A DNA stretch of 64,000 nt from Selenomonas dianae (GTDB lineage: Bacteria; Bacillota; Negativicutes; Selenomonadales; Selenomonadaceae): positions 320,001 to 384,000 of the forward strand of contig NZ_CP128650.1 of assembly GCF_030644225.1 (NCBI RefSeq). The letters are read 5' to 3'. Position numbers and translations under genes: made by a program. The notes under the pieces are model-generated. The model made no database searches. It was given only the letters and a program-made list of their open reading frames with translations, and was not told the DNA's origin. Shown here in pieces: positions 1 through 64,000 of this stretch (its first letter is position 1; each line of letters opens with the position of its first letter).

Positions 1-1944
<1,944 letters not shown>

Positions 1945-2161
1945 CTGACCTGTCCGAGAAGCGAATCCGTAGGATGAAGCTGAACGGGTAACAGGTCGTA
2001 CGCGAAAACGTCCCAAGAACACGAGCGAGAGCGACGTGTGATTGGATGACGTTGACCGCGCTCAACACATTACAATAACGTAAGTGCGAAGAGGTATAAG
2101 CCGTAAAATTTGCTTGAAATAGTTTCTTCTGTGAAGTTTTGAGTGGACAAGCACTCAAGTA

Positions 2162-2277
2162 TGCGGTGATGATGCCTGAACGGTTCCACCTGTTCCCATT
2201 CCGAACACAGTAGTTAAGCGTTCAAAGGCCGAGGGTACTTCGTTGGAGACGACGTGGGAGAGTAGGTAGTTGCCGCA
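2162..2277 (+). rRNA. rrf: 5S ribosomal RNA
   Basis: About 116 bases with the conserved 5S core CCATTCCGAACACAG at 2197-2211 and a 3' GAGAGTAGGTAGTTGCCGCA end that pairs with the 5' TGCGGTGATGATGCC start. It follows the 23S gene in the normal order. Exact ends are estimated from helix I pairing and could be off by a few bases. Confidence 0.93.
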
Positions 2278-2282
2278 AAAGC

Positions 2283-2313
2283 AAAGACTCGTGATGTTTC
2301 ACGGGTCTTTTTC
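2283..2313 (+). terminator. Terminator of the rRNA operon
   Basis: An AAGACTCGTGA arm and a TCACGGGTCTT arm form a hairpin followed by a T-rich run, just after 5S rRNA. Confidence 0.88.
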
Positions 2314-2345
2314 TTTTTATTCCTCCAATGCAGTGATCTATCTCC

Positions 2346-2374
2346 TTGCATTTTCATTATAGTGTGACTATAAT
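2346..2374 (+). promoter_or_regulatory. Promoter of the NiaP-like transporter, with a perfect dyad
   Basis: A -35 TTGCAT (2346-2351) is 17 bp from a perfect -10 TATAAT (2369-2374). A 19-bp dyad ATTATAGT-GTG-ACTATAAT (2356-2374) covers the spacer and the -10. A repressor bound there would block RNA polymerase. The regulator is unknown; a niacin/NAD-type repressor would fit the likely transporter substrate, but that is inference. Confidence 0.7.
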
Positions 2375-2445
2375 AGGGAATGTTTCGTTCTTTCTCTGAT
2401 GGGGCGGCGGTACGACTGACTGCACGCCATGAAGGAGGCTGTTTT

Positions 2446-3792
2446 ATGATTTTGGATCGGTTGGAGAATCTGCCGCTTGGCAGGTTTCAGTACAAGCTGC
2501 TCGCTGTGACGGGGCTTGGCTGGCTGTTCGATGCGATGGACACGGGGCTGATTGCGTTCGTTCTGCCGGTGCTCGCGCGGGAGTGGGGGCTTACGCCTGC
2601 ACAGGCGGGGTGGATCGGCTCGATTGGGCTGATCGGCATGGCGCTTGGCGCAGTGCTTGCCGGGACGATTGCAGACCGCATTGGGCGCAAGCAGGTGTTT
2701 ACGATCACGGTTCTGCTCTACAGTATCTCAACGGGGCTGTGCGCGGTGGCATGGAACTATGAGTCGCTGCTCGTGTTCCGCTTCCTCGTGGGCTTCGGTC
2801 TGGGCGGGGAGCTGCCTGTTGCGGCGACGCTGATGAGCGAGTATGCGCCGGCGAAGCTGCGCGGACGGTTCATTGTTCTCCTTGAGAGTTTCTGGGGACT
2901 GGGCTGGCTTGCAGCGGCGTGCATCGCCTATCTCCTGATTCCTGTCTTTGGGTGGCAGGCGGCATTCTTCATTGGTGCGCTGCCCGCACTCTATGTGTTC
3001 CTGCTGCGTCTGCATATGCCGGAGTCGATCCGCTATCTGCTTTCAAAGGGACGTGTGGATGAGGCAAAGGCGATTATCCGCGACATCGAGCGTCAGCTGA
3101 AGCTGCCGGAGCGTCCGTTCCTCGATCAGCTCGCACCGGGACGGGTGCAGGCGGAGCGCGTGGAAACACCGGGCTTTGCATCGCTCTGGGCAAAGGGGAT
3201 GCGCCGTCGTACGACGATGCTCTGGCTTGCGTGGTTCGGCATTGTGTTCAGCTACTATGGGATCTTTATGTGGCTGCCGTCGATGGTGTATGCGCAGGGT
3301 TTTGCGATTGTCAAGACGTTCGAGTATGTGCTGATCATGACGCTTGCGCAGCTGCCCGGCTACTATGCGGCGGCGTATCTGGTGGATGTGATCGGGCGGC
3401 GTTATACGCTCGGGATGTTCCTCCTCCTAAGCGGTGTTTGCAGCTATTTCTTTGGCAATGCAGGCGATGTCACGGCACTCCTCGTCTGGGGCGCGTCGAT
3501 GAGCTTCTTTAATCTCGGGGCGTGGGGTGTGATCTACACCTATACGCCGGAGCAGTACCCGACGGCGATGCGTGCGCTCGGCAGCGGCTGGGCGGCGGGC
3601 TTCGGGCGGATCGGCGGCATGATCGCGCCGATGCTCGTGGGCGTGATGCTTGCGAATGCGTTTCCGATGAGCGGCATCTTTATGATGTTCGCGGCGGTTT
3701 TTGCGCTGATTTCGGGCACGGTGATTCTCCTCGGACGCGAGAGCAAGCAGCAGACGTTGGAGGAGTTGGAGCACGCGCTCGAAAAGTCGTGA
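2446..3792 (+). CDS. niaP: MFS transporter, NiaP-like (niacin uptake)
   Basis: A 448-residue major facilitator superfamily protein with about 12 hydrophobic segments. The cytoplasmic loop between segments 2 and 3 carries the MFS signature GTIADRIGRKQVF. The N-terminal stretch RFQYKLLAVTGLGWLFDAMD matches my memory of the NiaP/YceI nicotinate transporter subfamily, so nicotinate or a related aromatic acid is the likely substrate; the MFS assignment is firm and the substrate is not. The ATG at 2446 is chosen because GAAGGAGG lies 6-8 bp upstream; an in-frame start 22 codons earlier has no good ribosome site. It stands alone between its own promoter and a shared terminator. Confidence 0.85.
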   Translation: MILDRLENLPLGRFQYKLLAVTGLGWLFDAMDTGLIAFVLPVLAREWGLTPAQAGWIGSIGLIGMALGAVLAGTIADRIGRKQVFTITVLLYSISTGLCAVAWNYESLLVFRFLVGFGLGGELPVAATLMSEYAPAKLRGRFIVLLESFWGLGWLAAACIAYLLIPVFGWQAAFFIGALPALYVFLLRLHMPESIRYLLSKGRVDEAKAIIRDIERQLKLPERPFLDQLAPGRVQAERVETPGFASLWAKGMRRRTTMLWLAWFGIVFSYYGIFMWLPSMVYAQGFAIVKTFEYVLIMTLAQLPGYYAAAYLVDVIGRRYTLGMFLLLSGVCSYFFGNAGDVTALLVWGASMSFFNLGAWGVIYTYTPEQYPTAMRALGSGWAAGFGRIGGMIAPMLVGVMLANAFPMSGIFMMFAAVFALISGTVILLGRESKQQTLEELEHALEKS

Positions 3793-3809
3793 TCCTCGGT
3801 GCGCGCATC

Positions 3810-3853
3810 AAAAAGGGCAGCAGTACGAATTTATCGTACCGCTGCCCTTTTTG
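3810..3853. terminator. Bidirectional terminator between convergent genes
   Basis: AAAAAGGGCAGC...GTACGA and its near-perfect inverse surround a five-base loop, with A and T runs on both flanks. It can end both the plus-strand transporter and the minus-strand small exported protein. Confidence 0.9.
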
Positions 3854-3864
3854 GAACTGATGGC

Positions 3865-4101
3865 TTAGTATTCGCCCCACTCTTCGTAGTAGTTGCCGTC
3901 CGCATCCTCTGTGTGGACAGCGTAGTTGCCATCCTCGTCCACGGCTGCAACAGTGACGTTGCCGTCGTCGTCCACCTCGGCATAGATGTAGTTGCCGTCC
4001 TCGTCATAGCCCTCGTACTCATCTGCCGAGGCGACACCCATCGTGCCCAGCATGAATGCGCACGCGCCCATTACTGCAAATGCCTTAAACCAATTTTTCA
4101 T
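3865..4101 (-). CDS. Small exported acidic protein with four 11-residue DxDGN repeats
   Basis: A 78-residue protein. Residues 1-26 are a Sec signal peptide (MKNWFK, hydrophobic core, VASA before the predicted cut). The 52-residue mature part has GN at mature positions 10-11, 21-22, 32-33 and 43-44, an exact 11-residue period, each preceded by an acidic D-x-D-type triplet (DED, DDD, DED, DAD). Nineteen of 52 residues are D or E and there is no K or R. The DxDG pattern suggests calcium or other cation binding, but that is inference. The start follows AAAGGAG on the minus strand. Its promoter has the same direct-repeat operator as the lipoprotein operon at 6841, so it is probably controlled by the adjacent LytTR system. 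I do not recognise a named family. It could be an effector, a signal precursor or a cell-surface protein. Confidence 0.8.
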   Translation of the reverse strand: MKNWFKAFAVMGACAFMLGTMGVASADEYEGYDEDGNYIYAEVDDDGNVTVAAVDEDGNYAVHTEDADGNYYEEWGEY

Positions 4102-4145
4102 GATGATCTCTCCTTTGTCAACAACCATGATTGCCCTTCGCGTTC

Positions 4146-4215
4146 ATTATTGCAAAAAGCCGAAAAAATTGCAATAGGATTTAAGAAAGTGATGAAATTA
4201 TACATGAAAGTGATG
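4146..4215 (-). promoter_or_regulatory. LytTR-type operator and promoter of the small exported protein
   Basis: Read on the minus strand: two CATCACTTTC direct repeats (4206-4215 and 4185-4194, 21-bp period), a 10-bp gap, -35 TTGCAA (4169-4174), a 17-bp spacer and -10 AATAAT (4146-4151). On the other strand the half-site reads GAAAGTGATG, similar to the ACAGTTAAG-type half-sites bound by LytTR regulators in pairs one to two helical turns apart. The arrangement is identical in every spacing to the element at 6648-6717. Confidence 0.78.
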
Positions 4216-4219
4216 TGTT

Positions 4220-5581
4220 TTAGGAGTGATTCTCAGAACCTTGATTGAGTGGGATCTGTATGAGAAAGCGGAAGTATCCGTCTTTTTGCTCGGTGAAAAA
4301 TTCGGCATGGTATTTCTTTGCGAAGATTTCGATGGAGCGTGTTCCGTAGCCGTGTTCGGCGGCATAGCTTTCACGGCGGGGCAGACCGTTTGCGGACAGT
4401 CTGACGGAGATGGAGCAGCGGTTCTCGATGGAGAGGAAGATGCTGCCTCCCGCCGTGCGTGCACGGACGCGGATGCCGCGTGCATTTTCTGCCTCGCGTT
4501 CCTCTGCGTGTATGGCGTTTTCGAGGAGGTTGCAGAGCAGGAGGGAGAAGTCGAGATCTCCTGTGAATGCAGGGGGGGTGTCGATCTTTACGTCGATGGG
4601 AATTTTTTTGGCACGCGCCTGCCGGACATAGACGGCGAGGGCGGAATCCACCATGGGGTTTTCTGCAAAGTGCTCGACGCTGGTTGCGTCGATCTGATGG
4701 TTGAGACTGCGGACGAGCTGTATCGCCGTTTCATCCTCGCCGCGTGCGATGAGATCTGCGAGCATTTTCGCGTTGTGCCTGAGGTCGTGGCGGACGATGG
4801 CGAGGCGTGCCTGTTTTTCCTGTAGGGAGCGCGTATAGGCGCGGAAGGAGTTCATGCGTCGCAGGAGAGCAAGGCTGCGCTCGGTCATCGCCGCCTGCTG
4901 AAGGATGTGTTCAAGTCCGCGCCATGCGACCAGTCCGATGACGATTCCCGCGGCGGCAAAGAGCAGGCGGGAGATAAAGAAGTCGAGTGCGACCACCTTA
5001 TCCCCGACCGAATGGAATGTCTCACGATAAAATACGAGGAAGGGCAGCGGGGCGATATAGAGCCAGAAACGTTCCGTACTGACGGAGGAAAAGCGCAGGA
5101 AGATTTGACGGAAGAAGGGCAGAACGAGAGGAAAGGTCAAAAGATAGAGGGTGAGGTAGAGCAGAAAGAACAGATAAACATAATCGAAAAAATGGGCAAT
5201 GCCGACAAGGAAGAGCGTGATGATGGCGGCGCATGTGCCGGTTGTGGTGGCGAGAATCTGCTGGATCCCGAGGATGAACGCGTGCTGCGCCCAATAGGGG
5301 CGGATGAGGGCGAGGTTGAGGGCGAAGTAGGGCGCATAGCCGGCAAAAAAATAGATGCGCTTGTAGGTATCCATGGTGTAGGGAAGCAGGTCCGAAAAGA
5401 TGAGCAGCAGGATCAGGCTGTTCTCACAGAAGAAGATGATCGCATACCCATGCAGCAGGGAGCTTCTCGTTTCGTCGCTCAGGACGGGGCGGAACGGGAG
5501 GTAGCGCAGATAGACGGACGGCAGCATTGTCACGGTAAACAGAAATGTTGAAACGACAATCGTCAAACTATGTTCGAGCAT
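4220..5581 (-). CDS. GHKL sensor histidine kinase (AgrC/CitA-like), partner of the LytTR regulator
   Basis: A 453-residue membrane kinase. Residues 1-225 contain about six or seven hydrophobic segments with short loops and no obvious extracytoplasmic sensor domain, as in peptide-sensing AgrC-like kinases. An H-box follows with H265 in IVRHDLRHNAK, then the N-box CNLLENAIHA (N351, N355) and a GYG-containing ATP lid in the HATPase_c_5-type domain. It would autophosphorylate and pass phosphate to the LytTR regulator encoded divergently. The start is the ATG at 5581 behind AAAGGGAAG. Family B repeat lies just upstream, between the two divergent genes. The ligand is unknown. Confidence 0.9.
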   Translation of the reverse strand: MLEHSLTIVVSTFLFTVTMLPSVYLRYLPFRPVLSDETRSSLLHGYAIIFFCENSLILLLIFSDLLPYTMDTYKRIYFFAGYAPYFALNLALIRPYWAQHAFILGIQQILATTTGTCAAIITLFLVGIAHFFDYVYLFFLLYLTLYLLTFPLVLPFFRQIFLRFSSVSTERFWLYIAPLPFLVFYRETFHSVGDKVVALDFFISRLLFAAAGIVIGLVAWRGLEHILQQAAMTERSLALLRRMNSFRAYTRSLQEKQARLAIVRHDLRHNAKMLADLIARGEDETAIQLVRSLNHQIDATSVEHFAENPMVDSALAVYVRQARAKKIPIDVKIDTPPAFTGDLDFSLLLCNLLENAIHAEEREAENARGIRVRARTAGGSIFLSIENRCSISVRLSANGLPRRESYAAEHGYGTRSIEIFAKKYHAEFFTEQKDGYFRFLIQIPLNQGSENHS

Positions 5582-5598
5582 GGCTTCCCTTTCTTTTA

Positions 5599-5760
5599 GG
5601 AAGCACTGATAAATTCAGCCGCGCCATCTTAGCGCATCTTTTTTGCCCGCACTTCGTCGGCAAATCCTCCACATAGCTTTGGCTATGCGTCCGGTTTGCC
5701 TTCTTGTTCGGACGAAAAAATCTACGCCAATCTGACGGACTTCATTTTATCAGCGATTCC
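5599..5760. repeat. Family B palindromic repeat, full-length copy
   Basis: A 162-bp element whose ends are imperfect inverted repeats (GGAAGCACTGATAAA at the left; the right end reads GGAATCGCTGATAAAA on the other strand). The two halves pair almost throughout, ending in a central hairpin with CATAGC/GCTATG around 5671-5690. It sits in the divergent gap of the kinase and regulator genes. No coding capacity is seen. Related ends occur near 6727, 23260, 30885 and 48008. Confidence 0.8.
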
Positions 5761-5765
5761 TTTAG

Positions 5766-5794
5766 TTTCCATTCACATTATTTTGTGGTATTAT
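5766..5794 (+). promoter_or_regulatory. Possible promoter of the LytTR regulator gene
   Basis: An extended -10 (TGG then TATTAT, 5789-5794) is preceded 17 bp upstream by a weak -35 TTTCCA (5766-5771). It directly follows the family B repeat. No GAAAGTGATG-type half-site is visible here, so autoregulation through the same operator is not supported. Confidence 0.45.
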
Positions 5795-5852
5795 ACGATG
5801 TGATATAAGATTCGTCAAATCTATAGGTGTGTCAAGAAAAAGAGGCCGAGCG

Positions 5853-6584
5853 ATGCGGATTGCGATTGTGGATGATGAGCCGGAGGTTTGTGGGGTGGTA
5901 CGTGACTATCTCACACATATTCTGGAGAAGTATTGGGCGGAAAAGGCGGCACAGATGGAGGTGGAGGTCTTTGACTCTGCCGAGTCTGTTCTGGAGGTGT
6001 TTGAGCATCGGACTTACGATCTCCTCATCCTCGATATACGTATGCCCGGCATCGGCGGGATGGAGGCGGCGCGGCGCATTCGCAATCAGAGCAGTGATGT
6101 CGGCATTATTTTTCTCACGAGCAGCGAGGAATATCTGATGGAGGGCTACCGCGTCTTTGCCGACGGCTATTTTCTGAAAACTGAGGGCATGGACGAGGAG
6201 GGCTTTCGCGCAGCACTGGCGCGCGTGTTGGAACGCCGTGAAAAGGCGGCGCGTGTGCTCAAGGTTCAGTACAATGGGCAGCCGCTTGAAATCCTCTTGA
6301 ACAAGATTTACTATGTCGATCTCTCGGGAGGGCGGCTGCACATTGCGCTTGCAAAGCATGATCTCTGTCTCACGCGCCCCTATACTTACGACTGGGCGAC
6401 GGAGCAGCTTGGACATGATCCGCGCTTTTTGGAGTGCTACCACCGCGTTCTGGTGAATATGGACGTGATCGAACGCATGGACAAGGAATCATTTGTCCTT
6501 ACCAACGGCGCGGAGATCCCCATCAGTCAGCGGCGCCGCAGCGGTGTGCGGACGTCATATATGCAGTATTTGCTGAACAAGTAA
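5853..6584 (+). CDS. LytTR-family response regulator
   Basis: A 243-residue regulator. Residues 1-120 are a receiver domain with acidic D7-D8 (IAIVDDEP), phosphoacceptor D61 in LILDIRMPG, and the conserved T/S and K region near FLTSSEE and YFLKTE. Residues about 135-243 form a LytTR DNA-binding domain (YYVDLSGGRLHI, CYHRVLVNMDVI, ISQRRRSGV). The ATG at 5853 is preferred because it begins MRIAIVDDE; a GTG 24 bases upstream is possible. It is divergent from its probable kinase. The two identical direct-repeat promoters on either side of this gene pair are its likely targets. Confidence 0.92.
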   Translation: MRIAIVDDEPEVCGVVRDYLTHILEKYWAEKAAQMEVEVFDSAESVLEVFEHRTYDLLILDIRMPGIGGMEAARRIRNQSSDVGIIFLTSSEEYLMEGYRVFADGYFLKTEGMDEEGFRAALARVLERREKAARVLKVQYNGQPLEILLNKIYYVDLSGGRLHIALAKHDLCLTRPYTYDWATEQLGHDPRFLECYHRVLVNMDVIERMDKESFVLTNGAEIPISQRRRSGVRTSYMQYLLNK

Positions 6585-6647
6585 ATAAGGCTAAAGTCCT
6601 AAAAAGCGGCGTTTGCGTAAAAAACCCGACAGTTTTCAACAAGAATG

Positions 6648-6717
6648 CATCACTTTCATGTTAGAATACATCACTTTCTGCAATATCGTTGCAGAAAGTT
6701 CTTTTTTTTGCAATAAT
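6648..6717 (+). promoter_or_regulatory. LytTR-type operator and promoter of the lipoprotein/protease operon
   Basis: Two CATCACTTTC direct repeats (6648-6657 and 6669-6678) with a 21-bp period, a 10-bp gap, -35 TTGCAG (6689-6694), a 17-bp spacer and -10 AATAAT (6712-6717). All spacings equal those of the element at 4146-4215, and both have the same orientation relative to their gene. Two independent occurrences at fixed geometry make chance unlikely. That the regulator is the adjacent LytTR protein is inferred. Confidence 0.8.
6673..6709 (+). terminator. Terminator of the regulator gene, embedded in the next promoter
   Basis: ACTTTCTGCAA (6673-6683), a five-base loop and TTGCAGAAAGT (6689-6699) form a perfect 11-bp stem followed by eight T. 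The left arm overlaps the second operator half-site and the right arm contains the -35, so read-through from the regulator would end inside the downstream promoter. Confidence 0.75.
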
Positions 6718-6726
6718 TAGTCCGAG

Positions 6727-6754
6727 GGAATCGCTGAATTTATCAGTGCTTTCC
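6727..6754. repeat. Collapsed family B repeat
   Basis: Twenty-eight bases joining the two family B ends (GGAATCGCTGA, then ATTTATCAGTGCTTTCC) without the central palindrome. It lies at or just after the predicted transcription start of the lipoprotein operon. Confidence 0.65.
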
Positions 6755-6755
6755 G

Positions 6756-6805
6756 GGGAAAAGACCGCAGATGCATCCGGTCAGAAATGACCGTGGTCTT
6801 TTCCC
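6756..6805 (+). other. Long hairpin in the leader of the lipoprotein operon
   Basis: GGGAAAAGACC near 6756-6766 pairs with GGTCTTTTCCC at 6795-6805, enclosing an inner CGGTCA/TGACCG hairpin. No T-run follows, so it is not a simple terminator. It could stabilise or regulate the leader RNA, or be remnant repeat sequence. Confidence 0.6.
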
Positions 6806-6840
6806 GATGATTCCTCTGTAGTAAAGGAGAAGTTAGGATT

Positions 6841-7503
6841 ATGAGAACATTTATGCGGGCAAAGAGATTGCTTCTTCCCATGATTGCGATTTTGGCGACG
6901 CTCCTCGTTGCGGGCTGCGGCGACGACAAGCCGAAGGAGTCGGCGGACAAGGCGGTGCTTGCCTACGCCGAGCTCTATGCGTATGCCGATACGGACAAGC
7001 TCTCTGCGACGGGCATGACGAATGCGCAGAAGGAGCAGATTTCGCAGGCTCTTTTGACGGAGTCGGATCAAATGTTCCAGAGCTTTATGCTTTCGGAGGC
7101 CAATGCGATGGAGATCACGGACTACTACATTGCAGACCGCAAGGCGAATATGGAGCTCAAGGCAAAGGTCAAGAAGGATGATGCCAAGAATCCCGTGGTT
7201 GAGCTGACGGCGACGCCGATTGATACGCGCGGCGCAAAGCAGCAGATGGACAAGAATGAGGATCTGGTTGCGATGGGGGTCTACATCGGTCTTGCACAGC
7301 AGCAGGGTGTGGATGTGCGTACGGATCCCGTATACCAGCAGGGCGCAGTGGAGTCGCTCAAGGGCGTGATCGACGATATGCCGTATGACAGCGAAAAGAC
7401 GCTGGATGTGACGTGCGAGCTTGTCAAGAGCGACGACGGCAAGGCTCTCTACTGGGCGCCGAAGGATCCGCAGGTGATCCGTAAGTTCCTCGACGGGGAG
7501 TAA
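6841..7503 (+). CDS. Exported lipoprotein of unknown function (DUF5105-like)
   Basis: A 220-residue protein with a lipoprotein signal peptide: basic start, hydrophobic core and lipobox LVAGC, acylated cysteine at about residue 26. The mature part is rich in A, K and D, with helical stretches and no catalytic motif that I can see. Its length and general pattern suggest the DUF5105 group of Firmicutes lipoproteins, held with low certainty. AAAGGAG lies about 9 bases before the ATG. It is the first gene after the LytTR-type promoter and probably heads a four-gene operon. Confidence 0.8.
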   Translation: MRTFMRAKRLLLPMIAILATLLVAGCGDDKPKESADKAVLAYAELYAYADTDKLSATGMTNAQKEQISQALLTESDQMFQSFMLSEANAMEITDYYIADRKANMELKAKVKKDDAKNPVVELTATPIDTRGAKQQMDKNEDLVAMGVYIGLAQQQGVDVRTDPVYQQGAVESLKGVIDDMPYDSEKTLDVTCELVKSDDGKALYWAPKDPQVIRKFLDGE

Positions 7504-7537
7504 GGGTCGTTCTGCTTTCGGAAAGGAGTCATGAATC

Positions 7538-9526
7538 ATGCTGACTGCGATGCGTGTGCTGCGGTCTGTCCTTGGTATGTTCCTTCTTGTGCTCGTTCTC
7601 TCGGGCTGTATGGATGAGGATGTGACGAAGGCGCGTGCGCAGTTCCCCGATGCCTACGAAAGGGATGATACATGGCTCGTTTCGTGGTACATCTGCGGCT
7701 CGGATCTTGAGTCGGAGTACGGTGCGGCGAGTGCGGATCTGGAGGAACTGATGGAGGCGGATCTGCCGCCGAATGTGCGCGTGCTGATCCTTGCGGGCGG
7801 CACGCAGGAGTGGCAGAACGATACGTTTACGAGATCTCTCAATCTCTATCTCTACGATGCGGACGGCCTGCATGAACTTGAGCGGATGAAGGATGCGGAT
7901 ATGGGCGATCCGCAGACACTCGCGCAGTTTCTGCGCTACGGTGAGGAGCACTATCCTGTCGATCACCGTGTCTTTGTGTTCTGGGATCATGGCGGTGGGA
8001 GTGCGGCGGGGGTCTGCGCCGATGAACGCACGGAGAATATGCTGCGCCTCAACGACTTGCGGCAGGCATTCTCCGCTGTCTACGGTGCACATCCGGCCGT
8101 TCCGCCCTATGAGCTCGTCGGCTTCGATGCCTGTCTGATGGCAAGCTATGAGACGGCGGCGACACTCGAAGGTTTTGCCCGCTACATGGTCGCCTCGGAG
8201 GAGATGGAGCCGGGCAACGGGTGGAACTACGATGCGTGGCTCGGGGCGCTCGCCGACAATCCCGCCATGGGCGGTGCAGGGCTTGGCTCGGTGATCTGCG
8301 ATACGTACCTTGCGGGCTGCAGGGAGGCGGATACGGAGGAGGAGGCGACGCTCTCCGTGATCGACCTTGGGCGTCTGCCCGCACTCACATCCGCATATGA
8401 GGCTTACAGTCGCGATGTGCTTGCCCGTGCGGCGCATCTGTCTCCGGCGTTCTTTGCGGCACTTGACCGTGCGGCGCAGCGTGCGGAGAACTACGGCGGC
8501 AATACGCGCGAGATGGGCTATACGAACATGGTCGATCTGGCGGGGCTGGCCGAGGAGACGGCGCGGGAGTTTCCAAGTGCCGCCGCCCTTGTACGAGCGG
8601 TGGAGGATGCGTGCATCTACAAGGTGCATGGCGACTACCGTCGCCGTGGCGGCGGCATCTCCTCCTACTACTCCTACGATGGCGATGCGGACGGCTTTGC
8701 GGCGTATGCGGATCAGGATGCGGCACTGATGGCGCAGAAATGTCTGCTCTACACCATGCTCTATGGACAGCTGCCCGATGAGGCGGAGGAGTTCCTCGCG
8801 GGACGCGGCAACGTGGAACGCATCAGTGCGCCGCCGACGCAGCGGAAGCCGATCTTCCGTGTCGACGGGCTGGAGGATCGCGCGGTCGATGTCGATCGCC
8901 GCGGCAATGCTTTTGTCCGTCTCAGTCCGGCGGAGATGGATATGCTTTCGTCTGTTCGGTGCAATCTGCTTTACATCGGTGCGGAGGAGGGGGTTATTCT
9001 CTACCTCGGCAGTGATACCAACGTCGATGCAGATTGGGACACCGGCGTTTTCAAAGACAATTTTGACGGTACATGGCCGATGCTGGACGGGCATCCCGTC
9101 TACATTGAGATCGTGGAGGAGGGGGACGACTACAATCTTTACTCCATCCCGATCAAGCTGAACGGGATGGAGTGCAATCTGCAGATCTCCTACCGTTATG
9201 AAGATGGGCAGTATCACATTCTGGGCGCCCGCCGGGGGCTTGATGCCCATGGGATGAGCGACCGCAATCTGATCCGCCTGAAGCCCGGGGATATGGTGAC
9301 GACGATTCACTATGCAATGAGTATCTCGGGCGAGGAGGAGGACTTCACGCCTGTGGAGGTCGATACGTTCCGCCTCGGCAGTCATCCCGTGGTGCGGGAT
9401 GAGGAGGTCGGCGACGGAACATACGGCTATCTCTTTGAGTTCGTTGCACCTGCGGGCGAAAGTGCGCTTTCGAGTTTTGCCATCTTCGAAATCGAGAATG
9501 GCGATATTGTGACATCGGTTGAGTGA
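7538..9526 (+). CDS. Clostripain-family (peptidase C11) lipoprotein
   Basis: A 662-residue predicted lipoprotein; the lipobox VLSGC places the acylated cysteine at residue 24. The C11 catalytic dyad is visible: H151 in FWDHGGG and C199 in VGFDACLMAS, 48 residues apart. This is followed by the conserved SEEMEPGNGWNY segment. It should be a cysteine protease anchored on the outer face of the inner membrane or in the outer membrane; clostripain itself cuts after arginine. The residues after about 420 form a beta-rich C-terminal part of unknown role. GGAAAGGAG precedes the ATG and the gap to the upstream lipoprotein is 34 bases, consistent with one operon. Its co-regulated neighbour, the small acidic exported protein, has no K or R in its mature part, so it is probably not a clostripain-type substrate. 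Confidence 0.9.
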   Translation: MLTAMRVLRSVLGMFLLVLVLSGCMDEDVTKARAQFPDAYERDDTWLVSWYICGSDLESEYGAASADLEELMEADLPPNVRVLILAGGTQEWQNDTFTRSLNLYLYDADGLHELERMKDADMGDPQTLAQFLRYGEEHYPVDHRVFVFWDHGGGSAAGVCADERTENMLRLNDLRQAFSAVYGAHPAVPPYELVGFDACLMASYETAATLEGFARYMVASEEMEPGNGWNYDAWLGALADNPAMGGAGLGSVICDTYLAGCREADTEEEATLSVIDLGRLPALTSAYEAYSRDVLARAAHLSPAFFAALDRAAQRAENYGGNTREMGYTNMVDLAGLAEETAREFPSAAALVRAVEDACIYKVHGDYRRRGGGISSYYSYDGDADGFAAYADQDAALMAQKCLLYTMLYGQLPDEAEEFLAGRGNVERISAPPTQRKPIFRVDGLEDRAVDVDRRGNAFVRLSPAEMDMLSSVRCNLLYIGAEEGVILYLGSDTNVDADWDTGVFKDNFDGTWPMLDGHPVYIEIVEEGDDYNLYSIPIKLNGMECNLQISYRYEDGQYHILGARRGLDAHGMSDRNLIRLKPGDMVTTIHYAMSISGEEEDFTPVEVDTFRLGSHPVVRDEEVGDGTYGYLFEFVAPAGESALSSFAIFEIENGDIVTSVE

Positions 9527-9541
9527 GGAGGGGGTACGTCC

Positions 9542-9946
9542 ATGGCAGAAATTTATGTGGAGGGCGATGTGCGCGGAGGCGGTACAGGAGACTCTGCGGA
9601 TGCCGTTCCGCCGCAGTCGACGCGCATGATCGCCGCCGCCGTGCAGGGCGCATTTTTCATCGGCGGGATCGGGTTTGTCCTTCTCCCGTTTGTTGTCTGG
9701 ATCGTCATGCGGGGCAGGAATGTATTTGTCGCACATCATGCAAAGCAGGCGTTTCTCTCGCAGCTTTCGGTATTTATTCTATTCGCTCTTTCCTGTATGC
9801 TGGGGGCGGCACTCGACGATGCCTATATCGCGGTCGGGCTGTGCTTCCTCGTCGGGATTCCGTGGTGTCTCGCCTCTGTCTATGCCGTGGTCAAGGCACT
9901 CTCGGGCGAGCGTTGGCATTTTCCGGGGCTCGGCTGGGCGGCATAA
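9542..9946 (+). CDS. DUF4870-like membrane protein
   Basis: A 134-residue protein with a polar N-terminus of about 25 residues and three or four hydrophobic segments (about 30-55, 70-90, 95-125). The pattern AHHAKQAFLSQ between segments is typical of DUF4870 proteins, where a histidine/glutamine pair follows the first helix. Function unknown. It starts 15 bases after the protease stop, with GAGGAGGGGG as ribosome site, so it is almost certainly translated from the same message. Confidence 0.82.
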   Translation: MAEIYVEGDVRGGGTGDSADAVPPQSTRMIAAAVQGAFFIGGIGFVLLPFVVWIVMRGRNVFVAHHAKQAFLSQLSVFILFALSCMLGAALDDAYIAVGLCFLVGIPWCLASVYAVVKALSGERWHFPGLGWAA

Positions 9947-9979
9947 TATGGAACTTATTTATCATTTGGAGGTATTGTT

Positions 9980-10222
9980 ATGAGTAAGAAAAGTCCTGTC
10001 CTTGGGGCAATCCTTGGTTTTTTCATCCTCGGTTTATTTTATAGCACGGGCTTCAACAAGAAGGGTGTGATCGCGGTCATTGCCCTCGTGTTCGTCAGCT
10101 GGGGCGTGGGGCTCGCGAGTCCGGAGCTGTCCACCATCGTTGCTGTCATCGGTGCGTATCTCGGTTACAAGTGGGTGAACGAGCACAACGCCATGGTGGA
10201 AGAAGGAACGTCTGCGGAATAG
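9980..10222 (+). CDS. Small two-helix membrane protein
   Basis: An 80-residue protein with a glycine-rich first hydrophobic segment (LGAILGFFILGLFY) and a second at about residues 29-60, ending in a polar tail. I do not recognise a family. TGGAGG precedes the ATG. It is the last gene of the putative LytTR-controlled operon and is followed by a strong hairpin at 10300. Confidence 0.75.
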   Translation: MSKKSPVLGAILGFFILGLFYSTGFNKKGVIAVIALVFVSWGVGLASPELSTIVAVIGAYLGYKWVNEHNAMVEEGTSAE

Positions 10223-10299
10223 GAGATGTTCCGCCGCGCGTGGCGCAGTCAACGCGATTGCAGCGGAGACAGCGAAAAAACTGGCGTAATTTTTCTGTG

Positions 10300-10344
10300 T
10301 GTGCTACAATGGAGCGGATAAACTCTATTGTAGCACATTTTTTT
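10300..10344 (+). terminator. Terminator abutting the S55 gene ribosome site, with an extended -10
   Basis: TGTGCTACAAT (10300-10310) pairs perfectly with ATTGTAGCACA (10327-10337), followed by seven T. It should end the upstream operon. The left arm contains TGC-TACAAT, an extended -10, so the S55 gene may start inside this hairpin. The Shine-Dalgarno GAGGTG begins immediately after the T-run. Confidence 0.82.
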
Positions 10345-10355
10345 GAGGTGAAATT

Positions 10356-12374
10356 TTGCGATATTCTTTGAAACGCCTGGCAGCGGCGTCTCTTTTTGCG
10401 TTGGCAGTAAATTTTTACGCCCCGTCGGTTCATGCGATGCCGCCGATTCTCCCGTACAGCGAGGTGACGGCGGGGATGCAGGGGACGGCATATACCGTGC
10501 TCGATGCCTCGGGGGAGATTCGCGCGTTCCCCGTTGAGATCCTTGGGGGCATGGAGGGCGGCAAGGGCGATCAGCGGATGATCATGGCGCGTACGGGCGG
10601 CGATTTTATCGAGCAGGTCGGCGGCGTGCTCCAGGGGATGAGCGGCAGTCCGGTCTATGTGGACGGACGGCTTGTCGGTGCGCTCTCTGCGGGGATGAAG
10701 GATCTCAGCCCCTATACGTTCTTCATCACGCCGATTGAGGATATGACACCGCTCTGGTCGATGCCCGATACGAAGAATCAGACGAATATTGATACGGTCG
10801 ATCTGGTGAAGGCGGTCGAGGAGCGCAAGAAGGCGGAGGAAAAGCGCCGTCTGCGTGAACGTGAAAAGGCGTTTGCCAAGATGTCGCGCGACGAGCGCGA
10901 AGCCGAGTGGCGTGATATGATTGCGGCACTGAACGGTGAGAAGGCGGAGGGAACAGCGGCGAACGCCGATGAATCCGCACCGACCAATGATGATGCTGCT
11001 GCACGTACGGACAACAGTGCTGCCGAGGATACGGCGGCGCAGTCAGCAGACGCATCGGAGGAGAAGGCGTATTTCTTTACGCGCGGTTTTAACGGGGCGG
11101 GGCTGCGCTATCTGCAGGACAAGCTTCCGATGCATGGCGCTTCCCTCCTTCCGCTCAGCGGCTCCGGTGCAGCGACGAAACTCTATACGCGCTATGATGC
11201 GGCGCTCACGGGCGGGCAGCCGGTCGGGGTGGCGCTTGTCTACGGCGATTTCAGTGTCGGTGCGACGGGAACGGTGACGGCGGTCGACGGGAAGAAGGTT
11301 CTGGCGTTCGGGCATTCCTTCCTGCACAAGGGGAATGTCAACTACTTCATGACGGATGCGGATGTGGTCGGTACGATCGCAGGGCAGAGCAACGGTGTGA
11401 AGATCGCGAACATCGGCAGTGTGATCGGGCGCATCCATCAGGATCGCGAGACGGGGGTCGCGGGGGTGCTCGGGACGTTCCCGACCTCCGTGCCGGTGCA
11501 GATCCATGTGAAGGATAACGCACTCGGCAAGGAGGAAACATTCGGCGCACATATCGCCTATGACGAGGAACTGCTTCCGATTCTCTCGGGGAGTGTCGCG
11601 TATGCGGCGATGAGCCGCGTGTCGGATGCGCTCGGCAGCAGCACGGCACGCGTGCGCTTTGCGATTCGGACGAATGCCTACGAGGGCGGTGTCTTTGAGC
11701 GGCGCAATATGTATTACAGTGCGGCGGATGTGGGGCAGATCGCGGTGACGGAGCTGCTGCAGGCGATGAACCTGATCGTGACGAATGCGGAGCAGGAGTC
11801 CGATGTCATTGATGTCAATGTGGATGTGGAACTGGATGGCGAACGGCAGACGGCACTGCTTCTTTCCGCAGCGCCGGATAAGACGTCGGTAAAGCCCGGG
11901 GACACGGTGATGTTCCAAACGAAGATCCGTCCCTACCGCAAGGCGGAGGAGACGCTGTCGATTCCGTATACGGTGCCAAAGACCCAGCCGGCGGGAACGC
12001 TGCATCTCGATATTCGCGGCGGCGGCTTTGTGCCTGTGAATCCACTGATGCTGCTCGCACAGGCGGGGCTTGAGGTTCCGGACGACGAGGAGAAGGTGAA
12101 ATCGACGGGCGACCGTCTGCGCGAGATGGCGGAGATGGGGCAGAACAATGAGATCATCATTGCGCCGGGGGCAGCTCCCGCACCGACCTCCGAGAAGGAG
12201 ATGAAAAAGCGCATGAGGGCTGCGGAAAAGGCGGCGGCACGCGCAGCGAAGGACGAGCCGGAGAAGCGTGTGACGCTTCTCGCCGATCCGAACAAGAAGG
12301 AAGAGAAGGAAAAATTCTTCGCACCGTATGTGATCGAGAATGTGATACACGCAACGCTCAAGGTAGAGGAATAG
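10356..12374 (+). CDS. SpoIVB peptidase S55 domain protein
   Basis: A 672-residue exported protein. Residues 1-27 are a signal peptide ending VHA. The S55 domain has GMSGSPVYVDGRLVGA (94-109) with the putative nucleophile serine, and later AFGHSFLHKGNVNYF around residues 316-330, supplying a histidine. In this branch the serine motif precedes the FGH motif. Residues about 150-245 are a charged, low-complexity insert rich in A, E, K and D. The C-terminus is beta-rich with another charged tail. The start is TTG at 10356, directed by GAGGTG. True SpoIVB acts in sporulation, and nothing else here suggests sporulation, so an envelope-maintenance role is more likely. murA follows after 21 bases, suggesting co-transcription. 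Confidence 0.85.
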   Translation: MRYSLKRLAAASLFALAVNFYAPSVHAMPPILPYSEVTAGMQGTAYTVLDASGEIRAFPVEILGGMEGGKGDQRMIMARTGGDFIEQVGGVLQGMSGSPVYVDGRLVGALSAGMKDLSPYTFFITPIEDMTPLWSMPDTKNQTNIDTVDLVKAVEERKKAEEKRRLREREKAFAKMSRDEREAEWRDMIAALNGEKAEGTAANADESAPTNDDAAARTDNSAAEDTAAQSADASEEKAYFFTRGFNGAGLRYLQDKLPMHGASLLPLSGSGAATKLYTRYDAALTGGQPVGVALVYGDFSVGATGTVTAVDGKKVLAFGHSFLHKGNVNYFMTDADVVGTIAGQSNGVKIANIGSVIGRIHQDRETGVAGVLGTFPTSVPVQIHVKDNALGKEETFGAHIAYDEELLPILSGSVAYAAMSRVSDALGSSTARVRFAIRTNAYEGGVFERRNMYYSAADVGQIAVTELLQAMNLIVTNAEQESDVIDVNVDVELDGERQTALLLSAAPDKTSVKPGDTVMFQTKIRPYRKAEETLSIPYTVPKTQPAGTLHLDIRGGGFVPVNPLMLLAQAGLEVPDDEEKVKSTGDRLREMAEMGQNNEIIIAPGAAPAPTSEKEMKKRMRAAEKAAARAAKDEPEKRVTLLADPNKKEEKEKFFAPYVIENVIHATLKVEE

Positions 12375-12395
12375 CCGCAAGGAGGGGAACGGCGA

Positions 12396-13691
12396 ATGGA
12401 ACAACTGGTGATTCACGGGGGGAATCCCCTGCGCGGGCGCGTGAAGATCGGCGGGGCAAAGAATGCGGTGCTGCCGATCATCGCGGCAGCGCTCCTCGGC
12501 AGGCGCGGCGTGAGCGTTCTGGATGATGTGCCGGCACTGGAGGATGTCTATACGATCTGCGCTGTGCTGCGCTCGCTCGGGGTGAAGGCGGACTACGTCG
12601 CGCGGGAGCATCGGCTGACGATTGATGCAACGAGGATTGCGACGGTCGCGGCACCGTACGAACTGGTACGCAAGATGCGTGCCTCCTTTCTCATCATGGG
12701 GCCTTTGCTCACGCGCGAAGGTCATGCCGAGATTTCGCTGCCGGGGGGCTGCGCGATCGGGACGCGTCCGATTGATCTGCATCTCAAGGGATTCGAGGCA
12801 CTTGGTGCAAAGATCGACATCACACAGGGGGCGATCCATGCCTCTGCGCCGGACGGGCTGAAGGGAGCACGCATCTATTTCGATTTTCCGAGCGTCGGCG
12901 CGACGGAAAATGTGATGATGGCGGCATCCTGCGCCGAGGGGCAGACAATCCTTGAGAATCCCGCGCTGGAGCCGGAGATCGTCGATCTCGCGAACTATCT
13001 GAACGTCATGGGGGCGCACGTTCGCGGCGCGGGTACGAACCGCATCAAGATCGACGGTGTGCCGGGACTCATGGCGGCGGACTACACGATCATCCCCGAC
13101 CGCATCGAGGCGGGGACGTACATGGTCGCGGCGGCGATGACGGGCGGCGATGTCTTTATCGAGAACGCGATCAGCGAGCATCTGAAGCCTGTCGTGGCGA
13201 AGCTCAAGGAGGCGGGCGCCGAAATCGAGGAGGACATTGCGGGGGTTCGCGTGCGTGCACATGGCAGGTTGAAGGCAATCGACCTCAAGACGATGCCCTA
13301 TCCCGGCTTTCCGACGGATATGCAGGCGCAGTTCATGGCTCTGCTGACCCTTGCGGAGGGGACGAGTGTGGTGACGGAGACGGTGTTCGAGAACCGCTTT
13401 ATGCACGTGGATGAACTCGTGCGCATGGGCGCACAGATCCGTGTGGACGGGCGTGCGGCGACGGTCGAGGGCGGCCGCACGCTCAAAGGTGCAGCCGTGC
13501 GGGCGACCGATCTGCGCGCGGGCGCGGCGATGGTGCTCGCGGGGCTCGTGGCGGACGGTGAAACACGTGTCGGTTACATCCACCACATCGACCGCGGTTA
13601 TGATGATCTCGTAGCAAAGCTGGTCGCACTCGGTGCGGATATTCGCCGCACGGAGGGCGTATGGGATGCGTGCGAAAAATCGCTTGCATAA
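12396..13691 (+). CDS. murA: UDP-N-acetylglucosamine 1-carboxyvinyltransferase
   Basis: A 431-residue cytoplasmic enzyme that transfers enolpyruvate from PEP to UDP-GlcNAc, the first committed step of peptidoglycan synthesis. Key residues are visible: K22-N23 in [10 protein letters not shown], catalytic C119 in [15 protein letters not shown] (the cysteine attacked by fosfomycin), and R/D residues in [11 protein letters not shown]. Length is normal for the family. Its ribosome site AAGGAGGGG sits 9 bases upstream. It is probably co-transcribed with the S55 protein. Confidence 0.97.
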
Positions 13692-13740
13692 ATGGAATTT
13701 ATGCGATAGAATGAAAGAATCGACGGAGGAGGAATGCGTT

Positions 13741-13878
13741 ATGAAGCACATCAAGACGGTCAACAAGCCGACGATGCAGTCCACGCTCTACACGGGCGGC
13801 TGCGGCGAATGTCAGGCATCCTGCCAGTCTGCCTGCAAGACTTCCTGCACGGTGGGCAACCAGCCCTGCGCGAAGTAA
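13741..13878 (+). CDS. scfA: SCIFF (six-cysteine in forty-five) ranthipeptide precursor
   Basis: Exactly 45 residues with six cysteines (C21, C24, C28, C32, C36, C43) in the C-terminal half. The leader MKHIKTVNKPTMQ and core GGCGECQASCQSACKTSC match the SCIFF family almost perfectly. A radical-SAM enzyme is expected to install thioether links from cysteines. A strong ribosome site (GGAGGAGG) precedes the ATG. The maturase gene is downstream at 14191, but a terminator and a family A repeat lie between them. The function of SCIFF products is not established. Confidence 0.96.
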   Translation: MKHIKTVNKPTMQSTLYTGGCGECQASCQSACKTSCTVGNQPCAK

Positions 13879-13895
13879 GACGGGGGAATCGGCAC

Positions 13896-13925
13896 AGCCC
13901 TTCTCGTTTGCGAGAGGGGCTTTTT
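13896..13925 (+). terminator. Terminator after the SCIFF precursor
   Basis: AGCCCTTCTCG and CGAGAGGGGCT flank a four-base TTTG loop and are followed by five T. It could limit maturase expression relative to the peptide. Confidence 0.85.
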
Positions 13926-13947
13926 CTGTGTATTTTGGGTCTACGTC

Positions 13948-14152
13948 AAATGTTACTTGCGGACGCACGAGCTCCTCGCAGAACCCTCGTTACGCAAGCG
14001 GTCAGGCACTTATCTGCCGAAATACCTGCGGATTTCAAACGCGCTTCGCTTGGACGGTCAAAATCCGCAGGGGGCAGAACGTGCCTTCTCTTCCGCTTGC
14101 TCCACTAGGGTTTGCTACGGAGCATCGCCGTCCGCATTCCTCTGTAACATTT
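13948..14152 (+). repeat. Family A palindromic repeat, copy 1
   Basis: The outer inverted ends are AAATGTTAC (13948-13956) and GTAACATTT (14144-14152). Within them is a 153-bp core (13971-14123) bounded by GCTCC/GGAGC. The core is an imperfect palindrome with internal stems GGCAC/GTGCC and GCGGATTT/AAATCCGC. It contains the family marker CACTAGGGTTTGC (14103-14115). Orientation is opposite to copies 2 and 4. Confidence 0.85.
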
Positions 14153-14190
14153 ATCATAGAAGCTGTATTTTATGGTGTAAAGGAGAAGCG

Positions 14191-15561
14191 ATGAAAACCC
14201 TCACGCATAAGTTCAAGCAGAACGGTATGCACATTCTCGTTGATGTGAACAGCGGCGCGGTTCACGTGATTGACGCGATGATTTACGATATGATGGACGA
14301 CTTCGACGGCACGAACGACGAGGCGGTCGTTGCGCGTCTTGCGGGGCGCTATCCCGAGGCGGAGCTGCGCGAGGCGTGCGGGGAGCTGCATGAGCTGATG
14401 GCGGCGGGCGCGCTCTTTGCGCCCGACATCGACGTGCCGCCGACGTTCAAGTCGCACGGGCTCGTGAAATCGCTGTGCCTGATGGTGGCGCAGGACTGCA
14501 ATCTGCGCTGCAAGTATTGTTTCGGCGACGGCGGCAGCTACGGCGGACATCGTGCCGTCATGAGCCCCGAGGTCGGGCGTGCGGCGGTGGACTTTATCGT
14601 GAACGGGTGCGGCCCGCGCAAGCACTGCGAGATCGACTTCTTCGGCGGCGAGCCGCTGATGAATCTCGGTACGGTAAAGGAAGTCACAGCGTATGTCCGC
14701 AAGCGCGAACAGGAGACGGGCAAGGAGTTCAAGCTGACGCTGACGACGAATGGGATGCTTCTCTCGGACAAGAACATCGCGTGGCTGAACGACAACAACA
14801 TCTCCGTTGTGCTCTCCTCGGACGGCCGGCGCGAGGTACACGATGCGATGCGTCCCGATGTGCGCGGCAACGGCTCGTACGATGTGGTGATGAAGAATTT
14901 CAAGAAGCTCGTGGATGCACGCGGCGGAAATGACTACTATCTGCGCGGGACGTACACGCGTGAGAATCTGGACTTTACCGAGGATGTGCTCGCGATGAAC
15001 GAGGCGGGGTTCGACATCCTCTCCATGGAGCCGGTCGTGCTGAAGGACAGTCCGCTCGGCTTTACGGAGGAGGATCTGCCGCGCATCTTCGCCGAGTACG
15101 ATCATCTGACGGAGACGTACCTCGGTCGCGTGCGTGCGGGAAAGGGGTTCTTCTTCTTCCACTTCAATATGGATCTGAACCACGGTCCGTGCGTTGCGAA
15201 ACGGCTCGCGGGCTGCGGCGCAGGACATGAGTATTACGCCGTCGCGGAGAACGGCGACCTCTATCCGTGTCATCAGTTCGTCGGGCGCGAGAGATACCGC
15301 CTTGGGTCTGTCTTTACGGGCGTGGAAAATATGGAGCTGCCGACCTATTTCCGCAATTCTCATGTGCTCAATAAGCCGCTCTGCCGTGACTGCTGGGCAC
15401 GGTTTTACTGTAGTGGCGGCTGTCATGCGAATGCCGATCTCTTTCACGGAGACATCCGCCATCCCTACGAAGTCGGTTGCGAGATCCAGAAGAAGCGGCT
15501 TGAGTGCGCGATTCTCGTGCAGGCGGCACTCGCACTGGAGACGGAAGAAGGGACGAAATAA
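14191..15561 (+). CDS. scfB: SCIFF radical-SAM maturase with SPASM domain
   Basis: A 456-residue enzyme that would form thioether crosslinks in the SCIFF peptide. Residues 1-90 resemble a peptide-recognition region. The radical-SAM cluster motif is C103-x3-C107-x2-C110 in QDCNLRCKYC, followed by FFGGEPL. A C-terminal SPASM region binds auxiliary iron-sulfur clusters (CGAGHEYYAVAENGDLYPCH, then CRDCWARFYCSGGC). The start is the ATG at 14191, behind AAAGGAG. An upstream in-frame extension would translate the family A repeat and is rejected. It is normally the immediate neighbour of the precursor; here a terminator and repeat separate them. Confidence 0.96.
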   Translation: MKTLTHKFKQNGMHILVDVNSGAVHVIDAMIYDMMDDFDGTNDEAVVARLAGRYPEAELREACGELHELMAAGALFAPDIDVPPTFKSHGLVKSLCLMVAQDCNLRCKYCFGDGGSYGGHRAVMSPEVGRAAVDFIVNGCGPRKHCEIDFFGGEPLMNLGTVKEVTAYVRKREQETGKEFKLTLTTNGMLLSDKNIAWLNDNNISVVLSSDGRREVHDAMRPDVRGNGSYDVVMKNFKKLVDARGGNDYYLRGTYTRENLDFTEDVLAMNEAGFDILSMEPVVLKDSPLGFTEEDLPRIFAEYDHLTETYLGRVRAGKGFFFFHFNMDLNHGPCVAKRLAGCGAGHEYYAVAENGDLYPCHQFVGRERYRLGSVFTGVENMELPTYFRNSHVLNKPLCRDCWARFYCSGGCHANADLFHGDIRHPYEVGCEIQKKRLECAILVQAALALETEEGTK

Positions 15562-15606
15562 GCAAACAAAAAGAAGTCACTGTTACAGTGACTTCTTTTT
15601 GTTTGC
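15562..15606. terminator. Bidirectional terminator
   Basis: A perfect 21-bp stem (GCAAACAAAAAGAAGTCACTG and its inverse) around a TTA loop. It serves the maturase on the plus strand and the chemoreceptor on the minus strand. Confidence 0.93.
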
Positions 15607-15616
15607 TGATCGGGCT

Positions 15617-17587
15617 TCAAAGTTTGAAGCGTTGAACGTCTTTTTTGAGATCTTCGGCAAGCGTGGAGAGTGCTCCGGTCGCTGCGGCAATCTCGGTGTT
15701 CGATGCCGATTGTTCCTCGGCGAGAGCGGAGACATCGGTCGCTTCCTGGTGGATGATGTGGGAGATCTCGTGGAGCTTCCCGACGGCTGCCATCACGCTT
15801 TCTGCGCCTGAGCGCGTCTCCTGACTTGCAACGGCGATCTTTTCGATCTCGGCTGTGAGGGTCTGGATGAGGGCGGCGATGGTGTCGAACTTGCCGCCTG
15901 CCTGTTTGACCTGTTCGACGTTCTCTTTGACTTCTGCCTGCTGTTCCTTCGTGAGGTCAAACGCGGTCTGGATCTGCGCGGAGTTGTTGCTGATGATGCC
16001 GCTGATCTGCTGGGCGGCGGATTCGGACTCCTCCGCGAGTTTTCTGACCTCCTCGGCGACAATGGCAAAGCCGCGTCCCTGCTCCCCTGCACGCGCCGCC
16101 TCGATCGCGGCGTTGAGTGCGAGCAGTTTGGTCTGTCCTGCGATGTTCGTGATGACCTCGTTGATGTCGGCAATTTTCTTTGAGCCGTCATAGAGCTGAC
16201 GGACGGCATCGCTGACGTGCATTGCGCCGGCGGCGATGCGCTCGACCCCGCGCACGAGCTCGTTCAGCATCTCATGACCTTCCTGCGTCTCGGTGTGCGT
16301 GGACTCGGCGACGGCGGTCACATCGGCGACGGACTGTGCGACGATCTCCATCTGTCCTGTGGTCTGCTGTGCCTTTGTTGTGGCGTCCTCGACGATGCGG
16401 CTCTGCTCGGCGGTCTGCTCGGCGATGTTGATGACGGCTGTCGCTGCGGTCTGGGAGCTGGCTGCAACATTCGTCGTATTGGACGAGAGTTCGCCGGATG
16501 CCGTTGATACCTGTTCGGCGGCGTGCGCACTCCCTGCGACCATGTCGCGCAGGGAACGCACCATCTTCGTGCAGTTGTTTTGGAGCGAACCGATTTCGTC
16601 CGAACGATCGCTTTCCGCGAGACGGTGCGAGAGATCGCCGCCCGCAATCTTTGCAATGGTGTCGTCGAGCACCAACATCGGGGTCGTGATGTCGCGGATA
16701 AAGAGGACGACAATGCCGCCCATGATGAGGAAGGCGATCAGGCTGACGAGGGCAATGATGATGGATATATCCGTCACGGTGGCAAATGCCTCGGCGCAGG
16801 GAACGCTGACGACGACCGTCCATCCCGTCGTGCCGACCGGACGGGATGCGAAGTACATCTCCTGTCCGTCAAACTCGGCTGTGAACACTTCCTCCTTGTT
16901 CGACATCAGGCGTGCGGCGAGATCCGTGTACTTGCCGCCGTCCAGCTCCGTGATGGACGGCCCTTTGAACTCGTGGTTATGATGATAGACGAACTTGCCG
17001 TGCGGTCCGAGGACGAACACCGAGCCGGTCTTGCCGACCTGGATCTTGTCGAAGAGGTTCATCACCTCGGCGAGTGAAACGTCCATGCCGAGAACGGCGG
17101 CAAGCGAACCGCCCTGCATCATCGGTTTTCCGAGGGTGACAGTGATGCCGGTGCCGCCGACCGTCGACCAGTAGGGATCGGTCATAAAGACCTTGCCCGT
17201 TGCAACCGCTCCCTTGAACCACGGGCGTGTGCTCGCATCGAATCCCTCCGCGACACCGTCCTTCGTGGTCATGACACCCTTCGGATCGGCGTAGAGCAGA
17301 ACCGAGGCGCTGTCCGCCTTTGTGATCCCTTGAAAGACCTCATTCAGATCGCCCGGCGGCGGCGTCTTGTTGTTCCATGCGATTGCGACGGCATCCAGTA
17401 CTGCCGCACGTTCCCCGATGAAATCGTCGAGCGCAGTCTCACAATGGGAAGCCGTCTCCCGCATGATCTGTTCGGTGGAAGTCTCGATGGAGTTGATGGC
17501 GATTGCACGGATGATGAGCCCCAGGATGAGAAAGGCGAGCAGGAGCGGTACACCGATCCCGATCATCAGTTTTGGACGAAGTTTCAT
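15617..17587 (-). CDS. Methyl-accepting chemotaxis protein with dCache sensor
   Basis: A 656-residue transmembrane chemoreceptor. One helix at about 8-28, then an extracytoplasmic double-Cache domain at about 35-275 with the typical RPWFKGA and MTDPYWS motifs. A second helix lies at about 280-300, then HAMP, then a long signalling coiled coil with the hairpin-tip sequence [20 protein letters not shown]. It should bind small ligands such as amino or organic acids outside and modulate CheA. The ligand cannot be told from sequence. The ATG at 17587 is preceded by GGAGAG; five further upstream codons are less likely. It is monocistronic. Confidence 0.93.
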
Positions 17588-17824
17588 AGCAGTTCTCTCC
17601 ACTTACAGTAATTGATGTGACTTGTTTTTTTTTTTTGATCTACATTTTGTCGGCACTTCCTTTCGTTTTAATTTTTTCTGATTATAGCATGAGTTTTGGG
17701 AGAATGCTATAAGCCGAATAAAATAAATTTATTCTGTAACCTAATGTAATAAAAAGGAATTATTTCCTAATAGAATGCGGGAGATGAGTGACACAGCGGG
17801 GAGCCTCTTTGGCCTTTTGCATTC

Positions 17825-17853
17825 TTGTCAAGAGCGGGTGAAAATGATAAAAT
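17825..17853 (+). promoter_or_regulatory. Promoter of lptF
   Basis: -35 TTGTCA (17825-17830), 17 bp, -10 TAAAAT (17848-17853), about 41 bases before the lptF ATG. The preceding AT-rich stretch 17620-17820 carries nothing else I can identify. Confidence 0.7.
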
Positions 17854-17894
17854 AGAGCGAATGGGTTCGATGGAAATAATCAGGGGAGAGTGCT

Positions 17895-18995
17895 ATGCGC
17901 CTAAGGATCCGTATCCTCGACAAATATATCTTTCGGGAGGTCTTTCTGTCCTTCCTCTTTGCGATCTGCGCCTTCTCGGCGGTCTTTATCGGTTCGGGTA
18001 CGCTCTTTCGCATTGCGCAGTACATTACGGACTATGGTGCATCGCTGCCGTCGATCCTCAAGATCTTTGTGTTCAGCCTCCCCGGCGTCGTCATGTGGAC
18101 GTTCCCGATGTCGATGCTGCTCGCGAGTCTCCTGACGTTCGGACGGCTCTCCTCGGCAAGTGAAATCACGGCGATGAAGTCCTGCGGCATCGGCTTCGGT
18201 CGGATTGCCGCGCCCGCGATTCTCCTCGGATTCGTCGTGAGTGTCGGCGCGATTCTCTTCAACGAGCACGTTGTTCCGCGTGCCAATACGGCATACCGCA
18301 ATGTGATTTACTATGAGATCGAGGGCAATACGGCGATGAAGTCGCAGGAGCATCTCATCATCAAGGAGATTGACGATGGGAAAATTCAGCGGCTCGTCTA
18401 TGCACGCACCTTTGATGCGGAGCAGCAGCGGCTCACGGGGGTCAGTCTGCAGGTGTTCGGCGCGGACGGCAAGGTTACGCACGTCGAGAATGCGGAGTAT
18501 GCGGAGTGGACGGGTTCGGAGTGGATCATGCACAAGGGCGATGTCTACGAGATCGCCAACGAGCACATCGAGCGGCGGATGCGCTTTGAGACGCAGGTGC
18601 TTCCCGTGCAGCAGGATCCGCGTCAGATCATCCGCGAGCAAAAGAAGCCGGAGGAGATGACGATGCGCGAGCTGCGCCACCAGATCGCACTCATGCAGAC
18701 GCAGTATGTCAACACGACGAAGCTTGAAACGGAGCTGTATCAGCGCGTGTCGATTCCGATGGCGAGCCTCATCTTTACGCTCATCGGCGTTCCCTTGGGA
18801 CTTCAGCCGACACGCAACTCGTCCTCGGCAGGGTTTGCGATGAGCGTTATCATCATCTTTATCTACTATGCACTCATGACGATGGGCAACGCGTTCGCGC
18901 GCGGCGAGGTGCTGCCCGCGCTGCCGGCGGTCTGGCTGCCGAACATCGTCGGTATGATCGCGGGCGGGATTCTCCTGCGCCGTGCCTCTCAGTAG
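17895..18995 (+). CDS. lptF: LptF/LptG family LPS-transport permease
   Basis: A 366-residue YjgP/YjgQ-family inner-membrane protein. Three helices lie at the N-terminus (about 12-120), a periplasmic beta-jellyroll-like region at about 130-260 and three helices at 275-366. It would pair with LptB to extract lipopolysaccharide and pass it to the periplasmic bridge. Whether it is LptF or LptG cannot be decided from one sequence. Its presence implies an LPS-containing outer membrane. GGGGAGAG precedes the ATG. The DUF3084 gene follows after 43 bases. Confidence 0.9.
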   Translation: MRLRIRILDKYIFREVFLSFLFAICAFSAVFIGSGTLFRIAQYITDYGASLPSILKIFVFSLPGVVMWTFPMSMLLASLLTFGRLSSASEITAMKSCGIGFGRIAAPAILLGFVVSVGAILFNEHVVPRANTAYRNVIYYEIEGNTAMKSQEHLIIKEIDDGKIQRLVYARTFDAEQQRLTGVSLQVFGADGKVTHVENAEYAEWTGSEWIMHKGDVYEIANEHIERRMRFETQVLPVQQDPRQIIREQKKPEEMTMRELRHQIALMQTQYVNTTKLETELYQRVSIPMASLIFTLIGVPLGLQPTRNSSSAGFAMSVIIIFIYYALMTMGNAFARGEVLPALPAVWLPNIVGMIAGGILLRRASQ

Positions 18996-19038
18996 CTTTG
19001 GCAGCAATCATTTGGGAAAAGGAAAGGGGTGACGCACC

Positions 19039-20214
19039 ATGTACGGCATCACACTCATATTTGTCCTTGCCGTGGTCGGCGGCGTCATCGCTCTGATCGG
19101 CGATCGGCTCGGGACGCGCATCGGCAAGAAGAAGCTGTCGATCTTCGGGCTGCGTCCACGTCATACGGCGGTTCTGGTGACGGTCGTCACGGGGATCTGT
19201 ATCACGACGGTGACGTTCGGCATTATGGCGGCGGTATCCGAGAATGTACGCACGGCGCTCTTTGGCATGGAGCGGCTGAATACCTTGATTGCTGACACGC
19301 GCACGGCGCTCGATTTTACTTCGGGGGAGCTTGAGCAGGCGCAGCGTGCGCAGGAGGAGGCGAGCGGCGAGCTGGCAAAGTCGGAGGCGGAGATTGCGCG
19401 TCTGAGCGGAGAACAGGCGGATCTGCGTGCCGAATCCGATCGTCTCGCGGCGGGTAATCGTGCGCTCATGATGGAGAAGGAGGGGCTTGTTTCCCTCAAC
19501 GGCCGCCTTGCAGGTGAGAATGAAACGCTGCAGACGGATATTCAGGAACTCGGCGTGCGTGCGAACGAATTGCGCGAAAATATATTGAATCTCCGCGAGG
19601 GGAATATTGTCTATCAGGCGGGGGAGATCATCGCGAGCGGGACGATCCCCGCAGGGCTTTCACACGATGAGGTCGAGCGCGGCATGGCGGGAATCGCCCA
19701 ACTCGGGACGCGCAATATCTCGGCGCGTCTCGGCGAGAACCACACGGATCAGGACATCTGGATCTACAGCCCCGAGTACGAAGCCGCCGTGCGTGCGATT
19801 GAGCAGAGCCCCGTCGATATGATTGTGCGCATTGTTGCGGCAGGCAATCTTGTGCGCGGCGATGAGGTGCGCGCCTCCATCGAACTGTACCCGAACCGTA
19901 TCATTTATCATAACGGGGAGCTGATTATTGCCCGCGTCTATGATTCCGAGGGGCTTGGGAATGCCTCCGAGCAGACGGTCATGGCGTTCCTGCGCGAGGT
20001 CAATGCGGCGGCATCGGCAAAGGGCATCCTGCCCGATCCGATCCGCGGTACGGTCGGTGTCATCGAGGGCGCGGAGTTCTACAGTCTGGTGCAGGATCTT
20101 GCGGAACGCACGGATGCGGTCGTGATCTCCGCCTATGCGGACGGCGATACGGATGCGATGGGACCTTTGCGGCTGAAATTTAAGATAGAGCGTGAAGATG
20201 GGAGCGGGACGTGA
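19039..20214 (+). CDS. DUF3084 domain protein
   Basis: A 391-residue protein with two N-terminal hydrophobic segments (about 2-20 and 42-65). A long coiled coil follows at about 80-190, rich in A, E, L and R heptads, then a globular C-terminal domain. The order matches DUF3084 proteins, which in diderm Firmicutes often sit near envelope genes. Function is unknown. Its stop overlaps the next start (GTGA), so the following nuclease-like protein is translationally coupled. Confidence 0.87.
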   Translation: MYGITLIFVLAVVGGVIALIGDRLGTRIGKKKLSIFGLRPRHTAVLVTVVTGICITTVTFGIMAAVSENVRTALFGMERLNTLIADTRTALDFTSGELEQAQRAQEEASGELAKSEAEIARLSGEQADLRAESDRLAAGNRALMMEKEGLVSLNGRLAGENETLQTDIQELGVRANELRENILNLREGNIVYQAGEIIASGTIPAGLSHDEVERGMAGIAQLGTRNISARLGENHTDQDIWIYSPEYEAAVRAIEQSPVDMIVRIVAAGNLVRGDEVRASIELYPNRIIYHNGELIIARVYDSEGLGNASEQTVMAFLREVNAAASAKGILPDPIRGTVGVIEGAEFYSLVQDLAERTDAVVISAYADGDTDAMGPLRLKFKIEREDGSGT

Positions 20215-20603
20215 GCAGCTGTGTCCTTGCGATTGACCCCGGGCGCGACAAATGCGGGGTTGCTGTGCTCGCGCCGGACGGCAGGGTGCTGGTGCAGCGT
20301 GTTGTCCCCACCGTGGAACTGGATGCCGCCGTGGGAACGCTCATCCAATCGTATGCGCCGACTGTCATCATGGGCAACGGTACGACCAGTGTGGCGGCAA
20401 AGGCTCGTGTGGAGGCTTTGGGGCGCACGGTGACGCTTGTCGATGAGTACCGCACGACAGATGCGGCGAAGGTCGCCTACTGGGAGGCGCATCCGCCGCG
20501 CGGGTGGCGGCGGCTCGTGCCGCGCGGGATGCTCGTTCCGCCCGTACCCGTGGATGATTTTGTCGCAGTGATATTGGCGCAGAGGTTCTTGGAAAAACGA
20601 TAA
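20211..20603 (+). CDS. YqgF/RuvX-like RNase H-fold protein
   Basis: A 130-residue protein starting with VLAIDPGRDKCGVAVL, the DPG motif of YqgF/RuvC-type RNase H folds. Later acidic residues (VDEYRTTDA, VDDFVAVILA) fit the remaining catalytic positions. Family members process 16S rRNA precursors or cut branched nucleic acids. It is a little shorter and more divergent than classical YqgF, so the exact role is uncertain. It uses a GTG start overlapping the DUF3084 stop by four bases. A family A repeat begins 16 bases after its stop. Confidence 0.78.
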   Translation: MSSCVLAIDPGRDKCGVAVLAPDGRVLVQRVVPTVELDAAVGTLIQSYAPTVIMGNGTTSVAAKARVEALGRTVTLVDEYRTTDAAKVAYWEAHPPRGWRRLVPRGMLVPPVPVDDFVAVILAQRFLEKR

Positions 20604-20618
20604 TTTCGGTTTTATAAT

Positions 20619-20819
20619 AAATGTTACGGAAGAATGAGGATAGCGATGCTCCTAAGCAAACCCTAGTGGAGCAAGCGGGAAAAGTGTGCGGTACGCCCCG
20701 CCGGACTTCTTTCGTTCAAGCGTAGCGCGTTTAAGAAGTCTGGCGGTATTTGAGCGTACAAGCACACGAACGCTTGCGCAACTAAGTGTTTGCGTGGAGC
20801 ACGCATATCCGTAACATTT
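20619..20819 (-). repeat. Family A palindromic repeat, copy 2
   Basis: Ends AAATGTTACGGA (20619-20630) and TCCGTAACATTT (20808-20819) are perfect inverted repeats. The 153-bp core (20648-20800) is bounded by GCTCC/GGAGC. Internal stems are GTGTGC/GCACAC and CCGCCGGACTTCTT/AAGAAGTCTGGCGG. It is inverted relative to copy 1. Both copies share the outside sequence GACGTAGACCC on the same end. Confidence 0.88.
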
Positions 20820-20872
20820 GACGTAGACCCGTAATTTTTGTGGTGTATATCCCGTACTCTTTTATTGTCTGA

Positions 20873-20901
20873 TTGACAGCGTCCCTATCCTGCGGTAAGA
20901 T
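20873..20901 (+). promoter_or_regulatory. Promoter of wecA
   Basis: A consensus -35 TTGACA (20873-20878), 17 bp, then -10 TAAGAT (20896-20901), about 50 bases before the wecA ATG and just after repeat copy 2. Confidence 0.82.
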
Positions 20902-20950
20902 GAACAGAAGTATGTAGTTCGGATACTTCTTTTAAGGAGAGCAATCATTC

Positions 20951-22000
20951 ATGCCCGATAATGTCTTAGCCTTTATGATCGCGCTTGGCATGGCGCTTAT
21001 ACTGACACCGGCGGTCATCACCTTTGCGCGGCGTACGGGAGCACTCGACAAACCCGACGCGCGCAAGGTGCACGAACGCCCCATCCCGCGCATCGGCGGC
21101 ATCGGCATCTATGCGGCGTTTATGGTGTCGATTCTGGTACAGCTCCTCTTTATCGAGCTGACACCGGAGTTCATGATGAGCCTCATCGGGCTCATGGTCG
21201 GGGGGACGATCATCGTCGCAATCGGCATCATCGACGACTATTGCGACCTGCCGGCGAAGGTGAAGCTGCTTGGGCAGATCATCGCCGCGTCCGTGCTCGT
21301 TATCGCCTTTGACGTGCGGATTGACTTCATCACCGATCCGCTCGGCGACTTTATCTATCTGGAGTATTTCGCCATTCCCGCAACGATCTTCTGGGTCGTC
21401 GGGCTGACGAATACGGTCAACCTGATCGACGGGCTGGATGGGCTTGCGGCGGGGGTGTCCTCCATTGCCGCCATTACGATCTTCCTCGTGGCGATGGAGG
21501 AGGGGATCCCGTTCGTGGCGATGGTGACAGCGGCACTCGCGGGCGCGGCGGTCGGCTTCCTCTACTACAATTTCAACCCCGCGCGCATCTTCATGGGCGA
21601 TACGGGCAGTATGTTCCTCGGGTTCATCCTCGCGGGCATCTCCGTGGTCGGCGCGGTCAAGAGTGCGGCGACGATTGCGCTGATCGTGCCGATCCTCGCG
21701 CTCGGGCTGCCGATCCTCGACACCACGTTCGCCATCGTGCGGCGCGCGCGCAACCACCGCCCGATCTTCAAGCCGGACAAGGGGCATCTCCATCACCGTC
21801 TGCTCGCACGCGGCTTTACGCAGAAACAGGCGGTACTGCTCATGTACGTGGTGAGCGCACTCTTTGGCCTGTGCGCCCTCGCCCTCACGGCGGTCAGCAC
21901 ACAGGCGGCAACCCTCATCATCCTGATCGTTGCAGGCGCGGTGTTCATCGGTGTTCGGAAACTGGGCATCCTCCGCATGGATGCGCCGCAGCAGAAATAA
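20951..22000 (+). CDS. wecA: Undecaprenyl-phosphate GlcNAc-1-phosphate transferase (WecA/TagO family)
   Basis: A 349-residue polytopic membrane enzyme of the MraY/WecA superfamily. It would attach GlcNAc-1-P to undecaprenyl phosphate to start a surface polysaccharide. Motifs in order: KPDARKVHERPIPRIGG, the acidic pair in GIIDDYCD, VNLIDGLDGLA, NFNPARIFMGDTGSMFLG and the HLHHRL histidine motif. About eleven hydrophobic segments. AAGGAG precedes the ATG. The UDP-GlcNAc 2-epimerase gene follows, as is common for O-antigen or enterobacterial-common-antigen-like pathways. Confidence 0.93.
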   Translation: MPDNVLAFMIALGMALILTPAVITFARRTGALDKPDARKVHERPIPRIGGIGIYAAFMVSILVQLLFIELTPEFMMSLIGLMVGGTIIVAIGIIDDYCDLPAKVKLLGQIIAASVLVIAFDVRIDFITDPLGDFIYLEYFAIPATIFWVVGLTNTVNLIDGLDGLAAGVSSIAAITIFLVAMEEGIPFVAMVTAALAGAAVGFLYYNFNPARIFMGDTGSMFLGFILAGISVVGAVKSAATIALIVPILALGLPILDTTFAIVRRARNHRPIFKPDKGHLHHRLLARGFTQKQAVLLMYVVSALFGLCALALTAVSTQAATLIILIVAGAVFIGVRKLGILRMDAPQQK

Positions 22001-22017
22001 AGAAATAACGGTACAGC

Positions 22018-22065
22018 GCTCCTATCGGCACACATCGCTTGCGTAACGAGGTGTTCGCGTGGAGC
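22018..22065. repeat. Family A repeat remnant
   Basis: GCTCC (22018-22022) and GTGGAGC (22059-22065) bound 48 bases that include CGCTTGCGTAACGAGG and GTTTCGC-like family A end sequence (here GTGTTCGCGTGGAGC). The central palindrome is missing. It lies between wecA and wecB. Confidence 0.6.
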
Positions 22066-22103
22066 ACGTACGGGGTATGAACTCTGAGAGGAGCACAGGC
22101 AGA

Positions 22104-23258
22104 ATGACCGGCAAAATCAAAGTCATGTCGATCTTTGGCACACGTCCCGAGGCAATCAAAATGGCCCCTGTCGTCAGGGAACTCATGCGTCACACGGATA
22201 CGATCGAAACGCGGACGCTCGTCACGGCACAGCACCGTGAAATGCTCGATCAGGTGTTGCACCTCTTCCACATCACACCGGACTATGACCTCAATATCAT
22301 GGCGGCGGGGCAGACCCTTTTCGATATCACGACGCGTGCCATGCTCGGCATCAACGAGGTGTTTCAGAAGGAGCGTCCCGACCTCGTCTTAGTCCACGGC
22401 GACACGACCACCACCTTTGCCGGCGCACTCGCCGCATACTACCATCAAATCCCCGTCGGACACGTCGAGGCGGGACTTCGTACGCACGACATCTACTCGC
22501 CGTTCCCCGAGGAGATGAACCGCCGCCTTACGGGCGGCATCGCGACCCTGCACTTCGCACCGACACCGACGGCGCAGGCGAACCTTCTCGCCGAGGGCGT
22601 GCCCGAGCGGCGCATTTTCGTCACGGGCAACACCGTCATTGATGCGCTGCATCATATCGTGCGTCCCGACTATGTGTTTGCCGACAAACTGGACGGGGTG
22701 GACTTTGCGAACCATCGCGTCCTGCTCGTTACAACGCATCGCCGCGAGAATCTCGGGGAGCCGATGCGCCATGTCTATCGCGCGATTCGCAGCATCATTG
22801 AGGAACTGGACGATGTGGAGGTCGTCTTTCCCGTACACCGCAATCCAAAGGTACGCGAGATCGTACGGGAGGAGCTGGGAGGGCTCGAACGCGTGCATCT
22901 CATCGCTCCGCTCGAATATGAGCCGTTCGCGAACCTCATGGCGCGGGTCGATCTTGTGCTCACGGACTCGGGCGGGATTCAGGAGGAGGCTCCCTCGCTC
23001 GGCAAGCCCGTCCTCGTTCTGCGCGACACGACGGAACGTCCCGAAGCGGTCGCGGCGGGGACGGTGCGCCTCATCGGGACGGATGAGCAGCGCGTCTATG
23101 AGGAAACGATGCGCCTTTTGACGGATCCGATCGGCTACCGCTCGATGGCAGAGGCGGTGAATCCCTATGGCGACGGAGAGGCGGCACGCCGTATCATCGA
23201 GGCGATCCTCTACCACGCGGGACATTCGCACACGATACCGGATCCGTTTGGAGCGTAA
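22104..23258 (+). CDS. wecB: UDP-N-acetylglucosamine 2-epimerase (non-hydrolysing)
   Basis: A 384-residue cytoplasmic enzyme interconverting UDP-GlcNAc and UDP-ManNAc for surface glycans. Motifs: FGTRPEAIKMAPV, LVHGDTTTTFAGAL, GHVEAGLRT, FVTGNTVID, TTHRRENLG and DSGGIQEEAPSLG. The ATG at 22104 follows GAGAGGAG; upstream in-frame starts at 22059 and 22077 would run into the repeat remnant. Length agrees with E. coli WecB at 376 residues. It probably shares the wecA promoter. Confidence 0.95.
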   Translation: MTGKIKVMSIFGTRPEAIKMAPVVRELMRHTDTIETRTLVTAQHREMLDQVLHLFHITPDYDLNIMAAGQTLFDITTRAMLGINEVFQKERPDLVLVHGDTTTTFAGALAAYYHQIPVGHVEAGLRTHDIYSPFPEEMNRRLTGGIATLHFAPTPTAQANLLAEGVPERRIFVTGNTVIDALHHIVRPDYVFADKLDGVDFANHRVLLVTTHRRENLGEPMRHVYRAIRSIIEELDDVEVVFPVHRNPKVREIVREELGGLERVHLIAPLEYEPFANLMARVDLVLTDSGGIQEEAPSLGKPVLVLRDTTERPEAVAAGTVRLIGTDEQRVYEETMRLLTDPIGYRSMAEAVNPYGDGEAARRIIEAILYHAGHSHTIPDPFGA

Positions 23259-23259
23259 A

Positions 23260-23286
23260 GGAATCGCTGAATTTATCGGTGTTTCC
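23260..23286. repeat. Collapsed family B repeat
   Basis: Twenty-seven bases joining family B ends (GGAATCGCTGA then ATTTATCGGTGTTTCC), two bases after the wecB stop. Confidence 0.6.
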
Positions 23287-23313
23287 TCAAGGGAAGAGAG
23301 GGGCGGGGAGACG

Positions 23314-23553
23314 ATGGCGGAGAAAAAAACACCGCCTGCCTCGGGCATGGCGGAGGCACTGCGTGCCTTTGGCCTCCTCTCCGGGGTCGGTATCTACTTC
23401 GTCATCTTTCTTGGCATCTTTATCTTCCTCGGCAAATGCGCCGACGACTTCCTCGGTACGGGGCGCGTCTGTACCATCGCGGGCATCGTCCTCGGCTTCC
23501 CCGCCGCGATCTACTCGCTCTATCGGCAGCTGAAATACTATAAGCTGGTGTGA
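23314..23553 (+). CDS. atpZ: AtpZ/AtpI family small membrane protein
   Basis: A 79-residue protein with two transmembrane helices (about 18-40 and 50-68) and the family pattern GIYFVIFLGIFIFLGKCADDFLGT. AtpZ/AtpI proteins help assemble the ATP synthase rotor or move Mg/Ca, and normally stand at the head of the atp operon. No ATP synthase gene follows here. A toxin-antitoxin module starts 40 bases downstream. The start has GGGGCGGGGAG before it. Confidence 0.82.
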   Translation: MAEKKTPPASGMAEALRAFGLLSGVGIYFVIFLGIFIFLGKCADDFLGTGRVCTIAGIVLGFPAAIYSLYRQLKYYKLV

Positions 23554-23593
23554 GCAAAAATCAAATCCGCGCAAACAGAAAGGGGATGTCCAT

Positions 23594-23869
23594 ATGGCTG
23601 CTGTCATGGATGTAAATGTCTGTGTGGATCGTGATGTGAAAGAACAGAGTGAGGCTCTGTATGGCGAACTTGGCATTGATCTGACGACGGCGATCAACGT
23701 ATTTTTGCGGCAGTCCCTTCGCGTTGGCGGTTTTCCGTTTGAGGTTCGCGTGGACACACCGAATCAGGAGACTGTTGCTGCGCTGATGGAAGCAGAGCAT
23801 ATCTTGAGTGATCCGTCTGTCAAGCGTTATTCCGATGTGGAAGAAGCCCTGCGGGCACTGAAAGCATGA
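23594..23869 (+). CDS. RelB/DinJ family antitoxin
   Basis: A 91-residue protein. Residues about 5-50 form the ribbon-helix-helix DNA-binding and dimerisation part (VNVCVDRDVKEQSEALYGEL, then DLTTAINVFLRQSL). The C-terminal part would wrap the toxin. AAAGGGGA precedes the ATG. Its last four bases overlap the toxin start (ATGA), the normal coupling of a dinJ-yafQ pair. It appears intact although the toxin is not. Confidence 0.9.
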   Translation: MAAVMDVNVCVDRDVKEQSEALYGELGIDLTTAINVFLRQSLRVGGFPFEVRVDTPNQETVAALMEAEHILSDPSVKRYSDVEEALRALKA

Positions 23870-24150
23870 AAGCCTTGGAGATTGTCTGGACAAGTCAGTT
23901 CAAGAAGGATTATAAATTGGCGATGAAACGCCATCTTGATCTTGTATTGATTGATGAAATCATCCGTACACTCTCACGCGGAGAAGCACTGCCGAGCAAA
24001 AACAAAGATCATGCTCTGCTTGGTCGATGGCGCGGCTATCGTGAGTGTCATATTCAGCCGGATTGACTGCTTGTCTATCGGATTGAGCACAATGTGCTTG
24101 TGTTGACCTTGGCGAGAACAGGTACACACAGCGAACTATTTGGAAACTGA
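23866..24150 (+). pseudogene. YafQ-family mRNA interferase toxin broken by a nonsense codon
   Basis: Reading from the ATG at 23866 gives a YafQ-like protein up to CHIQPD, then TGA at 24064-24066. The same frame continues for 27 codons (LLVYRIEHNVLVLTLARTGT, then HSELFGN) to a stop at 24148-24150, which is the normal C-terminus of the family. Homologues have tryptophan at the TGA position (W68 in E. coli YafQ numbering), so a single TGG-to-TGA change explains it. The truncated 66-residue product lacks that residue and the C-terminal histidine/phenylalanine needed for RNA cleavage. Antitoxin without active toxin is a viable state. Confidence 0.85.
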
Positions 24151-24157
24151 GATGATA

Positions 24158-24194
24158 AAAACGCCCCGCAGGGATGAGCCCTGCGGGGTGTTTT
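24158..24194. terminator. Bidirectional terminator
   Basis: ACGCCCCGCAGGG and CCCTGCGGGGTGT flank a five-base loop, with A-run and T-run on the two sides. It serves the toxin-antitoxin module and the minus-strand hexokinase. Confidence 0.92.
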
Positions 24195-24203
24195 CGTATA
24201 TGC

Positions 24204-25493
24204 TCAGTTTTTCTCTGTCATGGCTGCTGCGAGTGCCGCACCGAGGGCAGAGCCCGCGTTTTCGAGGATGATCTTGACGTTGACCGCCTCATCCAAGAGG
24301 AGTGTGTCGAGCGCGCCGCGCAGATGATGTGCGACGAGCGGGACTTTCTCATAGACGGAGCCGTCGACGGCGACGAACTGGTTCTCAAGCTCGTTCTCAC
24401 CCATGCGGTGCTGGATGATGGCGACGTAGGTTGCCGCGACGATGCGTGCGGAGCGGACGATGACGGCGGTCGCGAGTTCCTGCAGCAAGGTGCGCTCGGC
24501 GGCGGTGAAGGTCATGCCCGTCTTTGCCTCGATGACCGCACCTGCCGCATGGCGGTCGAGGTAGGCATCGGTGATGATCTCGGAGAGCTCGATGCTTGAA
24601 AAGGGGTAAACTCCGTCCGCACCGAGGAGATCCGCCAGTGCCGCACCGTAGAGCGTCCCGAGGTAGCGTCCCGACACCATCTTCTCCAGACGCTGTGCGC
24701 CGGGCTGCTCGGATTCTCTGTCCAGAAGATCGTCGTATTTGGAGAAGGGCAGATGTCCAAAGCCACCCGACTCCATGTTGATGACGGTCGGCGGCTCACT
24801 ACCATCTGCAAATTCCTCGTAGTAGCAGGTGTTCTGCCCCGTGGCGTAGATTGATCCGATGTAGGTGTGCTCGTGCTTGTACGCTGCCGCGAGCAGTACC
24901 GCGACCGTATCGTTGATGACGGCGACGGGAACGACGTTCGTCATGCCGCGCCGTGCAAGCGCCTCCTTGAGGAGATCGTTGACGACTTTGCCTTCGACGC
25001 CCTGCGTGGCGAATTCCTTCGTCCAGACGATGAGCTTCGCGTTGTAGAGGTCGGTCTGCTGCGACGGGAAGGAGAAGGTGTGGCCGAGGAGATATTTCGT
25101 CTCCCGATTGCCGCCGATTGCCTCGTCGATGATCTCAGCGAGAAAGTCGAACATCTCCTCCGCCGTCGCGTCCGCACTCACATAGTCATAGACACCGGGG
25201 AGGGTGAGCGGCTTTGCGACCTTGCTCAGTACCTCGTATTCGCCGCCGCCCTTGAGGAGGATGCTCACTGCGCGGACGTTCGTGCCGCCGAAGTCGAGCG
25301 CGAGGAAGGAGCCGTGCTCCTTGCCGCTCGGAAGTCCTGCATAGGAGCGGAGCATACGGAGCGTTGCGCCCTCTTTGCCCGCGAGCCCCGCACACATATC
25401 GGCGCGGAAATCGTCGGCGATCTTGCGGAGCGCATCGTCGTCTATGGTGAAGGCTGCCTTTATCTCGTCAAATTTTTCACGATCAAATCCCAT
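24204..25493 (-). CDS. Hexokinase of the eukaryotic-type family
   Basis: A 429-residue protein with the large hexokinase-family layout rather than the short bacterial glucokinase (ROK) one. Phosphate-binding loop LALDFGGTNVR (64-74), sugar-binding signature GHTFSFP near 137-143 with LIVWTKEF, catalytic aspartate D195 in AVINDTVAVLL, and NMESGGFGHLP. It would phosphorylate free glucose with ATP. The ATG at 25493 follows GGAGGAG on the minus strand. It is the last gene of the alpha-glucoside cluster, where it can capture the unphosphorylated glucose released by the GH13 enzyme. Such hexokinases occur only sporadically in bacteria. Confidence 0.88.
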   Translation of the reverse strand: MGFDREKFDEIKAAFTIDDDALRKIADDFRADMCAGLAGKEGATLRMLRSYAGLPSGKEHGSFLALDFGGTNVRAVSILLKGGGEYEVLSKVAKPLTLPGVYDYVSADATAEEMFDFLAEIIDEAIGGNRETKYLLGHTFSFPSQQTDLYNAKLIVWTKEFATQGVEGKVVNDLLKEALARRGMTNVVPVAVINDTVAVLLAAAYKHEHTYIGSIYATGQNTCYYEEFADGSEPPTVINMESGGFGHLPFSKYDDLLDRESEQPGAQRLEKMVSGRYLGTLYGAALADLLGADGVYPFSSIELSEIITDAYLDRHAAGAVIEAKTGMTFTAAERTLLQELATAVIVRSARIVAATYVAIIQHRMGENELENQFVAVDGSVYEKVPLVAHHLRGALDTLLLDEAVNVKIILENAGSALGAALAAAMTEKN

Positions 25494-25532
25494 GGTAACT
25501 CCTCCCAAAAAAATTTTTATGTTTCGGGCGAC

Positions 25533-25687
25533 CTCCACGCAAACGCCTCGTTACGCAGGCGGTCGGGCACTTATCTGCCGAAATACCTGCGGACTTCTTA
25601 AACGCGCTGCGCTTGAACGAAAGAAATCCGCAGGGGGCAGAACGTGCCCTTTGCTCCGCTTGCTTCACTAGGGTTTGCTTTGGAGGC
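25533..25687 (+). repeat. Family A palindromic repeat, copy 3
   Basis: A 155-bp core bounded by CCTCC/GGAGG, with internal GGGCAC/GTGCCC and GCGGACTTCTT/AAGAAATCCGC stems and the marker CACTAGGGTTTGC. Same orientation as copy 1. It lies between the HAD and hexokinase genes of the alpha-glucoside cluster, about 40 bases upstream of the hexokinase start. Confidence 0.85.
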
Positions 25688-25718
25688 TGCCCTTATCCCA
25701 TGTTCCGATCCAAGCCGT

Positions 25719-26492
25719 TCAACAAAAGTGATCGAGCATCGCGCCGACGCTCGGGAATACCTGCTTCGCCTGTGCCTGTATCTCGGGGCGTGCCGTGGTG
25801 AGCGAGTACCCGTTCCACGCTTTCAGCATCGGCAGGTCGTTCGTTTCGTCGCCGATGGCGAACACCTCCGCGCCGTCCCATCCCATGACGGAGAGGAGCG
25901 TGTGAATGCCTTGATCCTTGCTGATGCCGGCGGGCGTGATGTCAAGGCTGCACGCATTCGGGAAGGCGTGGATCTTGTCTCCGAGTTTGGCGTTGAGTAT
26001 CGCCGCACATTCATCGGACAGGGCAGGCTCATGGAAGCCGAGCGAGAACTGCTGAATCCCCGTCAGTCCTCCGATGTCGGCTTCCGTGATGTAGACGATG
26101 GGGAAGTCCCAGTCCTTTGCCTCGCGCTCGATCCACGAGCCCTCGGAGTGGTGGCAGAGGTAGGTCACATCTGCCGCCGAGAAGGCAAAGTGGAAAGACT
26201 TCTGCGCGCTCGGCTCCGCCGCAATCGCCGTGAGCGCGCGAGGATCAATCTCCGCCTGAAATCGGACGGCTGCATCCGCACCTCGTATGATGCCGCCGTT
26301 GTTGCAGACGGTGTAGTCGAACTCGACCCCGTATTCCTCAAGCTGGGGGACGAGCATCCCGTAGTCGCGGCCGGAGATGACACCGAACTTGTGTCCTGCG
26401 GCACGCCAGCGGGCGATGCCCTCCGTCGTTTCTGCGTCGATTTTGCCGCCCCTGAGCAGCGTGCCATCGTAGTCGCTTGCCGCTACTTTCAT
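25719..26492 (-). CDS. Cof-type HAD-IIB sugar phosphatase
   Basis: A 257-residue haloacid dehalogenase phosphatase. Motif I is DYDGTLL near the N-terminus (nucleophile D7, acid/base D9). Motif II serine lies in GVISGRD, the lysine in GISKDQG and motif IV in GDETNDLPML. The insert position (IIB cap) fits Cof/YidA-like proteins acting on sugar phosphates. Its ATG overlaps the GH13 stop by four bases, so it is co-translated with the glucosidase. It may remove phosphate from excess sugar phosphate. Confidence 0.9.
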   Translation of the reverse strand: MKVAASDYDGTLLRGGKIDAETTEGIARWRAAGHKFGVISGRDYGMLVPQLEEYGVEFDYTVCNNGGIIRGADAAVRFQAEIDPRALTAIAAEPSAQKSFHFAFSAADVTYLCHHSEGSWIEREAKDWDFPIVYITEADIGGLTGIQQFSLGFHEPALSDECAAILNAKLGDKIHAFPNACSLDITPAGISKDQGIHTLLSVMGWDGAEVFAIGDETNDLPMLKAWNGYSLTTARPEIQAQAKQVFPSVGAMLDHFC

Positions 26493-28153
26493 TTTACTTC
26501 CTCCTCATAGACGACCGCCTCAAGCGGGCGAAGCACATTTTTCGGTGCATCCGTATAGCTGCCGATCAGACGCACGCCCTTTAGGAATCCTGCGGGCAGC
26601 TGCGCCTCCTCCAGAGAGAAGTTGACCGCCGTAACGATGCGGCGCGTGCCCTCCGTGCGTGAGAATGCGTAGATCTGCTCATTGTCAGCGAGCAGTTCCT
26701 CATAGACACCGTTGAGGAGGACGGGGTTCGTCTTGCGCAGACGGATGATCTGTTTGTAGTAGGAGAGGACGGAATCTGCATCCCGCACCTCTGCCGCCGC
26801 ATTGATTGTGTGATAGTTCTCGTTCGCGGGCAGCCACGGCGTTCCCGTTGTAAAGCCCGCGTGTTCCGACGTGTCCCACTGCATCGGCGTGCGTGCGTTG
26901 TCGCGGCTGTTGAAGTGGACAAAGGAAAGTGCCTCTGCGGGGCTGAATCCTTCCTTGAGTGCAAGCTCGTACTGTCCGTGGGAGGAAATATCATCATAAG
27001 CCTTGATGCTGTCCCACTTGACATTGGTCATGCCGAGCTCTTCGCCCTCGTAGATGAAGGGCGTGCCGCGCAGGGTCATGAGGACGGTCGCAAGTGCCTT
27101 TGCCGCAAGCTGCGTATCACCGCCCTTCGGGAAGAAGTAGTTCACCGAGCGCGCGCGGTCATGGTTCTCGAAGTAGATCGGGTACCAGCCCTCCTTGGCG
27201 ACGCCCGCCTGACTTGCCGAGAGTGCTCTCTTGAGCTTTGTGAGCTTCCACGGGAGCATCTTCGACCAGCATTCGCCGCCCTCGTACGGAACGAGGACGT
27301 GGGCGAACTCGAACAGCATGGAGAACACGCCGTTCTCGCCGACCCAGTCGGGGAGCTCTGCGACCGAGACGCCGTTTGCCTCGCCGACGGTGAAGATGTC
27401 GTGTCCGTCAAAGACCTCCCGGCGGAATTCGTGGAGGAAATCGAGGATGCCGGGTGTGTTCGCCGTCATATCGTGGATGCTCACCATGCCGTCCGCCGCG
27501 TCGGGCGTGCCGTCGGCAAAGACGGCGGGTTTCTTGATGTAGGTGATCGCGTCGATGCGGAAGCCGCCGACGCCCTTGTCGAGCCAGAAGTTCGCCGCCG
27601 CAAAGAGGGCTGCGCGTACTTCTGGATTCTCCCAGTTGAGGTCGGGCTGCGCCTCGGCAAAGGTGTGGAGGTAGTACTGATCGCGTTCTGCGCAGTACGT
27701 CCACGCGGAGCCGCCGAAGATGCCGCGCCAGTTCGTCGGCGCACTGCCGCCCTCCTTCGCATCGCGCCAGATGTACCAGTCGCTCTTTGGATTATTTCGG
27801 CTGCTCTTGGACTCGATGAACCACGGGTGCTGATCGGAGCTGTGGTTGTAGACGAGATCCATGACGATGCGCATATCGCGCTTCTTTGCCTCGGCGATCA
27901 GTTCCTCCATGTCGGCGAGTGTGCCGAACTGGGGATTGATGCCCGTGTAGTCGCTGATGTCGTAGCCGTTATCGACCATGGGCGAGGGGTAAACGGGGGT
28001 GAGCCAGAGCGCACCTGCGCCGAGCTCCTTCAGATAGTCGAGCTTTTCGGTGATGCCGCGCAGATCGCCCGTGCCGCTGCCCGTGGTATCGTTGAAGCTC
28101 TTCGGGTAGATTTGGTAGACAGCGGTGTTCTGCCACCATTTCGTTGCTTTCAT
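26489..28153 (-). CDS. GH13 alpha-glucosidase (oligo-1,6-glucosidase / phospho-glucosidase type)
   Basis: A 554-residue cytoplasmic alpha-amylase-family enzyme. Conserved regions: DLVYNHSSDQHPWF (99-112), GFRIDAITY with nucleophile D201, FTVGEANG with acid/base E258, and the ENHDRAR region. Overall it resembles oligo-1,6-glucosidase, dextran glucosidase and trehalose-6-phosphate hydrolase. Because the adjacent transporter is an alpha-glucoside PTS, the substrate is probably a 6'-phosphorylated maltose/isomaltose-type disaccharide, releasing glucose and glucose-6-phosphate. The specificity is inferred. A family A repeat separates it from the PTS gene. Confidence 0.88.
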   Translation of the reverse strand: MKATKWWQNTAVYQIYPKSFNDTTGSGTGDLRGITEKLDYLKELGAGALWLTPVYPSPMVDNGYDISDYTGINPQFGTLADMEELIAEAKKRDMRIVMDLVYNHSSDQHPWFIESKSSRNNPKSDWYIWRDAKEGGSAPTNWRGIFGGSAWTYCAERDQYYLHTFAEAQPDLNWENPEVRAALFAAANFWLDKGVGGFRIDAITYIKKPAVFADGTPDAADGMVSIHDMTANTPGILDFLHEFRREVFDGHDIFTVGEANGVSVAELPDWVGENGVFSMLFEFAHVLVPYEGGECWSKMLPWKLTKLKRALSASQAGVAKEGWYPIYFENHDRARSVNYFFPKGGDTQLAAKALATVLMTLRGTPFIYEGEELGMTNVKWDSIKAYDDISSHGQYELALKEGFSPAEALSFVHFNSRDNARTPMQWDTSEHAGFTTGTPWLPANENYHTINAAAEVRDADSVLSYYKQIIRLRKTNPVLLNGVYEELLADNEQIYAFSRTEGTRRIVTAVNFSLEEAQLPAGFLKGVRLIGSYTDAPKNVLRPLEAVVYEEEVK

Positions 28154-28225
28154 CGGTATTCCTTTCCTGCAAAGTTACTGTGCAGTTATGTGAATTTCGT
28201 ATCGGTAGTTTGTGGGGAAATGCCT

Positions 28226-28380
28226 TGCCCGTAAGCGAACCCTAGTGGAGCAAGCGAGTAAAATGTGCGGTATGCCCCGGCGGATTTCTTTCGTTCAAGC
28301 GAAGCGCGTTTAAGAAGTCCGCCGGTATTTGAGCATACAAGCGCATGATCGCTTGCGCAACTAAGCGTTCGCGGCGGGCA
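28226..28380 (-). repeat. Family A palindromic repeat, copy 4
   Basis: A 155-bp core bounded by TGCCC/GGGCA (other copies have GCTCC/GGAGC or CCTCC/GGAGG, so the ends change together). Internal CCGGCGGATTTCTT/AAGAAGTCCGCCGG stem and marker AACCCTAGTGGAGCAAGC. Same orientation as copy 2. It lies between the PTS and GH13 genes. Confidence 0.85.
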
Positions 28381-28404
28381 ACGCATGACCCACAGATACA
28401 AATA

Positions 28405-30516
28405 TCAGAACGTCAGCACAGGGGTTTCGCCCGCCTTGGCATCCATGCCCGTCGTCTTCTTCATGAGCGGGTACTCGGCGGAGTTCGTGACCGCCATGAT
28501 GACCGTGTCCTGATAGCCCGCCGCATGAATCACATCGCGGTCGAACTTCACGAGCGGCGCACCCGCCTTTACGCTGTCGCCCATCTTGACGAGCAGTTCA
28601 AAGCCCTTGCCCTCAAGTTTTACCGTGTCCACACCGATGTGGATGAGGAGTTCCGCGCCGTTGTCCATACGAAGTCCTACCGCATGGCGGCTGTCCTCCA
28701 TGACCATCGTAACCTCGGCATCCGCAGGAGCGACCACAACGCCCTCGGTCGGCTCGACCGCAACACCGTCGCCCATCATCTTCTGCGAGAACATCTCGTC
28801 CTTGACCTCGCTCATGTCGATGACGTGACCCGTTGTAACTGCGTTGATGGCGACGGACTTCTCCGTGCCGACGGCAACCTCGGTCACATCCGAGGCGGGA
28901 GCGGTGAGGAGTGCCTCGAAACGCTCGCGGATCTGCGGGACGGAGAGACCGACAATGACTTGGAATGCGTGACCGTTGCGGACAAGTCCGTGTGCACCCG
29001 CATCGGTGAATACCGCCGACGGAGCAACCTGCTCGGGATCGTTGACCGTAACGCGCAGACGCGTTGCACAGTTCGTCACGTCCTTGATGTTCGCCGCGCC
29101 GCCGAGACCGTCGAGGAAGGCACGCGCCTTGACATCGCGCTCGTCGAGCTTCATGCCGGGAGCGGCAGCCGCAGCACCTGCAGCACCCGCCTGTTTTGCC
29201 TTGTAGTCCGCCTTGGTAAAGAGCTTGTCCTCCACACCGTCGTCCGTGCGGCCGGGGGTCTTGTAGTCCTTGAGCTGAATGACGAAACGGAACACGAAGA
29301 AGTAAATCGCGGTGAAGCACAGCCCCACACCGATCTGCATGAGATACGTCGTATAGTGATACGAGAAGAGCGGAATCCAGTTCTGTACGAAGCAGTCAAT
29401 CAGACCGCCGCCGAAGTTGCCCGAGAGGCCGATCGCATAGAGCGTTGCGGAGAGCGTTGCCGAGAGCAGCGCGTGCAGGAGATAGAGAAGCGGTGCGACA
29501 AAGAGGAAGGTGAACTCGATCGGCTCTGTGATGCCGCAGAGCACCGCCGTGATCGTCGCGGGGATGAGGAGCGCAGCCGTCTTTTTGCGCTTTTCGGGCT
29601 TTGCACACATATAGATCGCGAGTGCCGCGCCCGGCAGACCGAAGACCTTGCCGCTGCCGTGGAGGGCAAAGCCGCCCTCGGGGAAGAGTTCGCGGAGCGA
29701 CTGTCCGCTGACCATGAAGTCGTTGATATGTCCGAGCCAGTATGCCTGGATGCCGCCGTCCACGACCGCAGGGCCGAAGATGAACGGGAGGTAGATGAAG
29801 TGATGCAGACCCGCCGGCAGGAGCATTTTCTCCGAGAATGTGTATGCCCAGACACCGATGATGCCGCTGGTCTTGAGGAAGAATTGGAACTGCTCGATGG
29901 CGTGCTGTACCGCCGGCCAGACGATGCAGAAGAGGAGTGCCATCGGGATCATGACGACAAAGCCGACCGCGACGACGAACGCAGGACCTTTGAAGATGCC
30001 GAGCCAGTCGGGGATGTTCGTGTCATAGAAGCGGTTGTGCAGGAACGCCGTGCAGCAGGCGATGAAGATCGCGCCGAGCATACCCATGTCGAGCGTCTTG
30101 ATGTTCGCGATCATCGCCAGCCCCGTGCCGGGACCTGCCTGCTGGCTGTAGTCCACGCCGAACGCGCTGCCGTGGAGCGTGAGGAACGCGGAGATGAAGT
30201 AGTTGAACAGCATATAGATGACGAAGGACTCCATCGCACAGCGTGCGGGTTCCTTTTTCGCAAAGCCGATGGGAACGGCAATCGCGAAGAGAATGGGCAT
30301 CTGCGCGAACACTGTCCACGCGCCCTGTTCGACGACGAACCAGAAATCGTACCAGAGCGTACCCTGTGCGGCGATGCTGCCGAGCAGTCCCTCGTTCTTG
30401 CAGACGATGGACACCGCCACCGTCAGACCGAAGAATGCAAACAGGATGACGGGCGTATACATTGCGCCGCCAAACCGCTGCATGTTTTGCATGATGACAT
30501 CCTTGCTGAGTGCCAT
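28405..30516 (-). CDS. Alpha-glucoside-type PTS transporter, EIICBA fusion
   Basis: A 703-residue phosphotransferase permease. EIIC (about 1-420) has around ten hydrophobic segments and resembles the alpha-glucoside/maltose branch (MYTPVILFAF, GLHHFIYLPFIFGPAVVDGG, GITEPIEFTFLF). EIIB (about 455-540) carries phospho-cysteine C483 in TNCATRLRV. EIIA (about 560-703) carries phospho-histidine H626 in LLIHIGVDTVKL. It imports and phosphorylates an alpha-glucoside. The EIIA fusion makes it independent of a separate glucose EIIA. ATAAGGAGG precedes the ATG. The downstream GH13, HAD and hexokinase genes complete the pathway. Confidence 0.92.
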   Translation of the reverse strand: MALSKDVIMQNMQRFGGAMYTPVILFAFFGLTVAVSIVCKNEGLLGSIAAQGTLWYDFWFVVEQGAWTVFAQMPILFAIAVPIGFAKKEPARCAMESFVIYMLFNYFISAFLTLHGSAFGVDYSQQAGPGTGLAMIANIKTLDMGMLGAIFIACCTAFLHNRFYDTNIPDWLGIFKGPAFVVAVGFVVMIPMALLFCIVWPAVQHAIEQFQFFLKTSGIIGVWAYTFSEKMLLPAGLHHFIYLPFIFGPAVVDGGIQAYWLGHINDFMVSGQSLRELFPEGGFALHGSGKVFGLPGAALAIYMCAKPEKRKKTAALLIPATITAVLCGITEPIEFTFLFVAPLLYLLHALLSATLSATLYAIGLSGNFGGGLIDCFVQNWIPLFSYHYTTYLMQIGVGLCFTAIYFFVFRFVIQLKDYKTPGRTDDGVEDKLFTKADYKAKQAGAAGAAAAAPGMKLDERDVKARAFLDGLGGAANIKDVTNCATRLRVTVNDPEQVAPSAVFTDAGAHGLVRNGHAFQVIVGLSVPQIRERFEALLTAPASDVTEVAVGTEKSVAINAVTTGHVIDMSEVKDEMFSQKMMGDGVAVEPTEGVVVAPADAEVTMVMEDSRHAVGLRMDNGAELLIHIGVDTVKLEGKGFELLVKMGDSVKAGAPLVKFDRDVIHAAGYQDTVIMAVTNSAEYPLMKKTTGMDAKAGETPVLTF

Positions 30517-30580
30517 GTGCGTTCCTCCTTATCCCAAAACCAAACCTCTACGGCGGGGAAGCACCATGCTTCCCAAGAAT

Positions 30581-30604
30581 GAAACTGAAACTGAAACTGA
30601 AACT
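30581..30604. repeat. Hexanucleotide tandem repeat (GAAACT)4
   Basis: Four perfect GAAACT units followed by a degenerate GAAACT-like stretch (AAAATGAAAT), about 65-90 bases upstream of the PTS start, between the attenuator-like hairpin and the gene. Such tracts can change length by slippage. Confidence 0.85.
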
Positions 30605-30635
30605 AAAATGAAATCCGTTGTCTATAAGATAGCGC

Positions 30636-30667
30636 AAAAATGCCGCGAACGCAATAGGTTCGCGGCA
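30636..30667 (-). terminator. Terminator or attenuator upstream of the PTS gene
   Basis: On the minus strand a perfect 10-bp TGCCGCGAAC/GTTCGCGGCA stem is followed by five T. It lies 120 bases before the PTS ATG. It may end read-through from the upstream regulator gene or act as a leader attenuator. The sequence 30668-30884 shows no other feature. Confidence 0.75.
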
Positions 30668-30884
30668 TTCGGGAGGGATGTACGGAGGTTGTAACGCGGT
30701 ACATGAGGTGAAATTTGTTTCATAGCGGACCAGTTCCAAGCATTCTCCTGTTCGCCATCAGCTTTTTTGTGCTGCAACTTACCGCAACTTAAATTTCGGG
30801 ACAAGAAGTATTCAAAACCGCTATTTTGTTGGGTTTTTTCCTTGCGACAGAGGAACACTCGCCATTTGCCTGACTTGCTGCAAC

Positions 30885-30919
30885 TTAAGGAATCACTAAA
30901 TTTATCAGTGCTTCCTTAA
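30885..30919. repeat. Collapsed family B repeat
   Basis: A 35-bp palindrome with arms TTAAGGAATCACT and AGTGCTTCCTTAA, matching fused family B ends. It abuts the stop codon of the AlbA_2 regulator on the minus strand. Confidence 0.65.
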
Positions 30920-30920
30920 A

Positions 30921-32387
30921 TCAAGCCCAGAATGGGATGTATTTCATGTATCTCGGAGCAGTATTTTCATCCACCGGTTTAATTAGTTTAGCCTCTAAAG
31001 TATCTTTGATGATCCTGGATGCTTTATATTTGTCTTTATCGCTAATATCAAACAAGTTTCTGACAGCATTATTGCTAATCGCCTCCCCTTTCACATAAAG
31101 AAAACATGTTTGCATATAACATGTTCGGATCCGATCCTCTTTACTGATCAGATTGAATGGAACTTTTGAGTACAGTGTTACTTTTGTGAATTTATCGCTC
31201 TGATTTTCAATTTTAGGCGCTAACATTGAATTTTGGCTTGTGGCGTTTATGACCTTATCATATCCGCTTCCGCGCTCTTCGCAAATACCGCATTTGTGCA
31301 TAAATCCTGCAAGGTTTTCGTTTCTTGAAATCGGAACGGTATCTACGATGCGCTCTATTGAAACCAGCGGAGAACCTGCATTTGAAAATTCTATTCTATC
31401 CTTGAATAACTCTACCATCGGATTTGTTCCTGTTTGGTCGATTGCTTGATGGATCATAATATTGGCAAGCAGTTCACGAATGGCTATTTCCGGATACCCT
31501 AAATTGGTTTTTCTTATAGAACCCTCTATGATTTCTTTTTGCGGAATAATTGTTAATATATAATCCACAATTTTATTGTACTCTACGGCATAACCGCCAC
31601 TAAATACTTTTTCTCTGATAGTATCAAGTCTGCTGTTATCCTCATACCAAATCACTCTTACGCGTTTATGGGACAGTCCTTCAAAATCATTGAGATTTTT
31701 AGAAATCAGTAATGCCCCCATATTAGTAATTGCATAACTTCCGGCATCATCTTTCTGGATAAATTTCTCATGGATAAAATCATCTGCTATCTTATTTTCA
31801 TTTGTTGGCAGTGCAGCCCCAGTTTTTTCATAATATCCCGATGTGTCAAGCAACAAAAGAACGTCTTCAAATGAGATTTTCTCTTTTGTAGTTCTAAGTT
31901 CATAAGGTGTACTGTCAAAAGCTCGCCACAAATCCCTTTCCTTATTTGGATAGTCCTTTAACTTTTTCTTATTACTGCCAATCCTTATATACTCCTCGTG
32001 CTGAAATTTAATCGGTTGTTTTTCTGCCGATGGAATTTCAAGCAACGTTAATTTCATTCCGTTTATTTCAGTTTCGTAAAATCGGAAATTTACGCGAGGA
32101 GTAATCATATGCGTTAGCCATGATTCAAGCTCTTCTGCCCCTTTTTTACAACTCCTGTAATTAAATGTAGTGCCTAGAATTTTATGCGTTTCGTCATCTA
32201 TTCCCCAAAGCATATATGCTTTGGGTCTGCTTAATAAAGCTGCAGAGTTCCCAAGAGCAGAGATGTATTCTCCTATCATTTGTGGGGTGAAATTGTTATG
32301 CTTAAATTCAACCCATTCGGTTTCTTTTGGCAATGAAAGCAGCTCTCTGATTAAATTGTTTATGTAATCGGTATCTTTTATTGCCAT
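30921..32387 (-). CDS. AlbA_2/Schlafen-type ATP-binding transcriptional regulator
   Basis: A 488-residue protein. Residues about 10-130 form an AlbA_2 (Schlafen AAA_4) domain with EWVEFKHNN and the DPP-like GIDDETHKILGT stretch. The middle (about 280-400) contains the ATP-binding-like segment AIRELLANIMIHQ and FKDRIEFSNAGSP. A winged-helix-like end follows. Proteins with this layout are called putative DNA-binding or transcriptional regulators; targets are unknown. The ATG at 32387 has AAAGGAGAG before it. Codons are strikingly AT-rich (AAA, ATT, TTT) against the GC-rich neighbours, which suggests recent transfer. A defence role is possible but not shown. Confidence 0.8.
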   Translation of the reverse strand: MAIKDTDYINNLIRELLSLPKETEWVEFKHNNFTPQMIGEYISALGNSAALLSRPKAYMLWGIDDETHKILGTTFNYRSCKKGAEELESWLTHMITPRVNFRFYETEINGMKLTLLEIPSAEKQPIKFQHEEYIRIGSNKKKLKDYPNKERDLWRAFDSTPYELRTTKEKISFEDVLLLLDTSGYYEKTGAALPTNENKIADDFIHEKFIQKDDAGSYAITNMGALLISKNLNDFEGLSHKRVRVIWYEDNSRLDTIREKVFSGGYAVEYNKIVDYILTIIPQKEIIEGSIRKTNLGYPEIAIRELLANIMIHQAIDQTGTNPMVELFKDRIEFSNAGSPLVSIERIVDTVPISRNENLAGFMHKCGICEERGSGYDKVINATSQNSMLAPKIENQSDKFTKVTLYSKVPFNLISKEDRIRTCYMQTCFLYVKGEAISNNAVRNLFDISDKDKYKASRIIKDTLEAKLIKPVDENTAPRYMKYIPFWA

Positions 32388-32433
32388 TTGGACTCTCCTT
32401 TCATAAAGAAAGCCGTCGAGGGAGAAATCACCG

Positions 32434-33201
32434 TTATGCTTCACTTTCCTGCACAAAGAGCCGATAGTGCACATACCATATTTCGAGCAGTAAAAAGTAT
32501 GCGAGCATGGATTTGAACTGGAGACGTGCCTCGTTTTCGGGCAGGGCAAACTCTGCGGGCATGACGTAGAGATTCTCTGTGGAGCGGGCGGCGAGCGCGT
32601 TGTGCCGCATCTCGGTGATGGAGAGGATGGGTACGCCCTTGAGGTTGAGGCGGTCGGCGAACTCTACGACGCGCTCGGATTCGCCCGAGAGGGAGATGAA
32701 GATGAAGAGATCGTCCTTGCCCGCCGTCTGATAGACGGAGTAGAACTCCTCGCGCCCTGCGATCTCATAGATGAAGATGTTGTCGTAGACGAAGAGCCGC
32801 TTCATCTCCTGCATGACATTCGTCTGGACATAGCCGGAGGCATAGGCAAAGACGCGGTGCGCCTCGCGGATGAGGCGGCTCGCACGCGTGTAGTCGCGCC
32901 GCATGAGTTCGCGCCATGTCTGATCATAGAAGCTGCCGAGCGAGGTTCGAATATCTTTTGCGGGCACGGGATATGCCGTCTTCTCCATGCGCATGACCGC
33001 TTTCATCTCACCGAAGCCGTCAAAGCCGAGCTTTTGTGCGAATCGCACGACGGATGCACTCGACACGGCGCACGCACGCGCGAGTTCGTGGATGGACGCG
33101 CGGCACGCCGCTGCACGGTTGCCCTCGATGTACCGCCAGATGCACCGATCCGCGTCGCTGAGGTCGCGCAGATGGGCGTTGATTCGTTCTGTGAGCTGCA
33201 T
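32434..33201 (-). CDS. RpiR/MurR-family transcriptional regulator
   Basis: A 255-residue regulator. Residues 1-75 are an N-terminal HTH_6 domain (ASIHELARACAVSSASVVRF as recognition region). Residues about 105-240 are a SIS domain that usually binds a sugar phosphate (IFISLSGESERVVEFADR). The ATG at 33201 is preferred because GGAGGGAGG lies 5-6 bases upstream; an ATG nine codons earlier is possible. It is divergent from the mannose-family PTS operon at 33403 and is its likely regulator. Confidence 0.9.
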   Translation of the reverse strand: MQLTERINAHLRDLSDADRCIWRYIEGNRAAACRASIHELARACAVSSASVVRFAQKLGFDGFGEMKAVMRMEKTAYPVPAKDIRTSLGSFYDQTWRELMRRDYTRASRLIREAHRVFAYASGYVQTNVMQEMKRLFVYDNIFIYEIAGREEFYSVYQTAGKDDLFIFISLSGESERVVEFADRLNLKGVPILSITEMRHNALAARSTENLYVMPAEFALPENEARLQFKSMLAYFLLLEIWYVHYRLFVQESEA

Positions 33202-33281
33202 GGCATCCTCCCTCCGTTGCACAGGCATTTCATCTTTATTATATCATAAATTTTGAAAAGGAGCAGAAAAGAATGACTTCG

Positions 33282-33356
33282 TGACATTTGTCATGAAAAA
33301 AACCTGAAAAGATGTGACAGACCTCAGATGACAATATTTATCACATTGATTACAAT
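33282..33356 (+). promoter_or_regulatory. Promoter and dyad of the mannose-family PTS operon
   Basis: -35 ATGACA (33328-33333), 17 bp, -10 TACAAT (33351-33356). Upstream is a perfect 12-bp dyad TGACATTTGTCA (33282-33293) in the gap shared with the divergent RpiR gene, a candidate operator. No sigma-54 -24/-12 motif is seen. Confidence 0.62.
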
Positions 33357-33402
33357 ATAACTGAAAATAATCATTCGTTTTCTGCATAAAGGGGGATTTA
33401 TC

Positions 33403-33894
33403 ATGGAGATCGCATTTTGCCGTATTGACGACCGCCTGATTCACGGACAGGTCGCGACGGTCTGGACGAAGATGACGGGCTGCAACCGCATCATGTGCGT
33501 CAACGATGATGTCGCAAAGGACGAGATGCGCAAGAAGCTGCTCATCCAGGTTGCGCCTCCCGGGATCAAGGCATACGTCATTCCCGTGGACAAGGCTGTC
33601 GCTGCGTACAAGGATCCGAAGTACGATTCGTTCAAGACGCTGTTCCTGTTCACGAATCCGACCGATGTGGTGCGTGCGGTGAAGGGCGGCATCCCGTTCA
33701 AGTCCGTCAACCTCGGCGGCAAGTGCTTCAAGGACGGCGATACGATGATCTCGCAGGCGGTCGCGGTCAACGAGGAAGATGTCAAGGCGATCAAGGAACT
33801 CCTCGATATGGGGATCGAGGTGGAGATCCGCAAGCTGTGGAACGAGCCGAAGGGCGACGTGATGGCGGCGCTCAAGGCAAAGGGGCTCGCATAA
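33403..33894 (+). CDS. PTS mannose/fructose/sorbose family EIIB
   Basis: A 163-residue cytoplasmic EIIB. The phosphorylation site is H14 in FCRIDDRLIHGQV. It accepts phosphate from EIIA and passes it to sugar moving through EIIC-EIID. AAAGGGGGA precedes the ATG. EIIC and EIID follow directly, while the probable EIIA is 7 kb downstream at 40772, after the sensory genes. The sugar is unknown (mannose, fructose, sorbose or an amino sugar). Confidence 0.94.
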   Translation: MEIAFCRIDDRLIHGQVATVWTKMTGCNRIMCVNDDVAKDEMRKKLLIQVAPPGIKAYVIPVDKAVAAYKDPKYDSFKTLFLFTNPTDVVRAVKGGIPFKSVNLGGKCFKDGDTMISQAVAVNEEDVKAIKELLDMGIEVEIRKLWNEPKGDVMAALKAKGLA

Positions 33895-33949
33895 CGGTCT
33901 TTGGGGGAAAATCTGATACGGGTTGTTCATGGAATGGGAGGTTGGATTT

Positions 33950-34756
33950 ATGGATACCGTACAGTTTGTAATGCTCATCGTCGTTGCGGCGATTACGGGC
34001 ATGGCGAGCGTGCTCGATGAGGCGCAGTTTCATCGTCCGCTGATCGCCTGTACGTTGGTCGGGCTTGTACTCGGCGACATCACAACGGGCATCATCCTCG
34101 GCGGCACGCTTGAGCTCATGGCGCTCGGCTGGATGAACGTCGGCGCGGCGATGGCTCCGGATGCGGCGCTCGCCTCGGTGGTGGCGACCATCCTCGTCAT
34201 CGTCGGACATCAGGACATCGCCGCAGGCATCGCCCTTGCCGTTCCTCTGGCGGCAGCAGGGCAGGTGCTCACGATCTTTGTGCGTACGATCACCGTTTTC
34301 TTCCAGCATCTCGCGGACAAATTTGCTGAGAATGGCAATATGTTCGGCATCGAGATGTGCCATGTTGCAGGTCTCCTCCTGCAGGCGATCCGCGTCGCTG
34401 TTCCCGCTGCGCTCGTCGCACTCATCGCGGGTACGGACACGGTCAGCGCCATGCTCAGCTCAATCCCCGAGGTCGTGACGCGCGGACTTCAGGTCGCGGG
34501 CGGCTTCATCGTCGTCGTCGGCTATGCAATGGTCATCAACATGATGAATGCAAAGTCGCTCATGCCGTACTTCTTCCTCGGATTCCTGCTCGCCGTATTC
34601 ACGGACTTCAACCTGATCGGATTCGGTGCGGTCGGTCTCCTCTGTGCATACTTCCATATCAAGGGAATTGAGCGCGAGTCGCAGGTCGCTGCAGCGGGTG
34701 CGGGTGCCGGCTCGGGCAATCCCGTGGACGATGTCGACGATTCGGATCTGATGTAG
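33950..34756 (+). CDS. PTS mannose/fructose/sorbose family EIIC
   Basis: A 268-residue membrane permease subunit with about seven or eight hydrophobic segments and the family stretch QFHRPLIACTLVGLVLGD followed by GGTLELMALGWMNVGAAMAP. GGGAGG precedes the ATG at 33950. The acidic tail (DDVDDSDLM) is outside the conserved domain. It works with EIID encoded 12 bases downstream. Confidence 0.94.
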   Translation: MDTVQFVMLIVVAAITGMASVLDEAQFHRPLIACTLVGLVLGDITTGIILGGTLELMALGWMNVGAAMAPDAALASVVATILVIVGHQDIAAGIALAVPLAAAGQVLTIFVRTITVFFQHLADKFAENGNMFGIEMCHVAGLLLQAIRVAVPAALVALIAGTDTVSAMLSSIPEVVTRGLQVAGGFIVVVGYAMVINMMNAKSLMPYFFLGFLLAVFTDFNLIGFGAVGLLCAYFHIKGIERESQVAAAGAGAGSGNPVDDVDDSDLM

Positions 34757-34768
34757 GGAGGCAGGATC

Positions 34769-35587
34769 ATGGAAAAGACATTAAACAAGAAGGATCTCTT
34801 CTGGATCTTCGTTCGTTCCAACTTCCTGCTCGGATCGTTCAACTTCGAGCGTATGCAGGCGATGGGCTTCTGCGTCGCGCTGATACCGGCACTCAAGAAG
34901 CTCTATCAGGGCGACGAACTGAAGGCGGCGCTCAAGCGTCACCTTGAGTTCTTCAACACGCAGCCGTTCGTGGCGGCATCGATCATGGGCATCATTGCCG
35001 CGATGGAGGAAAAGCGTGCCAACGGTGCGGACATCAGCCCGCAGACCCTCTCGGGTGTAAAGGTCGGTCTGATCGGACCGCTCGCCGGCGTCGGCGACCC
35101 GATCTTCTGGGGAACGCTGCGCCCAGTGCTTGCCGCGCTCGGCGCGGGCATAGCACTCACGGGCAGCATCATCGGCCCCATTATCTTCTTCCTTGCGTTC
35201 AACGCGCTGCGCCTCCTCACGCATTGGTACGGCGTTAAATACGGCTATGAAAAGGGGACGGAGCTGGTCGATAACATCGGCGGCAACAAGATGCGCTACC
35301 TCACGGAAGGATCGTCCGTGCTCGGACTCCTCGTCATGGGGGCGCTCGTCGCGAAGTGGACGACGGTCAATATGCCGCTGGTCCTCTCGGAGTATGTGAA
35401 CCCGCAGGGCGAGATCGTCGTCACGACGGTGCAGAGCATCCTCGACAGCCTCATGCCGAGCATTGTTCCGCTCCTCATGACGTTTGCGTGTATGTATCTC
35501 CTGCGTAAGGGGGTCAACCCGCTGCTCATCATCCTTGGGCTCTTCGCAATCGGCATCATCGGCTACGCGATCGGTCTGCTCGCCTAA
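34769..35587 (+). CDS. PTS mannose/fructose/sorbose family EIID
   Basis: A 272-residue membrane subunit beginning LNKKDLFWIFVRSNFLLGSF, with NFERMQAMGFC and SGVKVGLIGPLAGVGDPIFWG typical of EIID. C-terminal hydrophobic segments lie at about 200-270. GGGAGG precedes the ATG. It ends the first PTS block; a terminator follows. Confidence 0.95.
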   Translation: MEKTLNKKDLFWIFVRSNFLLGSFNFERMQAMGFCVALIPALKKLYQGDELKAALKRHLEFFNTQPFVAASIMGIIAAMEEKRANGADISPQTLSGVKVGLIGPLAGVGDPIFWGTLRPVLAALGAGIALTGSIIGPIIFFLAFNALRLLTHWYGVKYGYEKGTELVDNIGGNKMRYLTEGSSVLGLLVMGALVAKWTTVNMPLVLSEYVNPQGEIVVTTVQSILDSLMPSIVPLLMTFACMYLLRKGVNPLLIILGLFAIGIIGYAIGLLA

Positions 35588-35599
35588 ATATTTTATGGA

Positions 35600-35647
35600 G
35601 GGGACTGCTCTGCGAAACAAAAAATGTTTCGTGCGGCAGTCCCTTTT
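35600..35647 (+). terminator. Terminator after EIID
   Basis: GGGGACTGC plus GCGAAAC pair with GTTTCG plus GGCAGTCCC around an A-rich loop, followed by TTTT. A TATAAT at 35652-35657, just after it, may be the -10 of a promoter for the sensory genes. Confidence 0.8.
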
Positions 35648-35678
35648 GGTATATAATGGGATGAGGGAGGGGCGTACG

Positions 35679-36641
35679 ATGCAGAAACATTTGTCGTGGC
35701 GATGGGGATTCCTTCTGCTCGTCCTCCTTGCGGGCATCGCCTGTGCGCAGTTCGCGCGCATGGACTGCTCCGTGCGCCGGAATGAAACACGGCAGAAGTT
35801 TGGTGCCGTCTACATGACGATGAACAACCCGTTCTATGAGATCATCGACGAGGAGATCCGCACCGTCGTCGAGAACCACGGCGACGTGCTCATCTCGCGC
35901 AACCCGGCCCTTAACGCAGACCGTCAGATCGAGGAGATCCGAGGACTTATCGCGGACGGCGTGCGCGTCCTCTTCATCAATCCTGTCGGCGGTACGCGCA
36001 TGGATACGGTTCTCGCGGAGGCGCGTGCGGCGCGCGTCATCGTTATCGCCATTGATACGAACATCGCGGAGGAGGGCTATGTCGCCGCGACTGTCGTATC
36101 GGAAAACGAGCGTGCGGGCGCACAGTGTGCCGCGCATCTGATCACCCACGCGGACGGCGGACGCATTGCGCTCCTCAAGCACTCCGAGGCGCGCTCGGCG
36201 GCGCAGCGGATCGAGGGCTTCCGCACGGCGATTGCGGCGCACCCTTCGTTTCAGGTCGTTGCGGAGGCGGAGTGCAGCGGACAGCTTGAGATCGCGATGC
36301 CCGTTATGGCGGACATGCTCGCCGCGCATCCCGAGATCGACGTCGTTATGGCATTGAACGACCCTGCCGCCCTCGGCGCAATCGCCGCCCTCCAGAGCGC
36401 GGGTCGCGCTCCGACGGACACGATGGTCTACGGGGTGGACGGCGTACCCGAGAGCCGCGACCTCATCCGTGCGGGATGGATGACGGCGACCGCCGTTCAG
36501 TCGCCTCGCCGCATCGGGCGCATGGCGGCGGAGGAGGCGTACCGCATCCTCGCGGGCGAGGCGGCGGAGGACATCGCACTGCCGACCCGCCTGCTGACGG
36601 TCGGGAACGTGGATGAAAATGACGGCGGGGGGTGGGACTGA
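35679..36641 (+). CDS. Periplasmic-binding-protein-like sugar sensor (type 1)
   Basis: A 320-residue protein with an N-terminal hydrophobic segment (about 9-24) and a two-lobe periplasmic binding protein domain like ribose/galactose-binding proteins (MTMNNPFYEIIDEEI, then RQIEEIRGLIADGVR, then VMALNDPAALGA, YGVDGVP). No good lipobox is present, so it may be secreted or membrane-anchored. GGGAGG precedes the ATG. No ABC permease or ATPase is nearby. The next gene is a histidine kinase that begins one base after this stop, so the protein most likely presents ligand to that kinase. Confidence 0.86.
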   Translation: MQKHLSWRWGFLLLVLLAGIACAQFARMDCSVRRNETRQKFGAVYMTMNNPFYEIIDEEIRTVVENHGDVLISRNPALNADRQIEEIRGLIADGVRVLFINPVGGTRMDTVLAEARAARVIVIAIDTNIAEEGYVAATVVSENERAGAQCAAHLITHADGGRIALLKHSEARSAAQRIEGFRTAIAAHPSFQVVAEAECSGQLEIAMPVMADMLAAHPEIDVVMALNDPAALGAIAALQSAGRAPTDTMVYGVDGVPESRDLIRAGWMTATAVQSPRRIGRMAAEEAYRILAGEAAEDIALPTRLLTVGNVDENDGGGWD

Positions 36642-37964
36642 GTGCTGCGCACGGGATTTTTGGCGCACGGGCGTGCGTTCGAGGAGGTGCATTGGCTGCT
36701 CTACGCCTACAACGCCCTCATCGTTCTGCTGCTGACAGCTTTTCTCTCCTTAACCCAGTACAAGATCCATATGTCGATGGGGGCGTACGCCTTTCTGAAA
36801 CAGGTGGACACTTTGCCGCGCTCGTCTCTTGAGAGCGGCATCGTGACCGCCATTTCCTTTCTCCTGCTTGCGCTCTTCGGCTGGTTCTATCGGCTTCATT
36901 CGTCCAAGGTGCGCGTACGGCTCTATCTGCTGCTCACCTGCGAGATCGCCGCGTGCATGGTGCTGATGCGGAGTGTGAACTTTGCCTATGACGGCATGGT
37001 GCTGCTCGTGGTTGCGGACATGATGCAGCGATACGAGGGGCATCACCGTGCCTATCTCCTGATCGGGTCGATGGTCGTGCTCTATCTCATCGCGAACGTC
37101 AACCTCGCACTCTACCAGACGCGCGTCATCCCCTTTGAGGCATATCTTTCCTACTACAACAGTTCCGCGCAGAGCATCCTGCTTGCGCTTCGGAGTGCCT
37201 GTGCCTCGCTGAATACGATCCTCTTCGTCTCCTACCTCGTCCTCCTCATCAAGGAGAAAAATGAGGAACGCGAGCGCATCCGTCTTTTGAACGAGCGGCT
37301 TGAGGAGGCAAATCAGCGGCTGAGAGCCTATGCCATCCATGTGGGGCATATGGCGGAGACACGCGAGCGCAACCGCCTCGCGCGTGAGATCCACGATACG
37401 CTCGGGCACGCGCTCACGGGTATCACGGCGGGACTGGACGCGTGTATGGTGACGCTTGAGACGGCACCGGCGTTCACGCGGCAGCAGCTCACACGCATCC
37501 GCGACACGGCACAGAAGGGCATGACCGACGTGCGCCGCTCGATGAAGAAGCTGCGTCCCGACGCAATGGAAAAGCTGCCCTTTCAGGAGGCGATTGCGGG
37601 CATGACACGCGACTATGCCGAAGCCTCAGGCATGGAGGTCGTGCTCGATGTGCAGCAGTGGCCTTCGAACCTGCGCGAGGATCAGGAGGATGTCATCTAC
37701 CGCGTGCTGCAGGAGTCGCTGACGAATGCCCATCGGCACGGCGGGGCAAAGCATGTCCGCATCACGATCGGGGAGCGCGGCGGAACGCTCGGTATCCGCA
37801 TCGCCGACGATGGTACGGGCTGCCTTGAGGTGAGGCCGGGCTTCGGGCTGCGCCATATGCAGGAACGCCTTTACCTCCTGCACGGCACGGTGGAGTACCG
37901 CAGCGCGAACGGCTTCATCGTCGAGGTCACGATACCGCTCAGCGGGGGAGGTGCGCATGATTAA
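36642..37964 (+). CDS. NarL-type sensor histidine kinase
   Basis: A 440-residue membrane kinase. Residues 15-205 hold about six hydrophobic segments with short loops, and a cytoplasmic coiled coil (205-240) follows. The HisKA_3 phosphoacceptor is H251 in REIHDTLGHALTG. The HATPase_c domain has QESLTNAHRHGG (N-box) and ADDGTG. It starts with GTG directly after the binding-protein stop and overlaps the regulator gene. Lacking a large outside domain, it could read the state of the adjacent binding proteins. Confidence 0.92.
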   Translation: MLRTGFLAHGRAFEEVHWLLYAYNALIVLLLTAFLSLTQYKIHMSMGAYAFLKQVDTLPRSSLESGIVTAISFLLLALFGWFYRLHSSKVRVRLYLLLTCEIAACMVLMRSVNFAYDGMVLLVVADMMQRYEGHHRAYLLIGSMVVLYLIANVNLALYQTRVIPFEAYLSYYNSSAQSILLALRSACASLNTILFVSYLVLLIKEKNEERERIRLLNERLEEANQRLRAYAIHVGHMAETRERNRLAREIHDTLGHALTGITAGLDACMVTLETAPAFTRQQLTRIRDTAQKGMTDVRRSMKKLRPDAMEKLPFQEAIAGMTRDYAEASGMEVVLDVQQWPSNLREDQEDVIYRVLQESLTNAHRHGGAKHVRITIGERGGTLGIRIADDGTGCLEVRPGFGLRHMQERLYLLHGTVEYRSANGFIVEVTIPLSGGGAHD

Positions 37965-38637
37965 CGTCATGATTGCCGACGATCAGGAACTCATACGCGA
38001 GAGTCTCAAGATCGTGCTTGAGATGAACGAGGATATGACGGTCACAGCGATGGCGGGCAATGGGCGCGAGGCTCTGGAACTCCTCGCAGACACCCCCGTC
38101 GACATCCTCCTCATGGACATCCGTATGCCCGAGCTCGACGGCGTACTTGCGACGAAGGCGGTCAAGCAGCGCTATCCCCATGTCGGCATCATCATCCTCA
38201 CGACCTTTGACGACGACGACTATGTCTACTCCGCGCTCAAATACGGGGCGAGCGGTTATCTCCTCAAGGGCGGCAGTGTGCAGGAGCTCGCAGATGCCAT
38301 CCGCATCGTCGCCGCGGGCGGCAACATCCTCAATGCCGATGTGACGAACAAGGTGGTGAAACTGTTCAGCCGCATGGCGCAGGGCGCATACGTTGCCGAG
38401 GCGGATCTGCAGGGCGTGCGCGAACTGACGCACACGGAGCGCAGCATCGCCCAGCGCGTCGGGCGCGGCCTCTCGAACAAGGAGATCGCGGGGGAGCTTT
38501 CCCTCTCGGAGGGTACGGTGCGCAACAGTCTCAGCACAGCCCTTTCGAAGCTGAATCTGCGCGACCGTACGCAGCTTGCCCTCTGGGCGGTGCAGATCGG
38601 ACTTTCACAGATGAGAGGGAGGGATGAAATGGGATGA
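37957..38637 (+). CDS. NarL/LuxR-type response regulator
   Basis: A 226-residue regulator. The receiver domain has D8-D9 (IADDQ), phosphoacceptor D54 in LLMDIRMPE, T near ILTTFDD and K in GYLLKGG. The C-terminal LuxR-type helix-turn-helix (about 158-220) has LTHTERSIAQRVGRGLSNKEIA and SLSEGTVRNSLS. Start at ATG 37957 behind GGGGGAGG; it overlaps the kinase stop. Its stop overlaps the next start. Probable targets are the flanking PTS genes. Confidence 0.93.
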   Translation: MINVMIADDQELIRESLKIVLEMNEDMTVTAMAGNGREALELLADTPVDILLMDIRMPELDGVLATKAVKQRYPHVGIIILTTFDDDDYVYSALKYGASGYLLKGGSVQELADAIRIVAAGGNILNADVTNKVVKLFSRMAQGAYVAEADLQGVRELTHTERSIAQRVGRGLSNKEIAGELSLSEGTVRNSLSTALSKLNLRDRTQLALWAVQIGLSQMRGRDEMG

Positions 38638-39935
38638 GCGTAAAGAGACCAAATAAATTTGCCCTCCTCATCCTCCTCATTGCCCTCCTCTTCATCGCGT
38701 GGCTCGTGCGGCGCAGCAGCCCCGTTCTCACCGTCGGCATCTTTGCGGGCAGCAACTGGGGCGTTCCGCAGGGAGAGCCGTATGCGATCATTGACCGCGC
38801 CATTGCAGTGTTTGAGGAGGCGCATCCGGGCGTCCGCGTAACCTATGTGAGCGGCATCCAGCGCGAGGACTATGCGGAGTGGCTTGCGGGCGCGTTTCTG
38901 CGCGGCGATGCGCCCGATGTGTTTCTCCTGCCGACGGAGGACTTTACGCTTTATGCCGAGAAGGGGGCGCTGATGGAGCTTTCTTCTCTGATGGAGGGGG
39001 ATGCCGCGTTCTCCGACGAACTCTACGATCAGGCGGCATTTCAAAACGGACAGTATGCGGGACATCTCTATGCACTGCCCATGGAGAACATGATTACGCT
39101 CATGTTCGTGAACAAGACACTGCTCGCGCGCGAGGGGATCGCCATACCGCCGCTTGACTGGACATGGGCGGACTTCCTTGCGCTCTCCCGGCGGCTCACG
39201 AAGGATACGGACGGCGACGGAGCGCCCGATCAGTTTGGCTCGTACGACTACACATGGCAGCAGGCGGCGACCGCGAATGGGGTGCGGCTCTTTCGGGAGG
39301 ACGGGAAATCCTCGTACTTTGCCGATCCACGCATGGAGGAGGCGCTGCACTTTATCAAGGAACTTGAGGGGACATATGCGGGCTATACCGTTACGGCACG
39401 CGACTTTGACATGGGGCGCGTTGCGTTCCGCCCGTTCACCTTTGCCGAGTACCGCACCTACAAGCCATATCCGTGGCGCGTGAAGAAGTTCGGTTCGTTC
39501 GAGTGGGACTGCATTCCGCTGCCGGCGGGATTTTCGGGCGGGAACATCTCGACGATGGACAGTCTGCTCGTGGGGATGAGCGCGCGCACCGAGCGGCGGG
39601 AACTTGCGTGGGCGTTTATGAAAATCCTGAGCAGCGACCCCGAGATTCAGGCGATGGTGCTTGAAAAGGCGCACGCGCTGCCCGCACGCCGTGATGTGAT
39701 CCGCTCGCGTGCAGCACAGGAGATATTTCTCTGGGACTCGGGAGAGAGCGCGATGACGGCGGGGGATGTGGGCGATGCGATGCAGACGGCGGTAACGCCG
39801 TATCGTTTTGAGCGGTACGGGGCGGCGATGCTGTATGCCGATCGTGCCATTGCGGCGCTCATCGAGGAGCCGCCGCCGTTTCACAATGCGCTGAACCGTC
39901 TGCAAAAGGAGATCAACGCGATCTTGCAGCAGTGA
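38634..39935 (+). CDS. Membrane-anchored family 1 solute-binding protein
   Basis: A 433-residue protein with one N-terminal hydrophobic segment (about 9-25) and no lipobox, followed by an extracellular solute-binding protein family 1 domain (PDVFLLPTEDFTLYAEKGAL, LPMENMITLMFVNKTLLARE, WTWADFLALSRRLT). A DTDGDGAPDQFG loop may bind calcium. Related proteins deliver sugars to ABC importers, but no permease or ATPase is encoded here. Its start overlaps the regulator stop, so it belongs to the sensory operon and may be a second ligand receptor. Confidence 0.88.
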   Translation: MSVKRPNKFALLILLIALLFIAWLVRRSSPVLTVGIFAGSNWGVPQGEPYAIIDRAIAVFEEAHPGVRVTYVSGIQREDYAEWLAGAFLRGDAPDVFLLPTEDFTLYAEKGALMELSSLMEGDAAFSDELYDQAAFQNGQYAGHLYALPMENMITLMFVNKTLLAREGIAIPPLDWTWADFLALSRRLTKDTDGDGAPDQFGSYDYTWQQAATANGVRLFREDGKSSYFADPRMEEALHFIKELEGTYAGYTVTARDFDMGRVAFRPFTFAEYRTYKPYPWRVKKFGSFEWDCIPLPAGFSGGNISTMDSLLVGMSARTERRELAWAFMKILSSDPEIQAMVLEKAHALPARRDVIRSRAAQEIFLWDSGESAMTAGDVGDAMQTAVTPYRFERYGAAMLYADRAIAALIEEPPPFHNALNRLQKEINAILQQ

Positions 39936-39951
39936 TCTATGGGGAGAAAGT

Positions 39952-40758
39952 ATGGACTACAAAATCATTTTATCCGACATCGACGGCACTCTGCTCACAT
40001 CCGATCACCGCGTCCTGCCGCGCACGGCGGCGGCGATCCGACAGGTGGTGGCGCGGGGCATCCCGTTTGCGCTCGTCTCGGCGCGTATGCCCGAGGCGAT
40101 CACACCGATCATTGCGCAGATCGGCACAGACGCTGCAAAAGTCTGCTACAACGGTGCGCTTGTCATTACGCCCGAGGGGATGGAGATCCACGACGAGCGC
40201 ATGAGCCGTGCGCATACGGATACCGTGCTGAACCTCATCGCACAGTCGTATTCTGCGGCATCCATGAGCTACTATGCAGGGCATACGTGGTATGTGCGCA
40301 CGCGGGATGATGCTGACGTGCAGCGCGAGGAGGGCATCACGGGCGTACACTCCGTGGTGGAGAATTTTCAACGGCTCATCGCGGCGGACATTCTGCCGAA
40401 CAAGCTCTTTGCCATGGGGACACCCGAACTGATTGTACGTATGGAGCAGGAGCTTTCCGAGGTGCTGCCGACACTCTCCATTGTGCGCTCGGCACCGCAT
40501 CTGCTCGAAATCATCGAGCGCACCGTGTCCAAGGCGACGGGGATCGAGATCCTGCTCGCTCATTACGGTATTGACCGTTCGGAGGCTCTTGCCTTCGGCG
40601 ACAACTACAACGACATTCCGATGCTGCGCTATGTCGGGCACAGCGTTGCGATGGGCAATGCTCCTGATGAAATCAAGGACATTGCGGGCAGTGTGACGGA
40701 GGCGAACGATGCTGACGGCATCTATCACTTCCTCAAGAAGATTCATATGGTGGAATGA
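39952..40758 (+). CDS. Cof-type HAD-IIB sugar phosphatase
   Basis: A 268-residue HAD phosphatase: motif I LSDIDGTLL near residue 8, motif II serine in ALVSARMP, lysine in VSKATGIE and motif IV in FGDNYNDIPMLR. The cap insert places it with Cof/YidA proteins. It starts 16 bases after the solute-binding protein and ends 13 bases before EIIA. In a PTS operon it probably dephosphorylates an imported or accumulating sugar phosphate. Confidence 0.92.
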   Translation: MDYKIILSDIDGTLLTSDHRVLPRTAAAIRQVVARGIPFALVSARMPEAITPIIAQIGTDAAKVCYNGALVITPEGMEIHDERMSRAHTDTVLNLIAQSYSAASMSYYAGHTWYVRTRDDADVQREEGITGVHSVVENFQRLIAADILPNKLFAMGTPELIVRMEQELSEVLPTLSIVRSAPHLLEIIERTVSKATGIEILLAHYGIDRSEALAFGDNYNDIPMLRYVGHSVAMGNAPDEIKDIAGSVTEANDADGIYHFLKKIHMVE

Positions 40759-40771
40759 AAGGGGTACACAG

Positions 40772-41203
40772 ATGTTTGGTATCATTGTTGGAACGCATGG
40801 GATCTTTGCCGAGGAGATTGTAAAGTCCTGCGAGATGATCTGCGGCGCACAGACGAATGTGCGTGCGGTGACGCTCGTGCCGGGCGAAGGCCCCGACGAC
40901 GTGGTGAAGAAGTATGAGGCGGCGATTGAGACGCTCGACTGCGCGGACGGCGTGCTCTTCCTCAACGACCTCTTCGGCGGCAGCCCGTACAATGCGGCGT
41001 GCCGACTCGCGGCGAATAACGAGAAGTACGGCATCGTCACGGGCGTGAATCTGCCGATGCTCATCGAGATGGTCAGCGCACAGCTCATTGGCGGGGAGTA
41101 CAACATTCTCGCGCTCATGGAGCAGGCGGCGGAGGCGGGCAGGAACGGCACACAGCTCTTCCATGCCTCGACGATGGAGGAAGAAGAGGACGACGATCTC
41201 TAA
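40772..41203 (+). CDS. PTS mannose-family EIIA
   Basis: A 143-residue EIIA-Man domain with phospho-histidine H9 in IIVGTHGIFAEE and the conserved FLNDLFGGSPYNAA. It takes phosphate from HPr and gives it to EIIB at 33403. It has an acidic tail (EEEEDDDL). It closes the sensory/PTS gene set. AAAGGGG precedes the ATG. Confidence 0.93.
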   Translation: MFGIIVGTHGIFAEEIVKSCEMICGAQTNVRAVTLVPGEGPDDVVKKYEAAIETLDCADGVLFLNDLFGGSPYNAACRLAANNEKYGIVTGVNLPMLIEMVSAQLIGGEYNILALMEQAAEAGRNGTQLFHASTMEEEEDDDL

Positions 41204-41212
41204 AAATTTTCC

Positions 41213-41241
41213 TTGACAAGCGTCTGCATATCCGCTATAAT
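41213..41241 (+). promoter_or_regulatory. Promoter of tRNA-Gln
   Basis: A perfect consensus pair: TTGACA (41213-41218), 17 bp, TATAAT (41236-41241), 24 bases before the tRNA. Confidence 0.95.
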
Positions 41242-41265
41242 CTCCCTTGTTGCTGAGAGCGACAC

Positions 41266-41341
41266 AGGGGTATCGCCAAGTTGGTAAGGCACGGGATTCT
41301 GAATCCCGCATGCGTTGGTTCGAGTCCAGCTACCCCTGCCA
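41266..41341 (+). tRNA. tRNA-Gln (anticodon CTG)
   Basis: A 76-base cloverleaf with CCA encoded. Acceptor AGGGGTA/TACCCCT, D-loop AAGTTGGTAAGG, anticodon stem CGGGA/TCCCG with loop TTCTGAA (anticodon CTG), and T-loop GGTTCGAGTCC. It reads CAG. A TTG-anticodon tRNA-Gln would be expected elsewhere in the genome. Confidence 0.96.
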
Positions 41342-41352
41342 TTTGTAAGTTC

Positions 41353-41384
41353 AGAGCTGTGGTATGTACTGCAGCTCTTTTTTC
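41353..41384 (+). terminator. Terminator of tRNA-Gln
   Basis: AGAGCTG and CAGCTCT arms around a 12-base loop, followed by a T-run. Confidence 0.8.
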
Positions 41385-41467
41385 TTGTGCATGATATTTT
41401 TATTGAAAGTTATTCCCAATTTTGTTACTATATTTTGAAATGAGTTACATACAAAGGAGCTGTTGTT

Positions 41468-41884
41468 ATGAATCATGGAAAACGCAGATTTGGCATTACC
41501 GATATTTTGCTCGTTGTGCTGAATCTCGTATTTTTCGTCGGGATACAGAATGTCTTTACGCCGTGCGAGCCGCGTCCCGACGGCTCATGGATGACCTGCC
41601 ACTGGGCAGGGGAGGCGCTCACGGGGGCTGCCGCTGTGCTGGTGGTGATCGCCCTCGTACATCTCGTGATCCCGCGTGCACACGTCAAGCTCGGTCTGGC
41701 GCTTGCGGTGCTCCCGCTCTCCGTGTATGCGCTCCTCCTGCCGGGGCATCTCATCGACCTCTGCATGATGGAGACAATGCGCTGCCATACGGTGATGCAG
41801 CCGGCGGTGACGGCGATCTCTCTGCTGAATCTCATGGTTGCGTTCGCGGATATCTATGTCTATCGAAAGGGGGCGAATGAATGA
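41468..41884 (+). CDS. DUF4418 membrane protein of an ABC exporter
   Basis: A 138-residue protein with four hydrophobic segments (about 10-30, 48-68, 75-95, 108-132). The two outside loops hold potential metal or thiol ligands: C33, C44-H45, then C99-M100-M101, M104, C106-H107 and M110. This fits DUF4418 proteins, which often precede FtsX/MacB-type permeases. Its stop overlaps the permease ATG (ATGA). Function is unknown; the ligand set suggests metal or redox handling, which is inference. Confidence 0.82.
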   Translation: MNHGKRRFGITDILLVVLNLVFFVGIQNVFTPCEPRPDGSWMTCHWAGEALTGAAAVLVVIALVHLVIPRAHVKLGLALAVLPLSVYALLLPGHLIDLCMMETMRCHTVMQPAVTAISLLNLMVAFADIYVYRKGANE

Positions 41885-43086
41885 GATTTGCATATTCACT
41901 TGCCATGCGTACCTGCCGCAGGAATGCGGCGCGTGTTGCAGTGCTGGCTGCGCTCGCAGCGCTCCTTGCACTCGTGATCTTCGGCGGTTCCGAGATGCTG
42001 CTCGGACTTCAGGGAGGGCTCATGCGCTTTCAGCAGCGGCTTGGCGCGGATGTGGTGGTGCTGCCGAAGGATGCTGCTGAGGCACAGGCATTTGAGGGCG
42101 TGCTTGTGCAGGGGGTGCCTGCGCATTTCTATATGGAGGAGCGCTATCTTACTGAGTTGCGTGGCATGACAGGGGTCGCGCAGGCGGCTCCGCAGTTCTT
42201 CCTCGCCTCGGCACACGCGGGTTGCTGCTCGGTGGCGGTGCAGCTCATCGGCTTCGATCCTGCGACGGATTTCACCATCCGCCCGTGGATGCAGGAGATT
42301 CATGCCGCGCCGATGGACTTTGGTGATATTCTTGTTGGCAGCGGCATCTCCGTTCCTGCGGATGCCGTGCTGACATTTTACAACACGCCCTGCCGCGTCG
42401 TCGGGCGGCTGAGTCCTACGGGCACGGGGATGGATACCGCCGTCTATACGAATATGGAAACGATGCGTGCGATGATGGCAAATGCCGCATCACTGGATTT
42501 CGATTACTTTCAAGGGATTCCGACGGAGAATGCCATCTCTGCCGTGATGATTCGGACGGCGGAGGGGTTCACGCCCGAGGGCGTGGCGGCGGCAATCAAT
42601 GAGAGTTATCCCGCGCTCTCGGCAAAGCCCGCGCATGGGATGGTGCATCATGTGGAGGCGGGGCTCGGCGGCATCCTTGAAATCATCGGCACTTTGACCG
42701 TATTTGTTTGGGCGATTGCCGTGATTGTCCTCGGCATCGGATTTCATCTGTCCGCGCGGGAACGGCGGTACGAGTTCCTGATCCTGCGCATCGCAGGGGC
42801 GACGCGTTCCTTCCTGCTGCGGATGATGCTGACGGAGGCGGCTGTTACCTCGGCAGCAGGCGGGGCAATGGGGATCGCCGTCGGTGCGATTGTTCTGCTT
42901 CCGTTTGCAGGTCTTATGAAGGAAGGTCTGATGCGTCCCTATCTCCTGCCGGATGTCGGAACGATTGCGCTGCTTGCCGTAAACACGTTCATGGCGGCAA
43001 TCCTGTCGGGGATGCTCTCGGCAGCGTGGACCGTGGGACGCGTGACGCGTACGCCGATCAGTGAGATGCTGCGGGAGGATGGATGA
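41881..43086 (+). CDS. FtsX/MacB-type ABC transporter permease
   Basis: A 401-residue permease with one N-terminal helix (about 16-38), a large extracytoplasmic domain (about 45-265) and three C-terminal helices, the MacB/FtsX arrangement. A vicinal cysteine pair C115-C116 lies in the outside domain. Such transporters do mechanical work across the envelope rather than classical import. It overlaps DUF4418 upstream and the ATPase downstream. Confidence 0.9.
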   Translation: MRFAYSLAMRTCRRNAARVAVLAALAALLALVIFGGSEMLLGLQGGLMRFQQRLGADVVVLPKDAAEAQAFEGVLVQGVPAHFYMEERYLTELRGMTGVAQAAPQFFLASAHAGCCSVAVQLIGFDPATDFTIRPWMQEIHAAPMDFGDILVGSGISVPADAVLTFYNTPCRVVGRLSPTGTGMDTAVYTNMETMRAMMANAASLDFDYFQGIPTENAISAVMIRTAEGFTPEGVAAAINESYPALSAKPAHGMVHHVEAGLGGILEIIGTLTVFVWAIAVIVLGIGFHLSARERRYEFLILRIAGATRSFLLRMMLTEAAVTSAAGGAMGIAVGAIVLLPFAGLMKEGLMRPYLLPDVGTIALLAVNTFMAAILSGMLSAAWTVGRVTRTPISEMLREDG

Positions 43087-43766
43087 TGGAACTTCGTGCG
43101 GAGAAAATCAGTCAGGACTTTTTGCGCTACAGTGCAAAGGACGGCTACTTTGTGGCGGTCGCAGAGACGAATCTCACGCTCGCGGCGGGGACGCTGACGG
43201 CGGTGACGGGACGCTCGGGCAGCGGCAAGAGTACGCTCCTGCACATCCTCGGCGGGTTGATGAAACCCGTGACAGGGCGTGTCCTCCTCGATGAAACGGA
43301 TCTCTATGCGCTCGATGAGGATACACGTACCCGTCTGCGCAGCCGTCACATCGGCATCGTGCCGCAGCGTCTGATGTCGCTCGCCGCCCTCTCGGTGCGC
43401 GAGAATATCCTGCTGCCCGCGCTGCTCACGGGGACGCAGGAAAATGTTGCCGCACGTGCCGACGAACTGATGGAACGGCTCGACATCCGCAAACTCGCGT
43501 CGGTCGTGCCGGCGGAACTCTCGGGCGGGGAGCTGCGCCGCGCGACCATCGCGCGGGCACTCGTGATGAAGCCCGCGATTTTGCTCGCGGACGAGCCGAC
43601 AGGCGACCTCGACGAGGAGAATACGCAGAGCGTCCTCCGTCTCCTGCGTGAAACGGCAGACGCGGGCGCTGCCGTCCTCCTCGTCACGCACGAGAGCGAC
43701 GCGCGAAACTACGCCGATACCTGCTATACAATGACGGCGGGGAAGTTGGAACAAGTGAAGCAGTGA
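43083..43766 (+). CDS. LolD/MacB-type ABC transporter ATPase
   Basis: A 227-residue ATPase. Walker A GRSGSGKST, Q-loop VPQRLMSL, signature LSGGELRRATIARAL, Walker B ILLADEPTGDLD and switch histidine in VTHESD. Closest in type to LolD, FtsE and MacB ATPases. ATG at 43083 overlaps the permease stop; an ATG three bases later is equally possible. It powers the preceding permease. Confidence 0.93.
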   Translation: MMELRAEKISQDFLRYSAKDGYFVAVAETNLTLAAGTLTAVTGRSGSGKSTLLHILGGLMKPVTGRVLLDETDLYALDEDTRTRLRSRHIGIVPQRLMSLAALSVRENILLPALLTGTQENVAARADELMERLDIRKLASVVPAELSGGELRRATIARALVMKPAILLADEPTGDLDEENTQSVLRLLRETADAGAAVLLVTHESDARNYADTCYTMTAGKLEQVKQ

Positions 43767-43819
43767 GTCCTTCATTTTTTCATGGATTCATCGTATAATG
43801 TAAGAAAGGAGGGAGAACA

Positions 43820-44740
43820 ATGAAGCGATGTGAGTGTAATCCACTGAATGATTACCTGTTCAAATTTATCTTTGGGCGCGAAGAGCGCAAGCGTATCACC
43901 ATCAGTTTTCTCAATGCTGTTCTAGGGCTTGAAGGCGCATCTGAGCTGCGGGATATTACCTTTGTTGACCGCGACCTTGACCCGCAGTTCGATGAGGATA
44001 AGCTGTCACGGCTTGATTTGCTCTGTGTTGCGGATGACGGCACGCGTATCAATGTCGAGGTTCAGCTCGTGAATCTGCGGAATATGGAGAAGCGCACGCT
44101 CTATTATTGGGCGAAGATGTATCAGTCGCTCCATCGGGGCGAGGAATATGAGGAGCTGAACCGCGCGATTACGATCAATCTGCTGAATTTCTCCCTGCTC
44201 CCGCAGAAACAGGCACATACGATGTACGGGCTTTATGACCTTCCAAGCGGGCATCGTCTGACGGATGACATTGAGATCCATTTCCTTGAGATCCCGAACT
44301 TTGAGGTGAAGTCTGTCCGAGAGATGAAACGGCTTGAGCGGTGGCTTGCATACTTTTCAAACAAGCTGAATGAAACGGAAACGGAGGAGTTGGCGATGAG
44401 CGAGGCGGCGATTCAGGAAGCGATGAAGGCGGAACACGTCTTTATGCAGGATGAGATTGAACGCTGGCAGTATGAGCAGCGCGAAAAGGCGATGCGTGAC
44501 TACATCAGCGGTATGCGCGCATGGCGAAGAGAAGGATTAAAGCAAGGGATCGAGCAAGGCCTCAAGCAAGGGATCGAGCAAGGCCTCAAGCAGGGGATCC
44601 AGCAAGGTGTTATGCAGGCATCATTGCAAAACATCAAAAACCTCATGGAGAATATGAATCTCTCTGCTTCACAGGCGATGGATGCCCTTCAGATTCCTGC
44701 AATGGAGCGAGAGAAATATATGAACTTGCTGCATTCCTGA
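43820..44740 (+). CDS. Rpn-family PD-(D/E)XK nuclease with C-terminal tandem repeats
   Basis: A 306-residue protein of the recombination-promoting nuclease family. Nuclease core about 8-220: NDYLFKFIFGREERK, then D66 in SRLDLLCV and E80-x-Q82 in INVEVQL, fitting the PD-(D/E)XK active site. A helical linker follows, then three LKQGIEQG-type units encoded by 24-bp repeats (44534-44605), then a short helical tail. Rpn proteins are DNA endonucleases, and some are reported to give a shorter inhibitory C-terminal product from an internal start. AAGGAGGG precedes the ATG; TATAAT at 43794-43799 is a probable -10. A single gene. Confidence 0.9.
   Translation: MKRCECNPLNDYLFKFIFGREERKRITISFLNAVLGLEGASELRDITFVDRDLDPQFDEDKLSRLDLLCVADDGTRINVEVQLVNLRNMEKRTLYYWAKMYQSLHRGEEYEELNRAITINLLNFSLLPQKQAHTMYGLYDLPSGHRLTDDIEIHFLEIPNFEVKSVREMKRLERWLAYFSNKLNETETEELAMSEAAIQEAMKAEHVFMQDEIERWQYEQREKAMRDYISGMRAWRREGLKQGIEQGLKQGIEQGLKQGIQQGVMQASLQNIKNLMENMNLSASQAMDALQIPAMEREKYMNLLHS
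44534..44605 (+). repeat. Three 24-bp in-frame tandem repeats
   Basis: Units at 44534-44557, 44558-44581 and 44582-44605 encode eight-residue G-L-K-Q-G-I-E-Q type repeats. The first two units differ only near their start. They can expand or contract without a frameshift. Confidence 0.92.
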
Positions 44741-44757
44741 TGGTATGACCGCATAAG

Positions 44758-44795
44758 AAATCCCGAACGGTGACGAATCACTGTTCGGGATTTTT
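44758..44795. terminator. Bidirectional terminator
   Basis: AAATCCCGAACGGTGA and TCACTGTTCGGGATTT around a CGAA loop, with a T-run. Shared by the Rpn gene and modC. Confidence 0.93.
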
Positions 44796-44801
44796 GTCTG
44801 C

Positions 44802-45848
44802 CTAGTCCCGCAGAAGCATAAGATCCTCGATGGGGAATTTGAAATGTAATGTATCACATACCCCGGCGTTCTGTGCCTCCCAGATCGCCTTGCCGATTTC
44901 CCAGCGGATAGGAAGTCCGCCGTCTGCGAACCGCAGCATGATGATGTAGGTAAAGGTGCTCTCGATGATCTCGTCGATGTGTGCGGGGAGGACGTTCTCG
45001 CCGCACCTGTCTGCAAGCGTCAGATAATGTGCGCGGATGGCGATATGGCGCACGTCCGTCTCGGTATCCGCGACGCGGAGCGTGATGCCCCAGTCGGTCG
45101 CCGCGACATGGTGCTCGTCCGTGCGGTGGGCGGCAGAGATGTTTTTGCAGCCCGTGAGCGCAGTCGCGGCACATGTGCCGGGATGCCGAAAGAGTTCGTG
45201 CTTGTCCATGGGCGGCGTGAGATGTCCACGATCTACCGTTGCAATCTCCTCCGCGATGCGGAATGCCTCGTCACGGTCGTGTGTGACAAGGATTGCCGCG
45301 ATGTTCTGCGCCGCAAGGATTTCACGCAGTGCCGTTTCGATCTGCCATTTCAGATGGGTGTCGAGCGCGGAGAGCGGCTCGTCGAGGAGCAGCACATCCG
45401 CGCCGTGTGCGAGGATGCGTGCAAAGGCGACGCGCTGCTGCTGACCGCCCGACAGCCCCGCAGGATAGGCGTTTTCAAGCCCTTCCAGCGAGAAGCGTGC
45501 AACGTTCTCTTTGAAGATACGCTCCTTTTCCTCCTGTGAGCCGTCGAGCGCGAAGATGATGTTCTCGCGCACGGTCATGTTTGGAAAGAGGGCGTAGTTC
45601 TGAAAGAGATAGCCGACGTTCCGCGCCTGCGGCGGGAGATGGATGCGCTTTTCGCTGTCGTAGAGCGTGCGTCCGTTGAGGACGATCTGCCCGCGATCGG
45701 GACGTTCGAGCCCCGCGATGCATCGCAGCGTCATACTCTTGCCGCTGCCCGACGCACCGAGGAGGGCGAGCGTTGTATCCGTGAGCGTGAAATTCGCCGC
45801 AAGGGTGAAATCACGCAGCCGCTTTTCGATGTTTACAATCAGCTCCAT
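44802..45848 (-). CDS. modC: Molybdate ABC transporter ATPase
   Basis: A 348-residue ATPase. Walker A GASGSGKS, Q-loop LFQNYALF, signature LSGGQQQRVAFAR, Walker B VLLLDEPLSALD. A C-terminal region (about 235-348) matches the regulatory/TOBE-like part of ModC/CysA-type ATPases. The ATG at 45848 follows GGGAGG and overlaps the modB stop by one base. It ends the modABC set that supplies molybdenum for the cofactor genes on the other strand. Confidence 0.93.
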   Translation of the reverse strand: MELIVNIEKRLRDFTLAANFTLTDTTLALLGASGSGKSMTLRCIAGLERPDRGQIVLNGRTLYDSEKRIHLPPQARNVGYLFQNYALFPNMTVRENIIFALDGSQEEKERIFKENVARFSLEGLENAYPAGLSGGQQQRVAFARILAHGADVLLLDEPLSALDTHLKWQIETALREILAAQNIAAILVTHDRDEAFRIAEEIATVDRGHLTPPMDKHELFRHPGTCAATALTGCKNISAAHRTDEHHVAATDWGITLRVADTETDVRHIAIRAHYLTLADRCGENVLPAHIDEIIESTFTYIIMLRFADGGLPIRWEIGKAIWEAQNAGVCDTLHFKFPIEDLMLLRD

Positions 45849-46516
45849 CAGCGCACCTCCCGTTTGAGGTACAGGTTCATCGCCCCGATAAAGACGAGCG
45901 AGAACAGGGAGATGACGATTGCCCAGCGAAAGGCGAGGTCGTAGTCGTTTGCCTGTACCGCCGCGTAGATGGCGGTGGACATGGTCTGTGTGTGTCCCGG
46001 GATGTTGCCCGCGAACATGATGGTCGCGCCGAACTCGCCGAGCGCACGCGCAAACGAGAGGACAAGACCCGCGAGGATGCCGTGGCGCGTATTCGGCAGG
46101 ATGATCTGCCAAAAGATGCGTCCGTTGCTGACACCGAGGGTTTGCGCTGCATGGATCATGTTTCGATCCATCGCCTCGAACGCACCGCGTGCCGTACGGT
46201 ACATGAGCGGTAGGCTCACGATGACCGCCGCGATGACCGCCGCGCGCCACGTAAAGACGAGCGGCAGGTCGATCGACAGGAGAAAGCTCCCAATGGCGCT
46301 GCGCTTCCCGAGGAAGAGCAGGAGGAAGAATCCGACGACGGTCGGCGGCAGGACGAGCGGCAGGGTGATTACGGCATCGGCAATCGTGCCCGCGAAACGG
46401 CTTCGGATCTGCAGCACGCCGTACGCGAGCGCGATGCCGAGGAAAAATGTAATCACCGTCGCAAGTCCCGCGACCTCAAGCGAGATGATGAGCGGGGATA
46501 GTGTTTCGTCCGTCAT
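45848..46516 (-). CDS. modB: Molybdate ABC transporter permease
   Basis: A 222-residue inner-membrane permease with about five or six helices. The EAA loop is recognisable as HAAQTLGVSNGRIFWQIILP, and ARALGEFGATIMFAGN is typical of ModB. It overlaps modA and modC by one base each, so it is tightly co-translated. Confidence 0.95.
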   Translation of the reverse strand: MTDETLSPLIISLEVAGLATVITFFLGIALAYGVLQIRSRFAGTIADAVITLPLVLPPTVVGFFLLLFLGKRSAIGSFLLSIDLPLVFTWRAAVIAAVIVSLPLMYRTARGAFEAMDRNMIHAAQTLGVSNGRIFWQIILPNTRHGILAGLVLSFARALGEFGATIMFAGNIPGHTQTMSTAIYAAVQANDYDLAFRWAIVISLFSLVFIGAMNLYLKREVR

Positions 46517-47319
46517 TATTTCACTTTGAAGCCGTACTTCTCAAAGACCTTTTTCGCCGCATTGGTTTGGAGGAACGCGAGGAAATCCTTTGCTTCCTTC
46601 ATGTTCTTTGCATCTTTGAGAACAGCGGCGGGGTAGACGATGGGCTTGTGCGTATCGGCAGGGGCGACGGCGGTGACCTTCACCTTGTCCGAGATAGCGG
46701 CATCGGTCGCATAGACAACGCCGCAGTCCGCATCGCCCGTCTCGACCCACGCGAGCACCTGACGGACATCCGAGCCGTAGACGGCACGTGCCTTCACGTC
46801 GTCGAGGATACCGAGCTTCGTAAAGACCTCCTCGCTGTACTGCCCGACGGGTACGCCCTTGGGCTCACCGAGGGCGATGTGCGCGACCTGTGGGTCAAGC
46901 ACTGCCTTGAAGTCGGGCAGGTTCAGCTTGCTGTCCTTCGCCGTGATGAGCACCACGTCGTTGATGAGCAGATCGACGCGCGTGCCGTCCGCGAGGAGCT
47001 TCTTCTCGTCGAGTGCGTTCATCTGCTTCTGTGCGGCGGAGACGAAGACATCGGCGGTGCCGCCGTTCTCAATCGCCTGCTGGAGTGCTCCGCTGCTGCC
47101 GAAGTTGTAGACGAGCTTCGTGTTCCCGTGCTCCTTTTCGTACATGGTCGCGAGTTCCTTCATCGCATCCGTGAGGCTTGCCGCCGCCGAGACCTGCAGC
47201 TCGACAGGACCTTCCTTCGGCGTTTCCATCTTGTTCGCGCTGTCGCCGCCGCCGACGCAGCCGGCGGTAAAGAGTGCCATGGCGGCGAGACCCGCCGTGA
47301 GTAAATTCCTGAGTTTCAT
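46516..47319 (-). CDS. modA: Molybdate-binding lipoprotein
   Basis: A 267-residue substrate-binding protein: signal peptide with lipobox FTAGC (about residue 21), then a ModA fold with VSAAASLTDAMKELA, FGSSGALQQAIENGG and DVFVSAAQKQM. It captures molybdate or tungstate outside the inner membrane. The ATG at 47319 has AAAGGAG before it. It is preceded by a probable Moco riboswitch. Confidence 0.95.
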   Translation of the reverse strand: MKLRNLLTAGLAAMALFTAGCVGGGDSANKMETPKEGPVELQVSAAASLTDAMKELATMYEKEHGNTKLVYNFGSSGALQQAIENGGTADVFVSAAQKQMNALDEKKLLADGTRVDLLINDVVLITAKDSKLNLPDFKAVLDPQVAHIALGEPKGVPVGQYSEEVFTKLGILDDVKARAVYGSDVRQVLAWVETGDADCGVVYATDAAISDKVKVTAVAPADTHKPIVYPAAVLKDAKNMKEAKDFLAFLQTNAAKKVFEKYGFKVK

Positions 47320-47369
47320 GATGGTATTCTCCTTTACAAAATAGGTAGGTATGTCTGTTTCTAGGCATA

Positions 47370-47450
47370 CCCTGTGACGGAATCCGTCAGGCAAGGTGTC
47401 GTAGCTTTCCCCTTAGACGATCCTTGCTCGGAGTTGGTTGAGGGACCCCC
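47370..47450 (-). promoter_or_regulatory. Probable molybdenum-cofactor (Moco) riboswitch
   Basis: In the gap between moaC and modA, the minus strand has CTCCGAGC (47426-47433), then GCAAGG...TCGT pairing with ACGA...CCTTGC, with GGGGAAAGC between, then a TGACGG/CCGTCA hairpin. The conserved core and the position before a molybdate transporter fit the Moco RNA motif as I remember it. Boundaries are approximate and no covariance model was run. Confidence 0.55.
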
Positions 47451-47451
47451 A

Positions 47452-47934
47452 TCAGCGGACGAATGTGCCGCTCTTACCACCGGACTTGCGCTCAAGATGA
47501 ATGTCCCCGATCTCCATGCGCTTGTCGATTGCCTTGCACATATCGTAGATCGTGAGCAGTGCAACGCTCACGGCGTGCAGTGCCTCCATCTCGACACCTG
47601 TCTCGCCCGTGACTTTTACGGCGGCAGATGCGCGAACGGCACGGCGTGGGATCTCCTCAAGCGCGAAGTCGAGCGTACACTTGGCGAGCGGCAGCGGGTG
47701 ACAGAGCGGGATTGTGTCCGATGTGCGTTTTGCCGCCATGATGCCCGCGATGCGTGCAACGCCGAGCACGTCGCCCTTCGCTGCCGTGCCGCCCTCGATG
47801 GCGGCGTAGACCGCGTCACTCACGTAGATGCGCCCGCTTGCGATCGCCTCGCGGTGCGTCTTCTCCTTTCCACTGACATCGACCATGATCGCAGCGCCGC
47901 CCTCGTCAAAATGCGTCAGTCCTGTATTCGGCAT
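47452..47934 (-). CDS. moaC: Cyclic pyranopterin monophosphate synthase
   Basis: A 160-residue enzyme that completes step 1 of molybdenum cofactor synthesis with MoaA. Motifs: [46 protein letters not shown] with the catalytic lysine/aspartate region, and the KSGGKSG end. The ATG at 47934 has GGAAGGAGG before it. It is on the opposite strand from moaA and the other cofactor genes, upstream of modABC. Confidence 0.96.
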
Positions 47935-48007
47935 ATACCTTCCTCCTTCCCTACCGAATGCTTTCATCATAGCGTAACTTGCATTGAAAATCAATCGGTT
48001 GCCCCTA

Positions 48008-48038
48008 GGAATCGCCGATAAAATGAAGTCCGTCAGAT
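48008..48038. repeat. Family B repeat, partial end
   Basis: GGAATCGCCGATAAAATGAA followed by GTCCGTCAGAT matches the right end of the copy at 5599-5760 read on the other strand, with one difference. No second end is seen. The gap 47935-48273 otherwise holds only AT-rich promoter sequence. Confidence 0.7.
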
Positions 48039-48130
48039 CTTCCTGTAATCTTCTGTTCAAGAGTGGGACTATGGGGGTAAAAAACCTTTCTCATTTACGA
48101 AAAACCATAGAGAAAATCTATTTTGTGTGG

Positions 48131-48136
48131 TATAAT
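48131..48136 (+). promoter_or_regulatory. Probable extended -10 of the molybdenum cofactor operon
   Basis: TGG-TATAAT in an AT-rich stretch about 138 bases before the first cofactor gene. No convincing -35 is seen. Confidence 0.5.
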
Positions 48137-48273
48137 CAATAAGAAGAATATATAAATGAGAATGATTTTTAGAAATGGATTTGTTTGTTGTGAAAATCAT
48201 TTGAATGTGATCGTGGATATGTATTGAACATGATATGTTTTTGAATATGCTGTCAATGCAGCGGAGGGGGACT

Positions 48274-49302
48274 ATGCGGGAAGTTCGTGTTCAGGACGCA
48301 GTGGGGATGGTACTCTGCCACGATATTACGGAGATTGTGCGCGGGGAGCGCAAGGGGGCACGCTTCCGCAAGGGCGATGTGATCCGTGCAGAGGATGTGG
48401 AGGTACTGCTGCGCATCGGCAAGGAGCATATCTACGTCTGGGAAGACAATGAAAATATGCTGCACGAGAACGACGCTGCGGCAATTCTGCGCGATGTCTG
48501 TCAAAGTGAATATATGACGGCGAGCGAGCCGAAGGAAGGCAAGATCGAGCTGACCTCGACGGTGGCGGGGGTGTTCGAGGTACGCGAGGAAGCTCTCGAT
48601 GCGGTGAATGACATCACGGATGTGATGATCGCGACGATCGCACAGCATTTTCCTGTGAAGGCGGGGACGAAGCTCGCGGGGATGCGGGTGATCCCGCTCG
48701 TCATTGACAAGAGTATTATGGAAAAGGTGCGCGAGACGGCGGGCTCGGAGTCGCTGCTGCGCATTCTGCCCTATCGAACGATGAAGGTCGGCGTTGTGAC
48801 GACGGGCTCGGAGGTCTTTCACGGGCGGATCAAGGACACCTTTACACCTGTCATCGACAGCAAGCTGCGTGCGTTCGGACTGCGCGTGGACGAACACCGC
48901 CTCTCGGACGACGGGACGGAGCATACGCGTGCGGCGATTGAGGAGCTGCTGGATCTCGGCATGGATATGGTGCTCTGCACGGGTGGCATGAGCGTCGATC
49001 CAGACGACCGCACACCCGCAGCGATCCGCGCGACGGGGGCGCGTATCGTGACATACGGCGCACCCGTGCTGCCGGGCGCGATGTTCCTGCTCGCGTACTA
49101 CGAAAAGAACGGGCGCAGCGTGCCGATCATGGGGCTGCCGGGCTGTGTGATGTACGCGCCCGCGACAATCTTTGACATCATCGTGCCGCGCGTCGTGGCG
49201 GGCAGTGAGTGGACACGGCGCGAGATCACGCGCCTCGGCATCGGCGGGCTCTGCATGGAGTGCAAGGTGTGCCACTATCCTGTGTGCCCGTTTGGGAAGT
49301 AG
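48274..49302 (+). CDS. Molybdopterin-binding protein (MoeA-related) with cysteine-rich tail
   Basis: A 342-residue protein. The first 170 residues are unlike MoeA domains I-II. Residues about 175-325 form a MoCF/MogA-like molybdopterin-binding domain (VGVVTTGSEVFHGRIKD, CTGGMSVDPDDRTPAAI, GLPGCVMYAPATIFD). The last 17 residues hold four cysteines, C-x2-C-x2-C-x4-C, ending CPFGK, a possible iron-sulfur or zinc site. GGAGGGGG precedes the ATG at 48274. It heads the plus-strand cofactor cluster. Confidence 0.85.
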   Translation: MREVRVQDAVGMVLCHDITEIVRGERKGARFRKGDVIRAEDVEVLLRIGKEHIYVWEDNENMLHENDAAAILRDVCQSEYMTASEPKEGKIELTSTVAGVFEVREEALDAVNDITDVMIATIAQHFPVKAGTKLAGMRVIPLVIDKSIMEKVRETAGSESLLRILPYRTMKVGVVTTGSEVFHGRIKDTFTPVIDSKLRAFGLRVDEHRLSDDGTEHTRAAIEELLDLGMDMVLCTGGMSVDPDDRTPAAIRATGARIVTYGAPVLPGAMFLLAYYEKNGRSVPIMGLPGCVMYAPATIFDIIVPRVVAGSEWTRREITRLGIGGLCMECKVCHYPVCPFGK

Positions 49303-49445
49303 GGGGATGCTTAGGGGCGACGAACCGACTTCACACGATAGTTTCATCTGATAGGCACTGATTCATTGCGAGTGTGATATTTCGCACAGACACAGAGGCG
49401 AATCTCTTGTATAAAGATACGTGAATGAAGATTAGGAGGGGAACA

Positions 49446-50651
49446 ATGCAGAACATCGAACTCGAACAGGCGGTGGAGGTACTGCTCGCACATACAACAC
49501 CGGTTGCGGAAACGGAGCGCGTTCCCCTGTTGGATGCCGTGGGGCGCGTTGCGGCGGAGGACGTGCGTGCGGGCTTTGACAACCCGCCGTTCGACCGCTC
49601 GCCGCTCGACGGATATACGTTCGCGGCGGCGAGCACGGCAAACGCCTCGGCGGAGAATCCTGTGACACTGCGTGTCATCGGCGAGGAGTGCGCGGGGGAT
49701 TTCTTCGATGGCGCTGTCGGCGCGGGCGAGTGCGTCCGCATCATGACGGGCGGTGCGATTCCGAAGGGCTGCGACTGTGTGGTGCGGCAGGAGGATGTGC
49801 AGGAGGACGGGGCGCGGATTCACGTTCCGTTCACGTCCAAGTCGTATGAGAACTACTGCTATGCGGGCGAGGACATTAAGAAGAACACCGTGCTCATCCG
49901 TCAGGGGCAGCGCATTCGTGCGGCACATCTGGCGGTGCTTGCAAGCGAGGGCTATGGGGATGTCCTTGTCCATCGGCGTGTGCGCGTCGCGGTGGCGAGT
50001 ACGGGGGATGAGCTGCTCCAACCGGGCGAGCCGCTGCGTCCCGGCAAGATCTACAACAGCAATCTTTACCTCCTTGCGGGGCGGCTGAAGGAACTCGGTG
50101 CGGAGGTGACGGTCGTCGGCTCGGTACCCGATGATGTGGAGCGAGCGGCAGAGGTGATTGCCTCCTATGCGGACAGTGTGGATCTCTTTTTGACCTCGGG
50201 CGGCGTGTCCGTGGGCAAGAAGGACATCATGCACGGCGTTGTGCCTGCGCTCGGTGCGCAGAGGCTCTTTTGGCGCGTTTGCATGAAGCCGGGGGCGCCC
50301 GCGATTGCCTATATGCGCGGGAAGATGCTCGGCGTTGCGCTCTCGGGGAATCCGTTCGCGGCGTATGCAACGTTCGAGTTGATGGCGCGTGCGGCACTTG
50401 CACATCTCGCGGGTGAAACGGCGGTCGCGCTGCCGCGGCGTCGTGCGGTGCTTGTGGACGCATTTCCAAAGGCGTGCGTCGGGCGGCGGTTCTTGCGTGC
50501 ACGGATCGAAGCGGATGGGCGTGTTTCGCTGCCCGATCAGCATGCGTCCGGATCGCTCTTTTCGGCGGCGGGCTGCGATGCGTTCGTGGATGTGCCGGCG
50601 GGGACGAAGCCGCTGGCGGCAGGGACAGAGGTCGAAGTGGTATTGTTGTAG
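49446..50651 (+). CDS. moeA: Molybdopterin molybdenumtransferase
   Basis: A 401-residue enzyme that inserts molybdenum into adenylylated molybdopterin. Motifs: FDNPPFDRSPLDGYTFAA, IMTGGAIPKGCDCVV, VASTGDELLQPGE and LTSGGVSVGKKD, then ALSGNPFAAYATFE. All four MoeA domains are represented. The ATG at 49446 has AGGAGGGG before it. The preceding gap 49303-49445 shows nothing definite. Confidence 0.95.
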   Translation: MQNIELEQAVEVLLAHTTPVAETERVPLLDAVGRVAAEDVRAGFDNPPFDRSPLDGYTFAAASTANASAENPVTLRVIGEECAGDFFDGAVGAGECVRIMTGGAIPKGCDCVVRQEDVQEDGARIHVPFTSKSYENYCYAGEDIKKNTVLIRQGQRIRAAHLAVLASEGYGDVLVHRRVRVAVASTGDELLQPGEPLRPGKIYNSNLYLLAGRLKELGAEVTVVGSVPDDVERAAEVIASYADSVDLFLTSGGVSVGKKDIMHGVVPALGAQRLFWRVCMKPGAPAIAYMRGKMLGVALSGNPFAAYATFELMARAALAHLAGETAVALPRRRAVLVDAFPKACVGRRFLRARIEADGRVSLPDQHASGSLFSAAGCDAFVDVPAGTKPLAAGTEVEVVLL

Positions 50652-50664
50652 AAGAAGGTTCACA

Positions 50665-51660
50665 ATGCAGGATCAGTTTCAACGGAAAATTGAATATCTG
50701 CGCATCTCGGTGACGGACTGCTGCAACCTCCGATGCCGCTACTGTATGCCGGCGCACGGCGTGAAGAAGATGGCGCACGCAGATGTGCTCACCTACGAGG
50801 AGATCCTGCGGAACGTGCGCGCACTTGCGGGGATGGGGATTCGCAAGGTGCGCCTGACGGGCGGCGAGCCGCTTGTGCGCCGCGACATTGTGCATCTCGT
50901 GCGCGGACTGAAGGAGACGCCCGGCATCGAAACGGTCGCGATCACGACGAACGGTGTGCTGCTCGGCACGATGATGGATGAGCTTCTGGACGCAGGGCTT
51001 GACGCGGTGAACCTCAGCCTCGACACGCTCGACGGCGGCAAGTTCTTCTCCATCACGCGCCGTCCACTGTTCGGTGCAGTGATGGAGACGCTTGCACGTC
51101 TGACGGAGGAAAATCGCCTTGATGTAAAGATGAACTGCGTGCCGATTGCGGGCGTGAACGACGATGAGATCACGGCGCTTGCCGCACTTGCACGCGACCA
51201 TGCAATCAAGATGCGCTTTATCGAGCTCATGCCGATTGGATGCGCCCGTACGGAGGGCTATCGCGGCGTGCCGATGGACGAGGTACGCGCACGCCTCAAG
51301 ACGGCGTTCGGTGCGCTCCTGCCCGTCGGTGAGGCGACGCACGGACGCGCCGTTCCCAAGGGACCCGCCACGTACGTACAGCCCGCCGGATTTCGTGGGG
51401 CGCTCGGCTTTATTGACGCAATGGAGCATAAATTCTGTGACACGTGCAACCGCGTACGGCTGACGGCAGAGGGATTTCTAAAACTCTGCCTTTACAGCAA
51501 TGCAGGGCTTGATACGCGCGCACTCCTGCGCACCGGGGCGACGGATGCACAGCTCGCGGCTGCAATCGCTCATGCGGTTTGGAAAAAGCCCGAGGAACAC
51601 TATTTTGAGATGGACAGTGAGACGCGCGACCGTCGCGCCATGTATCAGGTAGGGGGTTAA
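50665..51660 (+). CDS. moaA: GTP 3',8-cyclase
   Basis: A 331-residue radical-SAM enzyme making the first intermediate of molybdenum cofactor synthesis. N-terminal cluster C20-x3-C24-x2-C27 (CNLRCRYC), RLTGGEPLVRRD, and a C-terminal cluster with CDTC and a third cysteine in LKLCLYS. The last two residues are GG, required for activity in the family. It starts 14 bases after moeA. MoaC, its partner, is encoded on the other strand at 47452. Confidence 0.97.
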   Translation: MQDQFQRKIEYLRISVTDCCNLRCRYCMPAHGVKKMAHADVLTYEEILRNVRALAGMGIRKVRLTGGEPLVRRDIVHLVRGLKETPGIETVAITTNGVLLGTMMDELLDAGLDAVNLSLDTLDGGKFFSITRRPLFGAVMETLARLTEENRLDVKMNCVPIAGVNDDEITALAALARDHAIKMRFIELMPIGCARTEGYRGVPMDEVRARLKTAFGALLPVGEATHGRAVPKGPATYVQPAGFRGALGFIDAMEHKFCDTCNRVRLTAEGFLKLCLYSNAGLDTRALLRTGATDAQLAAAIAHAVWKKPEEHYFEMDSETRDRRAMYQVGG

Positions 51661-51661
51661 C

Positions 51662-52585
51662 ATGGGAGAGATTCGGGCGCTTTGCATCAGCGAGAAGCGT
51701 GGGACGCATAAGCACGCATTGGATCGCGTATTTTTCGTGACGGAGTTCGGCATTGACGGCGATGCCCATGCGGGCGACTGGCATCGACAGGTGAGCCTCT
51801 TGGGGCTCGGTGAGATCGACGATTTCCGTGCACGCGGTGCAGATGTGGACTTTGGCGCGTTCGGTGAGAATGTCGTCGCGGACGGCTTTCATTTCAAGGA
51901 ACTGCCCGTCGGGACGCGTCTGCGCGTCGGGGATGTCTTTCTTGAGATCACGCAGATCGGCAAGGAGTGCCACAGCCACTGTCAGATCTATCAGCAGGTC
52001 GGCGACTGCATCATGCCGCGCGAGGGCGTTTTTGCACGCGTGCTCCACGGCGGTTGGGTGACGGTCGGGGATAAAATGGAGATCACAACGGAGAAGATTC
52101 CGCTCGATGCCGCCGTCATCACGGCGAGCGACAAGGGGGCGCGCGGCGAGCGCGAGGATAAGAGCGGTGCGGCGATCCGTGAGATCCTGACGGAGGCGGG
52201 CTACCACGTCGCGGGCTTTAACATCGTCCCCGACGAGAAAGAGGATCTGAAACGCGAGATGACCCTCTGGGCGGAGCGCGGCGTGGGGCTGATCCTCACG
52301 ACGGGTGGTACGGGATTCTCCGTGCGCGATGTGACCCCCGAGGCGACGCGTGAGGTGATCGAGCGCGAGACTCCGGGTATCCCCGAGGCGATGCGTGCCC
52401 TCTCTATGCAGATCACGCCGCGTGCCATGCTCACGCGGGCGACAGCGGGCATTCGGAAACGCTCGCTCATTGTCAATCTGCCCGGCAGCGAGAAGGCGGT
52501 GCGCGAGTGTCTGAACTTCATTTTGCCGCAGCTGCAGCACGGCATTGAGATCCTGCGCGGCGACGCGGGCGAATGCGCACGATGA
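51662..52585 (+). CDS. MOSC domain fused to MogA/MoaB-like domain
   Basis: A 307-residue fusion. Residues about 1-145 are a MOSC domain (HAGDWHRQVSLLG, FGAFGENVVADG, RVGDVFLEITQIGKECHSHC with cysteines). Residues about 148-307 are a MogA/MoaB-like domain (AAVITASDKGARGEREDKSG, LTTGGTGFSVRDVTPEAT, NLPGSEKAVRECLNF). The second part would adenylylate molybdopterin; the MOSC part may handle sulfur or bind cofactor. It starts one base after the moaA stop and overlaps the next gene by 13 bases. Confidence 0.93.
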   Translation: MGEIRALCISEKRGTHKHALDRVFFVTEFGIDGDAHAGDWHRQVSLLGLGEIDDFRARGADVDFGAFGENVVADGFHFKELPVGTRLRVGDVFLEITQIGKECHSHCQIYQQVGDCIMPREGVFARVLHGGWVTVGDKMEITTEKIPLDAAVITASDKGARGEREDKSGAAIREILTEAGYHVAGFNIVPDEKEDLKREMTLWAERGVGLILTTGGTGFSVRDVTPEATREVIERETPGIPEAMRALSMQITPRAMLTRATAGIRKRSLIVNLPGSEKAVRECLNFILPQLQHGIEILRGDAGECAR

Positions 52586-53715
52586 ATCCCGCCGATCTGA
52601 CCCTCGTCGTCGCGACGGGCGGCAAGAGCACGCGCATGGGGCAGGACAAGCGGTTCCTGCCGCTGGATGGCGAGCCTCTGCTTGCACGCACGCTCCGCAA
52701 GGGGCGTGCGGCGGGCTTTTCCTCCATCGTGCTTGCGGCGGAGGGCGTGCGCAGCGATCTCGCGGCACTCGCAGAGGAGTTTGGCGCACGCCTCGTCACA
52801 GATGAAATCCCCGCACAGGGACCTGCGTCGGCGATTGCCGCAGGTCTTTCAGCGGCAGAAACGCAGTGGTCGCTCGTTCTCTCGGCGGATATGCCCTTCT
52901 ATGATCTTGAGCTCGTGCGGACGCTCCTGCCACACGCGGCGGGCGATACGCAGGTCATTCTGCCAACCCTCAGCGGTTATTGGCAGCCGCTTGCCGCACT
53001 CTACCGACGGGATGCAGGTGCGGTATTTGCCGCCGCGATTGCACGCGGCGACCGCAAGCTTGGCATGATCCTTAGGAAACTCGCTGTGCGTGAAGTTCCG
53101 CTTGCCGTGGATGCAGGATTCTTCTTCAACGTGAATACGCCCGCCACCTATCGGCTGGCACAGGGGCGTCTCGCGAACGAACTGCGGGCAACGCCCGTCC
53201 TCTCCATCGCCGCGCCCGCCTCGGGCACGGGCAAGACGACATTTATTGAAAAACTCATCCCGCTCCTCGCACAGCGTGGCGTGCGAACGGCGGTCATAAA
53301 GAGCGACAGCCACGGCTACGACCTCGACACGGCGGGCAAGGATTCGGCGCGCTTTGCGGCGGCGGGGGCGGAGGCGGTTGCCGTCAGCTCCCCCTCCGGA
53401 TATTTTATTCAACAAAAGACGGAATCTCGGGAGGATTTTCAGAATCTTATCGCGAAAATAGATACTCATAGCGTAAACCTATATATCACGGAAAGCCGTT
53501 CGCGCGGCACATTGCCGACGCTCATGCTCGATCGCGGGATGGGTACACCGGAGCCGGATGAGCGTGTTGTCGCATACTTTACCAAAGGACGTGCCGTAGA
53601 AACGGAGCTGCTGACCTTTGATCTCGACGATATGGATACCGCCGTGCGCCTTGCGCTGTTTCTGATGGGGCGGCCGCTCTACGGTGCGGACGGGGAAATG
53701 TTTTTGACGATGTAA
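52573..53715 (+). CDS. mobAB: MobA-MobB fusion (guanylyltransferase and GTP-binding adaptor)
   Basis: A 380-residue fusion. Residues 1-195 are MobA: VVATGGKSTRMGQDKRFLPL, then SADMPFYD. They attach GMP to molybdopterin to make the bis-MGD cofactor. Residues about 208-380 are MobB with P-loop APASGTGKTTF and IKSDSHGYDLDTAGKDS. The fusion places the two partners of MGD synthesis in one chain, fitting a cluster dedicated to a bis-MGD formate dehydrogenase. Confidence 0.93.
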   Translation: MRTMNPADLTLVVATGGKSTRMGQDKRFLPLDGEPLLARTLRKGRAAGFSSIVLAAEGVRSDLAALAEEFGARLVTDEIPAQGPASAIAAGLSAAETQWSLVLSADMPFYDLELVRTLLPHAAGDTQVILPTLSGYWQPLAALYRRDAGAVFAAAIARGDRKLGMILRKLAVREVPLAVDAGFFFNVNTPATYRLAQGRLANELRATPVLSIAAPASGTGKTTFIEKLIPLLAQRGVRTAVIKSDSHGYDLDTAGKDSARFAAAGAEAVAVSSPSGYFIQQKTESREDFQNLIAKIDTHSVNLYITESRSRGTLPTLMLDRGMGTPEPDERVVAYFTKGRAVETELLTFDLDDMDTAVRLALFLMGRPLYGADGEMFLTM

Positions 53716-53717
53716 GA

Positions 53718-54530
53718 ATGGAAAACCGGGAAATGGAAATTCGGCGCAGCGACTTTATCGACGTACCCGTAACCCGCTATGTATCGGCGGAGAATGCGTT
53801 TGTCCCCGATCATAAATATACCTCCGAGGAGGTCTACTTCGACATCGACCTCAACGGAGCGAACTTCACCACGGCGTTTTGCTCGCCTGTTGACTTCGAG
53901 GATCTTGTCGTCGGGATGCTCGCCCAGATGGGGCGCATCCGCACGTATGGCGACATCACGGGGCTTACGGTGGATGCGGAGCACCTTCGCGCCTCGGTCC
54001 AAACGACGGAGGACGCGCAGCGTTGGGCGGAGGAAGCCGTGAAAAATCCGCGCTACTTCTCGGCACGCAAAATTTTGAAGCTGCGCCCGGAGGAGATCTT
54101 CGCGCGTCCGCGCGATGTGCGCTTCCATGCGAGCGAGATTCTTGCAACAGCGGACGAACTGCTCGCGCATCTCTCCAAGACGCACGAGGCGACGAACGGC
54201 GTACACAGTGGGGTCATTTACGATCAGGAGAACAAGAAAATCCTCGTCTTTCGTGAGGATGTCGGCCGCCATAACGTCTTTGACAAACTCTATGGATGGG
54301 CGCTCAAGAACCACGTGGAGATGACCGATAAAATCATCGTTTTCAGCGGGCGCTGCTCCTCGGAGATGATGTTGAAGCTCGGGCGCATGGGCATCGGGGC
54401 GGTCGCGGCGAAGTCCGTACCGACCACACTCTCGGTCGATGTTGCACGCAAGCTCGGTATTGCGCTGTGTGCGCGTATGGCGCCCGGTTCGTTCTGTGTA
54501 TATGCGAATCCGGAGCGCATCATTCTTTAG
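53718..54530 (+). CDS. fdhD: FdhD-like sulfurtransferase, lacking the usual CxxC loop
   Basis: A 270-residue protein. The FdhD core is clear: FCSPVDFEDLVVGMLAQMG, FREDVGRHNVFDKLYG, FSGRCSSEMMLKLGRMGI and KSVPTTLSVDVARKLGIALC. Canonical FdhD has a CxxC (C121-x2-C124 in E. coli) that carries sulfur from IscS to the bis-MGD cofactor. In the corresponding region (about 100-125, PRYFSARKILKL) there is no cysteine. Remaining cysteines are in other motifs. It is either a variant mechanism or an altered protein. It starts two bases after the mobAB stop. Confidence 0.88.
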   Translation: MENREMEIRRSDFIDVPVTRYVSAENAFVPDHKYTSEEVYFDIDLNGANFTTAFCSPVDFEDLVVGMLAQMGRIRTYGDITGLTVDAEHLRASVQTTEDAQRWAEEAVKNPRYFSARKILKLRPEEIFARPRDVRFHASEILATADELLAHLSKTHEATNGVHSGVIYDQENKKILVFREDVGRHNVFDKLYGWALKNHVEMTDKIIVFSGRCSSEMMLKLGRMGIGAVAAKSVPTTLSVDVARKLGIALCARMAPGSFCVYANPERIIL

Positions 54531-54536
54531 GTGAAA

Positions 54537-54557
54537 ACAGGGGATTTCCCCGTTTTT
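54537..54557 (+). terminator. Terminator after fdhD
   Basis: GGGGA and TCCCC arms with flanking AC/GT pairs, followed by five T. A separate TCGGCGGA/TCCGCCGA hairpin lies at 54598-54615, just before the fdhA ribosome site, and may influence fdhA translation. Confidence 0.7.
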
Positions 54558-54633
54558 CATAAATAAAATGTTATTTCATAAGGTTTAGGAGAGCCTGTCG
54601 GCGGATTTCCGCCGATATGAAAGGAGAATCACG

Positions 54634-57600
54634 ATGAACCTTAGCAGACGTGACTTTTTGAAAGCCACCGGGCTAAGCGGCATCGGGCTGGCACTCGCGA
54701 GTCTCGGTCTCGATGTCGGCAAAGCCCATGCGGCGGCAAAAGAGTACAAGCTGACGGGCGGTCGCGAATTTACCTCCGTCTGCCACTTCTGCGGCTGCGG
54801 ATGCGGCACGATCGGCTATGTCAAGGACGGCAAGCTGATCAATCTCGAAGGTGCGGCGGATGCCCCCGTGAATCGCGGCGGCCTCTGTCCGAAGGGAATC
54901 GGCTACGGGCACATCCCGAATGCGGAACTCCGCCCGAAATGTCCGATGTACCGTGCACCCGGCAGTGACCACTGGGAGGAGATCAGCTGGGAGGAGGCAA
55001 TCGACCGCGCAGCACGTGCTATGAAGAAGGCACGCGACGAGAACTGGATCGGTCAGGACGAGGCGAACGGCTACAAGTTCATGAGCAACCGCACGGATGC
55101 CATCGGCTTTGTCGGCGGCTCGCAGGTCAACAACGAGGAGTGCTACCAGCTCATTAAGATGGCGCGTGCGCTCGGCGTTGTATTTATCGACAACCAGACA
55201 CGCGTCTGCCATGCGACGACACCGCCGGCGCTCAATGCGGCATTCGGGCGCGGTGCAATGACGGGCTCGTGGTACAACCTCAAGTACGCGAAGATGATCT
55301 GGATCGAAGGCTCGAACATGGCGGAGTGTCATCCGATGGCGATGAAGAACGTCATGGAGGCAAAGGACAACGGTGCCATCATCGTTCATGTCGACGTGCG
55401 CTATACCCGTACCTCACGCGTGGCGGATCATTTCTTCCAGCTTCGTCCCGGCACAGACATCGCATTCCTCGGAGCACTTATCAATTATATTATTCAGAAC
55501 AAGAAATACGATGCCGACTATCTGCGCCGGAATACGAACGCCTTCTGCCTCCTGCGCGACGACTTTGACTTCGATGCGGGCATCTTCTCAGGCTATGACG
55601 AGAAGACGCGCACCTATAACAAGGAGTCGTGGGGCTACAAGCTCGACGCGAACGGCAAGCCCGTAAAAGCGCCTACGATGGCGACAAAGGGCACGGTCAT
55701 GGATCACCTTGCGAAGCATTTCTCACGCTACACGTTCGAGAAGGCATCGGCGATTACGGGGATGCCTGTGGCGGACATCAAGAAGGCGGCGGAGCTCTTC
55801 TCGACGATTACGCCGACCGTCATGATGTATGCACTCGGCATGACGCAGCACACCATTGGCGTGGAGAACATCCGCTGCTTTACGATCATCCAGCTGCTCA
55901 TGGGCAACATCGGTGTTTCGGGCGGCGGCATCGACGCGATGCGCGGACAGCCGAACGTCCAGTCCTCGACGGACTACGGCATTATGTTCCAGTATTATCC
56001 TGCGTACCTCTCCTATCCGACGCATACGGATGATACGCTTGCAAAGTGGACGCATCACAACGGCACGTTCCGTGCAAAGTTCCTGAAGAACCTGCTCAAG
56101 GCATGGTTCGGCGATGCCGCAAACGCCTCGAACGATTACATGTTCAATGCGCTGCCGATCCGCAACGGCACGCACAACGACTCCATGTATATCATGTTTG
56201 AAAAGGCGATGGCGGGCATTGTCAAGTGCGTCTACGTCTGCGGACAGAACCCGCAGATGACGAACGCGAACCTCACGATTGTCAACAAGGGGCTCAAGAA
56301 CCTCGATACGCTCATCGTGCAGGATGTCTTTGTCAACGAAACAGCAGGGTTCTGGGAGCGTCCGGGTGACAATCCGGCGGACATCAAGACCGAGGTCATC
56401 TTCCTGCCGGCGGGATCCTACCTTGAGCGCTGCGGCTCGATGACGAACTCCATGCGTATGCTTCAGTGGCGCATGAAGGGCCCCGATCCGACGAACGACT
56501 CGCGCCCCGACTACTGGATCTGCGACAAACTCTGGAAGCGCATCGTCTCGCTCTACAAGGATTCGACCGATCCGAAGGACAACACGATCAAGCTGCTCAC
56601 ATGGAATTACGGCGACCCCGAGGCAAACGGGGAGGCGTACGTCGAGAACATCATGAAGGAGTGCAACGGCTACGATCTGACCGACGGACATCTCCTGCGC
56701 GGCATCCGCGAGATCCGCGACGACGGCACGACGATGGCGGGGATGTGGATCTTCACGGGCGTGTTCGGCGACGGTGTCAATATGACAAAGCGACGCGGCC
56801 AGGAGGATCGCGGCGGTATGGGCATCTACCCGAACTACGCGTGGGTCTGGCCCGACAACATCCATATGCTCTACAACCGTGCCTCCTGCGACGAGAACGG
56901 CAAGCCCGTCCGTCCGGGGCAAAAGCTCGTCTGGTGGGATGAGGAGAAGGGCATGTGGGACGGCTACGATGTTCCTGACGTTGCCGACCGCACGCAGGGA
57001 CCGAATACGCCCGGCGGGCAGAAGCCGTTCCGCATGAACGCCGAGGGCTTTGCACGTCTGTTTGCCGCAGAGCACAGCGATGTGGAGAACGGTGAGACAC
57101 GCGATCATTCCTATGTACCTGTGGATGGTCCCATGCCCGAGTTCTACGAGCCGGTCGAAAGCCCGACGAAGAATGTGATGAACGAGGGGCAGAAGACCGA
57201 GTTCAACCCCTGCGTCATCTACCCGCGTATTCCGGAACTGCAGAAGATCGGAACGCCGGACAAGTATCCGTACGTCCTCTGTTCCTCCAGTCTGACGGAG
57301 CATTGGTGCTCGGGTACGATTACGCGCAACATTCCGTACCTCAACGAGCTGGTCAAGGAGCCGTTTGTCGAGATCTCGGAGCAGCTTGCTGCAAAGCTTG
57401 GCATTCGCGGCGGCGATCGCGTCCGCGTCAGCACGACGCGCTCGGCAATCGAGGTCAAGGCGATGGTCACGAAGCGCGCACAGCCACTTATGGTCAACGG
57501 GAAAGAGACCCATATGATCTGGATGCCCTACAACTGGGGCTTCAAGGGGCTCTCGAAAGGTCCCTCGACGAACTATCTCACCATCGACGCGCTTGATCCG

Positions 57601-57654
57601 AACGTGCAGGAGCAGGAGTTCAAGGCCTGCCTTGCCAACGTCGAAAGGGTCTGA
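54634..57654 (+). CDS. fdhA: Formate dehydrogenase, catalytic alpha subunit (Cys form)
   Basis: A 1006-residue molybdopterin oxidoreductase. A Tat signal is present (LSRRDFLKATG, residues 3-13). The 4Fe-4S site is C50-x2-C53-x3-C57-x27-C85. The active-site ligand is C192 in NQTRVCHATT, where the FdnG/FdoG type has selenocysteine, and no in-frame TGA occurs. Other motifs: FGRGAMTGSW, GLCPKG, and a C-terminal molydopterin-binding domain. It oxidises formate on the outer face of the inner membrane. GAAAGGAG precedes the ATG. FdhE, B and C follow. Confidence 0.96.
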   Translation: MNLSRRDFLKATGLSGIGLALASLGLDVGKAHAAAKEYKLTGGREFTSVCHFCGCGCGTIGYVKDGKLINLEGAADAPVNRGGLCPKGIGYGHIPNAELRPKCPMYRAPGSDHWEEISWEEAIDRAARAMKKARDENWIGQDEANGYKFMSNRTDAIGFVGGSQVNNEECYQLIKMARALGVVFIDNQTRVCHATTPPALNAAFGRGAMTGSWYNLKYAKMIWIEGSNMAECHPMAMKNVMEAKDNGAIIVHVDVRYTRTSRVADHFFQLRPGTDIAFLGALINYIIQNKKYDADYLRRNTNAFCLLRDDFDFDAGIFSGYDEKTRTYNKESWGYKLDANGKPVKAPTMATKGTVMDHLAKHFSRYTFEKASAITGMPVADIKKAAELFSTITPTVMMYALGMTQHTIGVENIRCFTIIQLLMGNIGVSGGGIDAMRGQPNVQSSTDYGIMFQYYPAYLSYPTHTDDTLAKWTHHNGTFRAKFLKNLLKAWFGDAANASNDYMFNALPIRNGTHNDSMYIMFEKAMAGIVKCVYVCGQNPQMTNANLTIVNKGLKNLDTLIVQDVFVNETAGFWERPGDNPADIKTEVIFLPAGSYLERCGSMTNSMRMLQWRMKGPDPTNDSRPDYWICDKLWKRIVSLYKDSTDPKDNTIKLLTWNYGDPEANGEAYVENIMKECNGYDLTDGHLLRGIREIRDDGTTMAGMWIFTGVFGDGVNMTKRRGQEDRGGMGIYPNYAWVWPDNIHMLYNRASCDENGKPVRPGQKLVWWDEEKGMWDGYDVPDVADRTQGPNTPGGQKPFRMNAEGFARLFAAEHSDVENGETRDHSYVPVDGPMPEFYEPVESPTKNVMNEGQKTEFNPCVIYPRIPELQKIGTPDKYPYVLCSSSLTEHWCSGTITRNIPYLNELVKEPFVEISEQLAAKLGIRGGDRVRVSTTRSAIEVKAMVTKRAQPLMVNGKETHMIWMPYNWGFKGLSKGPSTNYLTIDALDPNVQEQEFKACLANVERV

Positions 57655-57744
57655 CTTCCGCTGCGGGCGTGTACCGCATGGAGCATGACCGCACAGAAGA
57701 ACACGTACAAGAGTAACGTCTGAAAAGACGGGGAGACCCCTTTT

Positions 57745-58617
57745 ATGAAAGCCAAGAAAATTGATCCGATGAAGAGCTTCCTCAAGAAGTATCCGTTCCT
57801 GCAGGAAAGCGAGCGGATCTACCGCTTCGTCGATGAGGCGATCGGCACGCCGGAGCCCATCCAACTGCCTGAACGCGCCGTCCGAAAGACGATGACGGAG
57901 AAGCTGCCCATCTTGCAGCAGGAGACCTACCACCGCCGCATGGCGCGTGCGGTCTACCTCATGCAGGAGGAGGTGTTCGCCCGCATCGCCGAGGCGGAGG
58001 TTCCACCGCTCATGCAGGAGTCGGCACGCGAATATCTCGCCGTACTGAAGAAGCTGCGCAAGAGTGAAAAGGAAGAGTTCATCACAGCAGTTCTCACGCA
58101 GAATAAGGCTGCGTTTGCGGCGCTGTGCGAACAGCACGCACTCAACGAGGGCTTTATCCGCAGCACGATCTGGCGCATCATCGCACATCTTACGCCGCCT
58201 GCGCTCAAAGAGCCTGAGACATGGGCTCCCGATGCCGACCGGCCGGCGTTCCGCGAGAACTTCTGCCCCGTCTGCGGGCGCAGACCCGTGGTCGCGGATC
58301 TCCGCAAACACCGCGAGGGGCGCATCCGCCACCTCGTCTGCGGCGGATGCGGTACACGCTGGATCTACGCACGCGTCGGCTGCGTCTACTGCGGCAACAC
58401 GAATCTGGAGAAGATGCACACCCTTGAGCCGGAGCATGACAGTTCCATGCGGTTGGACATCTGCGATGTCTGCGACAGCTACATCAAGACCTACCGCGGC
58501 CCCGTGGACGGCAGTCCTGAGGATGCGATCTACCGGCAGGACTGGGCGAGCGTTCATCTTGATCTCCTCGCCGAGGAGAAGGGGCTTCATAAAAAGGGCA
58601 ACCCGATACTGGAATAA
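57745..58617 (+). CDS. fdhE: Formate dehydrogenase accessory protein FdhE
   Basis: A 290-residue cytoplasmic assembly factor with zinc-finger-like CxxC pairs: FCPVCGRRP, LVCGGCGTRW, GCVYCGNTN and DICDVCDS, in that order from about residue 174. FdhE recognises the Tat signal region and helps mature FdhA. The N-terminal half is helical. It sits between the catalytic and iron-sulfur subunits, 90 bases after fdhA. Confidence 0.94.
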   Translation: MKAKKIDPMKSFLKKYPFLQESERIYRFVDEAIGTPEPIQLPERAVRKTMTEKLPILQQETYHRRMARAVYLMQEEVFARIAEAEVPPLMQESAREYLAVLKKLRKSEKEEFITAVLTQNKAAFAALCEQHALNEGFIRSTIWRIIAHLTPPALKEPETWAPDADRPAFRENFCPVCGRRPVVADLRKHREGRIRHLVCGGCGTRWIYARVGCVYCGNTNLEKMHTLEPEHDSSMRLDICDVCDSYIKTYRGPVDGSPEDAIYRQDWASVHLDLLAEEKGLHKKGNPILE

Positions 58618-58647
58618 ACAGGTACTATAAGGAGAGGAGTAAGCGTC

Positions 58648-59472
58648 ATGACACAGGAAATCGCAATGCTGCATGATATGTCGCGTTGCACCGCGTGTCG
58701 CGGATGTATGGTGGCGTGCAAGCAGTGGCACGATCTGCCGCCCGATATGGATACCCCGTTTGAAGGACAGTACCAGTCGCACAAGGATCTCAGCTCACGC
58801 GTTTATACGCTCATTCAGATGAAGGAGCGCGTTGACGACAAGGGGAAATTCCACTGGGATTTCTTCAAGAAGAACTGCTTCCACTGCGGCGATCCCGCCT
58901 GCGCGAAGGGCTGCCCCGAGAACGCCATCAGCCGCAACGAGAACGGCACCGTCGTCATCGACGAGTCCAAATGCGTCGGCTGCCATTACTGCGAGCACAA
59001 CTGTCCGTGGCACATCCCCAAGATCGATGAGATCCGTCACAAGTCCACGAAATGCGATCTCTGCTACGACCGCATCGCGCACGGATATGAAACGACGGGC
59101 GAGATCCTAAAGCCCGCGTGCGCCAAGACCTGCACGGCGCACGCACTGGAGTTCGGTACCATCGAGGAGATGAAGCAGCTCGCTGCCGAGCGGCTCGCGA
59201 TGATTCAGCCGAAACATCCGAATGCAAACATCTACTGTCCCGAGGGGGTCGGCGGTACGCACATGATCTACGTCCTGCCCGACAAACCCGAGGTGTTTGG
59301 CCTCCCGGCAAACCCCGTTACGCCGCTCTCCATCGACCTCTGGAAGGCAGGCCGCACCTTTACGAAACTCGCCATCGGCGGCGCAGCCGCAGGGATCGTC
59401 GGCGCTATGGTGCTCAGCAAGATGGTTAAATCGAGTGCCAAGAACGCGGCGAAGGAACAGGAGAAGGGGTGA
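58648..59472 (+). CDS. fdhB: Formate dehydrogenase iron-sulfur subunit
   Basis: A 274-residue electron-transfer subunit with four ferredoxin-type clusters: CTACRGCMVACK, CFHCGDPACAKGCP, CVGCHYCEHNCP and CDLCYDRI with CAKTC. A C-terminal hydrophobic anchor lies at about 238-260. It moves electrons from FdhA to the cytochrome. GGAGAGGAG precedes the ATG. Its stop overlaps the next GTG start. Confidence 0.96.
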   Translation: MTQEIAMLHDMSRCTACRGCMVACKQWHDLPPDMDTPFEGQYQSHKDLSSRVYTLIQMKERVDDKGKFHWDFFKKNCFHCGDPACAKGCPENAISRNENGTVVIDESKCVGCHYCEHNCPWHIPKIDEIRHKSTKCDLCYDRIAHGYETTGEILKPACAKTCTAHALEFGTIEEMKQLAAERLAMIQPKHPNANIYCPEGVGGTHMIYVLPDKPEVFGLPANPVTPLSIDLWKAGRTFTKLAIGGAAAGIVGAMVLSKMVKSSAKNAAKEQEKG

Positions 59473-60173
59473 GCGAAGTGTTGATCAACAAGAAATTTGT
59501 TCCGCGTCATCAGAAGACATTTGCTCTCTGTCACTGGCTGAACGCATTTGCGTTCTTCATGCTCTTCCTCACGGCTCTGCCGCTGTATGCGGATACGTTC
59601 CGTTTCATGTACGACATCTTCGGCGACAAGACGCTCATGTATGCACACCGCGTGTTCGGCGTCATCTTCATCGCCACCCCGATCATCGGCTTCTTCATCG
59701 CACGTGAGGGCTACATGACGATGATCAAGGAAGTGTTCCGCTTCGGCAAGAAGGACATGGAGTTCATGCAGAAGTTCCCGATCGAGCTGATGGGCAAGGA
59801 TCCCCATATGCCGCCGCAGGGCTTCTACAACGGCGGTGAGAAGATGAACATCGCGCTTCAGCTCGCCCTCGCCCTCGTCATTGCCCTCTCGGGTGTGATC
59901 CTCTGGATGGGCGACAGCATCCTGCCCGCGACCATCACCGCGCTTGCGATTCCTGTACACAGCATCGCGGCTGCGGTCTGCTTTGCCGCCGCCCTCGGGC
60001 ACATCTACCTTGCTGCGGGGGTCAATCCCGACTCCCTGCACGGGATGAAGGACGGCACGATCAAGGCATCCTACGCGGCACATCACCATGGTGCATGGGT
60101 CAACGAACTCATCGCGCAGGGGGTTGTCACACGCGAGGAGATCGCGCAGGCAGAGAAGGAAGATCATCACTGA
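59469..60173 (+). CDS. fdhC: Formate dehydrogenase cytochrome b subunit
   Basis: A 234-residue membrane protein like FdnI/FdoI with four hydrophobic segments. Candidate haem histidines lie in LCHWLNAFAF, MYAHRVFG, IPVHSIAAAV and ALGHIYLA. It would pass electrons from formate to menaquinone. It starts with GTG overlapping the fdhB stop by four bases. It ends the formate dehydrogenase operon at a strong terminator. Confidence 0.93.
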   Translation: MSEVLINKKFVPRHQKTFALCHWLNAFAFFMLFLTALPLYADTFRFMYDIFGDKTLMYAHRVFGVIFIATPIIGFFIAREGYMTMIKEVFRFGKKDMEFMQKFPIELMGKDPHMPPQGFYNGGEKMNIALQLALALVIALSGVILWMGDSILPATITALAIPVHSIAAAVCFAAALGHIYLAAGVNPDSLHGMKDGTIKASYAAHHHGAWVNELIAQGVVTREEIAQAEKEDHH

Positions 60174-60191
60174 TCTGTGCTTGACGGACGA

Positions 60192-60229
60192 AGCCGCTGC
60201 AATGCAGAGCATTGCGGCGGCTTTTTTTT
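60192..60229 (+). terminator. Terminator of the formate dehydrogenase operon
   Basis: AGCCGCTGCAATG and CATTGCGGCGGCT around a CAGAG loop, followed by eight T. Confidence 0.95.
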
Positions 60230-60285
60230 CATGTATATTTATGGTATGATGACATCTGAAATACGATGTGGGGGAGCGCAATACG

Positions 60286-62289
60286 ATGAAAAATGTTCGT
60301 GCGACGGTGCAGGGGCGGATTGGGTATGTTGCCCTCTGGATGTTTGTCGTTCTCGTTGTACTGACCTTTCGCTATGCCTATCTGCAAGTGGTGCAGGGGG
60401 ATTCCCTCGCGCAGCGGATGCGGGATCAGAGCGGCTACGAGTACCGCATCCAGTCGCTGCGTGGTGCGATTCTCGACCGAAACGGCAAGGAACTCGCTGT
60501 CAGCAGCATGACGAAGTCTCTCTTTATCGACCCGAACCACGTCTATGAGGAGCACGACCCCGCACAGATCGCCGCAGACATTGCACCGCTCATCGGGCTG
60601 ACCGAGCAGGAGGTTCTCGACGACATCGCCGTCGGCGGCGGCTTCGTCTGGGTCAAGCGGCGGCTCGAACACACGGAGTACGAAGCGGTGCGCGCCGTCA
60701 TCCGTGAGAAGGGCTACAGTGACTGCCTCGGCTTTCAGAACGAGGCAAAGCGCTACTATCCGAACGATGCCCTCGCTGCCAACGTGCTCGGTTTTGTCGG
60801 TACGGACGACGAGGGGCTGGACGGCGTGGAGCAGGCGCTTGATCCCCTGCTCAAAGGCGAGGTGCGCGAGGAGCGCATCACCGTTGACGGACAGCGGCGG
60901 CCGATCCTCGACTCCATCTTTTTGGGACGGCGCACCTATCGCGGCGACTACTGCAAGTCCGCAACACTCACGATTGACAGCACGATACAGTTCATGGTGG
61001 AGCAGGAACTCGACCGCGCCATGGCGGAAAACATTCCGTCCTCCATCACGGCGATTGTCATGGATCCGAAGACGGGGGAGATCCTTGCCATGGCATCACG
61101 CCCCTCATACAATCCCAACCGCTTCTGGGACTACCCTGCCGAGAACTGGAAGAACCGTGCGGTCGCCTTCAACTATGAGCCTGGCTCGACGTTCAAGGCA
61201 ATCGTTGCGGGAGCTGCACTCCAGGAGGGCATCGTCACGCCGAATCAGGTCTTTTACGATCCGGGCTATGTCATGGTCTCGGGACGGCGCATCCAAAACT
61301 GGAGCAACGAGAGCTACGGCGCAGTCACCTTTACGGATATTGTCAAGAACTCGCTCAACACGGGCTTTGCACAGGTCGGATTATCCCTTGGCGCGGAGAA
61401 GCTGATGCACTACACGCGCGTCTTTGGGTTCGGTGAGAAGACGGGCATCGACCTGCCGGGCGAGGAGGAGGGGCTGCTTTTCAAACCGGAGGAGATGCGC
61501 GACTCGGACATCGCAACCACCGCCATCGGACAGAGCATCGCCGTGACCCCCTTGCAGCTCGTGACGGCGATGTCGGCGATTGCGAACGGCGGTACGCTCA
61601 TGCGCCCCTATATTGTCCGCGCCATCAAAAATCCCGACGGCTCGATCTATGAGGAGCGCGGTCCGCAGGAGATCCGTGAAACGCTGCAAAAGACAGTCAA
61701 CCGTACGCTCATCGGTCTCTTGGAACAGGTCGTTGCGACAGGCGGCGGGGCGAAGGCGGGGGTCAAGGGCTACCGCATCGCGGGCAAGACCGGCACGGCA
61801 CAGAAGATCCGCCTCGATGCCACCGGTTATCTGGACGGTCGTTATATCGCCTCGTTCTGCGGCTTTGCCCCCGTGGAGGACCCGCTCTTTACCGTACTCG
61901 TCATGATCGACGACCCGCGCGGCGGCAATTTCTACGGCGGTCAGATCGCTGCACCGGTCGCCTCACGCATCTTTGCGCAGCTCCTGCGCTATGCGCACGT
62001 CGAGCCGTCGAGCAACCCGTTTACACAGGAAGAACAGGAGAAATCCGGCGCATCCGCCCGCACGAATGCCGAGGAGAAACGCATGGAGGCGGTCGCAACG
62101 CCGCCCGAGGGCAAGGCGCTCGTGCCGAACTTCATCGGACTCTCCATGCGCGAGGCGGCACGCCTTGCCGAGCAGCGCGGCCTTTTCTTTGAGAGCGAGG
62201 GGACGGGCGCCGCCGTATCGCAGAGCCTCAGTGTGAATGATATTGTCGAGCAGGGGACGCGTGTAAAAGTTTATTTTGCGCCGACATGA
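60286..62289 (+). CDS. Class B penicillin-binding protein with PASTA domain
   Basis: A 667-residue bitopic transpeptidase of the FtsI/SpoVD type. One membrane helix (about 14-32), a dimerisation domain (about 55-210), then a transpeptidase with the S301-x2-K304 active site (EPGSTFKA), SLN (near 362) and KTGTA (near 508). The last 65 residues are a PASTA domain. It crosslinks peptidoglycan at septum or sidewall. The ATG at 60286 has GGGGGAG before it. Because a PASTA domain is present, a SpoVD/FtsI-like cell-division role is likely. A single gene. Confidence 0.93.
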   Translation: MKNVRATVQGRIGYVALWMFVVLVVLTFRYAYLQVVQGDSLAQRMRDQSGYEYRIQSLRGAILDRNGKELAVSSMTKSLFIDPNHVYEEHDPAQIAADIAPLIGLTEQEVLDDIAVGGGFVWVKRRLEHTEYEAVRAVIREKGYSDCLGFQNEAKRYYPNDALAANVLGFVGTDDEGLDGVEQALDPLLKGEVREERITVDGQRRPILDSIFLGRRTYRGDYCKSATLTIDSTIQFMVEQELDRAMAENIPSSITAIVMDPKTGEILAMASRPSYNPNRFWDYPAENWKNRAVAFNYEPGSTFKAIVAGAALQEGIVTPNQVFYDPGYVMVSGRRIQNWSNESYGAVTFTDIVKNSLNTGFAQVGLSLGAEKLMHYTRVFGFGEKTGIDLPGEEEGLLFKPEEMRDSDIATTAIGQSIAVTPLQLVTAMSAIANGGTLMRPYIVRAIKNPDGSIYEERGPQEIRETLQKTVNRTLIGLLEQVVATGGGAKAGVKGYRIAGKTGTAQKIRLDATGYLDGRYIASFCGFAPVEDPLFTVLVMIDDPRGGNFYGGQIAAPVASRIFAQLLRYAHVEPSSNPFTQEEQEKSGASARTNAEEKRMEAVATPPEGKALVPNFIGLSMREAARLAEQRGLFFESEGTGAAVSQSLSVNDIVEQGTRVKVYFAPT

Positions 62290-62352
62290 TCCCGCCAAAA
62301 AGATGGGACAAACAGCCTCCCCATATTTCAGCTGTATTTGACGAAAATTAAC

Positions 62353-62380
62353 AAAAAGAGGGACAATGAACCCTCTTTTT
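62353..62380 (+). terminator. Terminator of the penicillin-binding protein gene
   Basis: AAAAAGAGGG and CCCTCTTTTT around an eight-base loop. Confidence 0.85.
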
Positions 62381-62456
62381 ATTTTCTGTTGATTATTGTT
62401 TTAAATCTGAATATTTAAAAGAACGTGTTGTATTTGGCAGATTAAATCGAAAACAC

Positions 62457-62485
62457 TTGCAAAAGATGTAATTGTTCAGTATAAT
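62457..62485 (+). promoter_or_regulatory. Promoter of the orphan EIIA gene
   Basis: -35 TTGCAA (62457-62462), 17 bp, -10 TATAAT (62480-62485), 40 bases before the ATG. Confidence 0.85.
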
Positions 62486-62524
62486 ATTCCTATACTCATA
62501 AAGGTGAGCGATAGGAGGATCATT

Positions 62525-62968
62525 ATGGTAGGAGTTATCGTATGTGGGCACGGAAATCTGCCGCAGGAATTCGTGCGCGCCGCCGAGATGATCTGTGGCA
62601 TGCAGAAGAATATCTGTGCCGTTTCTTTCCAAATGTGGGAAGACCCCTGTCTTGTCCAGGAGCGGTACGAGGAGGCGATTGAGGAGCTGGACTGTACGGA
62701 CGGCGTTCTCTTCCTCTGTGATCTGTTTGGCGGGACACCGTTTAACGAGGCAAGCCGACTGGTCGCCACGGATGAGACCTACGGCATTGTTACGGGGTTG
62801 AACCTTCCCCTCCTGATTGACATTCTTACCTCCCGGCGCAAGCTGAACGGATCCATGGCGATGCGTGATCTCTTGGCGGAGGTAAAGCGTCTTGCACATG
62901 AGGGAATTGCGAGTCTGCATATGGATGATCTCGATGCAGAGGATATGGCGAGTGGAGTCGCCTCCTAG
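62525..62968 (+). CDS. Orphan PTS mannose-family EIIA
   Basis: A 147-residue EIIA-Man domain with phospho-histidine H9 in VIVCGHGNLPQE and FLCDLFGGTPFNEA. It is a clear paralogue of the EIIA at 40772 (shared AAEMICG/SCEMICG and DCTDGVLFL stretches) but has its own promoter and terminator and no EIIB, C or D beside it. It could serve a distant permease, back up the other EIIA or act as a regulator. GGAGG precedes the ATG at 62525. Confidence 0.92.
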   Translation: MVGVIVCGHGNLPQEFVRAAEMICGMQKNICAVSFQMWEDPCLVQERYEEAIEELDCTDGVLFLCDLFGGTPFNEASRLVATDETYGIVTGLNLPLLIDILTSRRKLNGSMAMRDLLAEVKRLAHEGIASLHMDDLDAEDMASGVAS

Positions 62969-62990
62969 GCAACGGGTGCTGTTGATCGGA

Positions 62991-63046
62991 ATCGGGGCTG
63001 CTGTACAAAGGCTGAAAGGTCTTTCTACAGCAGTCCCGATTTTTTA
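62991..63046 (+). terminator. Terminator of the orphan EIIA gene
   Basis: ATCGGGGCTGCTGTA and TACAGCAGTCCCGAT around a 20-base loop, followed by a T-run. Confidence 0.88.
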
Positions 63047-63055
63047 TTTTGCCTC

Positions 63056-63084
63056 TTGACAGAATCGTTCAAAACAGGTAATAT
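63056..63084 (+). promoter_or_regulatory. Promoter of cysK
   Basis: Consensus TTGACA (63056-63061), 17 bp, TAATAT (63079-63084), about 60 bases before the ATG. No S-box or T-box is visible in the short leader. Confidence 0.9.
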
Positions 63085-63144
63085 ATAAACATACTTTTTA
63101 GATATGTTTACTATAATGACTTGTGAAATAAAGGAGTATGAACT

Positions 63145-64000
63145 ATGGCGTATGTATATCAGTCGGTGACGGAACTCATCGGGCGTACCCCGCTGCTCGC
63201 AGCAAAGTCCTTTGCAAAGGCACACGACCTTCCGGCGAATCTCGTGGTGAAGCTGGAGTATTTCAACCCTGCGGGATCTGTGAAGGATCGCATCGCGGTG
63301 GGGATGATCGAGCAGGCGGAGCGTGACGGCAAGATCGCACCGGGCGCGACGTTGATCGAGCCGACGAGCGGCAATACGGGGATCGGTATCGCTGCGGTTG
63401 CGGCAGCGCGCGGCTATCACGCGATCCTCACGATGCCGGAAACGATGAGCGTGGAGCGGCGCAATCTCCTGAAGGCATACGGTGCGGAAATCGTGCTGAC
63501 GGACGGCACGCAGGGGATGAAGGGCGCGATTGCACGCGCTGAGGAGCTGCAGAAGGAGATCCCGAACTCGTTCATCCTGTCGCAGTTCGAGAATCCTGCA
63601 AATCCTGCCGTGCATGAGCATACGACAGGGCCTGAGATCTGGGAGGACACGGACGGCGATGTGGATGCCTTCGTAGCGGGGGTCGGTACGGGCGGTACGG
63701 TTTCCGGCATCGGACGCTATCTGAAGAGCAAAAACCCCTCCGTACACGTCGTTGCTGTCGAGCCGGAGGACTCGCCCGTTCTTGCGGGCGGCAAACCGGG
63801 ACCGCACAAGATCCAAGGCATCGGGGCGGGATTTATCCCTGCGACCCTCGATACCAAGGTTTACGACGAGGTCATTCAAGTGAAGAACGAGGATGCCTTT
63901 ACTTACGGCAGGGAATTTGCCCGTCGTGAGGGGGCGCTCATCGGCATCTCCTCGGGCGCTGCGCTTGCAGCGGCGGTGGAGCTTGCCCGCCGTCCGGACT
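63145..64000 (+). CDS. cysK: Cysteine synthase A (3' end outside window)
   Basis: The first 285 residues of O-acetylserine sulfhydrylase. The PLP lysine is in [12 protein letters not shown]. The substrate loop [13 protein letters not shown], the phosphate-binding [12 protein letters not shown] and the SSGAA region near the cut are all present. It makes cysteine from O-acetylserine and sulfide. AAAGGAG lies 7-8 bases before the ATG at 63145. The reading frame is still open at the window end; only about 20-25 residues should be missing. Confidence 0.96.

Follow-up and report, generated by a model that had tools for sequence, protein, structure and literature searches.

A LytTR two-component locus of Selenomonas dianae and its predicted surface-adhesion and envelope regulon

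Genes and promoters of the kinase/regulator locus

The window, a stretch of 64,000 nucleotides of the Selenomonas dianae genome (NZ_CP128650.1, positions 320,001 to 384,000), carries divergent genes for a GHKL sensor kinase and a LytTR response regulator, with a small acidic exported protein encoded on one side and a lipoprotein/protease/membrane-protein operon on the other (Table 1). The identities proposed for these genes in an earlier note agree with the Pfam scores obtained for the kinase, the regulator, the clostripain and the DUF4870 protein; the lipoprotein is DUF5105-like, with a score under the cut-off. The kinase has hydrophobic segments within residues 2-224, a HATPase_c_5 domain and an RHDLRHN stretch, invariant in an alignment of five kinase sequences, which we take to be the His box of an AgrC-type GHKL kinase. 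This combination of multi-pass N-terminus, HATPase_c_5 domain and conserved His stretch places the protein in the AgrC-type class.

Table 1. Genes and promoter elements at the kinase/regulator locus, in window coordinates
Feature	Position	Strand	Remarks
Small acidic exported protein, 78 aa	3865..4101	-	proposed target of minus-side site
-10 hexamer AATAAT	4146..4151	-	17 bp from TTGCAA
-35 hexamer TTGCAA	4169..4174	-	10 bp past minus-side repeat pair
Paired direct repeat CATCACTTTC-N11-CATCACTTTC	4185..4215	-	exact; proposed regulator site
Multi-pass GHKL (HATPase_c_5) sensor kinase	4220..5581	-	PF14501, 50.5 bits; conserved RHDLRHN stretch
MITE-like repeat element in the kinase-regulator intergenic region	5597..5762		outside regulatory core
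Receiver and LytTR response regulator, 243 aa	5853..6584	+	PF00072, 71.4 bits; PF04397, 25.3 bits
Paired direct repeat CATCACTTTC-N11-CATCACTTTC	6648..6678	+	exact; proposed regulator site
-35 hexamer TTGCAG	6689..6694	+	10 bp past plus-side repeat pair
-10 hexamer AATAAT	6712..6717	+	17 bp from TTGCAG
DUF5105-like lipoprotein	6841..7503	+	21.7 bits, below cut-off 30; first gene of plus-side operon
Clostripain-family (C11) protease	7538..9526	+	139.9 bits; lipobox-like N-terminus (by eye)
DUF4870 membrane protein	9542..9946	+	44.7 bits
80-aa membrane protein	9980..10222	+	no Pfam match over cut-off

The regulator combines a phosphorylatable receiver domain (PF00072, 71.4 bits), in which D7, D8, D61, T89 and K109 are invariant across six aligned sequences and presumably have phosphorylation-related roles, with a DNA-binding LytTR domain that narrowly passes its cut-off (25.3 versus 22.6 bits) and lies above it in all orthologs (G005, G006, G011, G042 and G063). 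Because this domain barely passes and was absent from the listing of a six-frame genome search, other divergent LytTR proteins of the genome could go undetected. A PDB sequence search yielded 64 matches; the 60 listed are chiefly to receiver domains, and one of them, 4cbv (ComE; query residues 54-228), covers both domains. In the acidic protein, a signal peptide is followed by approximately four 11-residue DxDGN(Y/V) repeats (by eye), and the mature part is predicted to form five short beta strands (block-mean pLDDT 84-88, residues 31-78). The window copy has no Pfam match, its family gave only weak Pfam matches (best E 0.035), and a fold search returned nothing at E <= 0.001, weaker matches not being used to assign function. 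Signal peptide included, the protein is 72-88% identical to the window copy in five relatives.

The two outer flanks had been described as carrying identical promoters. On reading the sequence, the two sides agree in geometry, in their 10-mers and in their -10 hexamers, but not in the 11-bp spacer or the -35 element. The CATCACTTTC-N11-CATCACTTTC pair occurs in the window only at these two positions, even with up to 3 mismatches allowed, and was not found in any of 100 shuffles; no paired repeat was detected between the kinase and regulator genes. Published LytTR sites are pairs of repeats, each 9-11 nt long, separated by 11-13 nt (PMC4847170), and the repeats of LytTR Regulatory Systems are strongly biased to a position 10 bp before the -35 element (PMC6193735). 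The sites described here, with 10-nt repeats, an 11-nt gap and 10 bp to the -35 element, conform to this layout.

Sites across the genome and the genus

The search for the paired repeat suggested in the earlier note, extended to the whole 2.39-Mb genome, yielded seven CATCACTTTC-type sites, with no match to the reversed-pattern control. Five of these lie away from the window locus and precede a two-partner secretion (TPS) pair, a TPS exoprotein, an autotransporter, a polysaccharide operon and an ion channel. Because of these five further sites, the original frame of a mirror-symmetric locus with two targets is too small, and was not borne out: surface and secretion genes predominate behind the seven sites. 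The TPS assignment is based on PF03865 and PF08479 in the transporter and PF05860 in both exoproteins. The channel gene lies 326 bp behind its site and may be a remnant of a lost TPS operon, since a TPS pair followed by a channel is found behind the G011 2161k site; this reading is weakened by a homologous channel behind a CACTTTT pair in G082.

Among 14 genomes of the genus, sites were found in 4, exactly those encoding an ortholog of the regulator (at least 73% identity; Fisher p = 0.001). Exact sites were present in all 4 ortholog-bearing genomes versus none of the 10 others, and the reversed control was empty in all 14. Thus, the concern that the repeat might be common and unrelated to LytTR loci did not materialize, since none was found in the ten genomes without this LytTR protein, although shared ancestry of the four species, all from one genus, could also account for this pattern. 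The four genomes carry three to eleven sites each; of the 26 accepted sites, including a weak one with two mismatches (G005 2285747), 18 are located away from the LytTR locus. When one mismatch was allowed, chance matches appeared, one in G007 and, for the reversed control, one each in G003, G008 and G009, as well as in G129 and G132.

Several homologous targets carry a site in more than one species, namely, the TPS pair (G000, G005 and G011), the polysaccharide operon (G000 and G005) and a second TPS transporter (G005, G006 and G011). Both the second transporter type (G011) and the G032 transporter match ShlB and POTRA, but no Pfam match was found in the first 1000 aa of the exoproteins that follow them. 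The genes for the acidic protein and the clostripain are both behind sites in the four genus genomes; in G005, the two genes sit apart from the kinase locus, arranged divergently and with two sites. Conversely, in three ortholog-less genomes, with one TPS or autotransporter gene examined in each, no CACTTT pair was found within 500 bp upstream (3/3).

The promoter layout recurs across these sites. In 12 of 15 deduplicated sites from the genus, G042 and G063, a -10-like hexamer begins at an offset of exactly 34 nt from the second CACTTT, whereas outside offsets 33-35 the mean count is 0.10 and the maximum 2; in the further genera, TA...T is found at the 34-nt offset in 14 of 24 sites (other offsets: mean 0.78, maximum 6). 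The -35 hexamers vary, with the position of the -10 element mostly fixed. Spacer, -35 element and surroundings also differ between target classes, the spacing to the -10 element being mostly kept; sites 695k and 1760k of G005 share the promoter sequence of G000 2162k and are copies.

A second LytTR family of the genus is approximately 32% identical to the window regulator. It is alone over the LytTR cut-off in G001, G004, G007, G008 and G012, which have no exact sites, and its own promoter carries a different repeat with a 20-bp period (2 of 6 loci by script, four by eye). For both reasons, this family is unlikely to own the motif.

Several candidate sites were rejected: G006 72885 (two mismatches, adjoining an ORF read as an IS3-type transposase), G011 1868442 (two mismatches), G063 285714 (one mismatch, not seen in G042 and pointing towards the 3' end of a paralogue gene), G007 122454 (one mismatch), a G034 candidate consisting of overlapping tandem copies, and single one-mismatch matches in each of G044, G054 and G142.

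Related regulators in other genera

A synteny search had been proposed for the locus; its flank sites proved to be kept in six genomes of two genera. In G042 and G063, which belong to another genus and encode regulators 59-60% identical to the window copy, diverged sites are present at both flanks and are the only accepted sites; the clostripain protease domain is missing from both, and the kinase is retained. Taken together, the ortholog-linked motif in the 14 genus genomes, the flank sites in six genomes and the published LytTR geometry make it well supported, at the level of sequence, that one LytTR regulator acts through the repeats on both flanks, as the earlier note had suggested.

In further genera of the family, CACTTTT pairs were found in 12 of 17 searched genomes encoding a related regulator versus 5 of 54 genomes without one (p = 2e-6); the search covered 17 of the family's 23 regulator-bearing genomes. 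The 17 genomes contain 40 sites, with 5 in the reversed control, and the 54 genomes contain 6, with 2 in the control. No pair was detected in 5 of the 17, and the five positive regulator-less genomes have one or two pairs each. These counts include two stray-looking pairs, G070 C15:361735 (the only one of that genome) and G082 C20:3667. Many of the pairs share the promoter spacing of the window sites. The core word is present at related-regulator loci of several genera; in G032 and G015, it immediately precedes the gene for the regulator. Homologues of the lipoprotein (43-45% identical) lie behind CACTTTT pairs in G082, G089, G015 and G073, followed in G082 and G089 by a clostripain homologue (54% identical). 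A locus was available for 30 family sites, and at 9 of these no clear target gene was seen.

A predicted activator of surface genes

We consider it probable, at roughly 0.8, that the locus encodes a two-component system of the LytTR type whose regulator switches on a surface-adhesion and envelope regulon in these diderm Firmicutes. Judging from the conserved residues, the kinase would respond to an extracytoplasmic cue, for which the earlier note had proposed a peptide or envelope signal, by phosphorylating the regulator, which would then bind two (C/T)(A/G)TCACTTTC copies 21 bp apart on the same face of the DNA. The site would be centred approximately 60 bp before the transcription start and 10 bp before an often non-consensus -35 element, a position from which, by analogy with published LytTR systems, the bound regulator could recruit RNA polymerase. 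The predicted targets in this genome are the acidic exported protein, the lipoprotein/clostripain operon, the TPS adhesins, the autotransporter, the polysaccharide operon and the channel gene. The mirrored flanks could represent an older core of the regulon, since they are the sole accepted sites in two genomes of the other genus; adhesin genes may have come under the regulator later in this genus and, seemingly by separate acquisition, under related regulators in other genera.

DNA-binding response regulators can activate or repress. It is nevertheless very unlikely that the regulator is a repressor holding the surface genes off until a signal arrives, because the sites are upstream of the -35 element rather than over the promoter, and a variable -35 with a mostly fixed -10 element is the layout of activated LytTR promoters (PMC6193735, PMC2838878). 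Less extreme, yet still unlikely, is that a different transcription factor owns the paired CATCACTTTC and merely counts the genes beside the LytTR system among its targets. Binding of the regulator to the sites is something we infer, and the lack of a site between kinase and regulator in this genome would fit such a factor; however, the motif tracks the ortholog (4/4 versus 0/10), its core word accompanies related regulators in several genera, and its geometry matches that of LytTR sites in the available literature. We give the least credence to a purely local circuit, in which distant sites are functionless copies of promoter DNA. The G042 and G063 flanks and the copied G005 promoters speak for it, but the divergence around a mostly kept -10 spacing and the sites shared by homologous targets of several species speak against it.

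Compatible with activation, if doubtful, is an agr-like quorum-sensing circuit, in which the acidic repeat protein or a clostripain-made fragment would be the signal of the kinase. In agr (AgrC/AgrA) and other LytTR peptide-sensing systems, a multi-pass GHKL kinase is coupled to a LytTR regulator and repeats about two helical turns apart, as here, and the acidic and clostripain genes stand together behind sites, including the divergent pair of G005. In contrast to agr, no match to the AgrB processing protease or the AgrD precursor was found among the eight locus proteins scanned, and no pheromone is known; kinase and regulator genes are divergent rather than co-linear, and the targets are outer-membrane secretion systems. 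Furthermore, peptide pheromones change fast, unlike the acidic protein, which is conserved over its whole length, and the kinase of G042 and G063 persists without the protease domain. A more speculative, rather improbable extension of the activator reading is a self-sensing loop of DxDGN-repeat protein, lipoprotein and clostripain, in which cells would sense the condition of their own surface through a protease-processed exported protein and, in answer, switch all of their adhesin, autotransporter and matrix genes. Such a loop would define a family-wide class of LytTR signalling in diderm Firmicutes, the adhesins placed behind the shared promoter type differing from genus to genus.

LytTR circuits are best known from Gram-positive bacteria. 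VirS/VirR pairs a sensor kinase with a LytTR-type regulator, as at the window locus, but VirR boxes use another DNA word and, as the source describes them in its available part, are 7-8 nt apart, depending on definition. In Clostridium perfringens, as here, a scattered regulon was predicted from the boxes, alpha-clostripain being the only VirR target conserved in all strains tested; the targets named in the available part of that study are toxins, enzymes and regulatory RNAs, with TPS proteins and autotransporters not named there (PMC2838878). The HdrRM and BrsRM LytTR Regulatory Systems of Streptococcus mutans likewise use direct repeats in pairs; the two copies are mostly separated by 12 bp, sometimes by 11 or 13 bp, and typically lie 10 bp before the -35 element (PMC6193735). 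They consist of a LytTR regulator and an inhibitory membrane protein without a kinase, whereas the window regulator has a receiver domain and a divergent kinase partner, which sets it outside that class. YpdA/YpdB of Escherichia coli shares the LytTR regulator and a 10-nt direct repeat at the target promoter, but the repeat word differs and the one target named in the available text is yhjX, not an adhesin (PMC4847170).

Our literature search found no account of this adhesin-regulon LytTR system, in which a LytTR circuit is apparently wired to outer-membrane secretion systems. The locus provides a predicted master switch for which an exact DNA word, a list of targets and controls from paralogues are available. 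Growth of the regulon is perhaps traceable: two genomes of one genus have sites at the two flank promoters, four genomes of a second genus have three to eleven, and elsewhere in the family other adhesin types are found behind similar sites.

Paired repeats at the kinase/regulator locus and across the genome

The paired direct repeat CATCACTTTC-N11-CATCACTTTC is present in two exact copies facing outward from the divergent kinase and regulator genes, with no further copy in the window at up to 3 mismatches and none in 100 shuffles. Both sites are followed, in order, by 10 bp, TTGCA(A/G), 17 bp and AATAAT, and the identical geometry that the earlier note had described for the two outward promoters is thus borne out on both sides. 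Outside these flank sites lie the gene for an acidic exported protein and, on the opposite side, a lipoprotein/clostripain/DUF4870/80-aa membrane protein operon.

The genome-wide search suggested in the earlier note covered the single 2,391,311-base contig containing the window and yielded 7 matches at up to 3 mismatches, five of them distant from the locus, against 0 for the reversed pattern. A degenerate pattern returned 14 rows (reversed control, 0): the 7 sites, 2 shifted copies of the flank sites, 1 shifted copy of site 1318635, and four rows with three mismatches each, which were dropped. Genes behind the distant sites, including those for two-partner secretion (TPS), are listed in the table. 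Another copy of the MITE-like element, apparently flanked by TTAG, separates the 2162226 promoter from the TPS gene behind it; a near-identical promoter in G005, a relative of the same genus, lacks it. In the autotransporter gene behind 2304508 (locus L008, ~2648-2656), a run of nine C separates the start codon from a signal-peptide-like stretch in a different frame, as in phase-variable surface genes.

Positions of the features (strand and remarks where available)
Feature	Sequence	Position	Strand	Remark
Kinase gene	window	4220-5581	minus	between flank sites, divergent from regulator
Regulator gene	window	5853-6584	plus	between flank sites
Flank site	window	4185-4215	minus
Flank site	window	6648-6678	plus
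MITE-like element	window	5597-5762		roughly 160 bp, imperfect terminal inverted repeats; separates kinase and regulator genes
MITE-like element, minimal copy	window	~6727-6756		further ends near 23266, 30895, 48008
Site	own genome	1318635		ShlB/FhaC-type transporter (PF03865, PF08479) and 1538-aa TPS exoprotein (PF05860, YDG repeats)
Site	own genome	2162226		1276-aa TPS exoprotein
Site	own genome	2304508		autotransporter (PF03797)
Site	own genome	1390433		560-aa protein without Pfam match, UDP-sugar dehydrogenase, polysaccharide deacetylase, PilZ/GT2 glycosyltransferase
Site	own genome	1224714		Ion_trans channel gene
Clostripain homologue	G063 L211	11082-11942		C-terminal domain (~218 aa) only
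Clostripain homologue	G042 L212	6278-7141		C-terminal domain (~218 aa) only
Receiver gene	G062 L223	4088-5152		behind CACTTTT pair
Receiver gene	G028 L241	6816-7856		behind CACTTTT pair
Receiver gene	G088 L242	4062-5141		behind CACTTTT pair

Distribution of the motif and of LytTR regulators in the genus

A protein search of 150 relatives recovered regulator orthologs in three genomes of the genus (G011, 85%; G006, 79%; G005, 73%) and two of another genus (G063, 60%; G042, 59%). The refuting case raised in the earlier note, a repeat common genome-wide and unrelated to LytTR loci, does not fit the distribution of sites, which occur in 4 of the 14 genus genomes, exactly those with the ortholog (one-sided Fisher p = 0.001, although the four may share descent). 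The reversed control gave 0 matches in the genus at zero mismatches. With one mismatch, a shorter pattern matched once in G007 and its reversed control in G003, G008 and G009, and the first pattern matched in 4 of 136 genomes outside the genus, its reversed control in 2.

Five genomes (G001, G004, G007, G008 and G012) lack the ortholog but carry a second LytTR family present in the genus, about 32% identical to the regulator, and no exact sites were found in them. This family has its own 20-bp-period repeat, TGTCATAAACG/TGTCATGAACG (TGTCATRAACG), upstream of its gene, detected by script at 2 of 6 loci and by eye as an imperfect match at the other four. No CACTTT pair was found within 500 bp upstream of a TPS/autotransporter gene in genomes without the ortholog (0/3, one gene per genome), or of two channel genes and one TPS transporter gene in G042/G063. 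In the fetched regions of the second-family loci (L246-L251), TPS, autotransporter or channel genes are present in 5 of 6 genomes and were not seen in L247.

The 26 accepted genus sites (7 in the own genome, 11 in G005, 3 in G006 and 5 in G011) precede genes for the acidic protein (5), the lipoprotein operon (4), clostripain (1), TPS exoproteins (5), a TPS transporter with exoprotein (3), a second TPS transporter (3), polysaccharide operons (2), an autotransporter (1) and a channel (1); the remaining one is a weak site upstream of another site. PF03865 was identified in the G011 copy of the second TPS transporter, and no Pfam match was obtained for the N-terminal 1000 aa of the protein encoded next. 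In G005, clostripain is found at a second, kinase-free locus, where it and the acidic protein diverge from a back-to-back site pair.

Two sites were accepted in each of G042 and G063, one on either outer side of the kinase/regulator pair; they keep the 21-bp period, and their words have diverged (CCACTTTC, CCACTTTT or ACACTTTT as second halves). The synteny check of other genomes found the pair together with both sites and homologous flank genes, namely those for the acidic protein and the DUF5105-like lipoprotein. Their clostripain homologue lacks the protease domain, the match covering query residues 444-659 only. The two flank promoters are possibly the core of the regulon. The idea of one regulator serving two flanks is well supported, both flank sites being kept in G042/G063 as well, but not as a full account of targets, given the five distant sites in the own genome.

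Related sites in the family and promoter geometry

Among 29 regions, 23 around distant regulator relatives (34-42% identical, 21 genomes) and 6 at second-family loci, we found 15 CACTTT pairs with periods of 19-23 bp (reversed control, 0). They fell in 12 of the 23 former versus 1 of the 6 latter regions, several regions without a pair being short or at contig ends. Regulator-bearing genomes, defined by a protein-search match stronger than about 1e-30, numbered 23 of 77 in the family outside the genus; 17 were searched with CACTTTT-N13-CACTTTT and G042 and G063 with other patterns, G045, G057, G071 and G084 being left out. The pattern occurred in 12 of these 17 (40 sites; reversed control, 5 matches) versus 5 of 54 genomes without the regulator (6 sites; reversed control, 2 matches; p = 2e-6, uncorrected for descent).

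For 30 family sites with a locus, the next gene, named partly by eye, encodes an autotransporter-like protein (8: 3 by BLAST to the own-genome autotransporter, 1 by a Pfam AIDA domain, 4 by a similar start by eye), a DUF5105-like lipoprotein (4), a receiver-HD_5 protein (3), the regulator itself (2), a TPS transporter (1, Pfam), a TPS exoprotein (1), a channel (1) or, by eye, an 80-aa membrane protein homologue followed by a small acidic-repeat exported protein (1); 9 are unclear. Pfam gave no match for one of the three autotransporter-like proteins identified by BLAST, the 1104-aa protein in G082. Both receiver proteins tested by Pfam (G062, G028) contain HD_5, which hints at a link to c-di-GMP turnover. 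In G039, of another genus, the gene set at L275 (CACTTTT pair, 80-aa membrane protein homologue and, by eye, 90-aa exported acidic-repeat protein) resembles parts of the window locus.

After deduplication (28 to 15 sites in the genus plus G042 and G063, 29 to 24 elsewhere; two G005 CGCTTT sites left out), the distance from the second CACTTT to the start of a -10-like hexamer is exactly 34 nt in 12/15 and 10/24 sites, and in 14/24 of the latter for the form TA...T. Outside offsets 33-35, the corresponding means were 0.10, 0.28 and 0.78, with maxima of 2, 2 and 6. For a looser hexamer there is a further peak at offset 4 (18/28), within the conserved TGCAAT after the repeat. The -35 hexamers vary among sites. 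Exceptions to the -10 spacing are three TPS promoters and the two plus-flank promoters of G042/G063, where the -10-like hexamer is one base off, and no promoter could be recognised at the weak G005 site.

Proposed mechanism and known systems

Six aligned sequences agree without exception at the receiver positions that we take to be the acidic pocket, phospho-Asp, Thr and Lys, and the kinase combines a multi-pass N-terminus with a GHKL ATPase domain and an invariant RHDLRHN; the LytTR domain of the window regulator scores only just above the cut-off. The kinase, perhaps in response to a peptide, to envelope damage or to some other signal, would phosphorylate the regulator, which would bind the candidate site in side-by-side pairs along one face of the DNA and may activate transcription from about -60. 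The mature acidic protein is predicted to form five short strands with DxDGN turns, and a fold search gave no significant structural match for the model.

Adjoining the locus, at 10356-12374, is a protein with an SpoIVB-type S55 peptidase match, in the same position in G006 and G011. At 13734-15561, a short Cys-rich peptide precedes a radical-SAM-like protein, presumably akin to the SCIFF peptide and its maturase.

Published LytTR sites comprise two 9-11-nt repeats with 11-13 nt between (PMC4847170), and LytTR Regulatory System repeats show a strong bias to 10 bp upstream of -35 (PMC6193735). The listed titles and abstract openings on LytTR, Selenomonas and Negativicutes, in the library searched, contained no earlier description of this system. 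The closest parallel is VirS/VirR of Clostridium perfringens, which likewise has repeats immediately before -35 and a regulon read from its boxes, but differs in spacing and target types; alpha-clostripain is reported as the one VirR target kept in all strains tested there (PMC2838878).
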